Origin: Candidatus Gastranaerophilales bacterium
GTDB lineage: Bacteria > Cyanobacteriota > Vampirovibrionia > Gastranaerophilales > Gastranaerophilaceae
Assembly: GCA_944324945.1 (NCBI GenBank)
Contig: CALUYE010000001.1
Location: 62,001-126,000 of the forward strand
DNA: 64,000 nucleotides
Direction of reading: 5' to 3'
Below, piece by piece: positions 1 to 64,000 of the stretch (its first letter is position 1; every line of letters begins with the position of its first letter). The notes under the pieces were generated by a model. That model was not told the DNA's origin. It made no database searches and saw nothing but the letters and a program-made list of their open reading frames with translations. Position numbers and translations under genes: made by a program.

Positions 1-124
1 CATACTTTATCCAAGCACCAGCAAAATCTTTTCTATAAATGTTAGAATTGTATCCTGGTACTTCTTTAGCTTTTTTCCAAACTTTGAGTTTTATGTCCTC
101 AGACCAATTTTCATTATAAAACAT
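1..124 (-). CDS. HNH endonuclease-like protein, N-terminal fragment cut by the window edge
   Basis: The first 41 codons read on the minus strand from an ATG at 122-124, preceded by a good ribosome site (AAAGGAGAT, about 7 bases upstream). The peptide contains VWKKAKEVPGYN followed by YRKDFAGAWIKY. That pattern (VW-K-x-x-x-V-x-GY then RKD-x-x-GAWI) is what I know from the N-termini of small HNH endonuclease-domain proteins, in which a WEIDH segment follows. The HNH motif itself would lie outside the window, so the nuclease assignment is inference from the N-terminus only. It is transcribed leftward, away from everything else here. Confidence 0.5.
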   Translation of the reverse strand, partial: MFYNENWSEDIKLKVWKKAKEVPGYNSNIYRKDFAGAWIKY

Positions 125-184
125 TTTAAATATCTCCTTTAATTTTGCATCACAAATTAACCACAATATCCGAAAGCAAGAAAT

Positions 185-212
185 TTGCTTTTGTGACAAT
201 TTGTAATATAAT
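185..212 (+). promoter_or_regulatory. Putative sigma-70 promoter
   Basis: TTGCTT at 185-190 and TATAAT at 207-212 are separated by 16 bases. A start near 219 would run directly into the hairpin at 236-276, so any product is very short unless the hairpin is read through. No coding sequence follows for several hundred bases. Confidence 0.4.
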
Positions 213-235
213 GTATTTACAAAAAAATTTTTTAG

Positions 236-276
236 AGTGTTTTGTTATTGGATAGCAATATTAAAACACTTTTTTT
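236..276 (+). terminator. Intrinsic terminator-like hairpin
   Basis: AGTGTTTT (236-243) pairs with AAAACACT (263-270), with additional pairing of ATTG with CAAT inside the arm, followed by a run of seven T (270-276). A stretch of A precedes it, so it could also act leftward. Confidence 0.6.
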
Positions 277-433
277 GCCCCAACCTCCATACCCCTATTT
301 ACATTTTCATACTTTCTACTCCTTCCTTCTTAATAATACTGCTTCAAACAAACAAGAAACAGGCTGGACTTTGGCGACAATATGATTTTGCAGGGGTTTG
401 TTCCATATAATTAGAATGTTTAAATAGTTAAGA

Positions 434-459
434 AAAAAGACGGTGAAATCCGTCTTTTT
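434..459 (+). terminator. Terminator-like hairpin attached to repeat copy A1
   Basis: AAAAAGACGG (434-443), loop TGAAAT, CCGTCTTTTT (450-459), then G and TTTT. A decayed version of the same element lies at about 2616-2644 in front of repeat copy A2, so the hairpin seems to belong to the repeated unit rather than to a neighbouring gene. Confidence 0.55.
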
Positions 460-463
460 GTTT

Positions 464-635
464 TATTATTCAGTGAATATTAATATGATACTTATGATAC
501 TTGTTAATTAGAGTAATATGATATATAAAAGTCTTTTATATTATTAGTAGCTATCTTTATTACAATAATAATGCTATAAAAAAAGAGATTATTGTTCAAT
601 ATTATTTATTCAATATTTTACAAATATTTACAATT
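464..635 (+). repeat. Diverged repeat unit, copy A1
   Basis: One of four related ~150-bp units (464-635, 636-780, 2451-2595, 2649-2817), all in the same orientation. Shared landmarks are an AATATGATA-like start, a core TATTACAnnAATAATnnTAT followed by six or more A, and an end rich in TTTACAA. A1 matches A2 closely over its full length, including GTGAATATTAATATGATA near the left edge. In one reading frame the four copies give similar peptides around YY-x-x-N-x-(I/M)-KKE, but none has a convincing start with an open frame. The stretch 277-430 to its left shows nothing I can assign. Confidence 0.6.
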
Positions 636-780
636 AATATGATAAATTTTTAAGTTTTTGTGGTTTGGTATTGGAAAAGAGTTCTTTTTGTATCGTTGGT
701 TAAATATTACAGGAATAATATTATAAAAAAGAAAGAGATTGCAAGGTTGTTTAAAGAAGGTTTTGCAAATGTTTACAAAA
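636..780 (+). repeat. Diverged repeat unit, copy B1
   Basis: Follows copy A1 directly. It matches copy B2 (2451-2595) over its whole length: TTTTTGTATCGTTGGTTAA here against TTTTTGTATCGTTAGTTAA there, then ATTACAGGAATAATATTAT in both. The frame after the core reads KKKEIARLFKEGFANVY in B1, and B2 gives KKKEAAGLFKEGFANVC in the matching frame, so the unit may descend from coding sequence. No usable ATG begins that frame in B1 (ATA stands where B2 has ATG). Confidence 0.6.
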
Positions 781-870
781 AAAGGAGATACCGTATAAAC
801 CGTTATTGATTTTGAAATCTGCAAGACATGCACCGCAATAGTGAGGTTTCATACAGTATTCATGCACATT

Positions 871-899
871 TTGTCATGCTTGTGTTAAAATTAAATATA
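871..899 (+). promoter_or_regulatory. Putative promoter of the DUF1016 gene
   Basis: TTGTCA at 871-876, a 17-base spacer and AATATA at 894-899; an alternative TATATA begins at 896. It lies about 20 bases before the TTG start of the broken nuclease gene and its CGGAG ribosome site. Confidence 0.35.
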
Positions 900-917
900 T
901 AAAATCGGAGTTTAGTT

Positions 918-1934
918 TTGAAAAACATAGATAAATCATATATTCAAATTCTGGAAAATTTGAAAAATGAAATCAAAAATGCTCAAGTAAAAGCGGCTTT
1001 ATATGTTAATTCGGAACTTATAATTTTATACTAGAATATCGGTAAAACTATCCTAAGCCAGCAGAAAAAGGCAGGGTGGGGTTCAAAGGTTATTGAAAAT
1101 CTGTCAAAAGATTTACAAAATTCATTTCCCGATATGAAAGGTTTATCCGCAAGAAACCTGAAATATATGCGCAAATTTGCACAAGTTTATCCTGATTTTG
1201 AAATTGTGCAACAGGTTGTTGCACAAATACCATGGGGACACAACGTTTTTCTTTTGGATAAAATTTCTGATTCAAAAGAACGCATCTGGTATGCAAATAA
1301 AATCCTTGAAAACGGCTGGTCAAGAAGTGTTCTGGAGCTGCAAACCGAAAGCGGATTATATAACCGCCAAAATAATGAGTATAAGGTCAATAATTTTCCC
1401 TTAACTTTGCCCAAACCTCAATCCGACCTTGCATGTGAATTATTAAAAGACCCTTATAATTTTGATTTTCTAACAATTTCGCAACAAGCAAAAGAAAAAG
1501 AACTGGAAAAAGGCCTGATAAATAACTTAAAAAGATTTTTGCTTGAGCTTGGTAAAGGTTTTGCCTTTGTGGGAGAACAGTATCATCTCGAAATTGCAAA
1601 TCAGGATTATTATTTGGATTTACTGTTTTATAATGTTCGCCTGCATTCTTATGTTGTATTTGAGTTAAAAATCGGTGAATTTTTACCTGAATATGCAGGT
1701 AAAATGAATTTTTATTTGAATGCCGTTGATGAAAAAATAAAAACAAAAGATGACAATCCGTCAATTGGGATAATTTTATGTAAGTCAAAGAACAAAATTA
1801 TAGCTGAATACTCCCTAAGAGATATGACAAAACCTATTGGCATTGCCGAATATACTGTTACAAGAGCAGTGCCTGAGAATTTAAGATTAAATTTACCTAC
1901 AGCCGAAGAATTGGAAAAAGAGTTTAAGGATTAA
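918..1934 (+). pseudogene. DUF1016 / YhcG-family PDDEXK nuclease, interrupted by an in-frame amber codon
   Basis: A 339-codon frame runs from a TTG at 918 (CGGAG at 906-910 as ribosome site) to 1934 with a single TAG at 1032-1034, codon 39. Before the stop the peptide is IDKSYIQILENLKNEIKNAQ and so on, after it comes NIGKTILSQQKKAGWGSKV. In DUF1016 proteins the position before (N/E)IG is a conserved Trp (YW-x-IG), and TGG to TAG is one base change. The N-terminal domain is otherwise intact (LSKDL, FPDMKGLSARNLKYM). The C-terminal nuclease domain keeps YLDLLFYNVRLHSYVVFELK with the Asp and ExK expected of a PD-(D/E)XK fold. Family members are linked to restriction and anti-phage or mobile loci. 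Whether the downstream part is translated from the ATG at 1134 is doubtful, since no ribosome site is visible there. Confidence 0.8.
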
Positions 1935-2043
1935 ATTAGAAATTTAATGATTTATATAATCGGAAACACTTAAAGGATTATATTTATCTTTGAATACTTT
2001 TCAAGGTATTTAGCTTATTGATTCAGGGTAAGAATATTCAATT

Positions 2044-2075
2044 GAAAAAGCCTGCAAGGGTTGGGGCTTGCAGGT
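2044..2075 (-). terminator. Intrinsic terminator of the small gene at 2101-2370
   Basis: CCTGCAAG (2051-2058) pairs with CTTGCAGG (2067-2074). On the minus strand the stem is followed by CTTTTTC, giving a normal Rho-independent terminator 26 bases past the stop codon. Confidence 0.7.
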
Positions 2076-2100
2076 GTGGTATGGGTGGGATGGTTTAGTG

Positions 2101-2370
2101 TTACCATATTTTGTTGATGTTTTGAAGGAATATTTCGTCGTATAGGTAGTATTGAGTTAGGGTTGTGTGGAGTTGTTGTCGGGTTTTTATGTGGAGGTTG
2201 GGATTGTTTGTCAGTATTTTAATTATGTGTTGGAGTTTGGTTGTATTTATTGTGTAGGTTTTGTTTTTGTGGTTGATGATGGTTGTTTTGGGGAGTTGGG
2301 TTTTTGGTTTTGATATTTTTGGGGAGAATTTTGGGGTTATTTGGGTTGATTTTGGGTGGGATGAGTCCAT
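2101..2370 (-). CDS. Small hypothetical protein of unusual A/C-rich coding strand
   Basis: An 89-residue protein starting at an ATG with AAAGGAAG about 11 bases upstream, and closed by its own terminator at 2044-2075, so I take it as a real gene. I do not recognise a family. The protein is basic and rich in Thr, Asn, Lys and Gln, with a Pro-rich start (residues 5-28) and a C-terminal half that could be helical (TTKLQHIIKILTNNPNL, then LHTTLTQYYLYDEIF). The coding strand is almost free of G and uses C-ending codons (ACC, AAC, ATC, CTC) that the neighbouring genes avoid. This bias extends upstream to about 2440 and points to a foreign origin or unusual mutational history. It sits between two repeat clusters and next to a broken nuclease gene. 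Confidence 0.55.
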   Translation of the reverse strand: MDSSHPKSTQITPKFSPKISKPKTQLPKTTIINHKNKTYTINTTKLQHIIKILTNNPNLHIKTRQQLHTTLTQYYLYDEIFLQNINKIW

Positions 2371-2450
2371 GGTTTTTTGTCTTCCTTTCTTTTTTGTTGT
2401 TGTGTGTTGTTTTGTTGTTTTTTGTTTTTATTGTTTTATATGGTAAATAT

Positions 2451-2595
2451 TAGTATGGTAAATTTTTAAGTTTGGGTGGTATGGCATTGGGGAGGAGTCC
2501 TTTTTGTATCGTTAGTTAATTATTACAGGAATAATATTATGAAAAAAAAGAGGCTGCAGGGTTGTTTAAAGAAGGTTTTGCAAATGTTTGTGAAA
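2451..2595 (+). repeat. Diverged repeat unit, copy B2
   Basis: Second copy of the B form. Within it ATG at 2538-2540 starts a 35-codon frame (MKKKRLQGCLKKVLQMF at its beginning) that runs past the repeat into the decayed hairpin. Against B1 the A-run after the core differs in length and shifts the frame. The sequence 2371-2450 before it is G/T-rich on this strand with no feature I can name. Confidence 0.6.
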
Positions 2596-2648
2596 AGAGA
2601 ATTTATTGCATTTTTCAAGAAAAAAGACGGATTTCGCCGCCTTTAATT

Positions 2649-2817
2649 GTATTATTTAGTGAATATTAATATGATAACTTATTAATTAGAGTAATATGGT
2701 GTCGGAAAAATCCTTTTATATTCTTCATTCTCCCTTGTTTATTACAAGATTAATACTATGAAAAAAGAAACCACGTTTCAATATTTTCTATTAAACATTT
2801 TACAAATATTTACAATT
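2649..2817 (+). repeat. Diverged repeat unit, copy A2
   Basis: Second copy of the A form, matching 464-635. It holds a 24-codon frame from ATG 2758 (MKKETTFQYFLLNILQIF, hydrophobic end). The corresponding stretch of A1 keeps the NILQIFTI part but has ATA at the start position. The decayed GACGG...CCGCC hairpin at about 2622-2641 precedes it just as the intact hairpin precedes A1. Confidence 0.6.
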
Positions 2818-2862
2818 TTGTTTATTATTTGAATGGAAAGTTGAAAATAATAAACTCATCCC

Positions 2863-4434
2863 TTACAATTTACTTATTTTATAATTTGTTTCCGTAATAA
2901 AATTGATTTTTATTTTTGATGAAAATTTAAACAATTCTTCTGACATAATTTCATTTCTCTCGTCAAATTCGTTTACTTTTGCATTATTAATCATATCATC
3001 CGAAACATAATTTTGCGTTGCAATCGGGCTAAAACCGTCAAGGCCTGCTATATTTATTTCCTTTATATTTAAAGAGATAAATATTTTAATCAGCATTAAA
3101 GCTACATTATCAAACATTTTTGAATCGTTTATATATGATGAATAGTTCAATATTCTTGCATTTTTTGGAGGGTTCGGTATGTTTGATGTTATAAACATTT
3201 TAGCCTTATAGTTATTTAAATTGGCAAATCTTTTGATATTTGTTAAAAATAAAATATCCTGTCTGTATTCTTGCGGAAGGAAATTGATTGAAATTATAAA
3301 AGGATTATTTTTCTTTATAAAAGTATTAACAATTTCCTTTTGAGATTCCAGTGTTTTACCGGGGGCAAGAACCAAAATCATTCTTTCTTTTGTAATTTCG
3401 CTCAATTCCTGAAGGGCTTTTGCGTCATCTACGATTTTAGAAAATTTGTCTAAATATAATTGTTTTATTAAACTGGTATCGTAAGATGCTTTTTTGTTTT
3501 CAGGGATTGACTTTAGGAGATTATTTATAAATTCAACAGGAACCGTCTGTTTATCAACAAGATATTTTGCATAGTTGGGATGACAATGATTGGTTGCCGC
3601 AAGATAATAAGGAACCGAATAACCCCAAGGAGTTTTTGCAAAAATCGGACTTATTTGTTCGTCGATAATTTTTAAAATCGGAATAATGTTATAACTCCCG
3701 CGATAATTATCGTTTATATACTGTACAATAAGTTCGCTGCACAAATTCCCCGCGCCGCGCCCCATGCCAAACAGTGTTGAATCAATAATAAGTTCTCTGT
3801 CTTTGCAAATTTTCATTAAACATTGAGCATTTGAAAAAGATAATTGCAGATTATTATGAGAATGAAAACAAAGAGCAATTTTTTCATCCAAATTATTATC
3901 TATAAGATAATACAAAGACAAAATGTCTTTTTCTTTCATCGCGCCTGTTGTATCAACTATTGTAAAACCAATCGGTTTTATTTTATTAACTTTTTCAATT
4001 AAATTAAGCAATTCAAAATATGAATAAGTGTTTGTATGCATAGGATTTACAAAAATTTTATACCCTTTTGAAATTAATTTTTTACAATATTCAACAGCCT
4101 CATTCGCTTCATTTTTCTTAAAGACAATTCTAAAAAATACATCCGAATCTTTGCAATCGGGAATAGAATCAATCGGAATCTCGCCATAATTAATCATTAA
4201 AGTATATTTAGTTTTGACGCTACTGTTTATAAATTCTTTTAAATTATCAACTTCTCTAAAAAAAGTTTTATCTTTTAAATAATTGTCTTTTTTTAAAAAT
4301 CCGCACTCTATATAATCTATATTAGACAATACAAGATTATCAACAATGGTTTTAATATTCTTAAAACCAAACTCCCAATTATTAATATATCCCCCGTCGC
4401 GCAAGGTGCAGTCCAAAATTTTTATGTTCGACAT
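2863..4434 (-). CDS. DRE-TIM (HMGL-like) aldolase with a C-terminal Rossmann-like domain
   Basis: 523 residues. Residues 1-270 form an HMGL-like / 4-hydroxy-2-oxovalerate aldolase-type TIM barrel: ILDCTLRDGGYINNW carries the conserved Asp and Arg, CFHSHNNLQLSF the HxH metal ligands, GMGRGAGNLCSE the glycine motif near the active site. Such enzymes join or split a 2-oxo acid (often pyruvate or acetyl-CoA) and an aldehyde, using a divalent metal. Residues about 345-520 form a second domain beginning MILVLAPGKTLESQ, similar in style to the DUF115 nucleotide-binding fold. It starts one base after the stop of the cytidylyltransferase gene and is the last gene of the polysaccharide operon. The pairing suggests that it makes or modifies a 2-oxo-acid sugar or side group for CMP activation; the substrate is unknown. 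Confidence 0.75.
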   Translation of the reverse strand: MSNIKILDCTLRDGGYINNWEFGFKNIKTIVDNLVLSNIDYIECGFLKKDNYLKDKTFFREVDNLKEFINSSVKTKYTLMINYGEIPIDSIPDCKDSDVFFRIVFKKNEANEAVEYCKKLISKGYKIFVNPMHTNTYSYFELLNLIEKVNKIKPIGFTIVDTTGAMKEKDILSLYYLIDNNLDEKIALCFHSHNNLQLSFSNAQCLMKICKDRELIIDSTLFGMGRGAGNLCSELIVQYINDNYRGSYNIIPILKIIDEQISPIFAKTPWGYSVPYYLAATNHCHPNYAKYLVDKQTVPVEFINNLLKSIPENKKASYDTSLIKQLYLDKFSKIVDDAKALQELSEITKERMILVLAPGKTLESQKEIVNTFIKKNNPFIISINFLPQEYRQDILFLTNIKRFANLNNYKAKMFITSNIPNPPKNARILNYSSYINDSKMFDNVALMLIKIFISLNIKEINIAGLDGFSPIATQNYVSDDMINNAKVNEFDERNEIMSEELFKFSSKIKINFITETNYKISKL

Positions 4435-5097
4435 TTATTTCATCCTATATTTTTTGTACATAAATTCCGCAAATTCAAAATCTGTTTCATTATCTATGTC
4501 AATCCCTTCAATATCATCAACCTGATAAAAATAAGGATTTTCGCCGACAAATGCTCTCGTTTTTATCATGGTTTCTTTTGATAGAATATTTATTGCCGAA
4601 TTAATTGCAAAAATATCAGGCAAGTCCTGACTTTTAGGCTTATTGCTTTCGCTATAGTTCAAAGGTTTACCGTCTTTCCACAAAAACATTTTTATTAAAT
4701 TCACGGTATTGACAGAATCGAATTCGCTATTATTTTTGTAAATTTCAAGACATTCAATTATTGTTTTATCCGAAATCATCGGATTAGTCGCATCAGCAAA
4801 CAAAATAATATCAGAATTGCAATTTTGAGCCAAATTAACATATACTTCATTAATCGATACGGTATTTGATGCGTAATAACTGTCTCTTTTTGCCGTTTCT
4901 GCACCCAAATTTTTTGCAATTTCCAGCATCTCATCACTGTCTGAATTTACTATTATGCCGTCAAGTTCTTTTATTCTTAATAGTTGTTTTATTTTTATTT
5001 CCAACAAATTACTATCCGCAAAAGGTTTAATATTTTTATTTCTAACCCTCTGCGACCCCGAGCGGACAGGTATCAGTGCTTTTATTATTTGTTTCAT
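4435..5097 (-). CDS. NeuA-like acylneuraminate/CMP-sugar cytidylyltransferase
   Basis: 220 residues. The N-terminal IPVRSGSQRVRNKNIKPF is the CTP-binding signature of the CMP-NeuAc/CMP-Kdo synthetase group, and FADATNPMIS and NSDSDEML match the central parts of the fold. Length fits a single cytidylyltransferase domain. These enzymes transfer CMP from CTP to a 2-keto sugar acid, giving the donor for a glycosyltransferase. There is no NeuB-type synthase in the window, but the next gene is a DRE-TIM aldolase. The start overlaps the stop of the acyltransferase gene by 4 bases (ATGA), so the two are translationally coupled. Confidence 0.85.
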   Translation of the reverse strand: MKQIIKALIPVRSGSQRVRNKNIKPFADSNLLEIKIKQLLRIKELDGIIVNSDSDEMLEIAKNLGAETAKRDSYYASNTVSINEVYVNLAQNCNSDIILFADATNPMISDKTIIECLEIYKNNSEFDSVNTVNLIKMFLWKDGKPLNYSESNKPKSQDLPDIFAINSAINILSKETMIKTRAFVGENPYFYQVDDIEGIDIDNETDFEFAEFMYKKYRMK

Positions 5098-5795
5098 AGT
5101 AATTTTTCCTTATCTGATAAAAATTTTTTATAGCATTCAAAATATTTTGGATAATTTTGCAATTCTAAATCATTTTTTATAAACTTTACCCCTCTTTTTC
5201 TTATTTTTGCAGGATTCCCTGCGATTACCGAATTATTTTCATCGAATTTTTTTGTAACCACAGAATTGCAGCCTATTATGTTATCGTCTGCAATTGAGGC
5301 GTTTTTTAATATCATGCTGTTTTCGCCTATCCATACATGATTTCCGATTTTTAAAATTGTATTTTTATCTAAATATTCACCCGTTTCTATATCAAATATA
5401 AAATGCGGCAACTCCCCTGTTCTTATTTGTATATTTCTTGAAAAAGTACAATTTTTACCGATTCTAATACACGAATTATGCTGAAAGACAAGCATTTTAA
5501 CATCTACCATTGAAGTTAATTCATCAATAAACACTGTACAATTATTTATCGGCACATGATTTTCTATATTTACAAGCAAATTTTTTATATTATACGGCTT
5601 TTTTATGATTACCCTATTGTTATCTCCAAATATTTTTACAAAAATATTAAAGTCTCTTCCAAATTCACTGCCGCCTTCTATTTTTATTTCATTGTTATTT
5701 CCACGTATTTTATAATGAAGATTAATCTTGGAACCCTTGCTTATTTTATTATTCTTACCTTTATTTTTATTAAAAATATTTTTAAAAATACGCAC
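5094..5795 (-). CDS. Left-handed beta-helix (hexapeptide) acyltransferase
   Basis: 233 residues. The C-terminal half has the hexapeptide pattern with isoleucine steps: RIGKNCTFSRNIQIRTG, then ILKIGNHVWIGENSMILKNA and NIIGCNSVVTKKF, followed by VIAGNPAKIRKRGV, the usual end of the CatB/NodL-type O-acetyltransferase fold. The N-terminal half also carries parallel-beta-like repeats (GNNNEIKIEGGSEFG). Likely acetylates a sugar residue of the polymer from acetyl-CoA in the cytoplasm. It overlaps the next upstream gene by one base and the cytidylyltransferase by four. Confidence 0.8.
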   Translation of the reverse strand: MRIFKNIFNKNKGKNNKISKGSKINLHYKIRGNNNEIKIEGGSEFGRDFNIFVKIFGDNNRVIIKKPYNIKNLLVNIENHVPINNCTVFIDELTSMVDVKMLVFQHNSCIRIGKNCTFSRNIQIRTGELPHFIFDIETGEYLDKNTILKIGNHVWIGENSMILKNASIADDNIIGCNSVVTKKFDENNSVIAGNPAKIRKRGVKFIKNDLELQNYPKYFECYKKFLSDKEKLL

Positions 5796-6643
5796 TATAC
5801 GCCTTCCTTTGTATAAATATCTTTAAAAATACCTCTCAACCCAACGGGATTCACACTTATTATCTCTGTATCAGGATAATGTACTGCTGCAAATTCTTTT
5901 AATTCTTTCCATTCTTCAACAATCCGTCCATAAACTCCATTTAGCATAGACTTTCTATCAGAATCAAGCACTACTCCATCGTAATGACCTACCGGCGCGC
6001 TATCGCAGCCTACTATATACACTTTTGAAGGATTAGTCCACAATATAAATTGCATTGCAGGCAAAGCTATTGTAGAAAAATTACCCAACGGTTGCGTCGA
6101 TAAATCAAATGCAAATTTACTTTTTTTCATTACCCTGTTTTTATATGTGTCGGTCATAAATCTTTCATGTTTTATGGTTGCGACAAATGACTCAGGAATT
6201 TCCAGTTCTTTAAGACCATTTTGGGTCCCAAGAAATTTTATACAGTTATTACCGTTATAATTACGCAGTTCCTCTGTTATATGAGAAATGCCTCTCCAAT
6301 CTTGAGCAAAAATATAATCAAATTTTACTTTTTCAAACAAGAAGGCTCTGTTAAGAGCAATATGAACAGCTTCTTTTATAGGATTGTATTTAGAAAGCGA
6401 TGGTCCTGCACCGCAAAGCACTATAACTTTGCCTTGATAAATATTTTTGTATTTCGGAAAAACTTTCTGATGCAAATAAGCTGTCGTTATATTCTGCTGA
6501 AAAATTTCAGCCAAAAAACCCAAATCCTCTTGGTTTAAATGTCTTTTATATTTAAGCTTAAATGATTTTCCTAAAAATGTTACAAGTTTATGATTAATAT
6601 CATTATTCTTTACAGAAAAAATGTTTTTTAATTCAAATCTCAT
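5795..6643 (-). CDS. DUF115 / MptE-like or sialyltransferase-like Rossmann protein
   Basis: 282 residues. The centre has KVIVLCGAGPSLSKYNP, the glycine-rich loop seen in DUF115 proteins (6-hydroxymethylpterin pyrophosphokinase MptE-like) and, in related form, in CstII-like GT42 sialyltransferases. It continues HIALNRAFLFEKVKFDYIFA with the Asn/Asp position expected after the second strand, and later VYIVGCDSAPVGHYDG. In a polysaccharide operon containing a CMP-sugar synthetase, a glycosyltransferase using a CMP-activated donor is the attractive reading, but sequence alone does not separate it from the other DUF115 roles. The start has AAGGAAAAG upstream. Confidence 0.6.
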   Translation of the reverse strand: MRFELKNIFSVKNNDINHKLVTFLGKSFKLKYKRHLNQEDLGFLAEIFQQNITTAYLHQKVFPKYKNIYQGKVIVLCGAGPSLSKYNPIKEAVHIALNRAFLFEKVKFDYIFAQDWRGISHITEELRNYNGNNCIKFLGTQNGLKELEIPESFVATIKHERFMTDTYKNRVMKKSKFAFDLSTQPLGNFSTIALPAMQFILWTNPSKVYIVGCDSAPVGHYDGVVLDSDRKSMLNGVYGRIVEEWKELKEFAAVHYPDTEIISVNPVGLRGIFKDIYTKEGV

Positions 6644-6658
6644 TTACTTTTCCTTTTT

Positions 6659-7543
6659 TCATAAATCCAAACTTTCAATTTTAAATTTGCTTTTCTTTGA
6701 AAACAACTTTATTCCTAAAAAATAGTATTCCTTTTTATCTAAGTAGTGTTTTATTTTAAAAAGCTTATGTTTTTCTTTATATAAACACAATGGTTGGTAA
6801 TCTATACCGTTTTCTTTTGCGAATTGTTCGGCTCTTTGGATGGCTTGTATTTTTTGATTTCTTTTATTCTTGTCTTCTTCTTTTGTATTTTTGCTTCTTA
6901 TTATTGATTCTCTGTTTTCAAAATAATGGTATGAAGTTTTTGGAACTTTTACTATGGAATCAATTCTTGTTGATAGCTTCATAGTGTATTCTATATCTTC
7001 ATAAAAAGAATTTTCGATAAAGTATAAATCTTTAAGTATTTCTTTTTTGTATAATTTTCCCCATACAACATACCAATCAGGCGGTACTATTAAGTTAGCC
7101 GTGCAATTTTTTATATTAGTTAAAAATATCTCTTTTTTGTTATTTAAAAAGTAGTAGCTTGTGTTGTTTCGTCTGTTTTTCATAACGCAGGATATGGCGC
7201 AGTCGGCGTTGTGGGTTTTGATTGCGTTGTATAGTTTTTCAAGGTAGTCGTTATCTATCCAGTCGTCGCTGTCGATGAAGGTTGTGTAGTTTCCTTTTTG
7301 TATTTCAAGACCTCTGTTTCTTGCGGCGCCTAATTTTTGGTTATTTTGATTTATTATTATGATTCTTGGGTCTTTTGTTTTGTAGTCTTGAAGAATTTTT
7401 AGGGATGAATCTGTTGATCCGTCGTTGATGCATATTATTTCGATATTTGTGAATGTTTGGTTAATTATGGAATCCAGGCAGCGGGATAAATATTTTTCGC
7501 AGTTGTATATTGGGATTATTATTGAAATTTCGGGGTTTTGCAT
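6659..7543 (-). CDS. Family 2 (GT-A) glycosyltransferase
   Basis: 294 residues. The N-terminal ISIIIPIYNCEKYLSRCLDS, INDGSTDSS and FIDSDDWIDNDYLEKLY with its DxD metal site are the classic GT2 signature. Residues about 100-220 form the usual acceptor part, and the tail is Lys-rich without membrane segments. It transfers a sugar from a nucleotide-sugar donor to the growing surface glycan on the cytoplasmic side. The start ATG follows the upstream stop codon directly, with GAGGAAG in the end of the upstream gene serving as ribosome site. Confidence 0.9.
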   Translation of the reverse strand: MQNPEISIIIPIYNCEKYLSRCLDSIINQTFTNIEIICINDGSTDSSLKILQDYKTKDPRIIIINQNNQKLGAARNRGLEIQKGNYTTFIDSDDWIDNDYLEKLYNAIKTHNADCAISCVMKNRRNNTSYYFLNNKKEIFLTNIKNCTANLIVPPDWYVVWGKLYKKEILKDLYFIENSFYEDIEYTMKLSTRIDSIVKVPKTSYHYFENRESIIRSKNTKEEDKNKRNQKIQAIQRAEQFAKENGIDYQPLCLYKEKHKLFKIKHYLDKKEYYFLGIKLFSKKSKFKIESLDL

Positions 7544-8476
7544 TTATGCTTCCTCTTTTAATCTATCAATAATTTCATTGTATTTTTGAGATACTAATCT
7601 TGCGGCCGCAAGGGCGTTTAGACCTTTGTTTTTATTGTTTATTTTAGATAAACCGTATTTTTGTGTATCTTCTATTGTTATTAAAGAAATATCATAAGAA
7701 GATACTACTTTTATTTTGGTGTTGTTTAAGATGGCGTTTAGCCAGAACCAGATGTCGTCATGCGTTGGGATTAGGGACATGAATTCTTGTTTATTTAGGA
7801 CGTTTGGGTTTAGGGATTTTGGAGGATATAAAACACCGCCGCAACCTGTTTGAGCGTTTTTATAGCTGATATCCTGATATTTTGTCCAATAAACTTCGCT
7901 CATTTTTTTAGCGCAGATTGTATTATTTTTTATGTAAAATCTTTTTGCCCTGTTTGTGTGAATGCAATCGGGATTTTTTAAGTATGAGTTATAAAGCTTT
8001 TCAACGGTATCAAAAGGATAATAAATATCATCATCAAAGGTTATTATGATATCGTTTGGAAATTCAATTAAAGACGGGATTAGTTTTTTGTAGGATTTAA
8101 TATCTTCGCACCACTTAATATCCAGTCCGAAATTTTTAAGTTCCAGTAAATCCTTGGGAAGTTCTTGTTCTTTTTTTGGGAATTGTTCGCTAGCAAGCCA
8201 TAGAATAACTTTATCGGGTTTTAGGGTTTGGTTTAGAAGGGTTTTAATTGTTTTTGAGACTGAGTTAATTCTATCGGGGAATGTTGTAAGGCTTAGGATG
8301 ATTTTTGGTGTGCGGGGGTTAGTGTTATTTATTCCTGATTCTTTAAGATTAATTTCAATAACTTTATTTGACAGTTTTTTTCTTATTCTGAAACCTAAAA
8401 AGTAGATAACAAGGTGGTTATCAAAATTATTAATTGAAAAAATTTGCTTTTGAATAATTTTTAATTTCTCAAACAT
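7544..8476 (-). CDS. GT-A-fold glycosyltransferase with DDD motif
   Basis: 310 residues from the chosen ATG at 8474-8476, which has GAGG nine bases upstream and lies four bases after the Stealth stop. A longer form from 8521 would overlap that gene by 41 bases and has no better ribosome site. KIILSLTTFPDRINSVSKTI, LLNQTLKPDKVILWLASEQF and IITFDDDIYYPFDTVEKLY mark a glycosyltransferase family A-like protein with a metal-binding DDD, and later THDDIWFWLNAIL. Acts in assembling the same surface polysaccharide. The donor is not predictable. Confidence 0.8.
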   Translation of the reverse strand: MFEKLKIIQKQIFSINNFDNHLVIYFLGFRIRKKLSNKVIEINLKESGINNTNPRTPKIILSLTTFPDRINSVSKTIKTLLNQTLKPDKVILWLASEQFPKKEQELPKDLLELKNFGLDIKWCEDIKSYKKLIPSLIEFPNDIIITFDDDIYYPFDTVEKLYNSYLKNPDCIHTNRAKRFYIKNNTICAKKMSEVYWTKYQDISYKNAQTGCGGVLYPPKSLNPNVLNKQEFMSLIPTHDDIWFWLNAILNNTKIKVVSSYDISLITIEDTQKYGLSKINNKNKGLNALAAARLVSQKYNEIIDRLKEEA

Positions 8477-8480
8477 CTTT

Positions 8481-9416
8481 TTAAACCTCAAAACAGGATT
8501 TTTGCGGGAATTTATTTTCAAGAATTTCTTTTATTTTTTCCCTGTCTTTATTTGTTGTTTTTCTTGAATCGTTTATGCACATCAATTTTGCTTTTGAATT
8601 TTTAATTTTTTCGGTTGTTTTTGATGAGATTGTATAGTATTGCGCAACTTTGGATTTTCTTTTTATGTATTTATCGATAAAATTTAGGCCCGTGTTTTTA
8701 AAAATTGCTTCGCCTTTAGAGAAAGAATAGTAAGAAATTATCATTCTTTGCATATCGGAAAAATCTCTAAAGCGGTTATTTAGAGTTTGATTGAATTCGT
8801 TTTTAAATTTTTCCTTGCATTCCAAAAACAGACTTTTCCTGTAGGGGTCAATGTTATGATAAGGAAAGTAAGGAACATCAACGCAAAGGCTTTCTTTTGC
8901 GAGTTTATATGCGCGATAAATTGTATAACCGTAGATGTGTTTGTAGTTTTTAAATTTATTTATTTTTTTATCAAGATAATAAACAGGCTTCCCATCCTTA
9001 AAGAAAAATTCAAAATCTACGCTGTCCCAAAAAAGCATATCGTCATTTGCGTAAATAAAATATTCGCTTAAATCTTTTATATCGCAGATGGAATTCTCAA
9101 TCGCGCAGGAATTAAACAAAGGAAGTTTATTTGAAGGGATAATTTCTCTATGATCTACTAATCTTATTTTTTCATTATCTGAATTAAGCCAGGAGGGTTT
9201 TTGATTATCGACTACAATAAAAATTTTGTTAATCCAGGGGGCATATTTTTCTATTGAACGAAGGGAATATTTTAATTCGTCGTTATTAAAAAAGCGGCAT
9301 TCATCAGTTGCATCTTTGTTTAATTTTGAAGATGACGAATCGTATTTTGACTTTTTTTCAAGCCACGAAGCATCTTTATCATCAACCCATGTGTATACTA
9401 TATCCGTTTTAAACAT
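8481..9416 (-). CDS. Stealth-family capsular polysaccharide phosphotransferase
   Basis: 311 residues. IDIVYTWV-type start (TDIVYTWVDDKDASW, CR1), then FFNNDELKYSLRSIEKYAPW and IFIVVDNQKPSWL, HREIIPSNKLPLFNSCAIE (CR2), YFIYANDDMLFWD and FFFKDGKPVYYLD (CR2/CR3). Stealth proteins transfer a sugar-1-phosphate from a nucleotide sugar, building phosphodiester-linked capsules like those of Neisseria. The start ATG opens the leftward operon. No plain ribosome site is seen within 10 bases, and a perfect hairpin sits just upstream (9426-9451). Its presence implies that this operon makes a phospho-glycan. Confidence 0.85.
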   Translation of the reverse strand: MFKTDIVYTWVDDKDASWLEKKSKYDSSSSKLNKDATDECRFFNNDELKYSLRSIEKYAPWINKIFIVVDNQKPSWLNSDNEKIRLVDHREIIPSNKLPLFNSCAIENSICDIKDLSEYFIYANDDMLFWDSVDFEFFFKDGKPVYYLDKKINKFKNYKHIYGYTIYRAYKLAKESLCVDVPYFPYHNIDPYRKSLFLECKEKFKNEFNQTLNNRFRDFSDMQRMIISYYSFSKGEAIFKNTGLNFIDKYIKRKSKVAQYYTISSKTTEKIKNSKAKLMCINDSRKTTNKDREKIKEILENKFPQKSCFEV

Positions 9417-9425
9417 ATTGTTCGT

Positions 9426-9451
9426 AAATAATTTTCAAAAGAAAATTATTT
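9426..9451 (-). promoter_or_regulatory. Perfect 11-bp hairpin in the 5' leader of the capsule operon
   Basis: AAATAATTTTC (9426-9436), loop AAAA, GAAAATTATTT (9441-9451), ending nine bases before the Stealth start codon. No T-run follows on the minus strand, so it is more likely a leader structure or protein-binding site than a terminator. Confidence 0.5.
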
Positions 9452-9503
9452 TCTTATTCTCCAAAAACATTCAAACTTCGATTTTTATTACCGAATTAAC
9501 TTT

Positions 9504-9533
9504 ATATTAGCACAAACAACGAGCCTTTGTAAA
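9504..9533 (-). promoter_or_regulatory. Putative promoter of the leftward polysaccharide operon
   Basis: On the minus strand TTTACA (9533-9528), an 18-base spacer ending in TGC, and TAATAT (9509-9504): an extended -10 promoter. The leader to the Stealth ATG would be about 80 bases and includes the hairpin. Confidence 0.5.
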
Positions 9534-9561
9534 TTAAATTCAATTATTCAAAAGTGTTTTA

Positions 9562-9590
9562 TTGTCTTTTTTACTATAACTATATATACA
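9562..9590 (+). promoter_or_regulatory. Putative promoter of the secreted protein gene at 9626
   Basis: TTGTCT (9562-9567), 17-base spacer, TATACA (9585-9590), giving a leader of about 30 bases. Confidence 0.5.
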
Positions 9591-9625
9591 ATGTATTAAA
9601 ATTAATTTTTTAATATGTTTTAACT

Positions 9626-10186
9626 ATGAAAAATAAATTATTGATTTTAACTCTTATTTTATTAACTTCATCCTGCGCTTTCGGCTGGACAAACAGATAT
9701 CCGAGCCTGAACGGAACAAGATATCATTACAACAACAGCTATCGCAATAATTATTATAATCCCTACGGGTCATATTACAATCGTAGTCCTTATTATCGGT
9801 ATAATAATTTAAACAATTCAATAATAAAAAACATGAATAAAATAAGGTTAAGAAACAGAATAAGAAATAATCTTTTTTCCCTGTTTAACCGAAACAACAA
9901 TAACTACTTCGGAACAAGAGTCTATAAAGGAGCCTATTACCCGAATAATTCATACAATAACGGTTTTTTAACGGGTTACAGCACGCCCATAAACAGCTCT
10001 GCACTTAATTTGATTCCTAATTACAACAACAATATAAAAAATTCAACTTACTACAGCCCCACAAATAACATGAAATTAATGCAAAATCCTCTAAGCGGGC
10101 AGGAGTTTTATTTTAATGACGGAAGATTTTTTAAAGATTTAAGAGGGATAGATTCATCAACCGGAGTCAAAATCATTTACGATTAA
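9626..10186 (+). CDS. Secreted Asn/Tyr-rich protein, possible lipoprotein
   Basis: 186 residues. Residues 1-20 are a signal peptide (KNKLLILTLILLTSSCAFG). LTSSC resembles a lipobox with Cys17, but cleavage after AFG by signal peptidase I is equally possible. Residues 22-140 are dominated by Asn, Tyr, Arg and Ser in irregular repeats such as SYRNNYYNPYGSYYNRSPYY, and the last 45 residues are more ordinary (QNPLSGQEFYFNDGRFFKDL). I recognise no family. The composition suits an extracellular or cell-surface, low-complexity protein. The 3' end overlaps the convergent radical SAM gene by 14 bases. Confidence 0.75.
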   Translation: MKNKLLILTLILLTSSCAFGWTNRYPSLNGTRYHYNNSYRNNYYNPYGSYYNRSPYYRYNNLNNSIIKNMNKIRLRNRIRNNLFSLFNRNNNNYFGTRVYKGAYYPNNSYNNGFLTGYSTPINSSALNLIPNYNNNIKNSTYYSPTNNMKLMQNPLSGQEFYFNDGRFFKDLRGIDSSTGVKIIYD

Positions 10187-11087
10187 ATTTATCGGCTTGA
10201 TTAGCGTTTCTTTGAATCATAATTTTATCAATTAAATTCAAAATTTCAAAACGTCTGTTAACCCATTGAGGTTCTATTGTTGTTTCACTATAACCCGTTC
10301 CTGCTATTCTTTGAATTGTGCAAGTAGGGGGAAGGATTTCTAAAATATCACAGACGGTTTCGCAATACTGCTCCATATTCATCAAATAAAAAGGATTTTT
10401 ATTATATATTTCATATAAAGGAGCGTCTTTTAAAATTGTCAGCATGTGGATTTTAATTCCGTCAATATTTAATTTGGCAAGTTTATGTGCCGTATTTAGC
10501 ATATCTTTTTTTGTTTCATTGGGAAATCCTAAGATAATATGAGCGCAGACCTTGATATTTCTTTTTTTGGTTTCAATAACGGCTTTTTTAAAGCATTCAA
10601 AATCATGCCCGCGGTTGATTAACTTTAGGGTTTCATCATTAGCGCTTTGAAGTCCGTATTCAATCCAGGGGTATTTATAAGAAGAAATTAAATCAAGTTT
10701 TTTGTTGTCAACGCAATCAGGGCGGGTACCTATTGAAATTGAAACGATTCTTTCATCAAAAAACACACTGTCATATATTTCTTTTAATTTTTCAACATTT
10801 GCGTAAGTGTTTGAATAAGATTGAAAATACGCCATAAAAGCCTGCGCTTTAAATTGAGCGGATAATTTATCCATGCTTTTTTTAATCTGTTCTTGAATTG
10901 ATAAAATTTTATCGTTGCATCTTGAATAACTTCCTGTTTCATCACAGAATATACAGCCGCCTTTTGATATGGTTCCGTCTCTGTTCGGACAATAAAATCC
11001 GCCATCCAGGGTGATTTTATAAACTTTTTTGTTAAAAGTTTCTTTCAGATATTGGCTTATGGGGTAGTATCTTTTTTTATTTTCCAT
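10173..11087 (-). CDS. YhcC-type radical SAM protein (TIGR01212 family)
   Basis: 304 residues. The cluster-binding region is FYCPNRDGTISKGGCIFC, the variant spacing typical of YhcC/ElP3-like radical SAM proteins rather than CxxxCxxC. FQSYSNTYA, SIGTRPDCVDN, EYGLQSANDETL and GFPNETKKDM follow in the order known for the family. It binds a 4Fe-4S cluster and cleaves S-adenosylmethionine; the physiological substrate of YhcC-like proteins is not well established. Downstream of rpsU on the same strand, separated by a palindromic terminator. Confidence 0.85.
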   Translation of the reverse strand: MENKKRYYPISQYLKETFNKKVYKITLDGGFYCPNRDGTISKGGCIFCDETGSYSRCNDKILSIQEQIKKSMDKLSAQFKAQAFMAYFQSYSNTYANVEKLKEIYDSVFFDERIVSISIGTRPDCVDNKKLDLISSYKYPWIEYGLQSANDETLKLINRGHDFECFKKAVIETKKRNIKVCAHIILGFPNETKKDMLNTAHKLAKLNIDGIKIHMLTILKDAPLYEIYNKNPFYLMNMEQYCETVCDILEILPPTCTIQRIAGTGYSETTIEPQWVNRRFEILNLIDKIMIQRNANQADKFNRK

Positions 11088-11098
11088 AGTTTTAACAA

Positions 11099-11126
11099 AT
11101 AACGAGACTTAATTAAGTCTCGTTAT
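11099..11126 (-). terminator. Perfect palindrome, terminator-like, between rpsU and the radical SAM gene
   Basis: A 28-base perfect palindrome built on AACGAGACTT/AAGTCTCGTT lies just after the rpsU stop. The T-tract on the minus strand is weak (TTATTTGTT), so partial read-through into the radical SAM gene is likely. Confidence 0.55.
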
Positions 11127-11132
11127 AAGATT

Positions 11133-11306
11133 TTACACTTTTCTTTTTCTTGCTGCTTCAGATTTTCTTTTTCTTTTTACTGAAGGTTTTTCGTATCTTT
11201 CTCTGCGTTTGATTTCAGATAATATACCTGCTTTTTGAATTTTTTTCTTAAATCTTTTAAGAGCTGATTCAATGCTTTCGTTATCACGAACTCTTACTTC
11301 GGGCAT
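11133..11306 (-). CDS. rpsU: 30S ribosomal protein S21
   Basis: 57 residues, [20 protein letters not shown] at the start and an Arg/Lys-rich tail ([14 protein letters not shown]), the full-length S21 pattern. The start at 11306 has a near-perfect ribosome site (AAGGAGGTG) at the right distance, so a longer reading from 11363 is not used. S21 binds the small subunit near the mRNA platform and is involved in initiation. It is a single-gene unit with its own promoter (11348-11376). Confidence 0.95.
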
Positions 11307-11347
11307 GTTTTTCACCTCCTTCAAGGTTTTAGTCTTTAGCATTTTAA

Positions 11348-11376
11348 ATGCTATCACGGGCATGGACTATAGTCAA
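11348..11376 (-). promoter_or_regulatory. rpsU promoter with overlapping inverted repeat
   Basis: TTGACT (11376-11371), 17-base spacer, TAGCAT (11353-11348) on the minus strand. A 15-base inverted repeat, AGCATTT-T-AAATGCT (11338-11352), overlaps the -10 and the likely start site and could be an operator. Confidence 0.6.
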
Positions 11377-11395
11377 GCATGATTGTTAATTATCC

Positions 11396-12727
11396 TTAAC
11401 ATTTGCCCGTGCAGATATATTCAATCCCGCTTCTTTTCATTTCTTTGGGATTGTATTGATTTCTTCCGTCAAATATCAAAGGGGTTTTAAGGCTGTTTTT
11501 TATTTTATTTATATCGATTCTTCGAAATTCGCTCCACTCTGTTATCAAAATAAGCGCATCAGAACCTGATAGCGCATCATAGGAAGTTTTTGAATATTCT
11601 ATTTTGTCTTCAAAAATCAATTTTGCGCTTTGCATTGCTTTAGGGTCATAGGCTTTTATTTTTGCTCCTTTTTTTAACAATTCATTAATTATTGTAATTG
11701 AAGGAGCCTCTCTTAAATCGCTTGTTTTGGGTTTAAATGAAAGCCCCCAGAGCGCAAATGTTTTATCTTTAATATCGTTATTAAATCTTTTTAAAATTTT
11801 ATCGATAAATTTATATCTTTGTTTTTTATTAACCTCCTCAACCGCCCTTAAAAGCTCTGTTTCACAATTATTTTCTTCCCCTGTTTTAATTAATGCCCTA
11901 ACGTCTTTTGGAAAACAGCTTCCGCCATATCCAAGCCCCGGGAATAAAAATTGATTCCCTATTCTTGAATCGGCTCCCATACCTCTTCTTACCATTTCAA
12001 CATCAGCCCCTGTTTTTTCACACAGCAAAGCTATTTCGTTTATGAATGATATTTTTGCCGCAAGAAAAGCGTTTGAAGCATATTTTGTCATCTCTGCGGA
12101 TTTTATATCCATGATTATAATTCTGTTTTCTTTTCTGAAATACGGCGAATACAATTCCTGCATAATCTTCAAGGCTTTTTTGGAATCCACTCCGATAATT
12201 ACTCTATCGGGGGATAAAAAATCGTCAATTGCATTTCCTTGCTTTAAAAATTCAGGGTTTGAAACAACGTCAAAATCAAAATTTGTATTTTCTTTTATAA
12301 TTTGCGCAATTTTTGAAGATGTACCTACAGGAACCGTTGATTTATCAACAATTACCCTGTATCCGTCCATAACACATGCTATATCTTTTGCCGCTTTAAA
12401 AACATAGCTTAAATCAACGCTGCCGTCTTCTTTCGGGGGAGTTCCCACTGCTATTATACAAATTAAAGAATTTTTAACGGCATAATTAATATCATCGCTA
12501 TAAGAAAGTCTTTTTGCTTCAATATTTGTCTTAACAAGTTCTTCAAGCCCTGGTTCATAAAGAGGCATTATTCCTTTATTTAAAAGATTTATTTTCTCTT
12601 TATTGCAATCAACACAAATTACCCGATTGCCCATATCCGCCAAGCACGCGGAAGCCACAAGCCCCACATAGCCTGCGCCTATTACCGTTATGTTAATTTT
12701 TTTGTTTTCTATATTATTTTCATCCAT
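11396..12727 (-). CDS. ugd: UDP-glucose 6-dehydrogenase
   Basis: 443 residues from the ATG at 12725-12727; a TTG two codons upstream is possible. NAD-binding ITVIGAGYVGLVASACLAD, substrate-binding IMPLYEPGLEEL, VDKSTVPVGTS, and catalytic Cys in GYGGSCFPKDV are all present, as is the C-terminal domain (ALWGLSFKPKTSDLREAPS). It oxidises UDP-glucose to UDP-glucuronate in two NAD-linked steps, supplying uronic acid for the surface polymer made by the upstream genes. It is the last gene of the leftward operon that starts at 17272, and it begins just after the methyltransferase stop (AAAGGGTG as ribosome site). Confidence 0.95.
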   Translation of the reverse strand: MDENNIENKKINITVIGAGYVGLVASACLADMGNRVICVDCNKEKINLLNKGIMPLYEPGLEELVKTNIEAKRLSYSDDINYAVKNSLICIIAVGTPPKEDGSVDLSYVFKAAKDIACVMDGYRVIVDKSTVPVGTSSKIAQIIKENTNFDFDVVSNPEFLKQGNAIDDFLSPDRVIIGVDSKKALKIMQELYSPYFRKENRIIIMDIKSAEMTKYASNAFLAAKISFINEIALLCEKTGADVEMVRRGMGADSRIGNQFLFPGLGYGGSCFPKDVRALIKTGEENNCETELLRAVEEVNKKQRYKFIDKILKRFNNDIKDKTFALWGLSFKPKTSDLREAPSITIINELLKKGAKIKAYDPKAMQSAKLIFEDKIEYSKTSYDALSGSDALILITEWSEFRRIDINKIKNSLKTPLIFDGRNQYNPKEMKRSGIEYICTGKC

Positions 12728-12733
12728 AACCAA

Positions 12734-13459
12734 TCACACCCTTTCAAAACAAAAACAGCAGCTGTTTGTTTCTTTTCTTAAACCTGTTTGTTTTGTTAAA
12801 ATACATTCTTTTTTTATAAGTTTCAGATTCTCAAGCGAAGAATTTATTAAATTAATATATTCTTCCTGTGTTCTATAAATTGCACTATAGTTTGTTTTTA
12901 ATTCATCGGAATAAAAATTCTTTAAAGTTAATCTTTGATTAATTGTGCTTATTGTTTCCTGAAGATATATTTTTGCACCTTTGTTTATTAATTTGTTGAT
13001 TGTTCCATAAAGAATTGATAAATCATCATCATTCATATACATGCAAATACCGCACATAATAATAAGATTGTATGGCAAATTGAGTAAATTTAAATCTAAA
13101 TCGGGAGCCTTTAAGAGATAGAAATTTATGTTTTTAAAATTTTTATATTTTTTATGCGCAAGATTAATAAAATTAGAACAAAAATCAATTCCGTCGTATT
13201 TTTCAATGTAATTAAAAATGTTATCGACAAAACGCCCGCCCCCGCAGCCGATATCCAAAACATTGTATTTTTTATTATCAAGAAAAGAAATTAGCTCTTC
13301 TTTTTCTTTTTCATTTCTTAAGTTATGACTTTTAGTATCCAGTCTGTCATTTAAAAAAACGGCATTTAAGAGGTTTGCTTTTGATTTTTTCTCATAAAAT
13401 TCTTTAACATCGTCTGAATTTATATCCGTTATTTTATTGTAAATTCTTGTTTCTTGCAT
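12734..13459 (-). CDS. Class I SAM-dependent methyltransferase
   Basis: 241 residues. YNVLDIGCGGGRFVDNIF is motif I for S-adenosylmethionine binding, YDGIDFCSNFINLAHKKY the acidic motif after strand two, and LIIMCGICMYMNDDDL the post-motif. The last third carries several Cys (CCFCFE near the end). Probably methylates a sugar or lipid-linked intermediate of the polymer. The start overlaps the end of the YidC-sulfatase gene by 26 bases, which implies coupled translation. Confidence 0.8.
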   Translation of the reverse strand: MQETRIYNKITDINSDDVKEFYEKKSKANLLNAVFLNDRLDTKSHNLRNEKEKEELISFLDNKKYNVLDIGCGGGRFVDNIFNYIEKYDGIDFCSNFINLAHKKYKNFKNINFYLLKAPDLDLNLLNLPYNLIIMCGICMYMNDDDLSILYGTINKLINKGAKIYLQETISTINQRLTLKNFYSDELKTNYSAIYRTQEEYINLINSSLENLKLIKKECILTKQTGLRKETNSCCFCFERV

Positions 13460-15989
13460 TTTCTCTGTTTTTCTTTCTTATTTTTTTTACTTTTTGTTTT
13501 TTTAAACCTTGCCAGTTTTCAACTTTAAATATGTTATCTTTTACGCTTATGCAATCCGTTTTATTATCAAAAGGAGTGTTTCCTTTTTCTTTAAGGTTAA
13601 ACCTTTTTGTTCTTGCAATTAAGACAAGAGGCGGGGTTTTATCAATTTTAATTAAATTAGAAGTGTATGGATTAGTCGGATTTTTTATAACATCTTTTAG
13701 CGCAATATATGGTACATCTGCATTTGTCATAAATTCATCCGAAACTTTCATATCCCCTCTTTGATTAAAATCTTTTACAAGCAATAAAGCATTGAATCTT
13801 GCTATATTATCTTCTATTTTTTTATTCAAATAAGGATTTTTTAAATTTTTTGCCCCATGGTCTGAAACAATTATGATTCTTGTGTTATCATAAATCCCGT
13901 TTTCTTTTAAAAAATCAAGATATTTTGCAACAAGCCTTATACAGGCAGCGTTGCTGTGGTAGTGAATTGAAGAATATCTGTCTAAGTTATAAGGGGTTTT
14001 AATAACGGGCTTAAAGGTTAATTTATAATCGGGATACTCCAAAAAACAGTCCGCATTATGGGTTAATTCATTGTTAATTATCGTAAAAGTCGGATTTTTG
14101 GAATCAAACCTTGTTATTTTATCAAGGAAATAAAGTGATGAATAGCTTGCAAGAAGGTCGTTTGTGTATCTTATTTCTTTTTTATTTAAATTAAGATAAT
14201 TGTTATTATCAATTATAAAATCCCTTAAACATAAAGGCGCAATCTTCATAAACGAAAAATAAAGTAAATTCCGCTCTAAATCGTATAAAGAGCTTTTATC
14301 ATGCGAAAAAGAGTATTTCTTTTTATATAAAGAAGAATATTTGCCCATTAAATTATCGTATTTTATTCCTTCTTTTAAAAATAATTCCTTCGGCGTAATA
14401 TATTGAAAATCTCCCCAGGGGGTATCGGTTATTGTTGTTTCAAAACCGTTATTTTTAAATATTTTAGGAAGCAAGAGGATTGATTCGTTGTATTTTTCTT
14501 TTAAAGATTTATTTAAATCCAAATCCATATTAAGAGGACTGTATTCATACCCGCCCATCAAAGCAGGGTATGCAAGCCTTGTGTAGCAGCCGAAAGAAAC
14601 AATATTAGGATAATACACAAAACCTTCAAAGTGTTTTTTTAAGGAAGGTTTTTCCTTAAAAATCAAAGGAAGATACGAACCTATTGCTTTATCAATAAAA
14701 ATAATTAAAACATTTTTATTATTTTTGCTAAAGTTATAAAAAGGTTCAAAATTCTCGCTTTGAAGGGGTACCTTTTTACCGAGATTAATAATCTCTCTTG
14801 TATCATATATCCCAATTACAAATACCGCCAAAAGAAAAATAATAAACGTTTTTTTAATTATATCTCTTTTTTTAAGAAGCAAAATAACGGAAATTAGAAT
14901 TATAAAAAATAAAATAAAATAATAAGAACCTGCTAAAATTTTGCTTCCTATGTGGGTCGTAAATTCAAGCGTATTTGTAACCTCGCCGTAGGGATATTCA
15001 ATATAGCAGTAATTAAATACAAAAAAGTAAAATAATATAATTAAAAAAGAGGTTAATAAATTCCTGTATTTTTCGCAAGAAAACGAATATACAACCCATC
15101 CCCAAAAAACAAAAATCCCGAATGTTTTAACAAGATGATAAAACAAAAAAGGAAAAGGGGTTATATAAGGATAAATATAAAAAAACTTTGGAGGGGCGCT
15201 CGATAAAAGATTCCAGGGAATCAAAAGCCCGACAAACAGCCACAAACAAATACAAACAAGAAAATAACAAGTTTTTAAATCGGTTTTATCGGTGTTTTGT
15301 TTTTTAATAAAGTCGCTTAATTTAATAAAAAATAGAGGTTTTTTAAAAGAAAATTTAATTTCTTTTGTTAAGATTATATTTTTTATAAGCGAAAATAAAT
15401 TGTTAAAAGTCCAATATAAAACTAACGTATAAGGAGCATTGTATAAAACAACAAGAAAAAACAAGGATATAACCCATATTTGTATTTTTTTTGTGTTGTG
15501 CTTATTTACATAAATAAGCCCTGCAATAAGATTTATCAGAGTCATTAAAAGGGGCAGAAGATTTATTTTAATTTGTCCTGTTTTTAATAAACCATCAGGA
15601 TTTGAAGGTAAATTTTGAACAAAAAATAAATAAGCCGCAACAAAAAATATCATCTGTAAAATAAGGCTTAAAGTTCCTCTAAGAGCGTATATCGGATGAT
15701 AGTTATTTTCTCTATAGTACGCAGCTAAGAGCATGTGGCGCTCTTCGCCTTTAAAATTTTTCTTTATTGCATCTGCTTTTTTCTTTAATTTTTTTTGAAT
15801 TTCATCATTTTCAATCTTTAATTTATCGGCATTTAAATACAAAGGAAGCCACAAAAAATTAACAATTACACTTAAAAAAATTATTGAAAATGTTTGATTA
15901 AAAGAACAAAATTTAAACAAAAAATTATAGATAATTTCAATTAAAACATAAATAGGGTTTATTAAAATTTGAAATAGTATATCTAGCAT
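13434..15989 (-). CDS. Fusion of a YidC/Oxa1-like membrane domain and a sulfatase/LTA-synthase-like phosphotransferase domain
   Basis: 851 residues. Residues 1-210 resemble the YidC/Oxa1 core: IIFLSVIVNFLWLPLYLNAD, a charged helical hairpin at 55-95, an Arg at 104 ahead of LSLILQMIFF, and LYWTFNNLFSLIKN at 191-204, which matches the last YidC helix. Residues 240-400 add about five more membrane segments. Residues 425-760 form an alkaline phosphatase-superfamily domain: NVLIIFIDKAIGS, FGCYTRLAYPALMGG with a candidate nucleophile Thr470, ELTHNADCF, and IIVSDHGAKN. The order membrane domain then extracytoplasmic domain is as in lipoteichoic acid synthases, but with a YidC-like module in front. 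It lies between a TagF-like gene and a methyltransferase; a role in transferring a phospho-group onto a surface polymer is inference. Confidence 0.7.
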   Translation of the reverse strand: MLDILFQILINPIYVLIEIIYNFLFKFCSFNQTFSIIFLSVIVNFLWLPLYLNADKLKIENDEIQKKLKKKADAIKKNFKGEERHMLLAAYYRENNYHPIYALRGTLSLILQMIFFVAAYLFFVQNLPSNPDGLLKTGQIKINLLPLLMTLINLIAGLIYVNKHNTKKIQIWVISLFFLVVLYNAPYTLVLYWTFNNLFSLIKNIILTKEIKFSFKKPLFFIKLSDFIKKQNTDKTDLKTCYFLVCICLWLFVGLLIPWNLLSSAPPKFFYIYPYITPFPFLFYHLVKTFGIFVFWGWVVYSFSCEKYRNLLTSFLIILFYFFVFNYCYIEYPYGEVTNTLEFTTHIGSKILAGSYYFILFFIILISVILLLKKRDIIKKTFIIFLLAVFVIGIYDTREIINLGKKVPLQSENFEPFYNFSKNNKNVLIIFIDKAIGSYLPLIFKEKPSLKKHFEGFVYYPNIVSFGCYTRLAYPALMGGYEYSPLNMDLDLNKSLKEKYNESILLLPKIFKNNGFETTITDTPWGDFQYITPKELFLKEGIKYDNLMGKYSSLYKKKYSFSHDKSSLYDLERNLLYFSFMKIAPLCLRDFIIDNNNYLNLNKKEIRYTNDLLASYSSLYFLDKITRFDSKNPTFTIINNELTHNADCFLEYPDYKLTFKPVIKTPYNLDRYSSIHYHSNAACIRLVAKYLDFLKENGIYDNTRIIIVSDHGAKNLKNPYLNKKIEDNIARFNALLLVKDFNQRGDMKVSDEFMTNADVPYIALKDVIKNPTNPYTSNLIKIDKTPPLVLIARTKRFNLKEKGNTPFDNKTDCISVKDNIFKVENWQGLKKQKVKKIRKKNRENARNKNLQ

Positions 15990-17272
15990 GATTTTATTTC
16001 CTCATATTTTTCCAAAATAAAATCCACAGCCCTTTTTGCGCTCTCACCCCTGTAAAACCAGGCGATATCTTTTGCTTTTTGAATTTCTTCTTTTAATTTT
16101 AATTTTATTTCTTTGTTATCTTTAATATTTTCAATTAAAGATACAATTTCGTTTATATTTTTATTATTTATTTCAAACCCTATTTTTTTCATCACCTCAT
16201 AGCGCCAGATTGGGCCTTCTATATCACTGATATCCAAAATATCTCTATTCATATCAAAAGTTGTATATAAAAACGGTTTGTCAAATAAAAACGCATAATC
16301 AAACATTACCGTTGAATAATCTGTTATTAATATATCTGAATTTGCCATGGAATAGATATTGTCCAGGTTTTTATCCCAGATTACGTTTTTATTATTTTCA
16401 TATTTTTTCTGAAATTCTAAAATCATATTTTTTTCAACAGTATAAGACCTCGGATGCGGTCTTATGATTATGTCCCAATTTGTTTTTATGAGTTTATCGA
16501 TAATATTTGAATATTTATTAAAAATTGAATTTTCTCCCCAGGAAGGCGCTATTAAGACCGTAAAATTCTCCGATTCCCTTTTTGGAATTGTTTTTAATTT
16601 TTCTTTCAAAAAATCCATGTAGGTTGAACCTACAACAACTAAATCTTTCTTTTTTAAATTTCTTTTTTCTTCAAGCTCGCGAATTAAAGGAATTTGAAAT
16701 TCGCCGTCGCACAAAACGCCATCATAATAATCAAGAGAAAAAAGGCGATAGTCCATAGAAGTTGTAATCCCATGGAAAATATGAAGATAATATTTTACAA
16801 ACTTAGACCTTTTAAGCTGCAAAACATCAAGCTGCGGCGTTGTCATAAGGCATATATCGGCTTTTAAAAAAGCAAGATTGATGTATGCTTCGTTATTTTT
16901 TCCTATATATTTACCTTTAACAAATTTATAATCACACTCAAAAAACGGATCGTCTTTTGATGAAGTATAAAATAAAAGAGGAATCCGCCTTTTTTCAAAT
17001 TCGTCCGCAATAGGCTTAAAAACGCTGAAATACTCACTGCCATCCGAATATATAACAAAAGGATTTTTAGTTTTTGATAAATCCGTTTTTTTAAATAAAA
17101 ATCTTTTCAAAAAAATTACAAAAGAATAAAGAAGAAAATAAATTGTTGTAACAAGAGCCAATATTAAAGACAACATCATACTCCCAAACCCGGGATCAAT
17201 ATATGCAAAAGCAGGAGTATAGGCATAAAAAAGCAATAAAAAAGCAATAAAAAATTTAATAACAGTCTTCAT
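15983..17272 (-). CDS. CDP-glycerol glycerophosphotransferase (TagB/TagF)-like protein with N-terminal YIDPG membrane module
   Basis: 429 residues. Residues 1-23 are a signal-like hydrophobic segment ending FAYIDPGFGSMMLSL; the YIDPGxGS element followed by one or two membrane helices (to about residue 60) is known from small membrane proteins near phosphatase-superfamily genes. Residues 65-420 are a CDP-glycerol glycerophosphotransferase-like domain: YYLHIFHGITTSMDYR, WDIIIRPHPRS, DILITDYSTVMFDYAF. Such enzymes transfer glycerol- or ribitol-phosphate from the CDP-linked donor. First gene of the leftward operon; the downstream gene overlaps by 7 bases. Teichoic-acid-type enzymes in an organism with BamA point to a phospho-capsule rather than wall teichoic acid. 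Confidence 0.8.
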   Translation of the reverse strand: MKTVIKFFIAFLLLFYAYTPAFAYIDPGFGSMMLSLILALVTTIYFLLYSFVIFLKRFLFKKTDLSKTKNPFVIYSDGSEYFSVFKPIADEFEKRRIPLLFYTSSKDDPFFECDYKFVKGKYIGKNNEAYINLAFLKADICLMTTPQLDVLQLKRSKFVKYYLHIFHGITTSMDYRLFSLDYYDGVLCDGEFQIPLIRELEEKRNLKKKDLVVVGSTYMDFLKEKLKTIPKRESENFTVLIAPSWGENSIFNKYSNIIDKLIKTNWDIIIRPHPRSYTVEKNMILEFQKKYENNKNVIWDKNLDNIYSMANSDILITDYSTVMFDYAFLFDKPFLYTTFDMNRDILDISDIEGPIWRYEVMKKIGFEINNKNINEIVSLIENIKDNKEIKLKLKEEIQKAKDIAWFYRGESAKRAVDFILEKYEEIKSC

Positions 17273-17279
17273 AAACTAT

Positions 17280-17307
17280 ATTATAAAATCCTTTCTTGAA
17301 ATTTCAA
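17280..17307 (-). promoter_or_regulatory. Putative promoter giving a leaderless or near-leaderless transcript
   Basis: On the minus strand TTGAAA (17307-17302), 16-base spacer, TATAAT (17285-17280). Only seven bases separate the -10 from the start ATG at 17272, so transcription should start at or next to the start codon. Confidence 0.5.
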
Positions 17308-17498
17308 AATATTACAAAAAACAACATGAATAATTAAGATTATTAATATTGGCGCAAAGTCTTTTTGTATAAGGTTTTGTACAATTTTTTACGCCTATTT
17401 TTAAAAAATAATTATTTTTTTATTAAAAAAACCGATTTTTTTAAAAAAAGGTTAATAATATAAGTGTAGCAAGTAAGAAATATTGAAAGGACGAAATT

Positions 17499-17954
17499 AT
17501 GAGATTCTTAGTTAAAAAAACTCCCGATAGTTTTATAAAATCGGTTAATGATGATATTTGTTCAATTCTAAACAGACATTTTGATTCTTTGTATCCTCAA
17601 TACGATTACGAAGAAGAAATGGAAAAATTATCAATTCCCGTTGAATTAATTGATAAAGAAAAAGAATACGATATTAAAGCCGAATTACCCGGTGTTAAAA
17701 AAGAAGATTTGGATATAGAAATTGAAAATAACTATATTACAATTTCAGCCAAAAAAGAAGAAGAACACCACGAAGATAAAAAAGCTTACAAAAAATCTGA
17801 ATTCAAATACGGCGAATTTTCAAGAAGCGTTTATCTTCCTCAAGAAATTGATACGGATAAAACAGAAGCCACGTTTGAAAACGGAATATTAAGAATTAAA
17901 GCTCAAAAAATTTATGAAAACAAAAATACAGCTAAAAAAATCACCGTAAAATAA
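17499..17954 (+). CDS. Hsp20 / IbpA-type small heat-shock protein
   Basis: 151 residues. The alpha-crystallin domain covers about residues 45-140: YDIKAELPGVKKEDLDIEIE, the YGEFSRSVYLP segment and ENGILRIKAQK with the A-x-x-x-n-GvL signature. The N-terminal arm is short, and the C-terminal extension KKITVK contains an I-x-V anchor. Acts as an ATP-independent holdase in oligomers. Ribosome site AAAGGA seven bases before ATG. A single-gene unit ended by the hairpin at 17975-18000. A paralogue at 58201-58665 starts with the same MRF pattern. I see no clear heat-shock promoter or CIRCE element in the A/T-rich 226 bases upstream. Confidence 0.92.
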   Translation: MRFLVKKTPDSFIKSVNDDICSILNRHFDSLYPQYDYEEEMEKLSIPVELIDKEKEYDIKAELPGVKKEDLDIEIENNYITISAKKEEEHHEDKKAYKKSEFKYGEFSRSVYLPQEIDTDKTEATFENGILRIKAQKIYENKNTAKKITVK

Positions 17955-17974
17955 TAACTTATTTGGTATTTTTC

Positions 17975-18003
17975 AAAAGGAGTGCAATTGCACTCCTTTT
18001 TTG
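17975..18003 (+). terminator. Intrinsic terminator of hsp20
   Basis: Perfect inverted repeat AAAAGGAGTGC/GCACTCCTTTT (17975-18000) followed by further T. It lies 21 bases after the stop codon. Confidence 0.85.
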
Positions 18004-18063
18004 TTGTGCAAATTTATTTTTTTACGACTTTTATATAATTACCCTTTTAAATTTGAGGCTTAA

Positions 18064-20760
18064 ATGAACGTAAATCAAATAAATTTTCCAACATTTCAAT
18101 ACAATAAAAAAACAAATCCAAAACCCGAAATAAACAAAAATATGTCTGATTCATTTCAAAAATCAAACATTTCTTTTGGTATGAATTTTATGGATTTTTT
18201 ATCAACCATAATCGATGCCATCGATTACGAAGAAAAAGAGATGGAAATTGAATGTATAATAGATGTTTTTTCGGATAAAACAATCTCAAGACGCCTTAAG
18301 ACAAATAAATCAATAAAAATGGATGAGATTTTAGATATATGCGGACTAAACAGTGCTTTTAACAAAGGGCTGTTTAATGATTGCGGTATATCTACAATAG
18401 GGCAGTTTGACAGTTTTTTAAAAATTTATCATTCTAATCCTAAATCAAAAGAAATTTTTGAGCGCCAGAATATTGAAGCTCTTCAAATATACGGAATGTT
18501 GAATCGAAAAGATGACTTTGCAAAATACGGCGAATTGTTGCTTTATTTATTTTGCGAAGAAGAAGAAAAAAGGTATCCAAATTATTCAATCCTTAACAAA
18601 ACAAGTGATTTTTTAAAGGATTCTTCTATTGGTAATCTTGATGATTTTGATAAAAAATATTCATACCTTAAACCCTACTTTGAAGATTTTTCAAATATAT
18701 GGGATATTTCAGATGCAATTGAATATTTAAGAGAAACACAAAAAGATAAGCTATCAAAACTTGATGAAATCTTGACTCAAACAAACATCACTTCAAAACC
18801 CGCAAAAGAAATTTACCCTTCAATTTACGATATTATAGATTATACATATCTTAAAAACAAAAAAAGCCTCGAAGGACTGGAAGATATTATAGGTTATGCG
18901 CTACAGCAGGCGAAAATAAAACCGCAAGTTCTAAAACAACTGTCTTGTTATTACGATTTTCAAAATCCGAAAGATAAAATTGATTTCTATAATTTCTTAA
19001 AAGAAAGCACAATATCAATCGAGCAATTAAATAAACTTGGAGGCAAAAGCCCTGTTTCAAACAGCGACATTACGGCAAAAATCAAAAACAAAAATGCTGT
19101 TTGTCAAAAAATCCAAAAAACACAAAATTTAAACGAAGAAAAAAGTTTTGAACTTTATCAAAGTTTTTCAGACATTTTCTGTGCGCTGTATGACGAAAAC
19201 AATCCCGATTCTAAAAATATTGAAACATTTTTAAATGTCATTAACACTTTTTTGTTGACAAACACTGATTCATTTTTAAACTTTTATAATAAAGCAACTT
19301 TTAAGAAAAAACGCTCGCTTGAAGCGGATGAGATAAGAAATTTTGTTGATTTATTCAAATATCATAGCTCAAAAGATTTATTAAAAGAAGCAAAAGAACG
19401 CGATATTTCGGCTTTTGAACTTTTAAATAACGAAAAAGAAACATTTTTATCAATAAAAGATGAAATTGAAAATTTCATAATTTCCGATGAAACCAATACA
19501 TTCTTAGGTAAAAGCCCGCTTGAAATATATAAAGATTTCAGAGCTTTAATTAAACAAGACCCCAAAAGTATTTCAAAAATACTAAAAGGTATAACAAACA
19601 CAAACATCCAAACCCCGCTGGACTATGAAAGAAAAACAAAAGCAGTAAATAATTTCTCGCATTTTTTTAAAAACAGACAGGATGTATTTGAATTTTTTGC
19701 AAAAAATTCAATAACGTTTGACGGAAGTGAAGATGATAATTCATATCAAAAAAACTGTCTTGAAATTCTTGAAATTTTATACGATGGCAAAAATCCGCAA
19801 GCTTCTTTTAATAAAATTAAATTTTATGCAAAATCAGGATTTTTCAAAAAATCAAAAGACGATTTAGAAACATTTTTAAAAAACACTCAATACAACAGCA
19901 ATACAAGAAAAAGAATACTGGATATTATATACCAAACAAAAATACCATCCGTATTTGAATTTGAAAGATTTTGCGATAAATATAAAACCCAAAATTCTTC
20001 CCTTGATGATTTTCTTGATTATCTATCAGAATTACCTCAAGAAACAAGCTTTTCATACAATGCATTTATACTTGATTTAATTCAAAAAAAATTGAATGCC
20101 TTAAATATACCCCTAAAATTAGATATTGAAAACATAAAACGCATAAACACCACAGAATGTACAACGGATGGCAGAATTACAAATTCCAAACTGATAAAAA
20201 TATTGGATGAAATCTATTCACTAAAAGAAACTAATTTCTTAGCGGATACAGGTATTAATAAAGATTCAAAAAATCAATACTATACCTCCTTTAGAATAGC
20301 AAAAGAAATTGCGCAAAACGCAACAAAAAGCGATGAATCTTATCAAAATTTAGTTAAACTGTTAAAAATCGATAAAGAAGGTCTTGAATTAAACGATGAC
20401 GCCGGTCTTGCAACCTATACAAAAACAATTGCTCAAAAACTGCCTGATGAATTCATTGACTTTGTTAACTCAAATGAATATCTTGATTTTATAAAAGACA
20501 AACAAAACCTTCCCTATGTGTCGCTTCATGCACGCCTTCGCGCAATTGACAGATTCGCACTTAACGAGATAGATGATATTAAAGATTTATATAAAAAAGA
20601 TTCAATTGATAAATTAAGAAATTTATTTAAAACAATTTATACTAAGACGCCAATTGGCATAGAAAGCTCTGTAAATAAAAGAATAACCGTCGATTTTGAT
20701 AATAACATCAGAGCAATTTTTGCCCCTGAAGGAGAATTAATTACGGTTATACAAAAATAA
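18064..20760 (+). CDS. Large hypothetical protein with N-terminal ISFG leader and possible C-terminal nuclease-like domain
   Basis: 898 residues, not recognised. Residues 1-40 are Asn/Gln/Lys-rich and end NISFGM (35-40), a pattern shared with the helicase and the HNH-like protein at 51812-55713. Residues 45-800 look all-helical, charged and repetitive in character, without membrane segments or known catalytic motifs. The last 80 residues differ: VSLHARLRAIDRF, then ESSVNKRITVDFDNNIRAIF and APEGELITVIQK. That conserved-looking His-Arg helix followed by three strands ending G-x-(L/I)-ITVI recalls the small RelE/colicin-D-like toxin domains at the ends of polymorphic proteins; this is a guess from pattern only. 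Alone on the plus strand, convergent to tuf. Confidence 0.55.
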   Translation: MNVNQINFPTFQYNKKTNPKPEINKNMSDSFQKSNISFGMNFMDFLSTIIDAIDYEEKEMEIECIIDVFSDKTISRRLKTNKSIKMDEILDICGLNSAFNKGLFNDCGISTIGQFDSFLKIYHSNPKSKEIFERQNIEALQIYGMLNRKDDFAKYGELLLYLFCEEEEKRYPNYSILNKTSDFLKDSSIGNLDDFDKKYSYLKPYFEDFSNIWDISDAIEYLRETQKDKLSKLDEILTQTNITSKPAKEIYPSIYDIIDYTYLKNKKSLEGLEDIIGYALQQAKIKPQVLKQLSCYYDFQNPKDKIDFYNFLKESTISIEQLNKLGGKSPVSNSDITAKIKNKNAVCQKIQKTQNLNEEKSFELYQSFSDIFCALYDENNPDSKNIETFLNVINTFLLTNTDSFLNFYNKATFKKKRSLEADEIRNFVDLFKYHSSKDLLKEAKERDISAFELLNNEKETFLSIKDEIENFIISDETNTFLGKSPLEIYKDFRALIKQDPKSISKILKGITNTNIQTPLDYERKTKAVNNFSHFFKNRQDVFEFFAKNSITFDGSEDDNSYQKNCLEILEILYDGKNPQASFNKIKFYAKSGFFKKSKDDLETFLKNTQYNSNTRKRILDIIYQTKIPSVFEFERFCDKYKTQNSSLDDFLDYLSELPQETSFSYNAFILDLIQKKLNALNIPLKLDIENIKRINTTECTTDGRITNSKLIKILDEIYSLKETNFLADTGINKDSKNQYYTSFRIAKEIAQNATKSDESYQNLVKLLKIDKEGLELNDDAGLATYTKTIAQKLPDEFIDFVNSNEYLDFIKDKQNLPYVSLHARLRAIDRFALNEIDDIKDLYKKDSIDKLRNLFKTIYTKTPIGIESSVNKRITVDFDNNIRAIFAPEGELITVIQK

Positions 20761-20794
20761 AAAATGACCGAAAAGAAAACTTTTCGGTCATTTT
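20761..20794. terminator. Bidirectional terminator between the 898-aa protein gene and tuf
   Basis: A 15-bp perfect stem (20761-20775 with 20780-20794, core TGACCGAAAAG) with loop AAAA. The stem begins with A4 and ends with T4, so both converging genes can use it. Confidence 0.9.
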
Positions 20795-20811
20795 ATTTAT
20801 TATTTATTGAA

Positions 20812-22020
20812 TTATTCAATAATTTTATCTACAACTCCGGCACCTACTGTTCTACCGCCTTCACGGATAGCGAATCTCATACCTTGTTCAATAGCAACAG
20901 GGTTGATTAATTCAACTTCCATTACAACGTTATCACCGGGCATTACCATTTCACCGTCAAATTTGATTGAACCGGTAACGTCAGTTGTTCTGATATAGAA
21001 TTGAGGTCTGTATCCGGGGAAGAAAGGAGTATGACGTCCGCCTTCTTCTTTTTTCAATACGTATACGTTTGCAGTGAATTTTTTGTGAGGTGTGATTGTA
21101 CCTGGTTTTGCTAAAACTTGACCGCGTTGGATTTCGGTTTTATCGATACCACGAAGCAATGCACCGATGTTATCACCTGCTTGACCTTGATCAAGAGATT
21201 TTCTGAACATTTCAACACCGGTTACTGTTGTTTTCTTGGTTTCGCCTAAACCTACAAGTTCAACTTCGTCGCCAACTTTAACAACGCCGCGTTCAACTCT
21301 ACCTGTAGCAACCGTACCACGACCTGTGATAGAGAATACGTCTTCAACAGGCATTAAGAACGGTTTATCTAAATCACGAACAGGGTCAGGGAAATATGAA
21401 TCGATTGCATCCATTAATTCCCAAATTTTGTCAACCCATTGATCTTCGCCGCGTTTAACTGCAGGGTTAGCTTGAACAGCTTCCAAAGCTTTTAAAGCGG
21501 AACCTTTGATGAAAGGAATGTTGTCGCCGTCAAATTCATAAGAAGATAACAATTCTCTAACTTCCATTTCAACAAGATCTAATAATTCAGGGTCATCAAC
21601 CATGTCGCATTTGTTTAAGAATACAACTAAGTTAGGAACACCAACTTGACGAGCAAGCAAAATGTGTTCACGAGTTTGAGGCATAGCACCGTCTGTTGCT
21701 GCAACTACAAGAATAGCGCCGTCCATTTGAGCAGCACCTGTAATCATGTTTTTAACATAGTCAGCGTGGCCCGGGCAGTCAACGTGAGCATAGTGGCGTT
21801 TTTCTGTTTCATATTCTACGTGAGCAGTAGAAATGGTAATACCACGTGCTTTTTCTTCGGGAGCAGCATCGATTTCATCGAATTTTTTTGCTTCTGCTTG
21901 ACCTGCAGCAGCCATACAACCTGTAATAGCAGCCGTTAAGGTAGTTTTACCGTGGTCAACGTGTCCAATGGTACCTACGTTAACGTGCGGCTTGGTTCTT
22001 TCGTATTTTTCTCTAGCCAT
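20812..22020 (-). CDS. tuf: Elongation factor Tu
   Basis: 402 residues starting [20 protein letters not shown]; the ribosome site AAGGAGA nine bases before the ATG at 22018-22020 fixes the start, and a longer in-frame reading to 22074 is discarded. P-loop [18 protein letters not shown] and NKCDM are the GTPase motifs, and domains 2 and 3 follow in full ([25 protein letters not shown]). Delivers aminoacyl-tRNA to the ribosome as a GTP complex. It is the last gene of a unit with three tRNA genes. Codon use is cleaner and less A-rich than in neighbours, as expected of a highly expressed gene. Confidence 0.98.
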
Positions 22021-22092
22021 AAGATAAGTCTCCTTCTTTCTTATTTTAATTTTAATTTGTTTTGTTTGATTCAATTATTTTATTTTAAAAAA

Positions 22093-22175
22093 TGGGCAGA
22101 GGTGGATTCGAACCACCGTAGTCTATCGACGGCAGATTTACAGTCTGCTCCCTTTAGCCACTCGGGCATCTACCC
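22093..22175 (-). tRNA. tRNA-Tyr (GTA)
   Basis: Acceptor GGGTAGA pairs with TCTGCCC (one G-T pair), T-loop GGTTCGAATCC, long variable arm as expected of a class II tRNA, and anticodon loop CTGTAAA with anticodon GTA. Discriminator A; the CCA end is not encoded. It sits 72 bases before the tuf start codon. Confidence 0.95.
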
Positions 22176-22255
22176 ATTTTAATTATTTTTTTAAACGAGT
22201 TTTGTTTAGATAAAATTTCTGAATATTCAATTGTCAAATTACAATTTTATAAAAT

Positions 22256-22327
22256 TGCCCTTGATGAGATTTGAACTCACGGCCTCTCCCTTACCAAGGG
22301 AGTGCGCTACCCCTGCGCCACAAGGGC
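22256..22327 (-). tRNA. tRNA-Thr (GGT)
   Basis: Acceptor GCCCTTG/CAAGGGC, D-arm GCGCAGGGGTAGCGC, anticodon stem CTCCC/GGGAG with loop TTGGTAA (anticodon GGT), T-arm with GTTCAAATC. No encoded CCA. Confidence 0.95.
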
Positions 22328-22420
22328 ATGTTTTAATTGTAGTCCGTATGCCTTTGATGGTACGGTTTATATGAGTTACATCAATGAACAATTTTGGCAT
22401 GCTGCCGCGTTATCAAAAAT

Positions 22421-22492
22421 AGCCGATGATGGGACTCGAACCCGCAACCTACGGTTTACAAAACCGTTGCTCTACCATTGAGCTACATCGGC
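22421..22492 (-). tRNA. tRNA-Thr (TGT)
   Basis: Acceptor GCCGATG/CATCGGC, D-arm with GCTCAATGGTAGAGC, anticodon stem ACGGT/ACCGT with loop TTTGTAA (anticodon TGT), T-arm GGTTCGAGTCC. First gene of the tRNA-tuf unit; the order Thr-Thr-Tyr-tuf resembles the thrU-tyrU-glyT-thrT-tufB operon of E. coli, with no Gly tRNA in the 93-base spacer to the next Thr. Confidence 0.95.
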
Positions 22493-22508
22493 ATTTTCCA
22501 ATAATACC

Positions 22509-22537
22509 ATACTATTAAGAACATAAGAAACTGTCAA
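22509..22537 (-). promoter_or_regulatory. Strong promoter of the tRNA-tuf operon
   Basis: Minus strand TTGACA (22537-22532), 17-base spacer, TAGTAT (22514-22509), about 17 bases before the first tRNA: a near-consensus sigma-70 promoter for a highly expressed unit. Confidence 0.75.
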
Positions 22538-22635
22538 GCATAATTTTTTTAAATATTTGAAACATATTTACACTTATATTTCACAAAATAAAATATTTGT
22601 TGTAATATAAAAATATTATTATATTAACACCCATA

Positions 22636-22664
22636 TTGGATTATATTTAATTTACTGTTATAAT
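22636..22664 (+). promoter_or_regulatory. Putative promoter at the head of the flagellar operon
   Basis: TTGGAT (22636-22641), 17-base spacer, TATAAT (22659-22664); the start codon is at 22693. It looks like a housekeeping sigma-70 promoter, not a sigma-28 or sigma-54 flagellar one. Confidence 0.6.
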
Positions 22665-22692
22665 TATTGAAAAAGATAGAGAAAGTTTATTA

Positions 22693-25167
22693 ATGCAAGT
22701 GGCTAATGCTTTAAACAATCAAATAAGAATACTTTTTAACCCCAATATAGAATCATTCAGGCTTTTTGATTTTTTGATGGTTAAATCAAGCGAAGACAGA
22801 TACATTGCGCAAATTATAGAAATTTATGACGATAAATTTGACGCTTCGCAAAATGTTGCAAAATTAAAACTGTTCTATAAAATTTCAAAAGATAATGAAG
22901 TTATCCCTTATGATAATTTCACACCTAACAAAGAATGTGAAATTGTTAAAATTAAACAGGATGAAATAGAAAAATTTATAAACAACAATAAAAAAACGTT
23001 CCAATTTGCAACAAACGTTAAAAATTCAGCCCCGCTTAATTTGCAGTATGATTTTTTCAATAACGGAGCAATTATTTTAGCCGACAAAATCGACAACGCA
23101 AACAGCATCTCTCTCAGCCTTGCAAAACAACTGTCAAACGAAAAAAATGTTGTAATAATTGATTCAACGGGCATTTTAGAATTCAATAACATACCTAAAA
23201 TCAAAGCATCAAAAGATTTTAAAATCCCTCTTAACTATACTACAATCGATTATGTATTTGAAAAATGTCTTGAGGATGCAAGCTTGGAATTCCAAGCAAT
23301 CGCAGGCGACATTTTAAACGAAATTAAAAAATTTGCAAAAAGCCAGTCCTTAGGCTTTATCCCGTTTAATGCTTTTATTAAAGTTTTGCTTGAACAGTAT
23401 AAAGCAACGCCTTATCCCGAGCTTAAAGTTTTAATGGTTAAGCTTAAAAAATATCAAATGAATGATATTTTTGCAAAAAACAAAAAAGATATCGAAGAAC
23501 TTAACAATTCAATAAGCAAAAATAAAATCACGATAGTTGATATCTCGATTACGGAGTCAATGTGGCAAAAAGCTTATCTGGACTATATAACGGATTCAAT
23601 TGAAGATAAAATCTATTTATTGACAAGAATTAACGACGAAAATTGCGATGCGGATTTAATTAATAAAATTTATAACAATAAGAAAAACATAAATTTTATT
23701 CCAAATGTTTCATACAATTACAAAAAACTTCCGACATTAATGCAATACTGCAAAAACTACATCCTGCTTCCGAGTTTATATCAAAGAAGCGACTTTTTGG
23801 ATGCTAATTTTGCACTTTGTAATTTAATTACGGATGGGTGCGTTATTTTTGGTGAAAATACGGATAACTTCCTATACATGATAAAAAATTACGAACCTGA
23901 AATTCCTAAAGAACGTAAAGCTTATCGAAAAATTGCACTTTCTCTTTTAGATGAAAACGAAAAAGAAGAAATAAACGATATAGATAATCAAAGAGACTAT
24001 TTTGAAGATTTCCAAAGAGAAATAGAACAAATAGATTTAATCCCCAATGATTCATCAAAAGAAAAAGAACCCGAAGAAGAACAAGAAGTTAAAAATAAAC
24101 AAGATGAAGATGATAAACAAGATGAAGAAGAGAAGGAATTTGAAAAAGTCGAAGATTTTAAAGGCGAAATAACAAACGACGAAGACGAATTTCAAAATCT
24201 TTCAAACTATAAAGAAGAAGATACCGAAGAAAAAGATATAACAGAAAAAGAACCTGAAGAAGAAAAAGAAGAAATCGAAAAAACCTTCAATGAAATTCCA
24301 AAAGGTTCGGATTCCGATGAAATTTTTAAAGAAGAAACCCAAGAAGAAATTCCAAAAGATAAAGAAGAAAACAAAAGAATAAAAGAAGAAGATTTAGAAG
24401 ATGAAATAATTGATCTTACATCTAAAACAGAAGAAAAAAGTGAAAACTTAGAAATAAAAGACGAAAATATTTCATTTGACAATATGGAAACTATTGATTT
24501 ATTATCCGATGCAAAAGAAAAAGAAGAAGAGTCAAAAGAAGAAAATGAAAATAATTCCCCAACAAATCAGGACAATTTAGAAATCGATTTATCCGAAGAC
24601 GATCTTGACTTCTTTCAAATCGCAAAAGAAAGTTCCAACTTAGCGGTTGAAAATGAAGAAAAACCGCAAGATATTATGGTTGATGACGTTAAATATAAAT
24701 CGCACAATCAGGAAGAAAACGACAACATCAAAAAAGACGAAATAGAAAAAGAAGAGCTGAATATCGAACTTGAAGAAACCCAAGAAAACGATATTGACTT
24801 AAATGATGTTGCTCAAAAATCAATAGATGAAAGTTTTGAAGAAATAATTTCAACAACAAATTCAAATTCATCTCAAACAATAAATCTATCTGACGATAAA
24901 GAAATAAACATAGAAACGCTTGAAGAAAATACAAACAAAGAAGAAAAAGAAAGCCTGCCCATATTTAAAGAAAAACAAGAACAAAACAACGACTCTCAAA
25001 CATACAAAGTCGGTGATATAATTTCTCATAATAAATACGGCAAAGGAAGCGTTGTTAAAACCATGAAATACGAAAACAGACAGCTTCTGCAAATTGAATT
25101 TGAAACATCAGGCAAAAAACTGCTTGATCCTAAAATTGCAAACGTTAAAATAGTACAAAAAGTATAG
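22693..25167 (+). CDS. HerA-barrel-like protein with degenerate NTPase core, acidic linker and C-terminal PcrA-type Tudor domain
   Basis: 824 residues, not a named family I recognise. Residues 1-90 (SFRLFDFLMVKSSEDRYIAQ and KLKLFYKISKD) look like the HAS barrel found at the start of HerA-type ATPases. Residues 125-420 have the strand order of a P-loop NTPase (GAIILADKIDNANSISLSLA, VVIIDSTGIL, ITIVDISITE), but the Walker A GxxGxGK(S/T) is missing, so ATP hydrolysis is doubtful. Residues 430-765 are an extremely Glu/Lys/Asp-rich, probably disordered linker. Residues 770-824 (YKVGDIISHNKYGKGSVVK then IEFETSGKKLLDPKIANVKI) match the UvrD/PcrA C-terminal Tudor domain, which binds RNA polymerase in that family. 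It is the first gene before flhB, with a 9-base gap. Confidence 0.5.
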   Translation: MQVANALNNQIRILFNPNIESFRLFDFLMVKSSEDRYIAQIIEIYDDKFDASQNVAKLKLFYKISKDNEVIPYDNFTPNKECEIVKIKQDEIEKFINNNKKTFQFATNVKNSAPLNLQYDFFNNGAIILADKIDNANSISLSLAKQLSNEKNVVIIDSTGILEFNNIPKIKASKDFKIPLNYTTIDYVFEKCLEDASLEFQAIAGDILNEIKKFAKSQSLGFIPFNAFIKVLLEQYKATPYPELKVLMVKLKKYQMNDIFAKNKKDIEELNNSISKNKITIVDISITESMWQKAYLDYITDSIEDKIYLLTRINDENCDADLINKIYNNKKNINFIPNVSYNYKKLPTLMQYCKNYILLPSLYQRSDFLDANFALCNLITDGCVIFGENTDNFLYMIKNYEPEIPKERKAYRKIALSLLDENEKEEINDIDNQRDYFEDFQREIEQIDLIPNDSSKEKEPEEEQEVKNKQDEDDKQDEEEKEFEKVEDFKGEITNDEDEFQNLSNYKEEDTEEKDITEKEPEEEKEEIEKTFNEIPKGSDSDEIFKEETQEEIPKDKEENKRIKEEDLEDEIIDLTSKTEEKSENLEIKDENISFDNMETIDLLSDAKEKEEESKEENENNSPTNQDNLEIDLSEDDLDFFQIAKESSNLAVENEEKPQDIMVDDVKYKSHNQEENDNIKKDEIEKEELNIELEETQENDIDLNDVAQKSIDESFEEIISTTNSNSSQTINLSDDKEINIETLEENTNKEEKESLPIFKEKQEQNNDSQTYKVGDIISHNKYGKGSVVKTMKYENRQLLQIEFETSGKKLLDPKIANVKIVQKV

Positions 25168-25176
25168 CCAAAATAA

Positions 25177-26319
25177 ATGGGTGATGAGAATAAACAATTT
25201 GAAGCAAGCCAGCAAAAGCTGAGAAAGGCACGCGAGCAGGGACAGGTTGTAAAATCAAAAGACTTATCCGTCGCAATTGGTATTATTGTAATGTTTAGCG
25301 CAATATATGCCATCTCACCAATTTTATGGGGACAATTATCCGCCCTTTTTACGGCAATTTACGAACAAATTCCAAACAAACATCTTGATGACATAGGTTA
25401 TAGCTACATTTTTATAAAAACCGTTATACCTACCGCCATAATTCTCCTGCCTATATTATTCCTTGCTTCTTTTGTCGGGATTTTGGGCGATATGGTACAA
25501 ATAGGCCCTCTGTTTACCACAAAACCCATGGAATTCAGTGCAGAAAAATTCAATCCTACGAAATATTTTAAAAATCTTGTAAGCCCTAAAACTCTTTTTG
25601 ATTTATTTAAAAATATAGCAAAAGTTGTAATACTTGGTATTATCGGCTATATGGTCTACACTTCCCATTTTGAAGATATCTTAATGCTTGCTGCGGTTGA
25701 TAATCATTTTGCCGTTTTAATACAATTCGGCGCCCTGGTTTTAGATTTCGTAATTAAAGCGGGAATTGCCTTTTTAATAATAGCTGCAGCCGATTACGGG
25801 GTTACAAAATGGAAATTTTTGCAGGATCAAAAAATGTCTTTTAAAGAAGTAAAAGACGAATATAAAAACTCGGAAGGCGATCCTAACGTTAAAGCGGCCC
25901 TAAGACAGCGCCGTCAACAGCTTTTACAACAAAAAATGATGGATGCCGTTACAACCTGTGATTTTGTTGTAACAAACCCGACTCATATAGCTTGTGCCAT
26001 TAAATATGACGCTGAAAAAATGGAATCACCAATGCTTGTTGCAAAAGGAACGGAATTGTTTGCGCAAAAAATTAAAGAAATAGCACGGGCACACTCAATT
26101 CCCGTAATAGAAAACCCGCCCGTTGCAAGAGCATTGTTCAGATTTGTCGAAGTAAACCGCCAGATACCTCCGGATTTATATAAAGCAATAGCTGAAATTC
26201 TAATCTTTGTATACAGACTTAAAAAGACAACCAAAATCGAAAAAGAACGTATCGAAAAAACTGCCATCGAAAAGGGAGATATTCAAGCACAAAGAGAAAT
26301 TAAAAAAGACAAGGAATAA
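25177..26319 (+). CDS. flhB: Flagellar export switch protein FlhB
   Basis: 380 residues. The N-terminal EASQQKLRKAREQGQVVKSK is typical of the family, followed by four membrane segments (about 33-55, 80-105, 145-165, 188-208). The cytoplasmic domain has the self-cleaving NPTH at 267-270 in FVVTNPTHIACAIKYD, then ENPPVARALF. FlhB sits in the inner-membrane export gate with FlhA and switches secretion from rod/hook to filament substrates after NPTH cleavage. Genes for fliP, fliQ and fliR are not in the window. Start ATG at 25177 has no strong ribosome site and probably depends on coupling to the preceding gene. Confidence 0.95.
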   Translation: MGDENKQFEASQQKLRKAREQGQVVKSKDLSVAIGIIVMFSAIYAISPILWGQLSALFTAIYEQIPNKHLDDIGYSYIFIKTVIPTAIILLPILFLASFVGILGDMVQIGPLFTTKPMEFSAEKFNPTKYFKNLVSPKTLFDLFKNIAKVVILGIIGYMVYTSHFEDILMLAAVDNHFAVLIQFGALVLDFVIKAGIAFLIIAAADYGVTKWKFLQDQKMSFKEVKDEYKNSEGDPNVKAALRQRRQQLLQQKMMDAVTTCDFVVTNPTHIACAIKYDAEKMESPMLVAKGTELFAQKIKEIARAHSIPVIENPPVARALFRFVEVNRQIPPDLYKAIAEILIFVYRLKKTTKIEKERIEKTAIEKGDIQAQREIKKDKE

Positions 26320-26458
26320 AATCCTGACTTTTTTTAAAAAAACATTAATAAATTTGTGTCAATCTCCCTTAAATGTATGAATTTTTAAAATATACTTAAA
26401 TTTTTTTTTAAGTTATTTTGTAATTTTCCGTAAAATTAAGAAGGGGAAAAGGTAAATT

Positions 26459-27160
26459 ATGTTTAGTCCGCAGATTCAAAATTATATAAATTCTTCTTCT
26501 CAAGCTCAGGCTTTTTCAAGGGTTAATGAGCTTAACCGTTATATAGACAGTTTTTACCCCAGGGAAACTATTGAAGCAGATAAAAAAGATGTTTTCAGAG
26601 AAATTTTAGCTTCATCCGAAGCTCAAATACCGTCAAACAGCGTATTTAACACAAACACTGCCCCCAAAATAACAAAAGAAAAACTCTCCCCCTTGCCTTT
26701 CGGTTCACTCTCAAAACCCGTCAGCGTCGAAAAAACCGAAGTCAAAAAAGAGACCTCTTCTCTTTCAAATACCGTATCTAAAACAAAAGATGCGATTATG
26801 GACTACATAAAAGAAGCAAGCGAAAGACACGGCGTTGAAGAAAAATTAATAAAAGCCCTGATTAAGCAAGAATCAGGTTTTAACCCTAATGCAGTTTCCT
26901 CTGCGGGTGCGCTGGGTCTTATGCAATTAATGCCGTCAACCGCTAAATATTTAGGAGTTCAGGATGCACTAAACCCGAAAGAAAACATTGAAGGCGGGGT
27001 TAAATATTTAAAACAAATGCTTGATAAATATAACGGGAATAAAATACTGGCACTTGCAGCCTATAATGCAGGCCCCGGAGCAGTAGATAAATATGACGGG
27101 GTACCGCCGTATAAAGAAACCCAAAATTACGTAAGAGCTGTTTTAAAAAATTATTTATAA
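26459..27160 (+). CDS. Lytic transglycosylase (SLT domain) of the flagellar operon
   Basis: 233 residues. Residues 1-115 are a low-complexity Ser/Lys-rich lead without a signal peptide. Residues 118-233 are an SLT domain: LIKALIKQESGFNPNAVSSA with catalytic Glu, GALGLMQLMPSTAKYLG, NIEGGVKYLKQML and LAAYNAGPGAVDKY. It cleaves peptidoglycan, most likely opening the wall for the rod, like FlgJ-associated or RlfA-type enzymes. Absence of a signal peptide and the position directly before fliE suggest export through the flagellar secretion system itself. Ribosome site AAGAAGGGGAAAAGG precedes the ATG. The 139 bases before the gene are A/T-rich with an ACTTAAA/TTTAAGT inverted repeat near 26392 and no clear promoter. 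Confidence 0.9.
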   Translation: MFSPQIQNYINSSSQAQAFSRVNELNRYIDSFYPRETIEADKKDVFREILASSEAQIPSNSVFNTNTAPKITKEKLSPLPFGSLSKPVSVEKTEVKKETSSLSNTVSKTKDAIMDYIKEASERHGVEEKLIKALIKQESGFNPNAVSSAGALGLMQLMPSTAKYLGVQDALNPKENIEGGVKYLKQMLDKYNGNKILALAAYNAGPGAVDKYDGVPPYKETQNYVRAVLKNYL

Positions 27161-27174
27161 AGAGGATTTAAAAT

Positions 27175-27489
27175 ATGAACACAATAAACAAACTTGAATT
27201 TTACCAAAAAAACAATATTCAGCCTATGAATCTCACAGGCGGAATTTCAATTAACGAAGGGGTAGGAAACACTTCAAGCTTCAAAGATACCATGGCAAAC
27301 ATGATAAATGAAATGAATGAAATTACAAAACAACCCGAACAATTAACCCAAGATGCCATGCAGGGAAAAGCGGATATCCATGATGTTATGGCTGCTATTG
27401 CAAAAAGCGAACTAACCGTACAAACCGCAACTACAATAACAGGGAAAATCCTACAAACGTATGAGAAAATAATGCAAATACAGATTTAA
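27175..27489 (+). CDS. fliE: Flagellar hook-basal body protein FliE
   Basis: 104 residues, the normal length. The conserved C-terminal half is present: DAMQGKADIHDVMAAIAKSE and TVQTATTITGKILQTYEKIM match the FliE signature (G-x-x-x-(I/D)(I/V)H-x-V-M, then two helices). FliE joins the MS ring to the rod and is an early export substrate. The start has AGAGGA upstream and lies 14 bases after the transglycosylase stop. Confidence 0.93.
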   Translation: MNTINKLEFYQKNNIQPMNLTGGISINEGVGNTSSFKDTMANMINEMNEITKQPEQLTQDAMQGKADIHDVMAAIAKSELTVQTATTITGKILQTYEKIMQIQI

Positions 27490-27543
27490 CCTTAACTTTA
27501 ATGGAATATGATAGTATAATTTTAATAAAGAATAACACACCAA

Positions 27544-29271
27544 ATGGAAAAATTTGACCTAAAACAAATACTTGAAAATAAACCTCTTTTATACACAATA
27601 ATCTTTTGCGTTGTGTGTGTCGGTGTAATGCTTATTCTTATGCTTTTTACAATAGTCAGTGTTAATTCTTCAAGCGCCAATAGCGAAGCTAATCCAAACA
27701 AACAAATTAAAACCGCTCAAAAAGTAATTAAAAACGATCCTGTTACGCTTTTTACAACGGAAAATGCAGGAAAAGCCCTTGAAGTTCAAGCACTTCTTGC
27801 AAGAGAACAAATTACCGCAACAAAAGTGGATAACGGTTCAAAAGTAAGCATTGTTTTGGAAGAATACACAAAAGATGAAAGAGACAGAGCCCTTTTGGCG
27901 ATTGTTAAAAGCGGATTGATTGATGAGCACACGGGACTTGAAATATTTGATAAAGGTGATTTTACATCAACAAAAGATGATAAAAAAATTAAACTCGTAA
28001 GAGCGATAAATGGTGAACTTGCAAGGTTAATAAGAAAAATTCCCCCGATTGAAAACGCACAGGTTTTTATTTCAATACCCGAACAAACATTCTTTGCTCA
28101 AAATCAAAAACCAATCACGGCAACAGTTCAAATAACCATGCCTTCAGGCGAGAGATTGGATAATATGAAAGTTAAAGCAATATCTAATCTTTTATTGGGT
28201 GCAGTTCAAGGGCTTAGCGCCGACAATATTTCAATAACCGATACAAACGGAACGGTTTATAATTCAATAATTGGTGCATCCGATGATGCAATTGCAAAAC
28301 TTGAAGAAAACGACAAATACATGCAATCAAAAGTCAACGCTCAGCTTGATAAACTGTTGGGAAAAGGTAATTATATTGCGACCGTTTCAACTTTCCTTAC
28401 TCAAGCACCCGTTGAAAAATCAAGCATCTCCTATAATCCCGATGAAAAAACCGCTGTTTCGCAGCAACAATTCAACGAAAGCCTTGGAGACAACCACAAC
28501 GATTCAACATCCACAGGCATGAACCCCGTTAGCGTATATGTACCATCAGGCGTTAAAGGTTCGATTCAATCAGGTTCATCAAGCCAGGATAGAAAATATT
28601 CAAGAAGTGCAACGGAAACTCAATACGGAGTATCTAAAACACAAATAAACGAGTATCACTCGGCAGGTGCAATTGAAAAAATATCAATAGCAGTCTCAAT
28701 TGAAGAACATGCCATGCCTGCAAATATGAGTATGTATGAATTAAAAACATTAATTGCAAATGCTGCAAGCCCGAAGGTAAATGTTGAAGATGTTTCAATT
28801 GCTTTTGTTGAATCAAGCAGCCTTGTTTTAGCCCCCGATAAAGAAAACGAGCTTCCACAGCCCGCAGAATCCGGAAACCCGTGGTGGGTAGTAGGTGCTA
28901 TGCTTTTAGCAGGACTTGTTTTGGGTATAGGTCATATAGGTAAAAAAGTTAAAGACGAATCAAGGAAACAAGAAGAAGAGCTTGAATATTTAAGACAGGT
29001 AGCGCAAAACCAGGAAAAACAATTAAAAGACGTTACCGCTCAGGCTTCCAATTTAATTGCAGCGCAGGAGGAAATGACACAAAACTTTATTGAACAAAAA
29101 AATCAATACGCACTTGCGCTTGAACAGGCAAAAAGCGCAGCTCAAGCTAACATGCGCCAAAATGCAAGAGGAAATTTAACCGATGCCATAAATGAACTTG
29201 AATCCGATTTTAATTCCATGGATGAAAACGAGGCAATAGAAAAAATTAAAAACTGGATTGAAAATGCATAA
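27544..29271 (+). CDS. fliF: Flagellar MS-ring protein FliF
   Basis: 575 residues. First membrane segment at about 14-40 (TIIFCVVCVGVMLILMLFTI), second at about 447-466 (WWVVGAMLLAGLVLGIG). The YscJ/FliF ring-building motifs lie between: EVQALLAREQITATKVDNG, INGELARLIRKIPPIENAQV and SNLLLGAVQGLSADNISITD. The C-terminal cytoplasmic tail is a coiled coil (about 475-545) ending AIEKIKNWIENA, which fits the FliG-binding helix. Makes the membrane ring that carries the rotor and the export gate. Confidence 0.93.
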   Translation: MEKFDLKQILENKPLLYTIIFCVVCVGVMLILMLFTIVSVNSSSANSEANPNKQIKTAQKVIKNDPVTLFTTENAGKALEVQALLAREQITATKVDNGSKVSIVLEEYTKDERDRALLAIVKSGLIDEHTGLEIFDKGDFTSTKDDKKIKLVRAINGELARLIRKIPPIENAQVFISIPEQTFFAQNQKPITATVQITMPSGERLDNMKVKAISNLLLGAVQGLSADNISITDTNGTVYNSIIGASDDAIAKLEENDKYMQSKVNAQLDKLLGKGNYIATVSTFLTQAPVEKSSISYNPDEKTAVSQQQFNESLGDNHNDSTSTGMNPVSVYVPSGVKGSIQSGSSSQDRKYSRSATETQYGVSKTQINEYHSAGAIEKISIAVSIEEHAMPANMSMYELKTLIANAASPKVNVEDVSIAFVESSSLVLAPDKENELPQPAESGNPWWVVGAMLLAGLVLGIGHIGKKVKDESRKQEEELEYLRQVAQNQEKQLKDVTAQASNLIAAQEEMTQNFIEQKNQYALALEQAKSAAQANMRQNARGNLTDAINELESDFNSMDENEAIEKIKNWIENA

Positions 29272-29295
29272 AAAGGAAAAGGGTTACTGAGTGAA

Positions 29296-30246
29296 ATGCC
29301 GACAGACATTAAAAATTTTAATTGCAAAGAATTTTCACAAGACCTTGCCCAGCAGGCAAGCCAGGTAATCCCTGCCGATATTTCCGAAAACGACAAAAAA
29401 TTTATCGTAGAAATCATTTTGCGCTTCTGCCAAATGGCGGGAGATGCTTTAATTAACGAAAAAGATTCTAAACTGACAGCGCAGGAAGCAAGCCTTGTAA
29501 CGCAATTTATAGGCGAGTGGATTTTTCATAAGTCAATCGATATCATAAGAGCACAGATTGAGCCGCAATACAGAGAAGGAATTTTACAAAAAATTGCTTT
29601 TACTGTTTTTGATATTGCAAAAAAAGCAATAGAAAACAAAATCCCGCAGGAACAATTGATAAATCTTGTTGAAGCGCAGGTCAAAAAATGCTTTACAAAA
29701 GCAATGAACGATATGAAAGAAAGAGGAATTATAAACGAACAAACCCAAAAAAACGCCCTTTCTCAATCGAACATTGATACTATGGCAATTGAACAGGTTG
29801 AAGAAGAAACAAGACACGATATAAGCTGTATGAGCGATAAAAAACTTATAAAACTCGCTTCTTTTGCTATTCTTATCAGAAATTTCCCCATGGATAAATT
29901 AAAAAATGTATTACAAAAATTTGACAAACCAGAACGTGATGTTTTGATTAAATATTTAAAAATGCCTGACCTGGAAGAAAAATTAGATTTGAGGGCTACT
30001 ATGAAATGTTTCGAAGAAATAAAAAACACCTTACCTGAAGTTGTAGTAATAAGCTATGACAAAGCTTATTCAAAGATGTGTAAAATTATTAAAAATTCGC
30101 AACGTCAGGCAATTTTAGATATGATAAAAGATGAAAGGTCAAATATTAAAGAATTTGTTCTTTCATGTTATGACAAAAAAAGAAAGAAAATACCCGCCTA
30201 TATAGCGGATACCATATCTAAATATATAGAAGAAAACGTTTCATGA
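29296..30246 (+). CDS. Protein in the fliG position, highly divergent or unrelated to FliG
   Basis: 316 residues between fliF and fliH, where fliG normally lies. The helical make-up and length (about 330 in FliG) would fit, but I cannot find the FliG landmarks: no EHPQ motif in the middle domain and no recognisable FliF-binding N-terminal repeat. The first half is helical (FIVEIILRFCQMAGDALINE, IGEWIFHKSIDIIRAQIEPQ). The second half (LIKLASFAILIRNFPMDKLK, KPERDVLIKYLKMPDLEEKL, KSYSK-like basic stretches) could be a strongly altered FliG M/C pair. The gene overlaps fliH by 4 bases (ATGA). The rotor role is suggested by position alone. Confidence 0.45.
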   Translation: MPTDIKNFNCKEFSQDLAQQASQVIPADISENDKKFIVEIILRFCQMAGDALINEKDSKLTAQEASLVTQFIGEWIFHKSIDIIRAQIEPQYREGILQKIAFTVFDIAKKAIENKIPQEQLINLVEAQVKKCFTKAMNDMKERGIINEQTQKNALSQSNIDTMAIEQVEEETRHDISCMSDKKLIKLASFAILIRNFPMDKLKNVLQKFDKPERDVLIKYLKMPDLEEKLDLRATMKCFEEIKNTLPEVVVISYDKAYSKMCKIIKNSQRQAILDMIKDERSNIKEFVLSCYDKKRKKIPAYIADTISKYIEENVS

Positions 30247-31052
30247 TTATAAGAAAAAAAAATATTAAAAATAAATCAACTTCAACAAAAACATCTTCAA
30301 CGATTTCTCAATCGAAAAATATAATCAAAAAAGAAGATGTTATTTTGGATATTGAAAAAGCCAAAAACACAAACCAAAATAACGACCTTATCCCCGAAGT
30401 TAAAAAAAAGACAAACAATATAGTTGAAGAAGAAACGTTTGAAAAAATAGATATCTCATCCATTGAATTTAAAGAAAGAATTGAAAGAAGGCGCGGAGAC
30501 AGACGCAGAGGCTACAGAAGAATTGACGAAAGATCGCTTGTTTCAAGAGCACAGCAGGAAGCGCACTCAATCAAAGAATTGGCGGCAAGAGAAGGTTATA
30601 AAAACGGACTTGAAAAAGCCCAAAAAGAAATTGAAGGAATTAAAACTTCGCTTGGCGAATTTTTAGCTATGAAAGATACAATGTATGAAGAATTTTATCC
30701 TCATATACTTGAGATTTCTCTTGAAATAGCAAAAAAAATTATTAAAAAAGAAGTGGAAATATCAAATGATGTTTTAAAAAACGTTATAGCATCGGCGCTT
30801 GATGAGATGAATTCGGATGTTCAAAAAATAACCGTCAAAGTAAACCCCAAGGACGTTGAATTTGCAACGGCTTCATTGCCCGAAATCCTTGAAGCCAAAG
30901 ATAAAGGAATTAAATTCAGCGTAGTTGGAGATGAAACAATTGATACAGGAAGCTGTTTACTAAACGCCAATAACGGCGTAATTGACGCTAACTTTAAAAC
31001 GCAGCTTTTAATACTTCAAAACGCTTTTGGAATTTACAAAGGAGGGGTATAA
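30243..31052 (+). CDS. fliH: Flagellar assembly protein FliH
   Basis: 269 residues. Residues 1-90 are a Lys/Ser-rich, probably unstructured lead with an Arg-rich patch (ERRRGDRRRGYRRIDERS). The middle is the coiled-coil with small residues typical of FliH (AREGYKNGLEKAQKEIEGIK). The C-terminal domain (LEISLEIAKKIIKKEVEIS, KITVKVNPKDVEF, TGSCLLNANNGVIDANFKTQ) matches the FliH/YscL/V-ATPase-E domain, including the G-x-C/G-x-L-(I/L)-x-x-x-x-G-x-(I/V)-D element. It regulates the export ATPase FliI, whose gene is not in the window. Confidence 0.9.
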   Translation: MIIRKKNIKNKSTSTKTSSTISQSKNIIKKEDVILDIEKAKNTNQNNDLIPEVKKKTNNIVEEETFEKIDISSIEFKERIERRRGDRRRGYRRIDERSLVSRAQQEAHSIKELAAREGYKNGLEKAQKEIEGIKTSLGEFLAMKDTMYEEFYPHILEISLEIAKKIIKKEVEISNDVLKNVIASALDEMNSDVQKITVKVNPKDVEFATASLPEILEAKDKGIKFSVVGDETIDTGSCLLNANNGVIDANFKTQLLILQNAFGIYKGGV

Positions 31053-33140
31053 TTGGCAGCAGCACCAAGACAAGCCTCAAATCCAATTTCAGAAATTGCA
31101 CTGGCGGCGTTTGTCATTGTTCTTATTTTAATTTTGCTTCTTGAAATGCCCAACTGGGTTATAAATTTTTCAATAAGCTTTAACATTACTCTTGGCGTTG
31201 TATTGTTGATGATTTCACTGTATGTAAACAAGCCCCTTGAGCTTGCCGCATTCCCTTCAATAATACTTATCGGAACGGTTTTCAGGCTTGTTTTATCAAT
31301 CGCATCAACCCGTCTTATTCTTGCAAAAGGAGACGCGGGTCAGGTAATTGAAGCGTTCGGACAGTTTGTAACAGGCGGAAATATGGTTGTAGGCGGTGTT
31401 ATATTCTTAATTATCACTGTTGTACAATTTATGGTAATAACAAAAGGTGCCGAACGTATCGCCGAGGTATCCGCGCGTTTCGCTCTTGACGCTATGCCCG
31501 GTAAACAAATGACGATTGATGCCGATTTTAACGCAGGGTTAATTTCACCCGAAGAAGCGGTTAAAAGGCGTGAAGATCTGCAAAGAGAATCAAGTTTATA
31601 CGGTTCAATGGATGGTGCTATGAAGTTTGTTAAAGGTGATACCATTGCAGGTATCATCATTACTTTTATCAACATCATAGGCGGATTAATAATAGGGATT
31701 TTATTAAACGGTATGAGTGCGGCTGATGCCGTTTCAAGATATACAACATTAACAATAGGCGACGGTCTTGCTAACCAGGTTCCCTCTCTTTTAATGTCAA
31801 TCTCGGCAGGTATAGTAATGACTCGTGCAACAGGAGGCGGGGTTGCACTTGGTTCTGATTTGGCCGTGCAGATTTTATCAAAACCAACAAGTTTATTTTT
31901 GGCTTCGGGTTTTTTGATTTTAATTGCCTTGACATCAAGCATAACAGGACTTCCATGGTTTCCTTTTACGATATTTGCAATTATTTTAATTTTGGGAGGC
32001 TTATCCGTTCTTGTAAACCAAGATGTTCAACAGCAATTAGGACAATTGGATGCAGTTAAACAAAACATGCAGGATCTTGTTAACCCTAATAAAATGTATG
32101 AAAGATTGGGCGTTGACGTCTTATCGCTTCAGGTAGGCGCAGGGCTTTTAATCATTGCAGACCCCGAACAAGACGGACAGCTTCTTGCAAAAATTGCCGC
32201 CCTTCGTCAAAGAGTAACGGACGACTTAGGATATATCATTCCAAACATCAGAATTATGGATTCTTCTGCCATAGGAGATAACGAATATTTAATTTCAATC
32301 CGCGGCAATCCTGTTGCAACAGGAACCGTGTATCCTGGTAAATTAATGGTAATCGCCGATCAATACGATGCTTTAGGCAAAAAATTGCCCGAAAATGCTA
32401 TTGTATCAACAGAACCAACCTATCAATCAAGAGCCTACTGGCTAAATCCGCAGCACATAGGCAAAAACGATAACATCCAGGCGGTTGATGCCGTGGATGT
32501 AATTGTAACACACCTGCAAGAATGCGTTAGAAAATACGTTGATGAAGTAATGACAAAAACGGATGTTTTAAAATTAATGGAACTTGTAAAATCGCAAGAC
32601 CCGACACTTGTTAATGACCTTGTTCCGACAATTATCTCAACATCGGATTTAAGAAAAATATTTGTTAATTTAATAAGAGAAAAAGTTTCCATAAAAGATG
32701 TCATTTTCATTTTTGAAAGATTGTGCGACTATGCAAGATTTTCAAAAGAGCCCGATATTTTATCCGAAAGACTAAGGGCAGCCCTTGGCAGACAAATTTG
32801 TCTTTCTAATGCAAATAAAGAGAAAGTTTTATATGCGCTTACTTTATCTCAAGAATGGGAAAAAACGCTTGATGACAGCTGCCAGAGAACCGAATTAGGC
32901 ACAATGTTTTTATTAAACCCCATGCAGGTGCAGGAATTAATTGAAACCACCGCAACCACCCTGATGAGAGCTCAAAGTGCCATTGGTGTGCAGCCTGTTA
33001 TATTATGCTCTCCCCGCATAAGACTTCCCCTGTATCAAATGCTTGAACGCCACATCCCGACAATTGTCGTTATATCCTACTCCGAACTTATAACCGATAT
33101 AAGAGTAGAAGCAATTGATACCATAGGAGAAGGATATTAA
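31053..33140 (+). CDS. flhA: Flagellar export gate protein FlhA
   Basis: 695 residues, full length. Starts at TTG 31053 right after the fliH stop with GGAGG seven bases upstream. Eight membrane segments fill residues 10-330; the cytoplasmic FHIPEP-region signature RFALDAMPGKQMTIDADFNA is intact. The C-terminal domain (from about 350) binds chaperone-substrate complexes. Together with FlhB it forms the proton-driven export gate. The stop overlaps the start of the MBL gene by one base (TAATG). Confidence 0.97.
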   Translation: MAAAPRQASNPISEIALAAFVIVLILILLLEMPNWVINFSISFNITLGVVLLMISLYVNKPLELAAFPSIILIGTVFRLVLSIASTRLILAKGDAGQVIEAFGQFVTGGNMVVGGVIFLIITVVQFMVITKGAERIAEVSARFALDAMPGKQMTIDADFNAGLISPEEAVKRREDLQRESSLYGSMDGAMKFVKGDTIAGIIITFINIIGGLIIGILLNGMSAADAVSRYTTLTIGDGLANQVPSLLMSISAGIVMTRATGGGVALGSDLAVQILSKPTSLFLASGFLILIALTSSITGLPWFPFTIFAIILILGGLSVLVNQDVQQQLGQLDAVKQNMQDLVNPNKMYERLGVDVLSLQVGAGLLIIADPEQDGQLLAKIAALRQRVTDDLGYIIPNIRIMDSSAIGDNEYLISIRGNPVATGTVYPGKLMVIADQYDALGKKLPENAIVSTEPTYQSRAYWLNPQHIGKNDNIQAVDAVDVIVTHLQECVRKYVDEVMTKTDVLKLMELVKSQDPTLVNDLVPTIISTSDLRKIFVNLIREKVSIKDVIFIFERLCDYARFSKEPDILSERLRAALGRQICLSNANKEKVLYALTLSQEWEKTLDDSCQRTELGTMFLLNPMQVQELIETTATTLMRAQSAIGVQPVILCSPRIRLPLYQMLERHIPTIVVISYSELITDIRVEAIDTIGEGY

Positions 33141-33898
33141 TGAAAAAAATAATAATTTGCATCATTATATTTATCGCTGCTTTTTTAACGGGTTCTTTTT
33201 TTATATACAAAAATAACAGTAAAATCATTATTAAAGAGCTGTCTTTTGAAAAACACTGGTTTGTTTTATATATTCAAGATAAAAATACAAATATTATATT
33301 TGATACGGGGAACTGCAGAAAAAACTTTCTAAAAAGCCTGAAAAAGAACAATGTAGATATCAAACAAGCAAAATACATTTTGATATCGCACAAAGATTAT
33401 GATCATTCAAACGGTTTGCTTGATTTAAAAAAAGGAGACTTATCGCCAAAAACAAAAGTAGTGATAAATAATGATGTCTTAAAAGGAATAACTGAAAGTT
33501 ACGGAAAAGACACAATAAAAAATATAAATATAATCAATCCTGTTGATAATTTTTACATAAATCGAAATATTATTTATACAAAAACGCTTTTAGGTATAGC
33601 TGAAACACATGGAAAACAATGGGGAATTCAAGAATCCTTCTTAATTATAAAAAAACACAATAAATTAACAATAATATCAGGATGTGCACATCCGGGGATA
33701 ATAGAGATGGTAGAGTATGCGAAAAAAATAACGGGGTGTGATAAAATTAATGCCGTAGTTGGAGGACTTGGAGTAATCGGGGAAAAAGAAGCGCGGTATT
33801 TAAATGATACAAAAGCGGATATTTATCCGATACACTGTACGGAGTATAAAGAAGGAAGTTTGTTAAAAGTAAAGAAAATGCCATTAGTTATAAAATAG
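33140..33898 (+). CDS. Membrane-anchored MBL-fold metallohydrolase
   Basis: 252 residues. One N-terminal membrane anchor or signal (about 4-24, IIIFIAAFLTGSFFIY). The metallo-beta-lactamase ligands are visible: SHKDYDHSNGL (HxxxDH), GCAHPGI and IHCTEY at the end, with NIIFDTG before. The overall order matches the group annotated as 7,8-dihydropterin-6-methyl-4-(beta-ribofuranosyl)-aminobenzene-5'-phosphate synthase-like proteins, whose real substrates are usually unknown. It is coupled to flhA by a one-base overlap, which is unusual company. The anchor suggests it works at the outer face of the inner membrane. Confidence 0.75.
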   Translation: MKKIIICIIIFIAAFLTGSFFIYKNNSKIIIKELSFEKHWFVLYIQDKNTNIIFDTGNCRKNFLKSLKKNNVDIKQAKYILISHKDYDHSNGLLDLKKGDLSPKTKVVINNDVLKGITESYGKDTIKNINIINPVDNFYINRNIIYTKTLLGIAETHGKQWGIQESFLIIKKHNKLTIISGCAHPGIIEMVEYAKKITGCDKINAVVGGLGVIGEKEARYLNDTKADIYPIHCTEYKEGSLLKVKKMPLVIK

Positions 33899-33899
33899 A

Positions 33900-36800
33900 T
33901 TAGTTTAAATACTTTTCAACAAGATTTATTAATTCTTCCTGTTTAAAAGAACTTTTTTCTATATATGCCGCTATTTTTGTTTTTTCGCTCTCATCCAGAT
34001 GATTTTCTTTTGGTTCCGAGCTGATTACGATAATCGGAGCTTTTTCGTAATCTTCCGTCTGTCTTAATTTTGATATAAATTCAAAACCGTTCATATTAGG
34101 CATTTCAACATCAGTTATAATTAAATCAAATTTTGTTTGTTTAATTTGCTCTAAAGCAGACTTTGGTTCTGATGCACTATGAACATCATAGCCTCTGTTT
34201 GAGAGAATGTTTTTCTGTAAAATTCTTGTAGTATAAGAATCATCCACGATTAATATCTTGTATTTTGAATTATCCTGCGGTTTTGAAATGTTATTTTTAA
34301 GAGAAATTCTTGCAAGAATTTTCTTGGAATTTATGGTATTTATTATATCTCCGATATTCAAAACAAGGCATGCGTCCCCGCTTGCCAGAGTTGTAACTCC
34401 TGAGATATATTTTATTTTATATAAAGGCGGAGCTAATTTTTTATGTACAATTTCCTGATCGGATATTAACTTTTCAACAACAAGCCCGACAAGCGTATTA
34501 TCAGTTTCTATAATAGCAAGGGTGAATTTTGTCTTGCCGCGGTAGTCGCTTTCAAGATTTAAGATTTGCGAGAGGGTGTATATGGGTATTGCACAATTAT
34601 TATAGATGAAATAGTTGTTGCTGTCTTTTCTGAATATATCATCGCTGTTTATTCTTGCTATATTTTTAATAACGGATGTTTCAATTGCGTATAATTGACC
34701 GCCTTCTTGAATTATAAACACTTTTTTGGTGGCAATTGCTGCAGGAAGCGTAATTCTAACCACTGTTCCTTTATTCATCTGGGAATATACATCAACCCTG
34801 CCTTGCAGCTGATTAATTTTTGTATTAACGATATCAAGCCCCAAACCTCTGCCTGATAATTCCGTAACAAAATCTTCCGTTGAAAAACCGGGATAAAAAA
34901 TTAAATTAATCAATTCTTCTTCATTTATAACACTTATTTCTTCAGGGGTTAATAATTTTTTTTCTATTGCTTTTTCTTTGATTTTTTCAATATCAAGCCC
35001 TCTGCCGTTATCTTTGACATCAACTATAACTTTATTGTCCTGATAAATTGCGTTAATTTCTATTCTTCCTATGGGATTTTTACCAAGACTCCTTCTTGTT
35101 GCGACATCTTCAATACCATGGTCAATAGAATTTCTTATTATGTGCATTAAAGGAATTTTTAATTCCTCAATTATCGTTTTATCCGCAGTAACGTCGGATC
35201 CGTTTATTATTAAATCTATTTTTTTATTTTTTTCTTTTGCAATATTGTGAACCATTCTCGGAAAAAGCTGAAATATCGTAGAAAGAGGCAAAACTCTCAT
35301 GTTTTTAACCATGGTTTCAACTTCGTTTGTTGTAGAGTTTAATTTTGCTTCGCTTTCCTGCAACTGCTTAAATAAATTACCCATTTCTTTAATAAGCTGT
35401 GCTATTTTTTCACTGTGCTGCTCCGCTAAAGTGCTCAATTGCTTATTGTATGAAATTATTTTTCTATAATCAATGCCATTTTGAACCAAAGGGTTAGAAA
35501 GGTATTTTTTATCAAAATATTTTATATAATAATCCATTTTGATAAAATTTTTCTGCCATTCGATTAAATCGTTATTTATCTGTTTTGCAAGCACAAGCTG
35601 CTCATTTGTTTTAATTTTTGAAACAATAAGTTCTTCTATCTGTCCTACAAGATTATCAAGTTTAATTGAATCAACTTTAAGAGTTTTAATTTCGGTATTT
35701 GTAATGTCTCTTAAAATATCTTTCTGGCTGAATTCTTTAATATGTTCGTTTGTATGGTGATGTTCTTTGTGTTTAAATTCGGACATTGTTCTTATAATAT
35801 CCGACTTTACAAAAGCTTCTTTTATTTTTTGTTCTTCAAAAGGTTCTTTTAAAACTTTAATTATCTCTTTTAAACCGTTTGAAACATCCTGCGGCAGAGT
35901 TGAATTTTTTGTTTTGTATGCCTGAATTGTTTTTTTAATGTTAAGCAGTATGTCTTTTTTTTGTTTATTTGTTTCTTCCTGTAATAACTTATTTATAAAT
36001 TCCGATACTTCATTGTAAAAATCACAATTGATTTCAAGAAGCGGAAGCTTTTCCATAATTTCTCCAAAAGCTTCATTTTCAACTAATTCAGCTTTTTGAA
36101 TTTTGTTTTCTTTTAAAGATATTTTTTGTTCTTCTTTAATTTTATTTTCTACTTCTTCATAATAATCAATCTTTTTAATATTTTTCTTGTTTGCATAATC
36201 TGAAATTGAAGCTATAAAAGAAGTTATGCTTTTATTTAAATCAAGAAAATCCAATTCTTTATCTTTTGAATTTTTAAATTTAACAATAGAATTTTTAATA
36301 TCCTGTGCCAAATTTAAAAAATTTGAAATTTCATTATCGTTAATGTTTGAAATAAGCTCGCAAAAATAATTTATAAGCTTTTCAATTTTAAATATTTCAT
36401 CATATTTTTTATTTAATCTTGCTTTTGAGATTACGTACAAAATCTTTATTATTATTTTTTCAACCTGATAAAATTTTGATAAAAACTTTTTTTCTTCTTC
36501 GCTATACTCGGGTTTTCCTCCGCGCTTGAAATCATCAAGAGCTTTTTTTGTGGCATTTTCAAGCTTTTGCAGGTATGAATTTTCTTCAGGGCTTATATAT
36601 TCCTCTTTTTGAGAAACGGTATTATTAATAAGCATCATAATAAACCCTAAGCATTCAGAAATAACTTCCGTTATATCAGATGTAATTTTAATTTTATTTT
36701 CTTTTATTAAACTTATAATGTCTTCAATTTTATGAGCTATATTCTGTATATGGTTAAACCCGAGCATTCTGGCTGAACCCTTTAGAGAATGCGCGTCTCT

Positions 36801-36938
36801 AAATAACTGAATAGCTAAATCGGGATTGTTGCCGCGCTCAAGCAATAATAACTTAGAATCCATCGAAGCAATAATCTCCGAGGATTCCTGTTGAAAAATA
36901 TTCAAAATTTCATTTAATTCTTCCTGTTGAAATTCCAT
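33900..36938 (-). CDS. Hybrid CheA-type histidine kinase with C-terminal receiver domain
   Basis: 1012 residues. Hpt domain at 1-130 with phosphorylated His50 in LFRDAHSLKGSARMLG. A long Lys/Glu-rich helical region (130-430) replaces P2. Dimerisation helices about 440-560. HATPase at about 590-750 with LMHIIRNSIDHGIED (N box), VDVKDNGRGLDIEK (G1), TELSGRGLGLDIV (G2). CheW-like domain about 750-885. Receiver 892-1012 with DD near the start, phosphoacceptor Asp943 in LIITDVEMPN. This layout is like ChpA/FrzE hybrid kinases. Convergent with the MBL gene, one base apart, and followed upstream by the MCP gene. Confidence 0.9.
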   Translation of the reverse strand: MEFQQEELNEILNIFQQESSEIIASMDSKLLLLERGNNPDLAIQLFRDAHSLKGSARMLGFNHIQNIAHKIEDIISLIKENKIKITSDITEVISECLGFIMMLINNTVSQKEEYISPEENSYLQKLENATKKALDDFKRGGKPEYSEEEKKFLSKFYQVEKIIIKILYVISKARLNKKYDEIFKIEKLINYFCELISNINDNEISNFLNLAQDIKNSIVKFKNSKDKELDFLDLNKSITSFIASISDYANKKNIKKIDYYEEVENKIKEEQKISLKENKIQKAELVENEAFGEIMEKLPLLEINCDFYNEVSEFINKLLQEETNKQKKDILLNIKKTIQAYKTKNSTLPQDVSNGLKEIIKVLKEPFEEQKIKEAFVKSDIIRTMSEFKHKEHHHTNEHIKEFSQKDILRDITNTEIKTLKVDSIKLDNLVGQIEELIVSKIKTNEQLVLAKQINNDLIEWQKNFIKMDYYIKYFDKKYLSNPLVQNGIDYRKIISYNKQLSTLAEQHSEKIAQLIKEMGNLFKQLQESEAKLNSTTNEVETMVKNMRVLPLSTIFQLFPRMVHNIAKEKNKKIDLIINGSDVTADKTIIEELKIPLMHIIRNSIDHGIEDVATRRSLGKNPIGRIEINAIYQDNKVIVDVKDNGRGLDIEKIKEKAIEKKLLTPEEISVINEEELINLIFYPGFSTEDFVTELSGRGLGLDIVNTKINQLQGRVDVYSQMNKGTVVRITLPAAIATKKVFIIQEGGQLYAIETSVIKNIARINSDDIFRKDSNNYFIYNNCAIPIYTLSQILNLESDYRGKTKFTLAIIETDNTLVGLVVEKLISDQEIVHKKLAPPLYKIKYISGVTTLASGDACLVLNIGDIINTINSKKILARISLKNNISKPQDNSKYKILIVDDSYTTRILQKNILSNRGYDVHSASEPKSALEQIKQTKFDLIITDVEMPNMNGFEFISKLRQTEDYEKAPIIVISSEPKENHLDESEKTKIAAYIEKSSFKQEELINLVEKYLN

Positions 36939-36960
36939 CGATTCACACCTGTTTGAAGAA

Positions 36961-38007
36961 TTATACTATTGATTTTATATCATTTGATACATTTTCAATC
37001 TGTTCAAAAATTACGTCGTTTTCAGAGGTTATTTTTTTGTTATCTTCAATCATCTTCGATATTTCTTTAATATAATCATTGGAAGATTTTGAATCGTCAT
37101 TTATTCGATTTGATGAAATTATAATTTCTTTCATGTTTGATGAAATTTCATTCATCGCATTAATTAACTGTTCAATATTTTCGCTTATTATATGTGCAAG
37201 CTCCAACCCCGATTCAATTTCTTTTGTTCCTTCTTCCGTTGCAAGAACCGTTGAATTTGCCGTTTGTTGAATATCGTTAATTAAAGAAATAATTTTAGTT
37301 GTCGCCTGTTTTGATTCATCCGCAAGTTTACGAATTTCGGATGCTACAACTGCAAACCCTTTACCGTGTTCTCCCGCGCGCGCTGCTTCAACTGCGGCAT
37401 TTAAAGCAAGCAGGTTTGTCTGCTCCGCTATATCTTCAACAAGACCAATTGTGGATGAAATTGATTGGACAAAATCAGACAATTCAAGAATTAATTCCGC
37501 AATTGTTTGGATTTTGTGTCTTATTGCAAACATTTTTTCAATATTTGTTTTAACGGCATTGTATTCATTATTTGTAAAATTAAGAGACTGGGTTGTCTTT
37601 TTTTGGGTTGAATCGGTTAAATTTTTCATATCGGATGAATATTTTAAAAGATTATCCATTAATTCCTGAATATTTCTGATTTTGTTTGTTGAAATACTGT
37701 TATTTTCTTTTTGCGAATTATTTTTGTTTTGAATTGCGTTTATATCTCCGAAAGCTTTTTCAAAAACAGTCATAATTGTGTTATCAATGTGCATTTTTTC
37801 GCTTCTTTTGTTTACTTCAAACAAAATTAAAAAAGCAACAAAAATCAACAATAAAATTGCCGCAAAATTATAACTTCCGATATTATAATTCTGTGTTATG
37901 AAAAATATACCTCCCAATACCAAAAAAGAAAATACGGAAGATATTACCTGGCTTTTTATAAGCTGTTCGCTGATGTTTGATTTGTTATTATTTACTTCTT
38001 TTGACAT
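36961..38007 (-). CDS. Methyl-accepting chemotaxis-type protein without a sensory domain
   Basis: 348 residues, short for an MCP. Two membrane segments (about 20-38 and 46-64) are separated by only a few residues (QNYNIGSYN), so there is no periplasmic ligand domain. The signalling domain follows with the highly conserved hairpin tip [20 protein letters not shown] and [20 protein letters not shown], which binds CheW and CheA. Methylation helices are short. Input must come from the membrane, from a partner or from the cytoplasmic part. It lies 22 bases upstream of the hybrid kinase gene on the same strand, surely as one operon. Confidence 0.9.
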
Positions 38008-38072
38008 ATTTCACCTTTTTATAAAAAATTGTATAATTTTATTATAGTGAATTTTAACAAATAAGTTAAGTT

Positions 38073-39557
38073 ATGATGAAAAAAGTAATCATAATAGATG
38101 ATAGTATTACCCAACTGAATTTAATAAAAACGGCATTTGCGCAGGAAGGTTGGGAAGCTTACGGTGCGCAAAACGCAAAAGACGGCTGGGAGATGATTTA
38201 TGATGCTGCACCGGATTTAATTATAACTGACGCAATAATGCCTAAAATCGGCGGTTTTCAGCTTGTAAAAGCAATAAGAGAAGAGGAGCTAATTTCTAAA
38301 ATCCCTGTAATAATATACAGTGTATTATCCGAAAATAACGCAAAATTTTATTTAGGCAAAAATGATAACGATTATTTTTTCAAAAAAGATGAAGATATTA
38401 AAAAACTGATAAAATTAGCTAATCAAGTAACGCAAGAACATGAAATAACCGAAAGCGAAAAAATAGAAATCCTGAAAGCGGGAATAAATAAAATCCCCAT
38501 TCAAAACCAAGACGTAAAACCAATAACAGACGATATCTTTGAAGAAGAAATTGAAACTCAAAAAGAAGAAATACAAATACCTGTTGAAAAAATTGACACT
38601 GATAAATTAAATGGAGAGCTTAAAGAAATATACGATTTTTCTTTAGGTGATGATAAGCTTTTAAGTGAATTTTTCTCAATTTTATATCCTTATTTAAAAT
38701 ACGATTTATTTCTTGTTGATATTTATTCTCCCTTAAACAAAAAAAATACCCTTTACTTTGATATAAGAGATATTATCCTAAGTCCGATATTTCAAAATAA
38801 AATGCTTGAAAAATATAAAGGAGAGGATATCGTCTTATTTAAAAACTATGCTCCCAATTTAAAAACAATAGTATCCGAAGAAGAATTCTTTTCAAAAATA
38901 GAATTTTCCTTTGAATACCGCGATATAGATATAGCAAAAGTTGCATTTTATTCAAAAGAAAAGCAAAAATGGAGCGATGATGAGGAATTGGAAGGAGTTA
39001 AAAATGCTTTTTATAACTTCTTTAAAGCAAGATTTATAAATAAAAATCTTTCCAATCAAAACCAAAAACCCGAAAAAAATAAATACTCTTCTTCAAAATT
39101 TGATTTTCCTTTTTTAAACAAAACGGAAACAAAAAAAGAAAAAACACAGATGTATATTGCAATAATCGAAATAATGAATTTTGATAATATTGAAGAAGAA
39201 TTAAGCGAAGAAGAACTCGATATTATCAATATGAAAATATCGGAGAGAATTATTAAATGTCTTGATATAAACGAACAAATTTATAAAAACGCAAAAGACG
39301 AATACATTATAATGATTATTGCACTTGATGAGAAACAGGCGTATCATAAACTAAACTACATGGCAAATATGATAAATTCAATCTCCTTTAACGGGTACGA
39401 TATTAATGCAGTAATAGGTGCATCAAACTGCATTATAGATAATGTGTTTGATGTAACGGAAGCACAAAAAACAGCAAGGCTTGCCCTTGATTTAGTTACA
39501 AAAACGGAAAAAGTAGTGATTAAAAATGCAGCAAAACAACCTTCAGATACAGACTAA
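38073..39557 (+). CDS. Response regulator with C-terminal degenerate GGDEF-like domain
   Basis: 494 residues. Receiver domain 1-120: KVIIIDDSITQLNLIKTAFA, phosphoacceptor Asp53 in LIITDAIMP, and Lys near 113. An acidic linker (130-190), a middle domain (195-340; YPYLKYDLFLVDIYSPLNKK) of unclear type, perhaps GAF-like, and a last domain (360-490; MYIAIIEIMNFDNIEEEL, KNAKDEYIIMIIALDEKQAY, VIGASNCIIDN). The last has the strand-helix order of a GGDEF domain with AKDEY where GG(D/E)EF should be, so diguanylate cyclase activity is unlikely. Divergent from the MCP gene; probably an output of the neighbouring kinase. Confidence 0.75.
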   Translation: MMKKVIIIDDSITQLNLIKTAFAQEGWEAYGAQNAKDGWEMIYDAAPDLIITDAIMPKIGGFQLVKAIREEELISKIPVIIYSVLSENNAKFYLGKNDNDYFFKKDEDIKKLIKLANQVTQEHEITESEKIEILKAGINKIPIQNQDVKPITDDIFEEEIETQKEEIQIPVEKIDTDKLNGELKEIYDFSLGDDKLLSEFFSILYPYLKYDLFLVDIYSPLNKKNTLYFDIRDIILSPIFQNKMLEKYKGEDIVLFKNYAPNLKTIVSEEEFFSKIEFSFEYRDIDIAKVAFYSKEKQKWSDDEELEGVKNAFYNFFKARFINKNLSNQNQKPEKNKYSSSKFDFPFLNKTETKKEKTQMYIAIIEIMNFDNIEEELSEEELDIINMKISERIIKCLDINEQIYKNAKDEYIIMIIALDEKQAYHKLNYMANMINSISFNGYDINAVIGASNCIIDNVFDVTEAQKTARLALDLVTKTEKVVIKNAAKQPSDTD

Positions 39558-40575
39558 CGGCTTTTTAAGCGAAAAAGAAGAATCCGAAAACAAAAATTAC
39601 ACGATATTCGAGCTTGGCGAAAAAAAATACGCCATTGAAACTAAAAACGTGCTTGAAATAAATAAAATCATGGAATTTGACTACCCTAATAAAATGCCTT
39701 CTTATGTATTGGGATTAATTCAATTTGACCAATCTCCCATAGGAGTTATTGATTTAAGAGAAGTTTTTAAAACAGACAGGGTTGTTTATGATTTAAACGC
39801 AAAAATAATTATAGTTCAGATAGATAAAACAAAAGAAAATATCGCTTTTATTTGCGATAGGGTGCTTGATATAACAAAACTTCCCTCAGCAAAAATCCAC
39901 TCCATCCCCTATCAGGAAAACGGCTCCATATATAACGGATTATTTATTGATAAAGGTGAAAATATTTATATTTTAAATGTCGAAAATATTTTAAAATATA
40001 TAGATAAAAACCTTGCAAAATACGAATATCAAAAATCTCCCGACAATTATTTCGTAAATGATGAAAAATCCTTAAATGTTTTAAGGGAAAGAAGAAAATT
40101 TACAAAAAAAGTAAAACAGGACGTCCAAGCACCAAAACCCTTATATGATATGGGTGTATCGTTTATGATAAACGATGTTAAATATTATATCAACATGGCA
40201 TCTGTTAAAGAATTTTATAAAGTAAACAATTCAAAATTCATCAAACTCCCCTCAGTACCTGAATACATATACGGTCTTATAAATATAAAAGGTGAATATA
40301 TTACCGTATTAGACATAAGGAGCTTTTTTAACAATTCAAATACAATGATTAAAGAAAAATCAACAATAATTATCATAAATTCCAAAGAATACAAACTCGG
40401 GATTTTAGCCGATGAAATCTGCGAGAGCATGAATATTGATTTTGAAGAAATCATACAAAACAAACTTCAAAAACAAGAAGAAAACGTAAATTTAGAATTT
40501 GTAAAAGACGGCGAAATATATCAAATTCTTGATATTGATCAATTATTGAAGGATGAAAGACTCACAATCTGTTAG
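39526..40575 (+). CDS. Double-CheW coupling protein
   Basis: 349 residues with two CheW-like domains in tandem. First: residues about 22-165 (YTIFELGEKKYAIETKNVLE, YVLGLIQFDQSPIGVIDLRE, IAFICDRVLDI). Second: about 205-345 (VSFMINDVKYYINMASVKEF, YIYGLINIKGEYITVLDIRS, LGILADEICESM). Tandem CheW proteins link receptors to CheA and may enlarge arrays. The start lies within the last 32 bases of the response regulator gene, in another frame and without a visible ribosome site, so coupled translation is assumed. The 3' end overlaps the convergent Maf gene by 33 bases. Confidence 0.85.
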   Translation: MQQNNLQIQTNGFLSEKEESENKNYTIFELGEKKYAIETKNVLEINKIMEFDYPNKMPSYVLGLIQFDQSPIGVIDLREVFKTDRVVYDLNAKIIIVQIDKTKENIAFICDRVLDITKLPSAKIHSIPYQENGSIYNGLFIDKGENIYILNVENILKYIDKNLAKYEYQKSPDNYFVNDEKSLNVLRERRKFTKKVKQDVQAPKPLYDMGVSFMINDVKYYINMASVKEFYKVNNSKFIKLPSVPEYIYGLINIKGEYITVLDIRSFFNNSNTMIKEKSTIIIINSKEYKLGILADEICESMNIDFEEIIQNKLQKQEENVNLEFVKDGEIYQILDIDQLLKDERLTIC

Positions 40576-42456
40576 TTTTTGTATTGCAAATTCGTTCGTT
40601 TTAACAATGTTATTATAAATTTTAAGCAATTTTTCCATGGTTTCTTTTGTGGTTGTAATGTCTTTTGAAAAATCTTCTTCAATCAAAGGAAGAATTAAAT
40701 ATGAAAATCTTGCTAAATATATTCTCCAATCCTGATTTTTTTGATAATTCAACAGCATATTAAGAGAATCATTATGTTTTTTCATATATTTAAGCGCATT
40801 TGAAGTTATTACTTTTTTTGTTTTTAATTCGTTTAAAAATTTTTCGCAATATTTTTGAACATCTTTTGCGTAATTATCATAAACATAAAGCCCTTCAAGA
40901 TGTTCTTTGATTTTATTCAACATAATTTCTTTTCTGTATTTAACAGTGCAGTTTGAAAGTTCATATTTTTCAATTTTTTCACTGTTTTTAACAGCATCAC
41001 TTAAACAAACGTTCTCAAAACCGTTAATTTGAGCACCGCCCGTTGATGAATTAATCAGTTTTATATCGGGTTTTTCTTTTTTGTACCTTTGCGCGACTTT
41101 TTCAAACCATTCCACAAAAAGCGCGTACCCTGCCTGGGTTGGAAGGTAGGTGTTATTTTGAGATTTTATCGTATAAATATTTTTATTCAAGTTTGCAATA
41201 TATTTTTTTGCATATTTAAAAACAGCATCGCTTGTTTTTCCGAGTAATTTTTGCGCGTATTTTTCAAAATCGCGCGCTTGAATTACGTATTTGTTTTGTT
41301 TTTCATCAAAAACGCATTCCAAATCTTCGTATCTGCTTCCTTTTGCATAACACTGCCCGTCTTTATATGCTAAATCCTGCCCGATTAGAATAATCTTGTC
41401 AAACCCCATAATATACGCGCAATCAAGAGCAGTGTATGAAACAGTTCCCATGGTTTCAAGATTATCGTCTATTTCAAGCCCGCTTCTAAGCCAGCCGTTT
41501 AAAAAATTATTTTTTGAAATATATGTTATTACCTTTTTTGCTTGAATATCGTATTTTAAATAATGGCTGAAAGGTTCCAATATAAGATATGAATTTGATA
41601 TATCAATGTCTTTATATTGATAATCGGCGCCCGCTGCTTCTATATCTATTATAAAATCCGGTTCTATTCCTGAATTTATAACGTATTCCATTGCAACATT
41701 CACGCAAAAAATAACGAATTTATCTTTGTTATTTTTTATTGTTTCGATATTATCCTTTAAAGAAGGCCCTGCTGAAATTATAAGCGCGGTTTTGCCCTTA
41801 TAAATATCTTTATATTGCATAATATAGGGAAGATTTAAAACTTTTTTTAAATTTGCATAAGTATTATTAAGCGCCTGGGGGGCTTTTTTGATAACCGTAT
41901 TAACGTTTGCGCTGTGCTGACCTTGAGATGTTTGAATTGTTTGAAGTATTTCACTAAACTCATTGGGGAATATTTCTTTATAACTTTTTGTATAAATGAG
42001 TTTCATTTTGGATTTATTATCCGTATTTTCAAGAACATATTCAGCTAAAGTTTCTTTATCGTTACACAAAAAAACATTATTTTTATAAAGAGAATCAATT
42101 TTTGCTATGGATAAGACATAATGAATTATATCAAGAGCGGGTTCATAGACAATAATTTTAGATTTTTTAATTTTATTTGAAATTTCTTCAACAACAAAGC
42201 CCAAACCAAGACCGAATATAACTCTTATTGAATTTTCTTCTTCATCGACTTTAGAAGCAATATCTTTTGCTTCTTTTATTGCTCCTTTTTGAGAATGCAG
42301 GCAGCATCCGCGATAAACAAGATTATATTCGCCTTCCTGCGTCTTGCAAATTTCTAAATTTGATTTTTCTTCTTTGAACATTAAAATCTTATTAGCAAGA
42401 TTAGAATCGTATTTTTTAATTAAGTCTATATTTTCTTCAAGCACTTTATTTTCCAT
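40543..42456 (-). CDS. Maf / DUF115 motility-associated glycosyltransferase
   Basis: 637 residues from ATG 42454-42456; a TTG two codons earlier is possible. The N-terminal domain (VIFGLGLGFVVEEISNKI, KIIVYEPALDIIHYVL) and the central DUF115 domain (GKTALIISAGPSLKDNIETI, FCVNVAMEYVINSGIEPDFI, KIILIGQDLAYKDGQCYAKG) match the Maf proteins that attach nonulosonic acids (pseudaminic or legionaminic) to flagellin. The C-terminal 200 residues are helical. Its place beside flagellar and chemosensory genes fits flagellin glycosylation. The donor might be the CMP-sugar made at 2863-5097, but no evidence in the window ties them. Confidence 0.85.
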   Translation of the reverse strand: MENKVLEENIDLIKKYDSNLANKILMFKEEKSNLEICKTQEGEYNLVYRGCCLHSQKGAIKEAKDIASKVDEEENSIRVIFGLGLGFVVEEISNKIKKSKIIVYEPALDIIHYVLSIAKIDSLYKNNVFLCNDKETLAEYVLENTDNKSKMKLIYTKSYKEIFPNEFSEILQTIQTSQGQHSANVNTVIKKAPQALNNTYANLKKVLNLPYIMQYKDIYKGKTALIISAGPSLKDNIETIKNNKDKFVIFCVNVAMEYVINSGIEPDFIIDIEAAGADYQYKDIDISNSYLILEPFSHYLKYDIQAKKVITYISKNNFLNGWLRSGLEIDDNLETMGTVSYTALDCAYIMGFDKIILIGQDLAYKDGQCYAKGSRYEDLECVFDEKQNKYVIQARDFEKYAQKLLGKTSDAVFKYAKKYIANLNKNIYTIKSQNNTYLPTQAGYALFVEWFEKVAQRYKKEKPDIKLINSSTGGAQINGFENVCLSDAVKNSEKIEKYELSNCTVKYRKEIMLNKIKEHLEGLYVYDNYAKDVQKYCEKFLNELKTKKVITSNALKYMKKHNDSLNMLLNYQKNQDWRIYLARFSYLILPLIEEDFSKDITTTKETMEKLLKIYNNIVKTNEFAIQKLTDCESFILQ

Positions 42457-42486
42457 AGTCAATATGGTAGCATTAGTTAGGTGGTT

Positions 42487-43077
42487 ATGGCAAACGTTAA
42501 AAATAAAACTAAATTTTTAATATTACTTATTTGTTTATTTTTTAGTGTTTTTGTTTTGTTTAATCAAAAAGCAAACGCGCAGGATGATTTTGATACAATA
42601 TATGAAAATCTTGAAGAAGCGCCTTTTGAGTATATCTTTGGAATTGACCCATATCAATCGGATGAATATACAAAATATATTTATTCTCCTTATCCCCTTT
42701 TTCGAAGCGGGGTTAATTTAATCTTTAAATCCAAAAAAATTCCTCCGGGATATTACCTTCTAACCCCGAGAGAGAAAGAAGGAAAAACGTATATTCTTTT
42801 TAAAGAAAACGGAAAAATAAGCTATGTAATACCCGTTTATAAAACTCAAAATGTTTATGAAGGATTTTATGAAGATAAAATTCCCCAAGCCCAACTAACG
42901 CTTACGCAGAAATCAAGAAATAAATTCATGGATTTTATCGGCAAAAAATGGGGAAAAACAAACAAAAGAACACCTATCCCAAAAGCTTATATCGAATTTA
43001 ATGATGCAGGAATATACTGGGATATGATATTATATTATGGGGATAAAAAATATTACCTTATTTTTAAAAAGGAATAA
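42487..43077 (+). CDS. Secreted hypothetical protein
   Basis: 196 residues from ATG 42487 (AGGTGG just upstream; a GTG two codons earlier is in frame but has no ribosome site). Residues 1-30 are a signal peptide (FLILLICLFFSVFVLF ... ANAQDD). The mature part is unremarkable alpha/beta: LIFKSKKIPPGYYLLTPREK, TYILFKENGKISYVIPVYKT, AYIEFNDAGIYWDMILYYGD. No family recognised. In style it resembles the secreted protein at 48173-48781 (both begin the mature part with Gln-Asp-(Asp)-Phe). It starts an operon with the next secreted protein, lspA and an RluA synthase. Confidence 0.7.
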   Translation: MANVKNKTKFLILLICLFFSVFVLFNQKANAQDDFDTIYENLEEAPFEYIFGIDPYQSDEYTKYIYSPYPLFRSGVNLIFKSKKIPPGYYLLTPREKEGKTYILFKENGKISYVIPVYKTQNVYEGFYEDKIPQAQLTLTQKSRNKFMDFIGKKWGKTNKRTPIPKAYIEFNDAGIYWDMILYYGDKKYYLIFKKE

Positions 43078-43080
43078 TTA

Positions 43081-43965
43081 ATGAAAAAAACTTTAATACT
43101 ATCTTTAGCAATTCTTTTCTGTTTGAGTTTATTAAATACAACTCCTTGTTATTCTTTTGAATTATTCAAAAAAACAAATAAAACAGAAAAAGAAATAAGA
43201 GACTTTTTAAACGATTACAATAAAGTTCTCGAAAAGAACGATTTAGTTACACTTACTCGTTTTTACGATAAAGAATATAAAAACGATGACGGGTATAACC
43301 TTGAAGAATTAATAGTAATGCTTGATAAAACATCAAAAGCTTTTGATGATATCAAATACGATACAAAAATAAAAAGAATAGATATAAGAAAAAACTGCGC
43401 AGTTGTTCATTTAGAAGATAATACAAGCGCTAAAATATACCCTTTAAAAAAACACAAAAACAGAAGCAAAGTGGGAATTCTGGACGGCAAAAGCACAAGC
43501 GTTATGTATTTAAGGAAAAAAGACGGCATGTGGCAGATTGTATATGACAGCGTCTTAAGCGAAGAAACATCCTTAAAATACGGCGTTGCAAAAAAGGTGG
43601 ATATGGATTTAAACACCCCCGAAACAATTGAAAACGGAAAAGATTACGGGGTCAAACTTGAAATGAAAACCCCCAACAGAATGATTGCAATAGCATCTCT
43701 TACAAACGAAGAAGTTAATTACCCGCCTGAAAAATATGAAGAAAAATTCAGAAGAATACCCTCCGAAGGTATTTTGGAAAGATTAGTCAAAGCAAACGAT
43801 AAAAACAAAGACGAATATGCGATTGCTTCAATCGGCTTTACTAAAGTTTCCCTTAACAAAAAAGAAAGAAGGGCACGGATTGAAATTTTAGGCATGGCAT
43901 ATTTAATGAAGCGTGTTAATATGAATAATATCGAACCTGTAAATGAAATTTTGGAGAAAAAATAA
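43081..43965 (+). CDS. Secreted protein with NTF2-like/SnoaL-like N-terminal domain
   Basis: 294 residues. Signal peptide 1-25 (LILSLAILFCLSLLNT, cleavage near CYSF). Residues 35-165 have the helix-helix-helix then sheet pattern of NTF2-like domains (IRDFLNDYNKVLEKNDLVTL, FYDKEYKNDDGYN, VMYLRKKDGMWQIVYDS with the Trp near the last strand). Residues 185-294 form a second, unrecognised domain (GVKLEMKTPNRMIAIASLTN, YPPEKYEEKFRRIPSEGI). Probably a periplasmic binding or structural protein. It starts 3 bases after the previous stop and ends directly before the GTG of lspA. Confidence 0.65.
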   Translation: MKKTLILSLAILFCLSLLNTTPCYSFELFKKTNKTEKEIRDFLNDYNKVLEKNDLVTLTRFYDKEYKNDDGYNLEELIVMLDKTSKAFDDIKYDTKIKRIDIRKNCAVVHLEDNTSAKIYPLKKHKNRSKVGILDGKSTSVMYLRKKDGMWQIVYDSVLSEETSLKYGVAKKVDMDLNTPETIENGKDYGVKLEMKTPNRMIAIASLTNEEVNYPPEKYEEKFRRIPSEGILERLVKANDKNKDEYAIASIGFTKVSLNKKERRARIEILGMAYLMKRVNMNNIEPVNEILEKK

Positions 43966-44433
43966 GTGTTAAAAGATAAAAAAGCTTTCATTTTTTATTT
44001 TTTAATGAGTTTAATTTTAACTGATTTTGGAAATCAAATAAAAAAAATAAGCTACCTGTATAACTTTGATAATCCGCTGTTTTCAATTGTTCATGTAAAT
44101 AACACAGGGGGTGCTTTCAGCTTATTTCAAAATCACAGCACAATTCTAGCCGTTTTCGGGATTATAATTTTAATATTTCTTATATATTACACCATAAGAC
44201 ATGTTAAATTCAGCGATAAACTCGTTTTATTATCTTTAACTTTATTCTCTTCAGGAGTTTTGGGAAACGTAATCGAGAGATTAAAATACGGTTATGTTAT
44301 TGATTATATAAAATTAAATTTTATCGATTTTCCGATATTTAATATGTTTGATATTATGATATGCACGGGATGTTTTTTATATATCATTTTTATTTTATTT
44401 TTCCAAAAGGAGAAAAATGAAAATAATTCTTGA
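43966..44433 (+). CDS. lspA: Lipoprotein signal peptidase (signal peptidase II)
   Basis: 155 residues, four membrane segments. VNNTGGAFSLF, SGVLGNVIERLKYGYVIDYI and FPIFNMFDI contain the conserved Asn, Gly and the two catalytic Asp (about 113 and 129). It cleaves prolipoproteins before the lipidated Cys in the inner membrane, and its presence supports reading some of the window's secreted proteins as lipoproteins. Start is GTG directly after the previous stop codon; overlap of 17 bases with the pseudouridine synthase gene, whose GGAG ribosome site lies in the end of lspA. Confidence 0.93.
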   Translation: MLKDKKAFIFYFLMSLILTDFGNQIKKISYLYNFDNPLFSIVHVNNTGGAFSLFQNHSTILAVFGIIILIFLIYYTIRHVKFSDKLVLLSLTLFSSGVLGNVIERLKYGYVIDYIKLNFIDFPIFNMFDIMICTGCFLYIIFILFFQKEKNENNS

Positions 44434-45385
44434 AGATGAAAAATATATAAAACAAAGAATAGACAGCTTTCTTGCGCAGTATTTCAAAAATGAATTTGCA
44501 AGAAATAAAATAAGCGCTTTTATTGAAAAAGAAGGAATTTTAATTAACAACAAAATTCAAAAAACTTCTTATAAGCTAAAATTAAACGACATTATAGATT
44601 TTCCTCTTGAAAAATTCAAAGAGTTTATTGAAATAAAAGAAGAATTAACCCCTTGGGATTTTAAATTAGAGGTTATTTATGAAGATGATGATTTAATTGT
44701 TATAAATAAACCAAAAAACATGCTCACTCATCCGACTAAATTCGATAGAAAAAACACCCTCTCAAACGCTCTTTTATACCACTGCAAGGGTAAATTATCA
44801 AATATCGGAGGAATGGATAGATTAGGAATAGTCCACAGATTAGACAAAAACACCGCAGGTTTAATCATAGCCGCCAAAACAAATGAAGCGCACGAAAATC
44901 TTGCTTATCAAATAAAAGAAAAAATTGCAAAAAGAAAATATTTAGCAATTGCTTTAGGAAATTTTAAAGAAAAAGAAGGAACAATAAATAAACCCTTAAT
45001 CCATTATCTTAAAGACAATGTTAAAATGATTGTATCGGATAACAACGAGGGTTTAAGCGCAGAAACAAAATATAAAGTTATTGAAGAATTCAAAGGCGCA
45101 AGTTTAGTTGAACTTGAACTTAAAACGGGAAGAACTCATCAAATAAGAGCGCACCTTTCATCAATTAACCATCCTATATTTGGAGATAGTCTCTATGGCG
45201 CTAAAAGCTTTATGAGGAACGAATTTTACAATTTAAAAACCCAAGAACAGCTTCTTCAATCGTATTATCTTTCTTTTATTCATCCGAAAACAAAAGAAAA
45301 CCTTGAATTTCAATTAAAAGAAGAAGAATTCAGCGAAGATTTTATTAAAGTATTAAATTTTTTAAGGAGGACAAAAGATGCTTAA
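44417..45385 (+). CDS. RluA-family 23S rRNA pseudouridine synthase
   Basis: 322 residues. N-terminal S4 RNA-binding domain (about 12-70; RIDSFLAQYF, EGILINNKIQKTSYKLKLND). The catalytic domain has IVHRLDKNTAGLIIAAKTNE with the catalytic Asp, TKYKVIEEF, and ELELKTGRTHQIRAHLSSIN. It isomerises uridines in rRNA, most like RluD/RluC. lspA followed by rluD is a common gene order in bacteria. The small membrane protein gene begins 8 bases before its stop. Confidence 0.93.
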   Translation: MKIILEDEKYIKQRIDSFLAQYFKNEFARNKISAFIEKEGILINNKIQKTSYKLKLNDIIDFPLEKFKEFIEIKEELTPWDFKLEVIYEDDDLIVINKPKNMLTHPTKFDRKNTLSNALLYHCKGKLSNIGGMDRLGIVHRLDKNTAGLIIAAKTNEAHENLAYQIKEKIAKRKYLAIALGNFKEKEGTINKPLIHYLKDNVKMIVSDNNEGLSAETKYKVIEEFKGASLVELELKTGRTHQIRAHLSSINHPIFGDSLYGAKSFMRNEFYNLKTQEQLLQSYYLSFIHPKTKENLEFQLKEEEFSEDFIKVLNFLRRTKDA

Positions 45386-45623
45386 TATAGGAACTATCAA
45401 TCTTGAACTTTTTGACTTGGGCTATATTGCTTCAGGCTTTATTTTTGCTCTTGTTATTTGTTCTTTTTATATTTCAAAATTAAAAAAAGAAATTAAACAA
45501 ACAAAAAGACAATATGAAAAAAAATCAATAGGCATGGATGATTCCAACATGAAGGTTAAAACCCTTGAAAATAAAATCAAAACCCTTGAAACAGCTCTTA
45601 AAAAACAAATGGAAAATAAATAA
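45378..45623 (+). CDS. Small membrane protein with coiled-coil tail
   Basis: 81 residues. One membrane segment at about 14-32 (YIASGFIFALVICSFYIS) followed by a charged helix to the end (EIKQTKRQYEKKSIG, VKTLENKIKTLETALKKQ) predicted to form a coiled coil. Ribosome site AAGGAGGA. No family recognised; it resembles LapA-domain or YtxH-like small proteins in shape only. Last gene of the lspA unit. Confidence 0.7.
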   Translation: MLNIGTINLELFDLGYIASGFIFALVICSFYISKLKKEIKQTKRQYEKKSIGMDDSNMKVKTLENKIKTLETALKKQMENK

Positions 45624-45646
45624 GGAGAAGTAACCTTCTCCTTATT
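45619..45646. terminator. Terminator hairpin between converging genes
   Basis: AATAAGGAGAAG (45619-45630), loop TAAC, CTTCTCCTTATT (45635-45646), a perfect 12-bp stem that includes the stop codon of the small membrane protein. T-rich flanks on both sides (TTGTTGCTTTTT rightward, TTATTTATTTTCC leftward) make it usable in both directions. Confidence 0.7.
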
Positions 45647-45677
45647 GTTGCTTTTTATAGTATGCGAATTTAGGGAT

Positions 45678-47330
45678 TTATTCTTCATTTTCTAACAATA
45701 CCGAACCTGTTGTTTGTAAGAACGGATTTGTTGCTTCGTTAAGTTTAGGAATTTCATAATCCATTATTTTATTTGCATAAATTCCTGCATCTGTTGATTG
45801 ACCGATAATTTCCAATTTTTGCAATCTAGTCGGATTATCAATCAATTTTCCGTTTTGATAGTATTGCGTTTCGATAGTATTTTGGACTTTTTCGTTGACC
45901 GTTTTTTGAACCTGAACTTTTTTTACTCCGGTAAAACTTGAACCATAACCTGTTCCTGATTCACTTAAGACCTGTCCATTGTTTTGGGCTGCATCTTTAG
46001 AATGCTTAACTTTACGGGTATGCGTTGTATGATTAACACTTGAAGAAGATTTTACCTTTCCTGTACTGTCAACAGAGCTGCTGCTTTCGCTAAGTGTATT
46101 GCCTTTGGCGTCTATTTTTTGAGCATTCTTATATGTTGTATCACCAATTTTTGACTCTGTTGTAACAGTAGAACTGCCGTTTTTAGCGTAAGTTGTAGTT
46201 GTTGTTGTATCTCCCTGTGTCGTTGAAGTTGAAATTGTTTCACGGGTTCCGGGTCTAAACTTATTAACGGTTACTGTATTACCATTGGTAACAGTCTCGC
46301 TAATCAATTCGCCATTTGAATTATAGGTTGTTTTTATGTTGCCGTTTGTGATTTCATATCCGCCTTTTACCTTAGTAACGCCTTTAGGTAAACTATCGCC
46401 TTTTATTTCTATTCTTGTTCCATTGTTAATCTGTTCTTGAATAGAAGCAGCTTTTTCTGCCTTAGCCGTTTCTCTTCCGCTTTTTGTAAATTTTGCTTTT
46501 GCGCCATCTGCCAATTTTTCTCCTTTAGTATAAAGCGATTTGGCTTTTTCGCCGGCTTTAGCCGCAAAATTATCAATTGCTGCTTTGGCGTCCGTTCGAA
46601 GATTTCCGTTTTTGGCTGATTCAAATACGCCTTTTCCTTTATTTATAACCTTTTTAGCAGCATTAACAGATGCTTGTGCAACTCCTGCGGCATTTGATGC
46701 TGTTTCAGATATACCTTCCCTTACTGCAGTTCCTACTATTTCACCATTTGAAGCTCCGTTTGCTTTCGCTGCTTTTACTGCGCTAACCGTCGTTGAACCT
46801 CCGTTTAACTGCGTTTTTAATTGACCTGCGCTGCCTTTTAGAGCTAATGCCGAAGCTCCCGCAGTAAATGTACCTTCGCCTACCGATTCCCATGCGTCTT
46901 TTGCTTCAGCGTCCGTTGTAGCGCTCAGTGCGGTTGATACACCTGAAGCAACCGTTGAAACGCCTTTAACCGTTCCATAAACCGCCAAACCTCCTGCTAT
47001 CACAGGTCCTACAACAGGAATACAGCACGCGCCGATAACGGCTGCAGTTTTAAAGGGATGCTGAACCGCACCTTTAACCATGTTAAGTGCTGTTTTACCA
47101 ACACCTTCTATAGTATTTCCTATTACTGATAAAATTCCTATTTTGCCGTCGTCGTTGCCGTCGGTGCAGGTATTTCCTTTTGAAGATACAAAAGTATCCA
47201 GGTTTTCTTCTTTGTTTGATGAAACACTATTGCCCTGGTATCTGCTTGATGAATTGTTCAGGTTTCTTGTTTTTGAATAGTAAAAATCCGATCCTAAATT
47301 ACTGTAATCAGCATTTAAATAAGATGACAT
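45678..47330 (-). CDS. Glycine/alanine-rich hypothetical protein with Thr/Ser repeat region
   Basis: 550 residues, not recognised. A strong ribosome site (GGAGGAG) precedes the ATG at 47328-47330. Residues 1-70 are Ser/Asn-rich. Residues 75-160 carry small-residue hydrophobic stretches of glycine-zipper type (AAVIGACCIPVVGPVIAGGL and AVYGTVKGVSTVASGVSTAL) that could insert into membranes. Residues 160-310 are Ala/Lys-rich helical. Residues 315-450 consist of short strand-turn repeats (ITNGNIKTTYNSNGELISET) like those of RHS/YD or autotransporter-type stalks, and are rich in Thr and Ser. No signal peptide. It could be a secreted effector or surface protein leaving by the flagellar system, but nothing proves it. 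Confidence 0.6.
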   Translation of the reverse strand: MSSYLNADYSNLGSDFYYSKTRNLNNSSSRYQGNSVSSNKEENLDTFVSSKGNTCTDGNDDGKIGILSVIGNTIEGVGKTALNMVKGAVQHPFKTAAVIGACCIPVVGPVIAGGLAVYGTVKGVSTVASGVSTALSATTDAEAKDAWESVGEGTFTAGASALALKGSAGQLKTQLNGGSTTVSAVKAAKANGASNGEIVGTAVREGISETASNAAGVAQASVNAAKKVINKGKGVFESAKNGNLRTDAKAAIDNFAAKAGEKAKSLYTKGEKLADGAKAKFTKSGRETAKAEKAASIQEQINNGTRIEIKGDSLPKGVTKVKGGYEITNGNIKTTYNSNGELISETVTNGNTVTVNKFRPGTRETISTSTTQGDTTTTTTYAKNGSSTVTTESKIGDTTYKNAQKIDAKGNTLSESSSSVDSTGKVKSSSSVNHTTHTRKVKHSKDAAQNNGQVLSESGTGYGSSFTGVKKVQVQKTVNEKVQNTIETQYYQNGKLIDNPTRLQKLEIIGQSTDAGIYANKIMDYEIPKLNEATNPFLQTTGSVLLENEE

Positions 47331-47476
47331 GACTCCTCCTGTTTTTAAAATATAACTCCTTAAAATTAAAAAGTATTTTTTTATAAAAATATTTACTTTT
47401 TAAAACTAAATTGTTAACTTATGTAAACATTAATTAAATAAATATCCTTTTTTATTGCTTGTATTATTATTAAATT

Positions 47477-48127
47477 ATGATTAAAGCAGTTATTTTTGAT
47501 ATGGACGGAACGCTTTTAAATACCCTTTGCGATCTTAAAATCAGCACTAACTATGCTCTTGAAAAATTAAACATGCCGCAAAGAACTGTTGATGAAATTA
47601 AAAATTTCATAGGCGACGGCGTTAGAAAATTAATCGAAAGGGCGGTAAGTAAAAACGCCGATGAAAAAACGATAAATAAATGTCTTGAAATTTTTAAAGA
47701 GCATTATTCAAAAAATATGTACAACAATACAGCCCCTTTTGACGGAATAATTGAACTTTTAAAAAGTTTAAAGCAGATGAAAATAAAAACAGGGGTTGTT
47801 TCAAACAAATTTGATTCGGCAATTAAGGAATTAACAAAAAAATATTTTAATAATTTAATTGATATATCCATAGGCCAAAGTGAAATAATTCCCCCAAAAC
47901 CCGATTCTAAAGGAATATTAAAAGCAATGGAATATTTAAATATAAAAAAAGAAGAAGTTTTATATATAGGAGATTCCGATGTTGATATAAAAACGGCAAA
48001 AAACGCCAAAGTTAAATCAATAGGAGTCTTGTGGGGCTATAGGGATGAAAGTTATTTAAAAGGTGCCGATTATATAATTTCAAACCCCTCTGAAATTTTA
48101 AAAATTATAAATTCCATAAACCGATAA
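47477..48127 (+). CDS. HAD-superfamily phosphatase, phosphoglycolate phosphatase-like
   Basis: 216 residues. Motif I VIFDMDGTLLNT with nucleophile and acid Asp, motif II GVVSNKF, motif III PPKPDSKGILKAM and motif IV YIGDSDVDIKTAKNAKVKSI, plus a helical cap domain between motif I and II. It belongs to the Gph/PPase-like group that hydrolyses small phosphates such as 2-phosphoglycolate. Single gene, divergent from the 550-aa protein; the 146-base spacer is A/T-rich with an imperfect AAAAGTA/TACTTTT inverted repeat near 47369-47402. Confidence 0.9.
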   Translation: MIKAVIFDMDGTLLNTLCDLKISTNYALEKLNMPQRTVDEIKNFIGDGVRKLIERAVSKNADEKTINKCLEIFKEHYSKNMYNNTAPFDGIIELLKSLKQMKIKTGVVSNKFDSAIKELTKKYFNNLIDISIGQSEIIPPKPDSKGILKAMEYLNIKKEEVLYIGDSDVDIKTAKNAKVKSIGVLWGYRDESYLKGADYIISNPSEILKIINSINR

Positions 48128-48172
48128 AAGTATTTTTCTTTACTTTAATAAAAAAAATATTAAAATGAAATT

Positions 48173-48781
48173 ATGAAACGGGTCATATTGTTATCATTGT
48201 CATTTTATCTTATATCAGGCTCCTGTTTATCGTTTGCGCAGGATTTTTTGGATGCCGATTATAATTTTATTGACAACGCCTTTGAAGGAATTACCCCCGT
48301 AACCGATAAACAATTTGACGATACCATAAACAGATTAACCCCCCAGCCTGTTGAAAACACTTTTTGGGGAAGATTAAAAACATTTTTATTTGGAAGAAAA
48401 TATGGAGTAGAACCCGCTCCTAAAGGGCAGGATAAAGAAATTGACTTTGGCGGGGAACAAAAAGCAATACAGGATATTAAAAACGGAATTTACTATATTA
48501 AACTAATCGTTTCAATAGTCGGGGCCAATGGGGATGTTATACCTTTAGGTAATTATAAAATTCAACAAAAAAAAGAAAACGAACAAAATATCTTGGTTTT
48601 TTCACAAGGTGAAAAAGAGTACGGATATTTAAAATTAAGAGATTTTAAAGATGAAAATCCTCAAAATGACAACGCTGTAACATATTCAAGAATTGATATA
48701 ATTAATGAAAATATAATAAGAGTTGTTTATTCTACCGTAAGCGCAACGCAATGCGCTTATGCAAAAGTTTACAGTGAATAA
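48173..48781 (+). CDS. Secreted hypothetical protein
   Basis: 202 residues. Signal peptide 1-23 (RVILLSLSFYLISGSCLSFA then QDF). The mature part begins LDADYNFIDNAFEGITPV, has a basic patch FWGRLKTFLFGRKYG, and then mostly beta strands (NGIYYIKLIVSIVGANGDVI, YKIQQKKENEQNILVFSQGE, EYGYLKLRDF). No family recognised; possibly related to the secreted protein at 42487-43077. It ends two bases before the end of the convergent BamA gene. Confidence 0.65.
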   Translation: MKRVILLSLSFYLISGSCLSFAQDFLDADYNFIDNAFEGITPVTDKQFDDTINRLTPQPVENTFWGRLKTFLFGRKYGVEPAPKGQDKEIDFGGEQKAIQDIKNGIYYIKLIVSIVGANGDVIPLGNYKIQQKKENEQNILVFSQGEKEYGYLKLRDFKDENPQNDNAVTYSRIDIINENIIRVVYSTVSATQCAYAKVYSE

Positions 48782-48783
48782 CT

Positions 48784-50973
48784 TTAATACATTTCACCCA
48801 TACCGAATGTAAAGAAGCCCGAGCCTCTGTCTACACCGGCAGTATTTGTGATAGGAATACCATAGTCAAGATTTATGGGGCCTAGGCCGGGTATAAATAC
48901 TCTTAAACCGATACCTGCCGATATTGCATAACCGGGTTTGTCGTATACTCTTGTACCGACGGTTTTATTAAATAAAGTACCCGCGTCAACAAAAGCGGCT
49001 ATTCTTAAATTATTTAAGAATGAATTTGATGTCAATCTGTCAATAAACGGTATAGGCATTCTATATTCCGCACTTGCCATCATAAATCCATCGCCTACAC
49101 CGACTTCAGATATATTGAAACCACGTATATTATACGGGCCGCCAAGTGAAAATCCCGCAAAATCAGGCATATTTCCATGTAAATTACCGCCTGCACGTCC
49201 AGTTAAGACGATTGAAGATTTCTTACCTACGGGCATAAATTTCCTTATCATACCGTGCAGTTTACCGAATGTTGAACCTGATATACCAAGATTTTCTTCA
49301 AAGACTATTCTTGCTAATACCCCTTTTCTTGCGTTAATTGCACTGTCTCTTGTATCGTAAGTCAAAGCGGGAGTAATTTTGATATAAAAACCGCCGTCTA
49401 ATTCTTCAGCCCGTCTTGACCAGGGGATGCCCGCTGCAAGATATTTATTTCTCATCTTATGACCATCACCCTCATCAAGCGTTACGCTTTCAACGCCAAA
49501 ACCGATTGAACCTGAAAGATTTTTAAATGTTGTAAATTTGCGCGATATTGTAGCATCAATACCGAACCTTTTTTCAATTGCCAAAGGAACTTGATAACTT
49601 CCGTAGTATCTGCCGAAACCTCTTATTGCAAGAGATTGATTTTCGCGCTTAAACATGGGTTCTAAAAAGCTTATTTCACCTTGCAGATTCGCTTTTGATA
49701 CAACGGAACTGTCGTTCATCAAAATACCCGTACCTGCAAGTAAATTAAGATTTAATTTTTGTCCCAGACCTCTAAAATTATTTTCGCCGAAGCCGACCGA
49801 ACCAAAGAAACCTGAAATTGAATCTATACCTACACCAAGAGAAATTTTACCCGTTCTTTGTTCTTCAAGTGCAACATATACATCATACAGTCCGGTTCTT
49901 TCATCTTTTTTCAATTCTCTTTGAACGTCTTTAAACGCCTGCGTTCCCATTAATCTTAAAATATCGGAGCGCATGGTATTTTCGTTATAAACACAACCGG
50001 GTTGTAAGAATATATTTCTTTTAACGATATAGTCTTTTGTTTTATTGTTACCGTCAACTATGATATCCCCGATTATACCTTCATCAATCTGAAAATAAAC
50101 ATAACCGTCAGGATCGTCCGTAACCTTTTCAACGCGCGCTAAAATATAACCTTTAGCTGAATACAATTCCTGTATTTCGTTTATTGCATTGTTGATACTT
50201 AGAATATTCTGAGGCAAACCCTTATATCTATCCAGAATTTTCATTATTTCATTGTTTGAAATACTGTTATTTCCGACAATTCCAAAACCTGCAACAGGAG
50301 GGTTTTCTTCAACAATAATTCTTAATTTTACGTTATTTTCATCTATTTTAATAGGAAGTGCTCTTAAATTTTGAGTGAAAAATCCCGTGTTATAAAGCGT
50401 TCTTAAATCGTTTGAAACGTTTGAGCGTATGTATTGATAACCTTCTTTAGAATCAATTTGTTCTTTTATATAATTTGCATCGAGCAGGTTATTACCCAGT
50501 ATTTCAACTTCTTTAATATAAACAAGATCGGAATCGTTTATATACGTTTTTTGTTCGACTTCGTCTTTTGTGATTGCTTCTTCGCCTTCGGTTGTTTCTT
50601 CAACTTCAAATACTTCATCATCCTGTTTATTTAAATTTTCTTCCTTTTTCTTTCTTTTAAAAAAGTTCAGATTAAATTTCTTTTTCTTTTTTACTTTTTT
50701 TTCTTCTTTATCGGGCGTTTTTTCAAGCTTTTTATATTCCGTATCAACTTCATCTTCAAACATTGAAAAATCGGAAGTATCCAGAGGGGCTTCTTCAAAT
50801 TTCAAGCTTTTTTGCTTTGTTTCTTCTTTATTTTTATCTTTTTTATGGAATAAATTTTTAACTTCTTTCAGTCTTTTAAATTCTTTAATGTCTATAGCAC
50901 AATATGCCTTTTCTACACCGGTTAGAGACAAAAAGACCAGAAGAATTAAAATTTTTATATAAAATTTTTTCAT
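48784..50973 (-). CDS. bamA: Outer membrane assembly factor BamA / Omp85
   Basis: 729 residues from the ATG at 50971-50973, chosen because KKFYIKILILLVFLSLTGVE then forms a proper signal peptide (an in-frame ATG ten codons upstream would place residues before it). Residues 30-130 are an unusually charged, Lys/Glu-rich segment. Three POTRA domains follow (about 145-215, 220-295, 298-375; VYIKEVEILGNNLLDANYIK, FGIVGNNSISNNEIMKILDR, GDIIVDGNNKTKDYIVKRNI). The 16-strand barrel fills the rest, with the lid-lock loop GGPYNIRGFN and the last strand ending in an aromatic. Folds outer-membrane proteins; its presence shows that the cell has an outer membrane. Three POTRAs, as in cyanobacterial Omp85, against five in proteobacteria. 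Confidence 0.92.
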   Translation of the reverse strand: MKKFYIKILILLVFLSLTGVEKAYCAIDIKEFKRLKEVKNLFHKKDKNKEETKQKSLKFEEAPLDTSDFSMFEDEVDTEYKKLEKTPDKEEKKVKKKKKFNLNFFKRKKKEENLNKQDDEVFEVEETTEGEEAITKDEVEQKTYINDSDLVYIKEVEILGNNLLDANYIKEQIDSKEGYQYIRSNVSNDLRTLYNTGFFTQNLRALPIKIDENNVKLRIIVEENPPVAGFGIVGNNSISNNEIMKILDRYKGLPQNILSINNAINEIQELYSAKGYILARVEKVTDDPDGYVYFQIDEGIIGDIIVDGNNKTKDYIVKRNIFLQPGCVYNENTMRSDILRLMGTQAFKDVQRELKKDERTGLYDVYVALEEQRTGKISLGVGIDSISGFFGSVGFGENNFRGLGQKLNLNLLAGTGILMNDSSVVSKANLQGEISFLEPMFKRENQSLAIRGFGRYYGSYQVPLAIEKRFGIDATISRKFTTFKNLSGSIGFGVESVTLDEGDGHKMRNKYLAAGIPWSRRAEELDGGFYIKITPALTYDTRDSAINARKGVLARIVFEENLGISGSTFGKLHGMIRKFMPVGKKSSIVLTGRAGGNLHGNMPDFAGFSLGGPYNIRGFNISEVGVGDGFMMASAEYRMPIPFIDRLTSNSFLNNLRIAAFVDAGTLFNKTVGTRVYDKPGYAISAGIGLRVFIPGLGPINLDYGIPITNTAGVDRGSGFFTFGMGEMY

Positions 50974-51110
50974 TATTCTTAATATAGTATGATAATTATC
51001 CAAGTATTATTATAATATCTAAAATTCTTTAAGTCCAAAAAAAATTACTAAAACCCAATATTTGACGTATATAATTAATTAAAAATGTTACAAAAATTAT
51101 TAATATAGTG

Positions 51111-51139
51111 TCATAATATCATTATTTATATCATAATAT
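51111..51139 (+). promoter_or_regulatory. Direct repeats upstream of the sigma-like gene
   Basis: TCATAATAT occurs at 51111-51119 and again at 51131-51139, 20 bases apart (about two helical turns), between a TTGACG at 51062-51067 and the start codon at 51162. Spacing suits a dimeric regulator binding one face of the DNA. Confidence 0.35.
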
Positions 51140-51161
51140 TGATTGGGGAAACATAAAAACC

Positions 51162-51815
51162 ATGCAGATTAACAAAAATCATAGAGAACTTATTGAATCC
51201 GTCATCAGAGAAAATACAAAATTTAAAGGTAATGAAGAATTATTAAATTTGTTCATTGAAGCAATTTATAAAAAATCTTACCTTATTATGGATGCAATAA
51301 AAGATATGTCGCGCTTAAGGCGCCATTTACTTATAATTTGCGATTCGTGCATGGAACAGGTGCTTAAAGAAAAACAAAAATTTGATGAAATAAAAATATA
51401 TAAACAGATAGAAAAAAAACAACGCCTTGAAGAAAGCATCGTAAGCGTTAAAAAAGATGTCCTAAAAGAAGAAAATGTCGATGAGGCGTTAGAACTTGAA
51501 AGAGCCAAAAAAAATATCATAAATTTAAAAGAAGAAATACAAAGAAGTGAAAAATATGACAGCGTGGATTCTTTAATAGATCCTTTGGAATTTTGTCCTC
51601 AAAAAAGAATATCAGAGCACACCTTGGCAAAACTAATCAATATTGTAAAAGATATTGATGAAAAGAATCCGCAAAAAAATTATTTTGAAATATTTTCTCT
51701 AAGATATATAAAAAAATTTAACCAAGGCGAAATTGCAAAAGAACTTAAAATTTCTCAAATTGAATTATCTAAAAGATTTGTCGAACTGGTAAAATTAACA
51801 AGGGAATATATCTAA
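51162..51815 (+). CDS. Protein with C-terminal sigma-70 region-4-like helix-turn-helix
   Basis: 217 residues. Residues 170-217 (YFEIFSLRYIKKFNQGEIAK then ELKISQIELSKRFVELVKL) match the sigma region-4 HTH, in which (R/E)-x-x-x-x-LRY-x-x-x-x-x-x-EIA-x-x-L-x-(I/L)-S is typical. There is no region 2, so it is not a normal ECF sigma factor. Residues 1-65 (LIESVIRENTKFKGNEELLN, SYLIMDAIKDMSRLRRHLLI) form a helical domain, and 65-130 a charged coiled coil. It may be an anti-sigma-like or atypical DNA-binding regulator. Its last four bases overlap the end of the convergent HNH-like gene. Confidence 0.6.
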   Translation: MQINKNHRELIESVIRENTKFKGNEELLNLFIEAIYKKSYLIMDAIKDMSRLRRHLLIICDSCMEQVLKEKQKFDEIKIYKQIEKKQRLEESIVSVKKDVLKEENVDEALELERAKKNIINLKEEIQRSEKYDSVDSLIDPLEFCPQKRISEHTLAKLINIVKDIDEKNPQKNYFEIFSLRYIKKFNQGEIAKELKISQIELSKRFVELVKLTREYI

Positions 51816-52969
51816 TATTCTTCCGCTTCCACAAATTCGCAATTTCTTTCAGGTTCAACGCGATAAGCCTTAATCGGAGGCTTTAGTTTTATTTTTCCCA
51901 TGGTTAATTTATCAACCGTATCTACTATTTCATCGGTATAGTTAGCATACGCAGCCGATATCTCACCTCTGTCATAAGCATCCTGAACATCTTGCAGATA
52001 TTGTTCAAGTTTTTCTTTAATGTTTGGAATTGTTTTTTGCCAGTCGTCAAAATAAACATTTGCTTTTTGTTCATTGCAGTTTGCACAGTCGCAAATGTAA
52101 TTATCGGTTCTGTTTACTCCGCCTTTAGACTTTGGATGAAGATGTTCCGTTGTAGCTATGGATCTCATAAAAAATTGTCTTGCAATTGCTTTTGAGGTTC
52201 TTTTATCTTTTGAATATTTAACAAAGAACGAGTTTGCATCGTTTGTTGATGTCGGAAGTTTTTTTACGATTTCATCAATTCCCTCTTGTACTTTTTCATT
52301 TGATGTAATGTTTGAAACCGCATGGATAAATTCTTTTCTTTTGAAATCTTCTTCACCTATACCGTAAATTCGATTTTTATATTCATCAAGTATATTTTTA
52401 AAACGTAAAAGTTCTTTTTCGTCTTCAATATTTTCTTTGCCGTATTTTAGTAATTCATTTACGACTACCATCTGTAAACCTATAAGATTTTCCATATGCG
52501 GCTTTCCGTTAAGTTCGATAAGTCCCGCTAAATCCATGTTGGGATGTTCAACGGCCGATTTTTTAACACAATTAACAACTTCTTGAATTACAGGGCGGTA
52601 TAGACTTCTTTTTTCACCGTTCTCCCAATCATAAGTTAAATTTCTTTCATCCTCATAAAATTCAAGAGCTTTTTTCAAGTCCTCGCCTCTTTTAGAAGCA
52701 ATATCACAGGCATAAGCTTCCATTTGATTTTTATCTATCATAACTTGCCCGCAGATTGGACATCTTAAATTTTTAATGTCTTTAACTTCAAAATTTGCTT
52801 CAGAACAGCCTCTTTTCCCCCTAAAAGAGACTTCATTTATCATAGATTTTTCAAACACATCATTTTTCATATCCGAAAATAAAACAGGTTTTGATACATT
52901 TTGATATTTTGAATTTTGGTTTATATTTTTTATTGTATTTATTTTTATTATATTAAAATTTAATTTCAT
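51812..52969 (-). CDS. HNH-like protein with split zinc site and N-terminal SFRG leader
   Basis: 385 residues. Residues 1-51 are an Asn/Lys-rich leader ending EVSFRG (46-51). Residues 67-77 hold a zinc knuckle, LRCPICGQVM (Cys70, Cys73). A helical region of about 190 residues follows. Residues 272-310 hold an HNH-type centre: TTEHLHPKSKGGVNRTDNY (His276, His278) and CDCANCNEQKA with Cys295 and Cys298 as likely zinc ligands. In usual HNH proteins the two Cys pairs are close together; here 220 residues separate them. The gene overlaps the helicase stop by 4 bases (ATGA), so it is translated together with the helicase. DNA or RNA cleavage is likely from the motif but unproved. Confidence 0.65.
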   Translation of the reverse strand: MKLNFNIIKINTIKNINQNSKYQNVSKPVLFSDMKNDVFEKSMINEVSFRGKRGCSEANFEVKDIKNLRCPICGQVMIDKNQMEAYACDIASKRGEDLKKALEFYEDERNLTYDWENGEKRSLYRPVIQEVVNCVKKSAVEHPNMDLAGLIELNGKPHMENLIGLQMVVVNELLKYGKENIEDEKELLRFKNILDEYKNRIYGIGEEDFKRKEFIHAVSNITSNEKVQEGIDEIVKKLPTSTNDANSFFVKYSKDKRTSKAIARQFFMRSIATTEHLHPKSKGGVNRTDNYICDCANCNEQKANVYFDDWQKTIPNIKEKLEQYLQDVQDAYDRGEISAAYANYTDEIVDTVDKLTMGKIKLKPPIKAYRVEPERNCEFVEAEEY

Positions 52970-55713
52970 AGAGAAGTTTCATCATATATCGGGTTTTGTT
53001 TGATTAAATCAAGCGCCTGCGCCACTTTTGTTTTTAAATCAGAGTAGTATGCAGTGTTTGGATATTTATTCGGATTTTCAAGAGCAAAATCACAAATTGC
53101 ATCCGTTCTGTTTAATAAAGAAACGCTCTGCGAGATTATTTTATAAACATTTCCTTCAATTGCCTTTCTGTTGTAATCGTCTAATGCTTCGTTTGTTTTT
53201 TTGTTTTTGTTCTTTTTATTTTGATTTGTTTTTTGAAGTTCCGTCAATAATTTAAAGTTTTGTATTGAATCCCTTCCGCTTTCATTTAATAAAGCCCAGA
53301 TATATGTTATATATCCGCCAAAAACATCCGACTTAATTATTCTGTCTTTTGAAATACGGGATTCATTTTCCCTTCTTAAAACGCCTGCTTCATACTTTTG
53401 TGTTTTTTCTTTGATTTCTTTAAATCTTTTGTAGTATTGAACTGTTTTATCTCGATAAGGAATCAAAAAATTTAATTTATCGGCTATAATTTTATTTATA
53501 TTTTCATCAATTTCTCCTGTCTCATAGGAAGCAATATAACCCATAATTTGACATAAGTCAAACACGTCAACATTTTTTAATTGTTCATCGTAAATAAGCC
53601 CCGCAAGCAAAAGAGGGTTGGAACTTTGAGATTTTATTAACATTTCGCCTTTGGGAGTAATTTGAATTTTACCTGTTTTTCTGTCGGTTTTAATATATTC
53701 CAATTTTTCAAGAACATTTTTATATTTCATAAAATTCCCTAAAAGGTTATTTTTATCCTTTTCTTTTCTGTTTGATAAAAATATTTTTAAAGAATCGTCA
53801 ATTAAATCTTCTAATCCCTCGTCGCTGTCATTTTCACTGTAATATTGAGCCAAAGAAGTCCACTCGGGAGAAAAAGCGCTTTTGATATTATTTGAACCGG
53901 ATTCCAAAAGTTCGAATGCCAATTTTTTAGCGCTTATATTTATTTTTTCTTCAATTTCTCTTTTATCATCAATCTTTGTTAATACTTTTAATTCTTTAGG
54001 AGTATTTGAAAGATTATACAATACAACATGCCCGATATTATCAATACCGCGCCTGCCCGCTCTGCCTGCCATTTGATGAAAATCGCTGGCGTTTAAAGGC
54101 GTATATTCGATTTCATCGGTTAGAGGGTTATACTTTTGATAAATAACATCAGAAATAACAACCGTTCTTGCGGGCATATTTATTCCCGCAGACAGGGTTG
54201 ATGTTGCGCTTACAACTTTTAAAAGTTTTCTTGAAAACAATTCTTCAATTAATTTTCTATACTGCGGTAATTTTCCCGCATGGTGATTGGCATAACCTGA
54301 TAAAATCGCTTCTTTATCAAAATCATCCCCTAAATATATTCCTTTTTGTTCGTATTCATCAAGAATTTTTCGAATTTCTTCTTTTTCTTTTTTTGTTGTT
54401 AAATCAACCCCGCTCTCTTTTAGAGAAGCAATAACATTTTTTGTTTGATTTCTTGACAATTTAAATATCAAAGCAGGAAGCATATCTTCTCTTTTTAAAT
54501 CTTTAACTAAAGAAGCAAAATCATCCCTATGATAAGAACAATCAGGTTCAGAGATTTCTCTTGTTGACCTGTCAAGCAACAATTGGGTCATTTCTTCCGC
54601 TTTTTCTTCTTTAATTTCAGGATATATCTTTGATATTAACTTTTTAAAATCTTTTTCATCCAAGGATAAATTTGATACACTTGAAAAATCTTCAAGCATT
54701 TTTTGCGCAAGCAATCCGTATTCATCATCATCAATTACAACGCTGCCTTCTATATTATTTTGAGCTTTATATATTATCTCAAGCGCTCTTTTTTGTTTAT
54801 CCGAAAGATTATAAGGATTTAATTTTGATAAATTAACCTTATAATTTTCAATATCAATGAATTTTCCTGTTTTATCGCTTGAATCGGGATTTTGATTATT
54901 TAATTTATGAATATGCCATTTTAAGGGAACAAACCTTTCATCAGGGCTTATTTCAACTTTTTCGACCCCTCTTATATAATTAATTTTTTGAATCCAGGAA
55001 GCAACATCTCTGCTGTTTCCGACAGTAGCCGAAAGAGCCAGAATTTGAACATCTTTTTTGGAAGAATTAATAATTGAATTTTCCCAGACGTTACCCCTGT
55101 CAAAAGAACCAATATAATGAACTTCATCAAATATAACCGTTTCAATTGAATCTTTTTTAAGATGGGGAACCTGATTGTTGTATATTTCAGCGGTCATAAT
55201 TTGAATCGGGGCATTGGTGTTAATTTTTATATCGCCCGTTAACAAACCTACGTTTTCATCTCCGTATATTTTCCTGAATTCTCTCAACTTATCGTTAGCA
55301 AGGGCTTTTAGAGGAGTTGTATAGATTGTCTTTTTACCTTCAAGTAAATTTTTTGTCATAATATAATGCGCAACCGCGGTTTTGCCCGTTCCCGTGGGTG
55401 CACAGTATACGACGCTATCCCCTTTATATAATTTTTTAGCACATTCAAGCTGACTTTTATCGGGCATAAGTTGATATTCTTGACCGTTTGCAAGAGTAAT
55501 AACGGGAAGTTGAAAATAATTGTCCTCAATTGTTTTATCAAAATTTGCTTCTTTTAGAGGATTTAGATAATGGGTAAAACTTATATTTGTGTTTTTATCG
55601 TAAATTGAATTTATTTTATAAGGATTTTGCGCATTATTGCTATTTTTTACAATTTTTTTTGAAAATTTAGCGTTTCTGTTTTGCAAATTAATCGAATTTA
55701 TAGGCTCAATCAT
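52966..55713 (-). CDS. Ski2/Mtr4-like DEVH-box helicase with N-terminal ISFT leader
   Basis: 915 residues. Residues 1-48 are a leader like those of the HNH-like and the 898-aa proteins, ending NISFTH. Helicase core: Walker A CAPTGTGKTAVAHYI (105-112), Ia TTPLKALANDKLREF, DEVH box 196-199 in IFDEVHYIG, motif III LALSATVGNSRDV, motif IV-VI in the second domain: VVSATSTLSAGINMPARTVV, and DFHQMAGRAGRRGIDN. Residues 640-915 are helical, as in the Ski2/Hel308 group. Such enzymes unwind RNA (exosome partners) or DNA forks 3'-to-5'. Ribosome site GGAG before the ATG. The downstream nuclease-like gene is coupled to it. Confidence 0.85.
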   Translation of the reverse strand: MIEPINSINLQNRNAKFSKKIVKNSNNAQNPYKINSIYDKNTNISFTHYLNPLKEANFDKTIEDNYFQLPVITLANGQEYQLMPDKSQLECAKKLYKGDSVVYCAPTGTGKTAVAHYIMTKNLLEGKKTIYTTPLKALANDKLREFRKIYGDENVGLLTGDIKINTNAPIQIMTAEIYNNQVPHLKKDSIETVIFDEVHYIGSFDRGNVWENSIINSSKKDVQILALSATVGNSRDVASWIQKINYIRGVEKVEISPDERFVPLKWHIHKLNNQNPDSSDKTGKFIDIENYKVNLSKLNPYNLSDKQKRALEIIYKAQNNIEGSVVIDDDEYGLLAQKMLEDFSSVSNLSLDEKDFKKLISKIYPEIKEEKAEEMTQLLLDRSTREISEPDCSYHRDDFASLVKDLKREDMLPALIFKLSRNQTKNVIASLKESGVDLTTKKEKEEIRKILDEYEQKGIYLGDDFDKEAILSGYANHHAGKLPQYRKLIEELFSRKLLKVVSATSTLSAGINMPARTVVISDVIYQKYNPLTDEIEYTPLNASDFHQMAGRAGRRGIDNIGHVVLYNLSNTPKELKVLTKIDDKREIEEKINISAKKLAFELLESGSNNIKSAFSPEWTSLAQYYSENDSDEGLEDLIDDSLKIFLSNRKEKDKNNLLGNFMKYKNVLEKLEYIKTDRKTGKIQITPKGEMLIKSQSSNPLLLAGLIYDEQLKNVDVFDLCQIMGYIASYETGEIDENINKIIADKLNFLIPYRDKTVQYYKRFKEIKEKTQKYEAGVLRRENESRISKDRIIKSDVFGGYITYIWALLNESGRDSIQNFKLLTELQKTNQNKKNKNKKTNEALDDYNRKAIEGNVYKIISQSVSLLNRTDAICDFALENPNKYPNTAYYSDLKTKVAQALDLIKQNPIYDETSL

Positions 55714-55792
55714 AACTTCTCCGGTGTATTTATAAATTTAAAACACGTAAATAAATTCTTTTGCTAATTAATTTTTATTATATAATTTTTTT

Positions 55793-57067
55793 ATGATTAC
55801 GAGATATTCAAGAAAAGAAGCAGCAGATATCTGGGAACTTGATAATAAATTTTCCTATTATCTTGAAGTTGAACTTGCGGTTATTAAAGCACAGGTTGAA
55901 CTGGGCAATTTTAAACCCGAAGTTTATGAAAACATTAAAAAAAGCGCAAAATTTGACGTTAAAAGAATTGATGAAATAGAAAAAATAACACGCCATGACG
56001 TTATTGCTTTTTTGGAAAATGTTAATGAAAATGTCGGACGTGAATTTTCTCCTTATATCCACAAGGGCCTTACTAGCTCCGATGTTATAGATACTGCTTT
56101 TGCGCTTCAGATTAAAGATGTTTCAAAAATAATCAATGATGATCTTGATAAATTAATTGCGGCAGTTAAAAACCTTGCTTTTAAACACAAAAATACCGTT
56201 TGCTTAGGCAGAAGCCACGGTATGGGAGCGGAAGTCATAACATTTGGTTTTAAATTGTTAAATCTTCTTGATGCGCTTCAAAGAGCCAAAAAAAGGTTTA
56301 ATTATGCGCTTGATGATATTTTAACGGGGCAAATTTCAGGCCCTTGCGGAACATATTCAAATATTGATCCGAAGGTCGAAGAAAAAACCTGCGAGATTTT
56401 GGGCTTAAAACCAGCAAAAATCTCAACGCAAATTATTGCCCGCGACAGGCATGCCTGCTATATTCAAGCAATTGCATTAATAGGAGCGGTTATTGAAAAT
56501 TTCAGCGTTGAAATAAGACATCTTCAAAGATTCGAAGTAGCGGAAGTCGAAGAAGGATTCTCAAAAGGACAAAAAGGCTCATCTGCCATGCCGCACAAGA
56601 AAAATCCGATTTCAAGCGAAAATTTATCGGGTCTATCAAGAATTTTAAGAAGCAACACAATTGCTGCTATGGAAAATATCGTTCTTTGGCATGAAAGAGA
56701 TATTTCTCATTCATCGGTTGAAAGAATAATCTTCCCCGATTCCACAATATTAATCGATTATATGTTGAATAGATTTTTAAATGTTATTGAGAATCTTCAA
56801 ATAAAAGAAAAAAATATGATAAATAACGCCCATAAATATGGCGGAATAATTTATTCTCAAAGCTGCCTTCTAAAATTATTGGAGCACAACCTAACAAGAG
56901 AAGAAAGCTACGAAATTGTCCAAAAAGCAGCACTTGATGCTTTTAACAATAACGGAAACTTTAGAAAAAACATGGAAAAATATCTTAACGAAGAAGAACT
57001 GAAAGAATGTTTCAATCAGGAAAAATACCTTAGAAACATTGATGTTATATTTAAAAGGTTTGAATAA
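55793..57067 (+). CDS. purB: Adenylosuccinate lyase
   Basis: 424 residues, short PurB form. Signature loop KGSSAMPHKKNPISSENLSG with the catalytic Ser, GLTSSDVIDTA, and GRSHGMGAEVITFGF with the catalytic His region. It works twice in purine synthesis (SAICAR to AICAR and adenylosuccinate to AMP), releasing fumarate. The start at 55793 has no strong ribosome site in an A/T-rich 79-base divergent spacer with the helicase. Confidence 0.96.
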   Translation: MITRYSRKEAADIWELDNKFSYYLEVELAVIKAQVELGNFKPEVYENIKKSAKFDVKRIDEIEKITRHDVIAFLENVNENVGREFSPYIHKGLTSSDVIDTAFALQIKDVSKIINDDLDKLIAAVKNLAFKHKNTVCLGRSHGMGAEVITFGFKLLNLLDALQRAKKRFNYALDDILTGQISGPCGTYSNIDPKVEEKTCEILGLKPAKISTQIIARDRHACYIQAIALIGAVIENFSVEIRHLQRFEVAEVEEGFSKGQKGSSAMPHKKNPISSENLSGLSRILRSNTIAAMENIVLWHERDISHSSVERIIFPDSTILIDYMLNRFLNVIENLQIKEKNMINNAHKYGGIIYSQSCLLKLLEHNLTREESYEIVQKAALDAFNNNGNFRKNMEKYLNEEELKECFNQEKYLRNIDVIFKRFE

Positions 57068-57135
57068 ACAGGTGTTTAAATTTTTATTTTTTTAATATAT
57101 AATATCTGATGCTAAAGTAGTGTGATAGGTGGATA

Positions 57136-57528
57136 ATGTATCAGGAATTATTACAAAAAGCTAAAGAAATAAGTAAAAACGCCTACTGTCCTTATTCGAA
57201 ATTTCAGGTAGGCGCCTGCATCCTTTATGAAAGCGGAAAAAAATACGAAGGATGCAATGTTGAAAATGCAAGCTACGGGCTTTCTTTGTGTGCCGAGCGA
57301 AATGCGATGTCAAGCGCTGTTGCTAATGGAGAAAAAACTAAAATTAAAGCGATTGCGATATATTCTCCAAACCAGAAAAAATGTTTGCCCTGCGGCGCAT
57401 GCAGACAGTGGATAGCAGAATTTGCAATAAACGATAAGGAAACTAAAATTATTCTTGAAGACGATAATTCTACTCCGCTTGTTTTGAATCTTGAAGATAT
57501 ATTTCCCTACGGTTTTAAATTTGAATAA
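57136..57528 (+). CDS. cdd: Cytidine deaminase
   Basis: 130 residues, the short tetrameric form. CPYSKFQVGACIL, NVENASYGLSLCAERNAMSS with Cys and Glu, and LPCGACRQWIAEF with the two zinc Cys. Hydrolyses cytidine and deoxycytidine to uridine and deoxyuridine. Ribosome site TAGGTGG. It follows purB by 68 bases on the same strand and shares a terminator with the next, convergent gene. Confidence 0.96.
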   Translation: MYQELLQKAKEISKNAYCPYSKFQVGACILYESGKKYEGCNVENASYGLSLCAERNAMSSAVANGEKTKIKAIAIYSPNQKKCLPCGACRQWIAEFAINDKETKIILEDDNSTPLVLNLEDIFPYGFKFE

Positions 57529-57545
57529 AGAAGTTTAAATAATAA

Positions 57546-57575
57546 AACAGACGAATAGGCTGTTATTCGTCTGTT
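57546..57575. terminator. Bidirectional terminator between cdd and the Cys-rich small gene
   Basis: AACAGACGAATA (57546-57557), six-base loop, TATTCGTCTGTT (57564-57575); the stop codon of the small gene lies in the stem. Flanked by AAATAATAA on the left and TAAAACTTGTTTT on the right. Confidence 0.75.
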
Positions 57576-57787
57576 AAAACTTGTTTTAATTCAATGTCGG
57601 GTTTTCCCAATACTCTGACCAGTTCTAATACTGATGCTTTCATCTGGCATTTTTGGCTTGAGTTGTTAAAAAAGTCGGTATAAAAGCAACCTTCGCAATT
57701 GCACCCTCTTTTATAACATTCGATTGCAGTCTGTGTCCATCTTCTAACTGCAGTAACTCTGCCAAAATCTCTACTTTTTAACACTTT
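57563..57787 (-). CDS. Small Cys-rich, putative metal-binding protein
   Basis: 74 residues if translation begins at GTG 57785-57787, which has GAGGAGAG about ten bases upstream; an in-frame TTG at 57802 overlaps that ribosome site and is less likely. The core is IECYKRGCNCEGCFYTDF followed by SQKCQMKASVLELVRVLGKP: Cys spacing C-x4-C-x-C-x2-C and later a fifth Cys, suitable for zinc or an iron-sulfur cluster. I recall the pattern from small bacterial proteins of unknown role, sometimes fused to helix-turn-helix domains. The basic start (SRDFGRVTAVRRWTQTAIE) could touch nucleic acid. It has its own promoter at 57861-57888. Confidence 0.65.
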   Translation of the reverse strand, partial: KVLKSRDFGRVTAVRRWTQTAIECYKRGCNCEGCFYTDFFNNSSQKCQMKASVLELVRVLGKPDIELKQVLTDE

Positions 57788-57860
57788 ATGAACTCTCCTC
57801 AACTCTAAAATTATAGGGCAAAAAAGTCTCTTTTCCTTACTGCCCCTTAGCTTTAATATA

Positions 57861-57888
57861 ATTATATCTTTTCAGTCTCAATTATCAA
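57861..57888 (-). promoter_or_regulatory. Promoter of the Cys-rich small gene
   Basis: Minus strand TTGATA (57888-57883), 16-base spacer, TATAAT (57866-57861): close to consensus, giving a leader of about 70 bases. Confidence 0.6.
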
Positions 57889-57965
57889 GCAATTTTTGGG
57901 CAATTATTACGACTTTTTACAATCATGGTAACTCCCTATAGGCTTGTATTTCAAGGATTACACCT

Positions 57966-57997
57966 CTCAAAAACCATGATATATCATGGTTTTTGAG
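57966..57997. promoter_or_regulatory. Perfect 32-base palindrome of unknown role
   Basis: Half-site CTCAAAAACCATGATA followed by its exact complement. No T-run follows, so it is not an ordinary terminator. The same 400-base intergenic stretch (57788-58200) has further CATGG/CCATG words (near 57925, 58007, 58015 and 58026). It could be an operator for the flanking small gene or hsp20, or a cruciform. Apart from this and the promoter at 57861 I see nothing else in the spacer. Confidence 0.5.
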
Positions 57998-58200
57998 ACT
58001 TCTTACATGGCTAATCCATGATTGATGCATGATTTGGCGATTATTAAAAAAAATTAAGCTGTAAATAAATGTAAATAATACAACAATTTTTTATTTTAAG
58101 GCATGCCTCATAAAAAAATAATCAAAAAAATGTACAAAAAGAGAATGTTATTTTATCTTACTTATTGCAAAATAAAATGTCATTTTAAAAAGGAGAAATT

Positions 58201-58665
58201 ATGAGATTCAGTATTATTAAAAGAGAACCTTCTTATTTTTTTGAAAATATCCATGAAGATTTAAACAGATTTTTAAAAGATACATTCGGAGATATTGAAT
58301 ACAGCGATAAAAATCTGTCAAAAATGTATCAACTATTCAGACCCGCAGTTGAAATTAAAGAAAAAAAGGACTGCTATGATGTTAAAATAGAACTTCCAAA
58401 CGTTAAAAAAGAAGATATTGATGTTGAATTATATGAAAATTATATTGTAATAAACGCTCAATCAAAATGTGAAGAAGTTAAAGAAGATGAAAACATCAAA
58501 ACTTCTGAATTCAGATACGGCAAATTTACAAGAACAATACCTTTTGAAAATCAAATTAACACGGATAGTGCAAAAAGCGAATTTAAAAACGGGGTTTTAC
58601 ATATTCATTTAGCAAAAATGCACGAAGATAAAAAAGACGAAGTTAAAAAATTGACCATAGAATAA
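58201..58665 (+). CDS. Second Hsp20-type small heat-shock protein
   Basis: 154 residues, paralogous to 17499-17954. Alpha-crystallin domain with YDVKIELPNVKKEDIDVELY, SEFRYGKFTRTIPF and KSEFKNGVLHIHLAKM; C-terminal KKLTIE holds the I/L-x-I anchor. Ribosome site AAAAAGGAG. The N-terminal arm differs enough to suggest separate regulation or partners. The spacer before it (58000-58200) shows no consensus heat-shock element; the palindrome at 57966 is about 200 bases upstream. Confidence 0.92.
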   Translation: MRFSIIKREPSYFFENIHEDLNRFLKDTFGDIEYSDKNLSKMYQLFRPAVEIKEKKDCYDVKIELPNVKKEDIDVELYENYIVINAQSKCEEVKEDENIKTSEFRYGKFTRTIPFENQINTDSAKSEFKNGVLHIHLAKMHEDKKDEVKKLTIE

Positions 58666-58666
58666 T

Positions 58667-59494
58667 TTAAGGGGTGAAATTCCCCTTTATTTTAAGGTTT
58701 TGACTGCCCTGCCTATAACCTTCAAGGTCAAGGGAAATATACTCAAAACCGATTTTTTTAAATTCTTCCATAATTTTTTTTCTTGTTTTATTTTCAATTA
58801 ATTTTTCAAATTCGTCCTCTAAAATTTCAATCCTTGCATCTTTTTCCTTTAATCTCACTCTAAACTGGTAAAATCCGAGATTATAGAGTATTTGCTCCGC
58901 TTCTTCAATCATTTTTAATTTTTCTTTTGTAATTTCATCGCCATAAGAAATTCTTGTTGCAAGACAGGCAAAAGAAGGCTTATTAAAAGTTTTTAGGTTT
59001 CTTTCTTTTGATAAAATTCTTATTTCTTCTTTGTTTAATTTTGCTTCTTTTAAAGGACTTAAAATTCCAAGCTCTAAAAGCGCTTTAATCCCGGGGCGAT
59101 AGTCTTTCATATCGTCAGTATTTGAACCTTCAAGAATATTTTTAATATCATATTCAAACGCTTTTGATTTAATTTTTTTAAACATTTCTTTTTTACATAA
59201 ATAACACCTGTTAATCGGATTATTTTTATATCCTTCAATTTCAAATTCATTGAATCTGATTATTTCATAATTTATATTCTTTTTTTTGCAAAAATCAATT
59301 GCCCCTTTTGATTCTCTATCAGGAAAAGAATTTGATAAAACAATTATTGCAAGTACATTATTTTTTAAAACTTCAAAACAAACATCAAGCAAAAAAGTCG
59401 AATCAACACCAAAAGAAAAAGCGACAGCCGCTTTCTTTGTTTTTCTTAAATAATTTTTTAAATTTTCATATTTTATATTAAGTTCATCATCCAT
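58667..59494 (-). CDS. larE: ATP-dependent sacrificial sulfur transferase LarE
   Basis: 275 residues from ATG 59492-59494; another ATG six codons upstream (59512) lies in the dnaK terminator and is less likely. PP-loop AVAFSFGVDSTFLLD, normally SGGVDS, so one conserved Gly is replaced by Phe. NPINRCYLCKKEMF and GSNTDDMKDYRPG match the family. KPSFACLATRISYG has the Cys that donates sulfur. LarE makes the thiocarboxyl groups of the nickel-pincer cofactor of lactate racemase. larB and larC are not in the window. No ribosome site is visible before the chosen start. Confidence 0.85.
   Translation of the reverse strand: MDDELNIKYENLKNYLRKTKKAAVAFSFGVDSTFLLDVCFEVLKNNVLAIIVLSNSFPDRESKGAIDFCKKKNINYEIIRFNEFEIEGYKNNPINRCYLCKKEMFKKIKSKAFEYDIKNILEGSNTDDMKDYRPGIKALLELGILSPLKEAKLNKEEIRILSKERNLKTFNKPSFACLATRISYGDEITKEKLKMIEEAEQILYNLGFYQFRVRLKEKDARIEILEDEFEKLIENKTRKKIMEEFKKIGFEYISLDLEGYRQGSQNLKIKGNFTP
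58669..58690. terminator. Short terminator between hsp20 and larE
   Basis: AAGGGG (58669-58674), loop TGAAATT, CCCCTT (58682-58687), then TATTTT. It covers the last codons of larE and lies just after the hsp20 stop, so it serves mainly the rightward gene. Confidence 0.55.
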
Positions 59495-59511
59495 AAAAAT
59501 ATAATAAAACA

Positions 59512-59542
59512 AAAAGTCCGCAATGAAAAACTGCGGACTTTT
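59512..59542 (-). terminator. Intrinsic terminator of dnaK
   Basis: AAAAGTCCGCA (59512-59522) pairs with TGCGGACTTTT (59532-59542). Leftward the stem is followed by TTTTTGTTTTATT, 22 bases past the dnaK stop and only 18 bases before the larE start. Confidence 0.85.
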
Positions 59543-59563
59543 CGGACTTACTTATGAAAAAAA

Positions 59564-61429
<1,866 letters not shown>

Positions 61430-61557
61430 TTAAATATTTTCTCTTATATATCTAAGTTATCACCGTTTTTTAAAATCATTAAAAAAATAAACAATTTCTT
61501 AATTTTTTAACAATGAACATATTTTCATTTAATTTATACTTTATTTTTTACTGTTCA

Positions 61558-61716
61558 TTATTCTTCCATGTGTTTTATGGCATACTCAAGTGCTTGCTTT
61601 ACTAAGTTGTTTAATGAAACTTCTTTATTTTGTGCAATTGTATATAATTTTTCTATCAGTTCCGCTTTTAATCTGAATGTTTTATTTATATAGTAGGATT
61701 CTTCTATTTTAAACAT
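61558..61716 (-). CDS. Small ribbon-helix-helix regulator
   Basis: 52 residues, below the size limit of many gene finders. YYINKTFRLKAELIEKLYTI gives the beta strand (alternating K-T-F-R-L) and first helix of the CopG/Arc fold, and NKEVSLNNLVKQALEYAIKH the second helix with the conserved S-x-N-x-L-(V/I). Binds DNA as a dimer. No toxin gene partner adjoins: downstream is dnaK, upstream aroE. Three ATATCA words and a 9-bp inverted repeat stand in front of it (61749-61815), compatible with self-repression. The ribosome site (AAAGAGAA) is weak. Start ATG 61714-61716. Confidence 0.7.
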   Translation of the reverse strand: MFKIEESYYINKTFRLKAELIEKLYTIAQNKEVSLNNLVKQALEYAIKHMEE

Positions 61717-61748
61717 ACGATGCTATATTCTCTTTGATTTAATACATC

Positions 61749-61775
61749 ATATCATCATGTTATATCAACATATCA
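61749..61775 (-). promoter_or_regulatory. ATATCA repeats upstream of the ribbon-helix-helix gene
   Basis: ATATCA (TGATAT on the minus strand) at 61749-61754, 61762-61767 and 61770-61775, overlapping a possible promoter TTGTGA (61786-61781), 17-base spacer, TAACAT. RHH proteins often bind short tandem words like this next to their own gene. Confidence 0.4.
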
Positions 61776-61790
61776 TTAATCACAACTGCA

Positions 61791-61815
61791 TATAATATGA
61801 CAAATTCATATTATA
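61791..61815. promoter_or_regulatory. Inverted repeat between aroE and the ribbon-helix-helix gene
   Basis: TATAATATG (61791-61799), seven-base spacer, CATATTATA (61807-61815). No T-run follows on either strand, so an operator is more likely than a terminator. Confidence 0.35.
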
Positions 61816-61857
61816 ATAAGATAAAATCAAAATTTTTATAAATGTCCGTTTTAATTG

Positions 61858-62715
61858 TTAATTTTGATAAAGTAAAAATTCTTCAAGGGCTGATATTTTT
61901 AAGGTGTTGAAGTCGGGCATTTGGCCGCACCAGATGTTCATAGCATAACATGCCTGCCATACAAGCATATCAAGCCCGCAGATGAACTTTTTGTTGTATC
62001 TTATAGCTTTTGAAATAAGTGCGGTTCTTAAAGGATTATAAACAATATCATAAATAATTGCATTATTTGGAAGTGATTCAACCTGTTTATCATCAAGAGG
62101 AGAGTTCTCTTCATCAAAATTTTTCATTCCAAGAGGAGTTGTATTAACAACTATATCAACATCTTCAAGGCTTTCCATCAGGCTTGTTTGAATTGAATTT
62201 ATTTCAATTTTATCAAACTTATTTCTTAAAATGTCAACCGTTTCTTTTGAATTAATAACATTTCTTGTATAAAAATCAATCTTTTTAATCCCGAGCTTAT
62301 ATAATCCAGCGCAAACCGCTCTTGAAGCTCCGCCTGTTCCGATAATTGCCGCGTGTTTATTTTTTAAATCGTATTGTTTTAATGGTTCCATAAAACCGTC
62401 TACATCGGTATTATAGCCTGATAACGACATATCGTCTTCAATTTTTACGGTGTTTACGGCACCTACCATGTTAATATTTTCGTCAAATTTAGCCAAAAAC
62501 AATGATACAGGAACTTTATGAGGAATGGTAACATTAAAACCATAGTATTTATTCGCTCTTAAATATTTAATTCTTGAAATTAAATCTTCGCTTTCGGTCG
62601 GCAAAAGTTCATAGCTTCCTTCAAGCCCCAATTGTTTAAAAGCGGCATTATATAAAACAGGGCTTAAAGAATGCCCTAAAGGATAGCCTATGAGTGCTAA
62701 TTTGTAGTTTGTCAT
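61858..62715 (-). CDS. aroE: Shikimate dehydrogenase
   Basis: 285 residues. Substrate site GYPLGHSLSPVLYNAAF, catalytic Lys in NVTIPHKVPV, NTDVDGFM, NADP loop IGTGGASRAVCAGL, NTTPLGM. Reduces 3-dehydroshikimate to shikimate in the aromatic amino-acid pathway. Its ATG overlaps the topA stop by one base (TAATG), so the two are co-transcribed, an order seen in some bacteria but without a functional link. Confidence 0.96.
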   Translation of the reverse strand: MTNYKLALIGYPLGHSLSPVLYNAAFKQLGLEGSYELLPTESEDLISRIKYLRANKYYGFNVTIPHKVPVSLFLAKFDENINMVGAVNTVKIEDDMSLSGYNTDVDGFMEPLKQYDLKNKHAAIIGTGGASRAVCAGLYKLGIKKIDFYTRNVINSKETVDILRNKFDKIEINSIQTSLMESLEDVDIVVNTTPLGMKNFDEENSPLDDKQVESLPNNAIIYDIVYNPLRTALISKAIRYNKKFICGLDMLVWQACYAMNIWCGQMPDFNTLKISALEEFLLYQN

Positions 62716-64000
62716 TACTCTTCCATGTCTCTTGAATATTTACAATTTTTATTTGAGCAGGCAATTTTATTGCCTCTTTTTAAATATTTTTTAACAAGTA
62801 AACTTCCGCACTGCGGGCATTTTTCCCCTCCGTTAGGTTCTGCCCAGAGTGCAAATGAGCAATCGGGATATTTTGAACAACCCCAGAAAAATGTTCCATA
62901 TCTTGATTTTCTTTTAACAAGTTCGCCGTCTCGTCCCGCTTTTTCGCATTCCGGACATTTAACGCCTGATGATTCAACGATTGAAAATCTTTTTTTGCAT
63001 TTATCGTTTAAACACTGGTAATATTTGCCGTAAGGCCCTGTTTTTATTACCATATCGCCGCCACATTTTTCACATTTTTTATCCGTCGGCTCGTCTTTAG
63101 GAATTTCTATTTTATTTCCTTCTCCTTCCATAGGAAGTGCTGTTTTGCATTCAGGGTACCCTGAACAGGCTAAAAATTGTTTGCCGTAGCGTGATAATTT
63201 AACAACCATTTTCCTGCCACAGTTTGGGCAAACTTTATCTGTTTCAACATCAACTCTTTTCATATTTTTTTGAGCTTCATCAAGAGTTTTTGAAAACGGT
63301 TTCCAGAATTCATTTAAAAATTTAACGCTATCTTGCTTGTCCTCTGCAATATCATCAAGACTTGCTTCCATTTGAGCGGTAAATTTATAGTCCATGATTT
63401 TTTCGAAATGTTCGTTTAATTGTTTACAAACCGCTCTTCCTAAAGGAGTCGGTTTCAGGGATTTATTTTCAATTTTTTCAACATAATTTCTCTGTTGAAT
63501 TTTTGTAATAATCGGAGCATAAGTTGAAGGTCTGCCGATTCCGTATTCTTCAAGCTGTTTAACAAGACTTGCTTCCGAATATCTGGATGGAGGCTGGGTG
63601 AAGTGTTGTTCTGAATTTAATTTTTTCAAATCCAAAACATCGCCTTCTTTTAAATCAGGAAATTTTTTTGCTTCTTCAATTTCATCCGATTCGCAATAAA
63701 TTTTTGTAAAACCGTCAAAAACAATTTTAGATGACCCCATTTTGAAAATATAATTATTTGCTTCAATATCAACGGTTAAATTTTTAACTTTAGCATTTGT
63801 CATCTGAGAAGAAACAAATCTGTCCCAGATTAATTTATATAATCTGTATTGTTCACTTGTTAAATATTTTTTAATGCTTTCGGGTGTTTTATCGATATAT
63901 GAAGGACGAATTGCTTCATGCGCATCTTGTGTGTTTTGTTTTTTCTTGGCGTATACGTTAGGAGTTTTAGGGTAATATTCGTCTCCGTAATTTTCTAAAA
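62715..64000 (-). CDS. topA: DNA topoisomerase I, C-terminal part (gene runs off the window)
   Basis: The frame stays open to the window edge, giving about 428 residues of the C-terminal part. TQDAHEAIRPSYIDKTPESI at the start is the region just after the catalytic Tyr (Y-x-R-T-D-S), which therefore lies outside. SEASLVKQLEEYGIGRPSTY and AVCKQLNEHFEKIMDYKFTA follow. Four C4 zinc ribbons end the protein (CPNCGRKMVV, CEKCGGDMVI, CPECEKAGRDGELV, CPQCGSLLVKKY). Relaxes negative supercoils through a 5'-phosphotyrosine link. The internal ATG at 63803 is not the start. Confidence 0.96.
   Translation of the reverse strand, partial: LENYGDEYYPKTPNVYAKKKQNTQDAHEAIRPSYIDKTPESIKKYLTSEQYRLYKLIWDRFVSSQMTNAKVKNLTVDIEANNYIFKMGSSKIVFDGFTKIYCESDEIEEAKKFPDLKEGDVLDLKKLNSEQHFTQPPSRYSEASLVKQLEEYGIGRPSTYAPIITKIQQRNYVEKIENKSLKPTPLGRAVCKQLNEHFEKIMDYKFTAQMEASLDDIAEDKQDSVKFLNEFWKPFSKTLDEAQKNMKRVDVETDKVCPNCGRKMVVKLSRYGKQFLACSGYPECKTALPMEGEGNKIEIPKDEPTDKKCEKCGGDMVIKTGPYGKYYQCLNDKCKKRFSIVESSGVKCPECEKAGRDGELVKRKSRYGTFFWGCSKYPDCSFALWAEPNGGEKCPQCGSLLVKKYLKRGNKIACSNKNCKYSRDMEE

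Follow-up and report, generated by a model that had tools for sequence, protein, structure and literature searches.

A YidC/Oxa1-fold domain fused to an LtaS/EptA-like transferase recurs with a TagF-like partner in several bacterial phyla

What does a YidC fold do when it is built into an enzyme predicted to act outside the cell membrane? To our knowledge, the sole known job of this fold is inserting other proteins into membranes; Oxa1-superfamily proteins are regarded as protein insertases, and it is an open question whether their in vitro lipid scrambling serves any physiological purpose. The problem is posed by a gene in a 64,000-nucleotide stretch of Candidatus Gastranaerophilales bacterium DNA (hereafter, the window), in which an initial annotation had recognized a YidC/Oxa1-like domain joined to a sulfatase-type phosphotransferase. 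The gene and its parts are as follows (window positions).

13434–15989, minus strand: whole fusion gene; YidC-like domain, five transmembrane (TM) helices, and extracytoplasmic alkaline-phosphatase-superfamily transferase (ORF, Pfam, AlphaFold2, collinear homologues)
15366–15989, minus strand: YidC/Oxa1-fold domain, residues 1–208; amphipathic N-terminal helix, TM1, cytoplasmic C1 hairpin (54–100), TM2–TM5 (Pfam, VIA)
15858–15860, minus strand: Asn44, at the conserved groove Arg/Lys site of true YidC (alignment to the same genome's own YidC, which has Arg)
14778–15287, minus strand: second membrane part, five TM helices, residues 235–404 (DSSP of the model, positive-inside loop charges)
13512–14726, minus strand: extracytoplasmic alkaline-phosphatase-superfamily (sulfatase/LtaS/EptA fold) domain, residues 422–826 (Pfam Sulfatase, VIA)
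14691–14693, minus strand: Asp433, candidate metal ligand (invariant)
14580–14582, minus strand: Thr470, predicted nucleophile (invariant in 69/69)
14058–14060, minus strand: His644, candidate metal ligand (invariant)
13857–13862, minus strand: Asp710-His711, predicted metal ligands in an SDHG motif (invariant)

The gene is one intact ORF from ATG to stop (851 aa), and AlphaFold2 modelled its product on a 69-homologue alignment with a mean pLDDT of 90 and a pTM of 0.86. Collinear homologues (35–48% identity) are encoded in nine further genomes of the Gastranaerophilales order, collinear fusions were also found in 78 retrieved loci from several phyla, and hundreds of collinear single-ORF homologues exist overall. 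Because these recur across genomes and phyla, the fusion is not a chimera, and the possibility that a frameshift, an assembly error or chance had joined two genes, the first two of which the initial annotation had kept in view, is refuted; the fusion is real and conserved. A viral or plasmid origin was rejected: the viral scan gave pattern matches only, with no relative, and the plasmid search returned no match. Searches of the open-access literature for YidC together with any of sulfatase, lipoteichoic acid synthase, phosphonate, CDP-glycerol, and domain fusion turned up no account of this protein.

Compared with the PDB, the profile of the 69 fusion homologues matched YidC chains (E 4e-12) and sulfatases including LtaS (E 0.004). 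For the N-terminal part, Pfam 60KD_IMP (YidC) matched residues 34–208 with 66 bits (E 5e-18; cut-off 35 bits), and the curated NCBIfam YidC model TIGR03592 gave 55.2 bits, below its cut-off of 84.3. A search with the full-length model revealed the transferase part only, so the N-terminal domain was modelled separately (pLDDT 92). Only YidC structures then exceeded background in Foldseek (the top eight matches, E 7e-6 to 6e-3), and VIA-align gave Z 14.6 to Bacillus halodurans YidC (3wo7) over 198 residues and 13.8 to E. coli YidC, dropping to 6.8 past the YidC entries. The YidC layout proposed for the first 210 or so residues is thus borne out, and by fold and 60KD_IMP match the domain belongs to the YidC/Oxa1 superfamily. 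The LYW-x-x-N-LFS helix noted at the outset is also real: it spans residues 191–200, with Y192, W193, N196, and S200 invariant in 68/68 fusions. With the insertases YidC, Oxa1, Alb3, EMC3, GET1, and TMCO1 the domain shares the five-TM fold, a 60KD_IMP match above cut-off, and the cytoplasmic C1 hairpin, the part of YidC through which it touches cytoplasmic partners.

The domain differs from those insertases in its fusion or shared operon with a surface transferase, in scoring below the NCBIfam YidC cut-off, and in its groove. The groove Arg for which a check had been suggested is absent: Asn, Ser, Thr, or another residue that is neither Arg nor Lys stands at this site in all 68 fusions, and Arg/Lys occurs in 0/132 when tandem copies are included, whereas 25/28 true YidCs carry it. 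In the tree, the YidC-like domains fall in a single clade (100/100), separated by a branch from the true YidCs of the same organisms. The window's genome encodes a separate true YidC, as do other fusion genomes, which rules out the fusion as the genome's sole YidC. The groove charge of YidC has been described as strictly conserved; E. coli YidC can dispense with Arg366 given an aromatic or polar residue at 517 (PMC8920935). Since the invariant Trp193 of the fusions sits at about the position of E. coli residue 517, the missing charge does not prove that insertase function is missing. Lipid scrambling in vitro has been shown for reconstituted YidC, Oxa1, and Get1, with the insertion groove as the simulated path (preprint PMC10491306).

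For the other half, Pfam Sulfatase matched residues 426–758 with 26 bits (cut-off 25), and VIA gave the C-terminal part a Z of about 21 to LtaS, LtaP, PbgA/YejM, and sulfatases (20.9 to LtaS 2w5q; 21.0 to PbgA 6xlp). The catalytic Thr that the initial annotation anticipated is predicted to be Thr470, which hhalign matched to the second Thr in the EptA motif SCGTAT (weak, E 0.003, but consistent with the motif); the residue-level alignment to OpgB covered the DHG motif region only. The Asp-Thr-His-Asp-His (D-T-H-D-H) active-site set is present in 132/132 fusions. The basic loops are the cytoplasmic ones (positive-inside), and native YidC topology (C terminus inside) followed by five TM helices places the catalytic domain outside. 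The fusion thus has the LtaS/EptA-type traits of fold, about five TM helices preceding the outer domain, and Thr plus Asp/His, and it is very likely an outward-facing phospho(no)alcohol transferase. Of the lipoteichoic acid synthase-like, polymer-modifying enzyme proposed earlier, fold and active site have stood, and a polymer acceptor and its donor are conjectural; the enzyme half probably decorates the cell surface with groups that contain phosphate or phosphonate, and a phosphonate donor is no less likely than glycerol phosphate. What sets the fusion apart from LtaS/LtaP, OpgB (MdoB), EptA/MCR, and PbgA, with which it shares these traits, is its N-terminal YidC-like domain, a constant TagF-like partner, and a donor that may be other than PG or PE.

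That partner and two further genes adjoin the fusion gene.

15983–17272, minus strand: TagF-like CDP-alcohol glycerophosphotransferase homologue with an N-terminal hydrophobic AYIDPG segment (PF04464 46 bits, cut-off 22.1)
12734–13459, minus strand: SAM methyltransferase, with 26 bases in common with the end of the fusion gene (Pfam)
11396–12733, minus strand: UDP-glucose 6-dehydrogenase, the next same-strand gene (Pfam, NCBIfam)

The TagF-like gene shares 7 bases with the start of the fusion gene. Its product has the PF04464 domain together with RPHP and DYS/DFS-type motifs as in TagF/TarF/TagB, from which it differs in being short and in carrying a hydrophobic YIDPGTGS segment at the N terminus, where YIDPG is nearly invariant. 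Within the order, the two genes occur in the identical 10 of 192 genomes (chance about 1e-15, phylogeny ignored). The TagF-like gene was present in 20/20 further fusion genomes and in 64/79 fusion loci, and was the immediate neighbor of the fusion gene in 55/70 cases. Those 20 genomes encode about 50 fusions and 29 TagF-like genes, suggesting one donor enzyme serving several transferases. Same-locus paralogues were uneven, with YidC-like halves 70% identical and transferase halves 51%, a difference exceeding that predicted from the between-locus trend. We consider it likely that the fusion and the TagF-like enzyme are functional partners, and this constant cytoplasmic enzyme points to a new job for the YidC fold. 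Such a new use, first raised in the initial annotation, is now well supported by the separate clade, the lost groove charge, the true YidC elsewhere in the genome, and the obligate TagF-like partner. Homologues of the SAM methyltransferase belong to the minimal cassettes of loci L033 and L128 and lie near the fusion in L043 (clustering); the UDP-glucose 6-dehydrogenase probably supplies surface polysaccharide synthesis from the same operon.

Collinear fusions were found in at least five phyla (Gastranaerophilales-like bacteria, Spirochaetota, Bacillota, Elusimicrobiota, and one alphaproteobacterial MAG), answering the call for a survey of other taxa, with up to about 10 copies per genome. In a draw from the phylum of a Lachnospiraceae genome, 2/398 genomes had the fusion, which is therefore uncommon in that phylum as a whole. 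Type II fusions (Elusimicrobiota) combine the same YidC-like domain with another transferase subtype that BLAST cannot align to that of the window. In two spirochaetes, the YidC-like protein, the TagF-like enzyme, and the transferase are encoded by three adjacent genes; two YidC-like-only Spirochaetota matches, considered as broken copies, turned out to be this split operon. The YidC-like parts of both arrangements nest inside the same clade, and these arrangements indicate that YidC-like plus TagF-like is the constant module and the transferase the variable one.

Phosphonate genes were found in 35/79 fusion loci and a TagD-like cytidylyltransferase in six others, no locus having both types. 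L033 is an isolated cassette of cytidylyltransferase, methyltransferase, TagF-like, and fusion genes. Nucleotidyltransferase-aminotransferase proteins at fusion loci have the domain order of T. denticola Tde1415. PEP mutase occurs in 6/10 fusion genomes of the order versus 24/182 others (hypergeometric P 0.001, not phylogeny-corrected), a moderate association and not a strict link. In the window's genome, about 247 kb separates the phosphonate genes from the fusion; next to them is a further glycerophosphotransferase-like candidate without a match to any Pfam model. Surface-glycan genes lie in the fusion neighborhood. Many fusion loci resemble phosphonyl tailoring (Pnt) pathways in such supply genes (PntC, PEP mutase, Ppd, AEPT); the fusion and TagF-like enzyme would be an additional outlet. 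The Pnt loci of Rice et al. 2019 (PMC6697681) have LicD-like phosphotransferases or glycosyltransferases, and a text search of that paper finds neither sulfatase nor TagF.

The best overall explanation, to which we give a probability of roughly 45%, is a two-gene surface-decoration machine. The cytoplasmic TagF-like enzyme would draw on a CDP/CMP-activated donor (by genome, glycerol phosphate or 2-aminoethyl- or 2-hydroxyethylphosphonate) to load an inner-leaflet membrane lipid with a phospho- or phosphono-alcohol. The step that would be new falls to the YidC-like domain, whose fold and conserved, uncharged polar groove are retained and whose insertase charge is gone: it would pass the loaded lipid's head group across the membrane, or present it. 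That the domain handles a lipid-linked donor is our tentative proposal, held at somewhat under even odds. A surface glycan or glycolipid would then receive the group from the outer domain, via Thr470; the fold, active site, and topology of this domain are supported, and we infer the reaction itself. In three-component Gtr glycan decoration, GtrB is the donor enzyme, GtrA the flippase, and GtrC the transferase; the proposed logic (lipid loaded inside, flipped, transferred outside) is the only likeness, and a YidC fold would take the flippase's place.

This machine is favored by the obligate TagF-like partner, the supply genes at many loci, the interchangeable transferases, the outward topology, and the in vitro scrambling by YidC, Oxa1, and Get1. 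The looser PEP mutase association and the distant phosphonate genes in the window's genome count against it. Since ordinary phospholipids serve LtaS, OpgB, and EptA as donors, the last step also does not require a specially loaded lipid. The TagF-like enzyme might instead build or prime a cytoplasmic (phospho)polymer that the fusion modifies outside with a PG or PE head group, as those enzymes do, the YidC-like domain helping the acceptor or polymer to span the membrane. A fold and active site nearest to LtaS, LtaP, PbgA, and EptA and the nearby surface-glycan genes agree with this; against it, L033 lacks sugar-polymer genes, loci are frequently tied to cytidylyl and phosphonate supply genes, and we know of no phosphonate head groups in ordinary phospholipids, which leaves it rather unlikely.

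Alternatively, the YidC-like domain could be a docking site or private insertase that inserts or holds the partner's YIDPGTGS segment, or aids folding of the fusion's own TM part, coupling the cytoplasmic and outer enzymes in one complex. The near-invariance of YIDPG, the retained C1 hairpin with its contact role in YidC, and the TagF-like gene in all fusion genomes tested would fit, but with paralogues numbering up to about 10, it is hard to see why each would carry an insertase for a one-helix client, and true YidC is also present; we regard this as improbable. Many alkaline-phosphatase-superfamily enzymes have variable N-terminal TM parts, and the YidC-like part could in principle be additional anchoring with no function of its own. 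This is a very improbable account: mean pairwise identity among fusions is highest in the YidC-like domain (51%, versus 39% in the transferase and 26% in the second TM part), no intact copy lacking it was found, the transferase has its own five TM helices, and the YidC-like part also occurs as a stand-alone gene beside TagF-like and separate transferase genes. Of the anchor or substrate channel originally envisaged, the anchor is thus unlikely to be the whole role, and a channel comes close to the decoration machine preferred here.

At somewhat under even odds, an Oxa1/YidC branch has given up protein insertion and now takes a lipid-linked phospho- or phosphono-alcohol donor across the membrane, served by a TagF-like loader and by outer transferases that can be exchanged; this would be the first role of the fold other than protein insertion and would supply a missing step in the export of bacterial phosphonoglycans. 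Here a YidC fold that lacks the insertase charge is coupled to an enzyme with an expected lipid donor, beside a lipid- or polymer-loading partner, a combination that makes the physiological scrambling question directly testable, and carriers include the cultured Treponema bryantii and Breznakiella homolactica. Later phosphonate tailoring steps have been termed enigmatic (Rice et al. 2019, PMC6697681), and in gut and rumen bacteria the fusion system could carry out late steps in decorating the surface with phosphonates.

The fusion of a YidC-like domain to a sulfatase-type phosphotransferase, proposed in the initial annotation, is encoded by a single gene that follows a TagF-like gene:

13434-15989 (-), fusion gene, one intact 851-aa reading frame
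15983-17272 (-), short TagF-like CDP-alcohol transferase with a hydrophobic N-terminal YIDPGTGS, upstream of the fusion and overlapping it by 7 bases

Both Pfam domains of the fusion scored above their cut-offs (60KD_IMP, residues 34-208; Sulfatase, residues 426-758), and structure prediction bore out both halves. The AlphaFold2 model, built with 69 homologues, was confident (pLDDT 90, pTM 0.86), and the N-terminal domain modelled alone reached a pLDDT of 92. The sole structural matches of this lone domain above background were YidC crystal structures; the next after the YidC entries was 7tut_8 (Z 6.8), a multipass translocon chain that may be TMCO1. The C-terminal part aligned with LtaS, LtaP, PbgA/YejM, and sulfatases, and because the PbgA alignment spans residues 232-847, the second half of the fusion is a complete five-TM-plus-outer-domain enzyme on its own. 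Five residues (D433, T470, H644, D710, H711) were invariant in 69/69 homologues and in 132/132 near-full-length fusions, tandem paralogues included. Using hhalign, the expected catalytic Thr (T470) was found to fall on the second Thr of SCGTAT in E. coli EptA, the counterpart of MCR-1 Thr285. By fold and active site, the transferase belongs with LtaS, OpgB, and EptA-type enzymes. The Lys/Arg-rich loops are those predicted to be cytoplasmic. This fits a YidC-like part in its native topology, with the C terminus inside, and then five TM segments that would place the catalytic domain outside.

The N-terminal part is a member of the Oxa1 superfamily by fold, but it differs from the YidC insertase in three respects. 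It scored 55 bits with the NCBIfam YidC model (cut-off: 84), and a 100/100 branch separates fusion-type domains from true YidCs, the latter taken mostly from the same genomes. The groove Arg, listed for checking in the initial annotation, is missing: this position is Arg or Lys in 25/28 true YidCs, and mostly Asn (Asn44 in the window protein), Ser, or Thr in the fusions, with a charge never present. A 2022 study described the charged residue as strictly conserved in all homologues and reported that it can be dispensable where an aromatic or polar residue occupies the neighbouring position 517 (PMC8920935). Trp193, at about the place of position 517, is invariant in the fusions; the loss of charge therefore marks a distinct family but does not prove that insertion activity is gone. 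Mean pairwise identity was highest in the YidC-like domain (51%; transferase, 39%; second TM part, 26%), and divergence of the two halves was correlated (Mantel r 0.61; 2000 permutations ≤0.18). A paper on the Oxa1 superfamily names four member families, each of protein transporters (PMC8675477). We found no description of the YidC-like/transferase architecture in the open-access literature searched, and sequence databases probably already contain such fusions under generic names.

The fusion was present in 10/192 sampled genomes of the window's order, and a genome-collection scan returned at least 567 relatives. The 78 distinct loci retrieved belong to Spirochaetota, Bacillota, Elusimicrobiota, Gastranaerophilales-like bacteria, and one alphaproteobacterial MAG; this recurrence rules out an accidental joining of two genes. 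Based on even draws of genomes, prevalence was 6/292 in the window's own phylum, 51/247 in Spirochaetota (matches <1e-60, two of the 51 being split into separate genes), 2/398 in the phylum of a Lachnospiraceae genome, and 11/199 in Elusimicrobiota. Twenty fusion genomes carry from 1 to ~12 copies each, some of them partial. A separate true YidC exists in the window's genome and in 19 of these 20 (242-634 aa), the one exception being a MAG.

Strong TagF-like matches in the order occurred in exactly the 10 fusion genomes, with one weak partial match outside them. TagF-like genes were found in 64/79 collected loci, many of which stop at contig ends, and in 20/20 whole fusion genomes (1-3 copies each; ~50 fusions in total), and they adjoin a fusion directly in 55/70 cases. 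At one locus (L034 8693-10004, genome G126), the TagF-like gene directly upstream of an intact fusion lies in two overlapping frames, reflecting either sequencing error or decay. Two further arrangements were found:

L172 1056-4934 and L173 934-5048, split operons of adjacent stand-alone YidC-like, TagF-like, and sulfatase-type transferase genes (Spirochaetota, two genomes)
L184 3093-8061, L185 3239-5788, and L186 from 2261, type II fusions of the YidC-like domain to another transferase subtype (Elusimicrobiota)

The split YidC-like protein (~238 aa; 83 bits to 60KD_IMP) shows 39% identity to the window's domain, and the split TagF-like protein shows 39% to the window's partner across its length. 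The third gene encodes a separate sulfatase-family membrane protein with no meaningful BLAST match to the window's catalytic domain. Both genomes have a true YidC, and an AEP-type aminotransferase lies beside one operon and PEP mutase beside the other. The type II C-terminal part does not match the window's transferase and falls below a Pfam Sulfatase match; it is assigned to the subtype because it resembles the split transferase (24-30%), which itself has a Sulfatase match. A YLDPGTG TagF-like gene lies downstream of the type II fusion in L184 and L186, and L184 also has an AEP-type aminotransferase. Type II and split YidC-like domains are nested inside the fusion clade, none with the groove charge. 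Therefore, the constant pair is YidC-like plus TagF-like, and the transferase is exchangeable. This is our main argument against the YidC-like domain being a mere membrane anchor, one of the roles suggested in the initial annotation.

We favour a scheme in which the TagF-like enzyme would load a lipid, the YidC-like groove would pass or present it, and the group would be transferred outside via Thr470. Lipid scrambling in vitro is shown by purified E. coli YidC, yeast Oxa1, and Get1, and the simulated lipid path runs in the insertion groove (preprint PMC10491306), thus the proposed lipid role requires nothing physically new. Two main alternatives compete with this scheme: an ordinary phospholipid could be the donor and the TagF-like enzyme the source of the acceptor, or the TagF-like N-terminal segment could dock in the YidC-like groove.

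Phosphonate genes (PEP mutase with cytidylyltransferase, phosphonopyruvate decarboxylase, iron alcohol dehydrogenase, or a two-domain nucleotidyltransferase-aminotransferase) were found in 35/79 loci and a TagD-like cytidylyltransferase in six others, with both together in 0/79. The two-domain protein shares its domain order with T. denticola PntC-AEPT Tde1415, an active cytidylyltransferase on aminoethylphosphonate (PMC6697681). A minimal cassette (L033) comprises cytidylyltransferase, methyltransferase, TagF-like, and fusion genes flanked by unrelated genes. In the order, PEP mutase occurs in 6/10 fusion genomes compared to 24/182 others, a moderate statistical link. The window's genome has such genes ~247 kb from the fusion:

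L138 8774-12213 (contig C1, ~325 kb), PEP mutase-cytidylyltransferase, then a Ppd-iron alcohol dehydrogenase fusion

Their gene content suggests that this Gastranaerophilales-like bacterium has a pathway to CMP-2-hydroxyethylphosphonate, although a further glycerophosphotransferase-like gene is found close to them. Separately, a surface-glycan cluster (window 2863-9416, -) encodes an HMGL-type aldolase, a CMP-sugar-type cytidylyltransferase, a hexapeptide-repeat protein, glycosyltransferases, and a Stealth phosphotransferase, and possibly makes an unusual CMP-activated sugar acid.

Paralogous fusions at the same locus are 70% alike in their YidC-like halves and 51% in their transferase halves, exceeding the general trend. 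This is suggestive, and not proof, of a shared donor with differing acceptors; gene conversion could also produce it. In one Clostridiales genome (G205, locus L087), many fusion genes stand in a tandem array together with three TagF-like genes, which could be a source of surface-decoration diversity.
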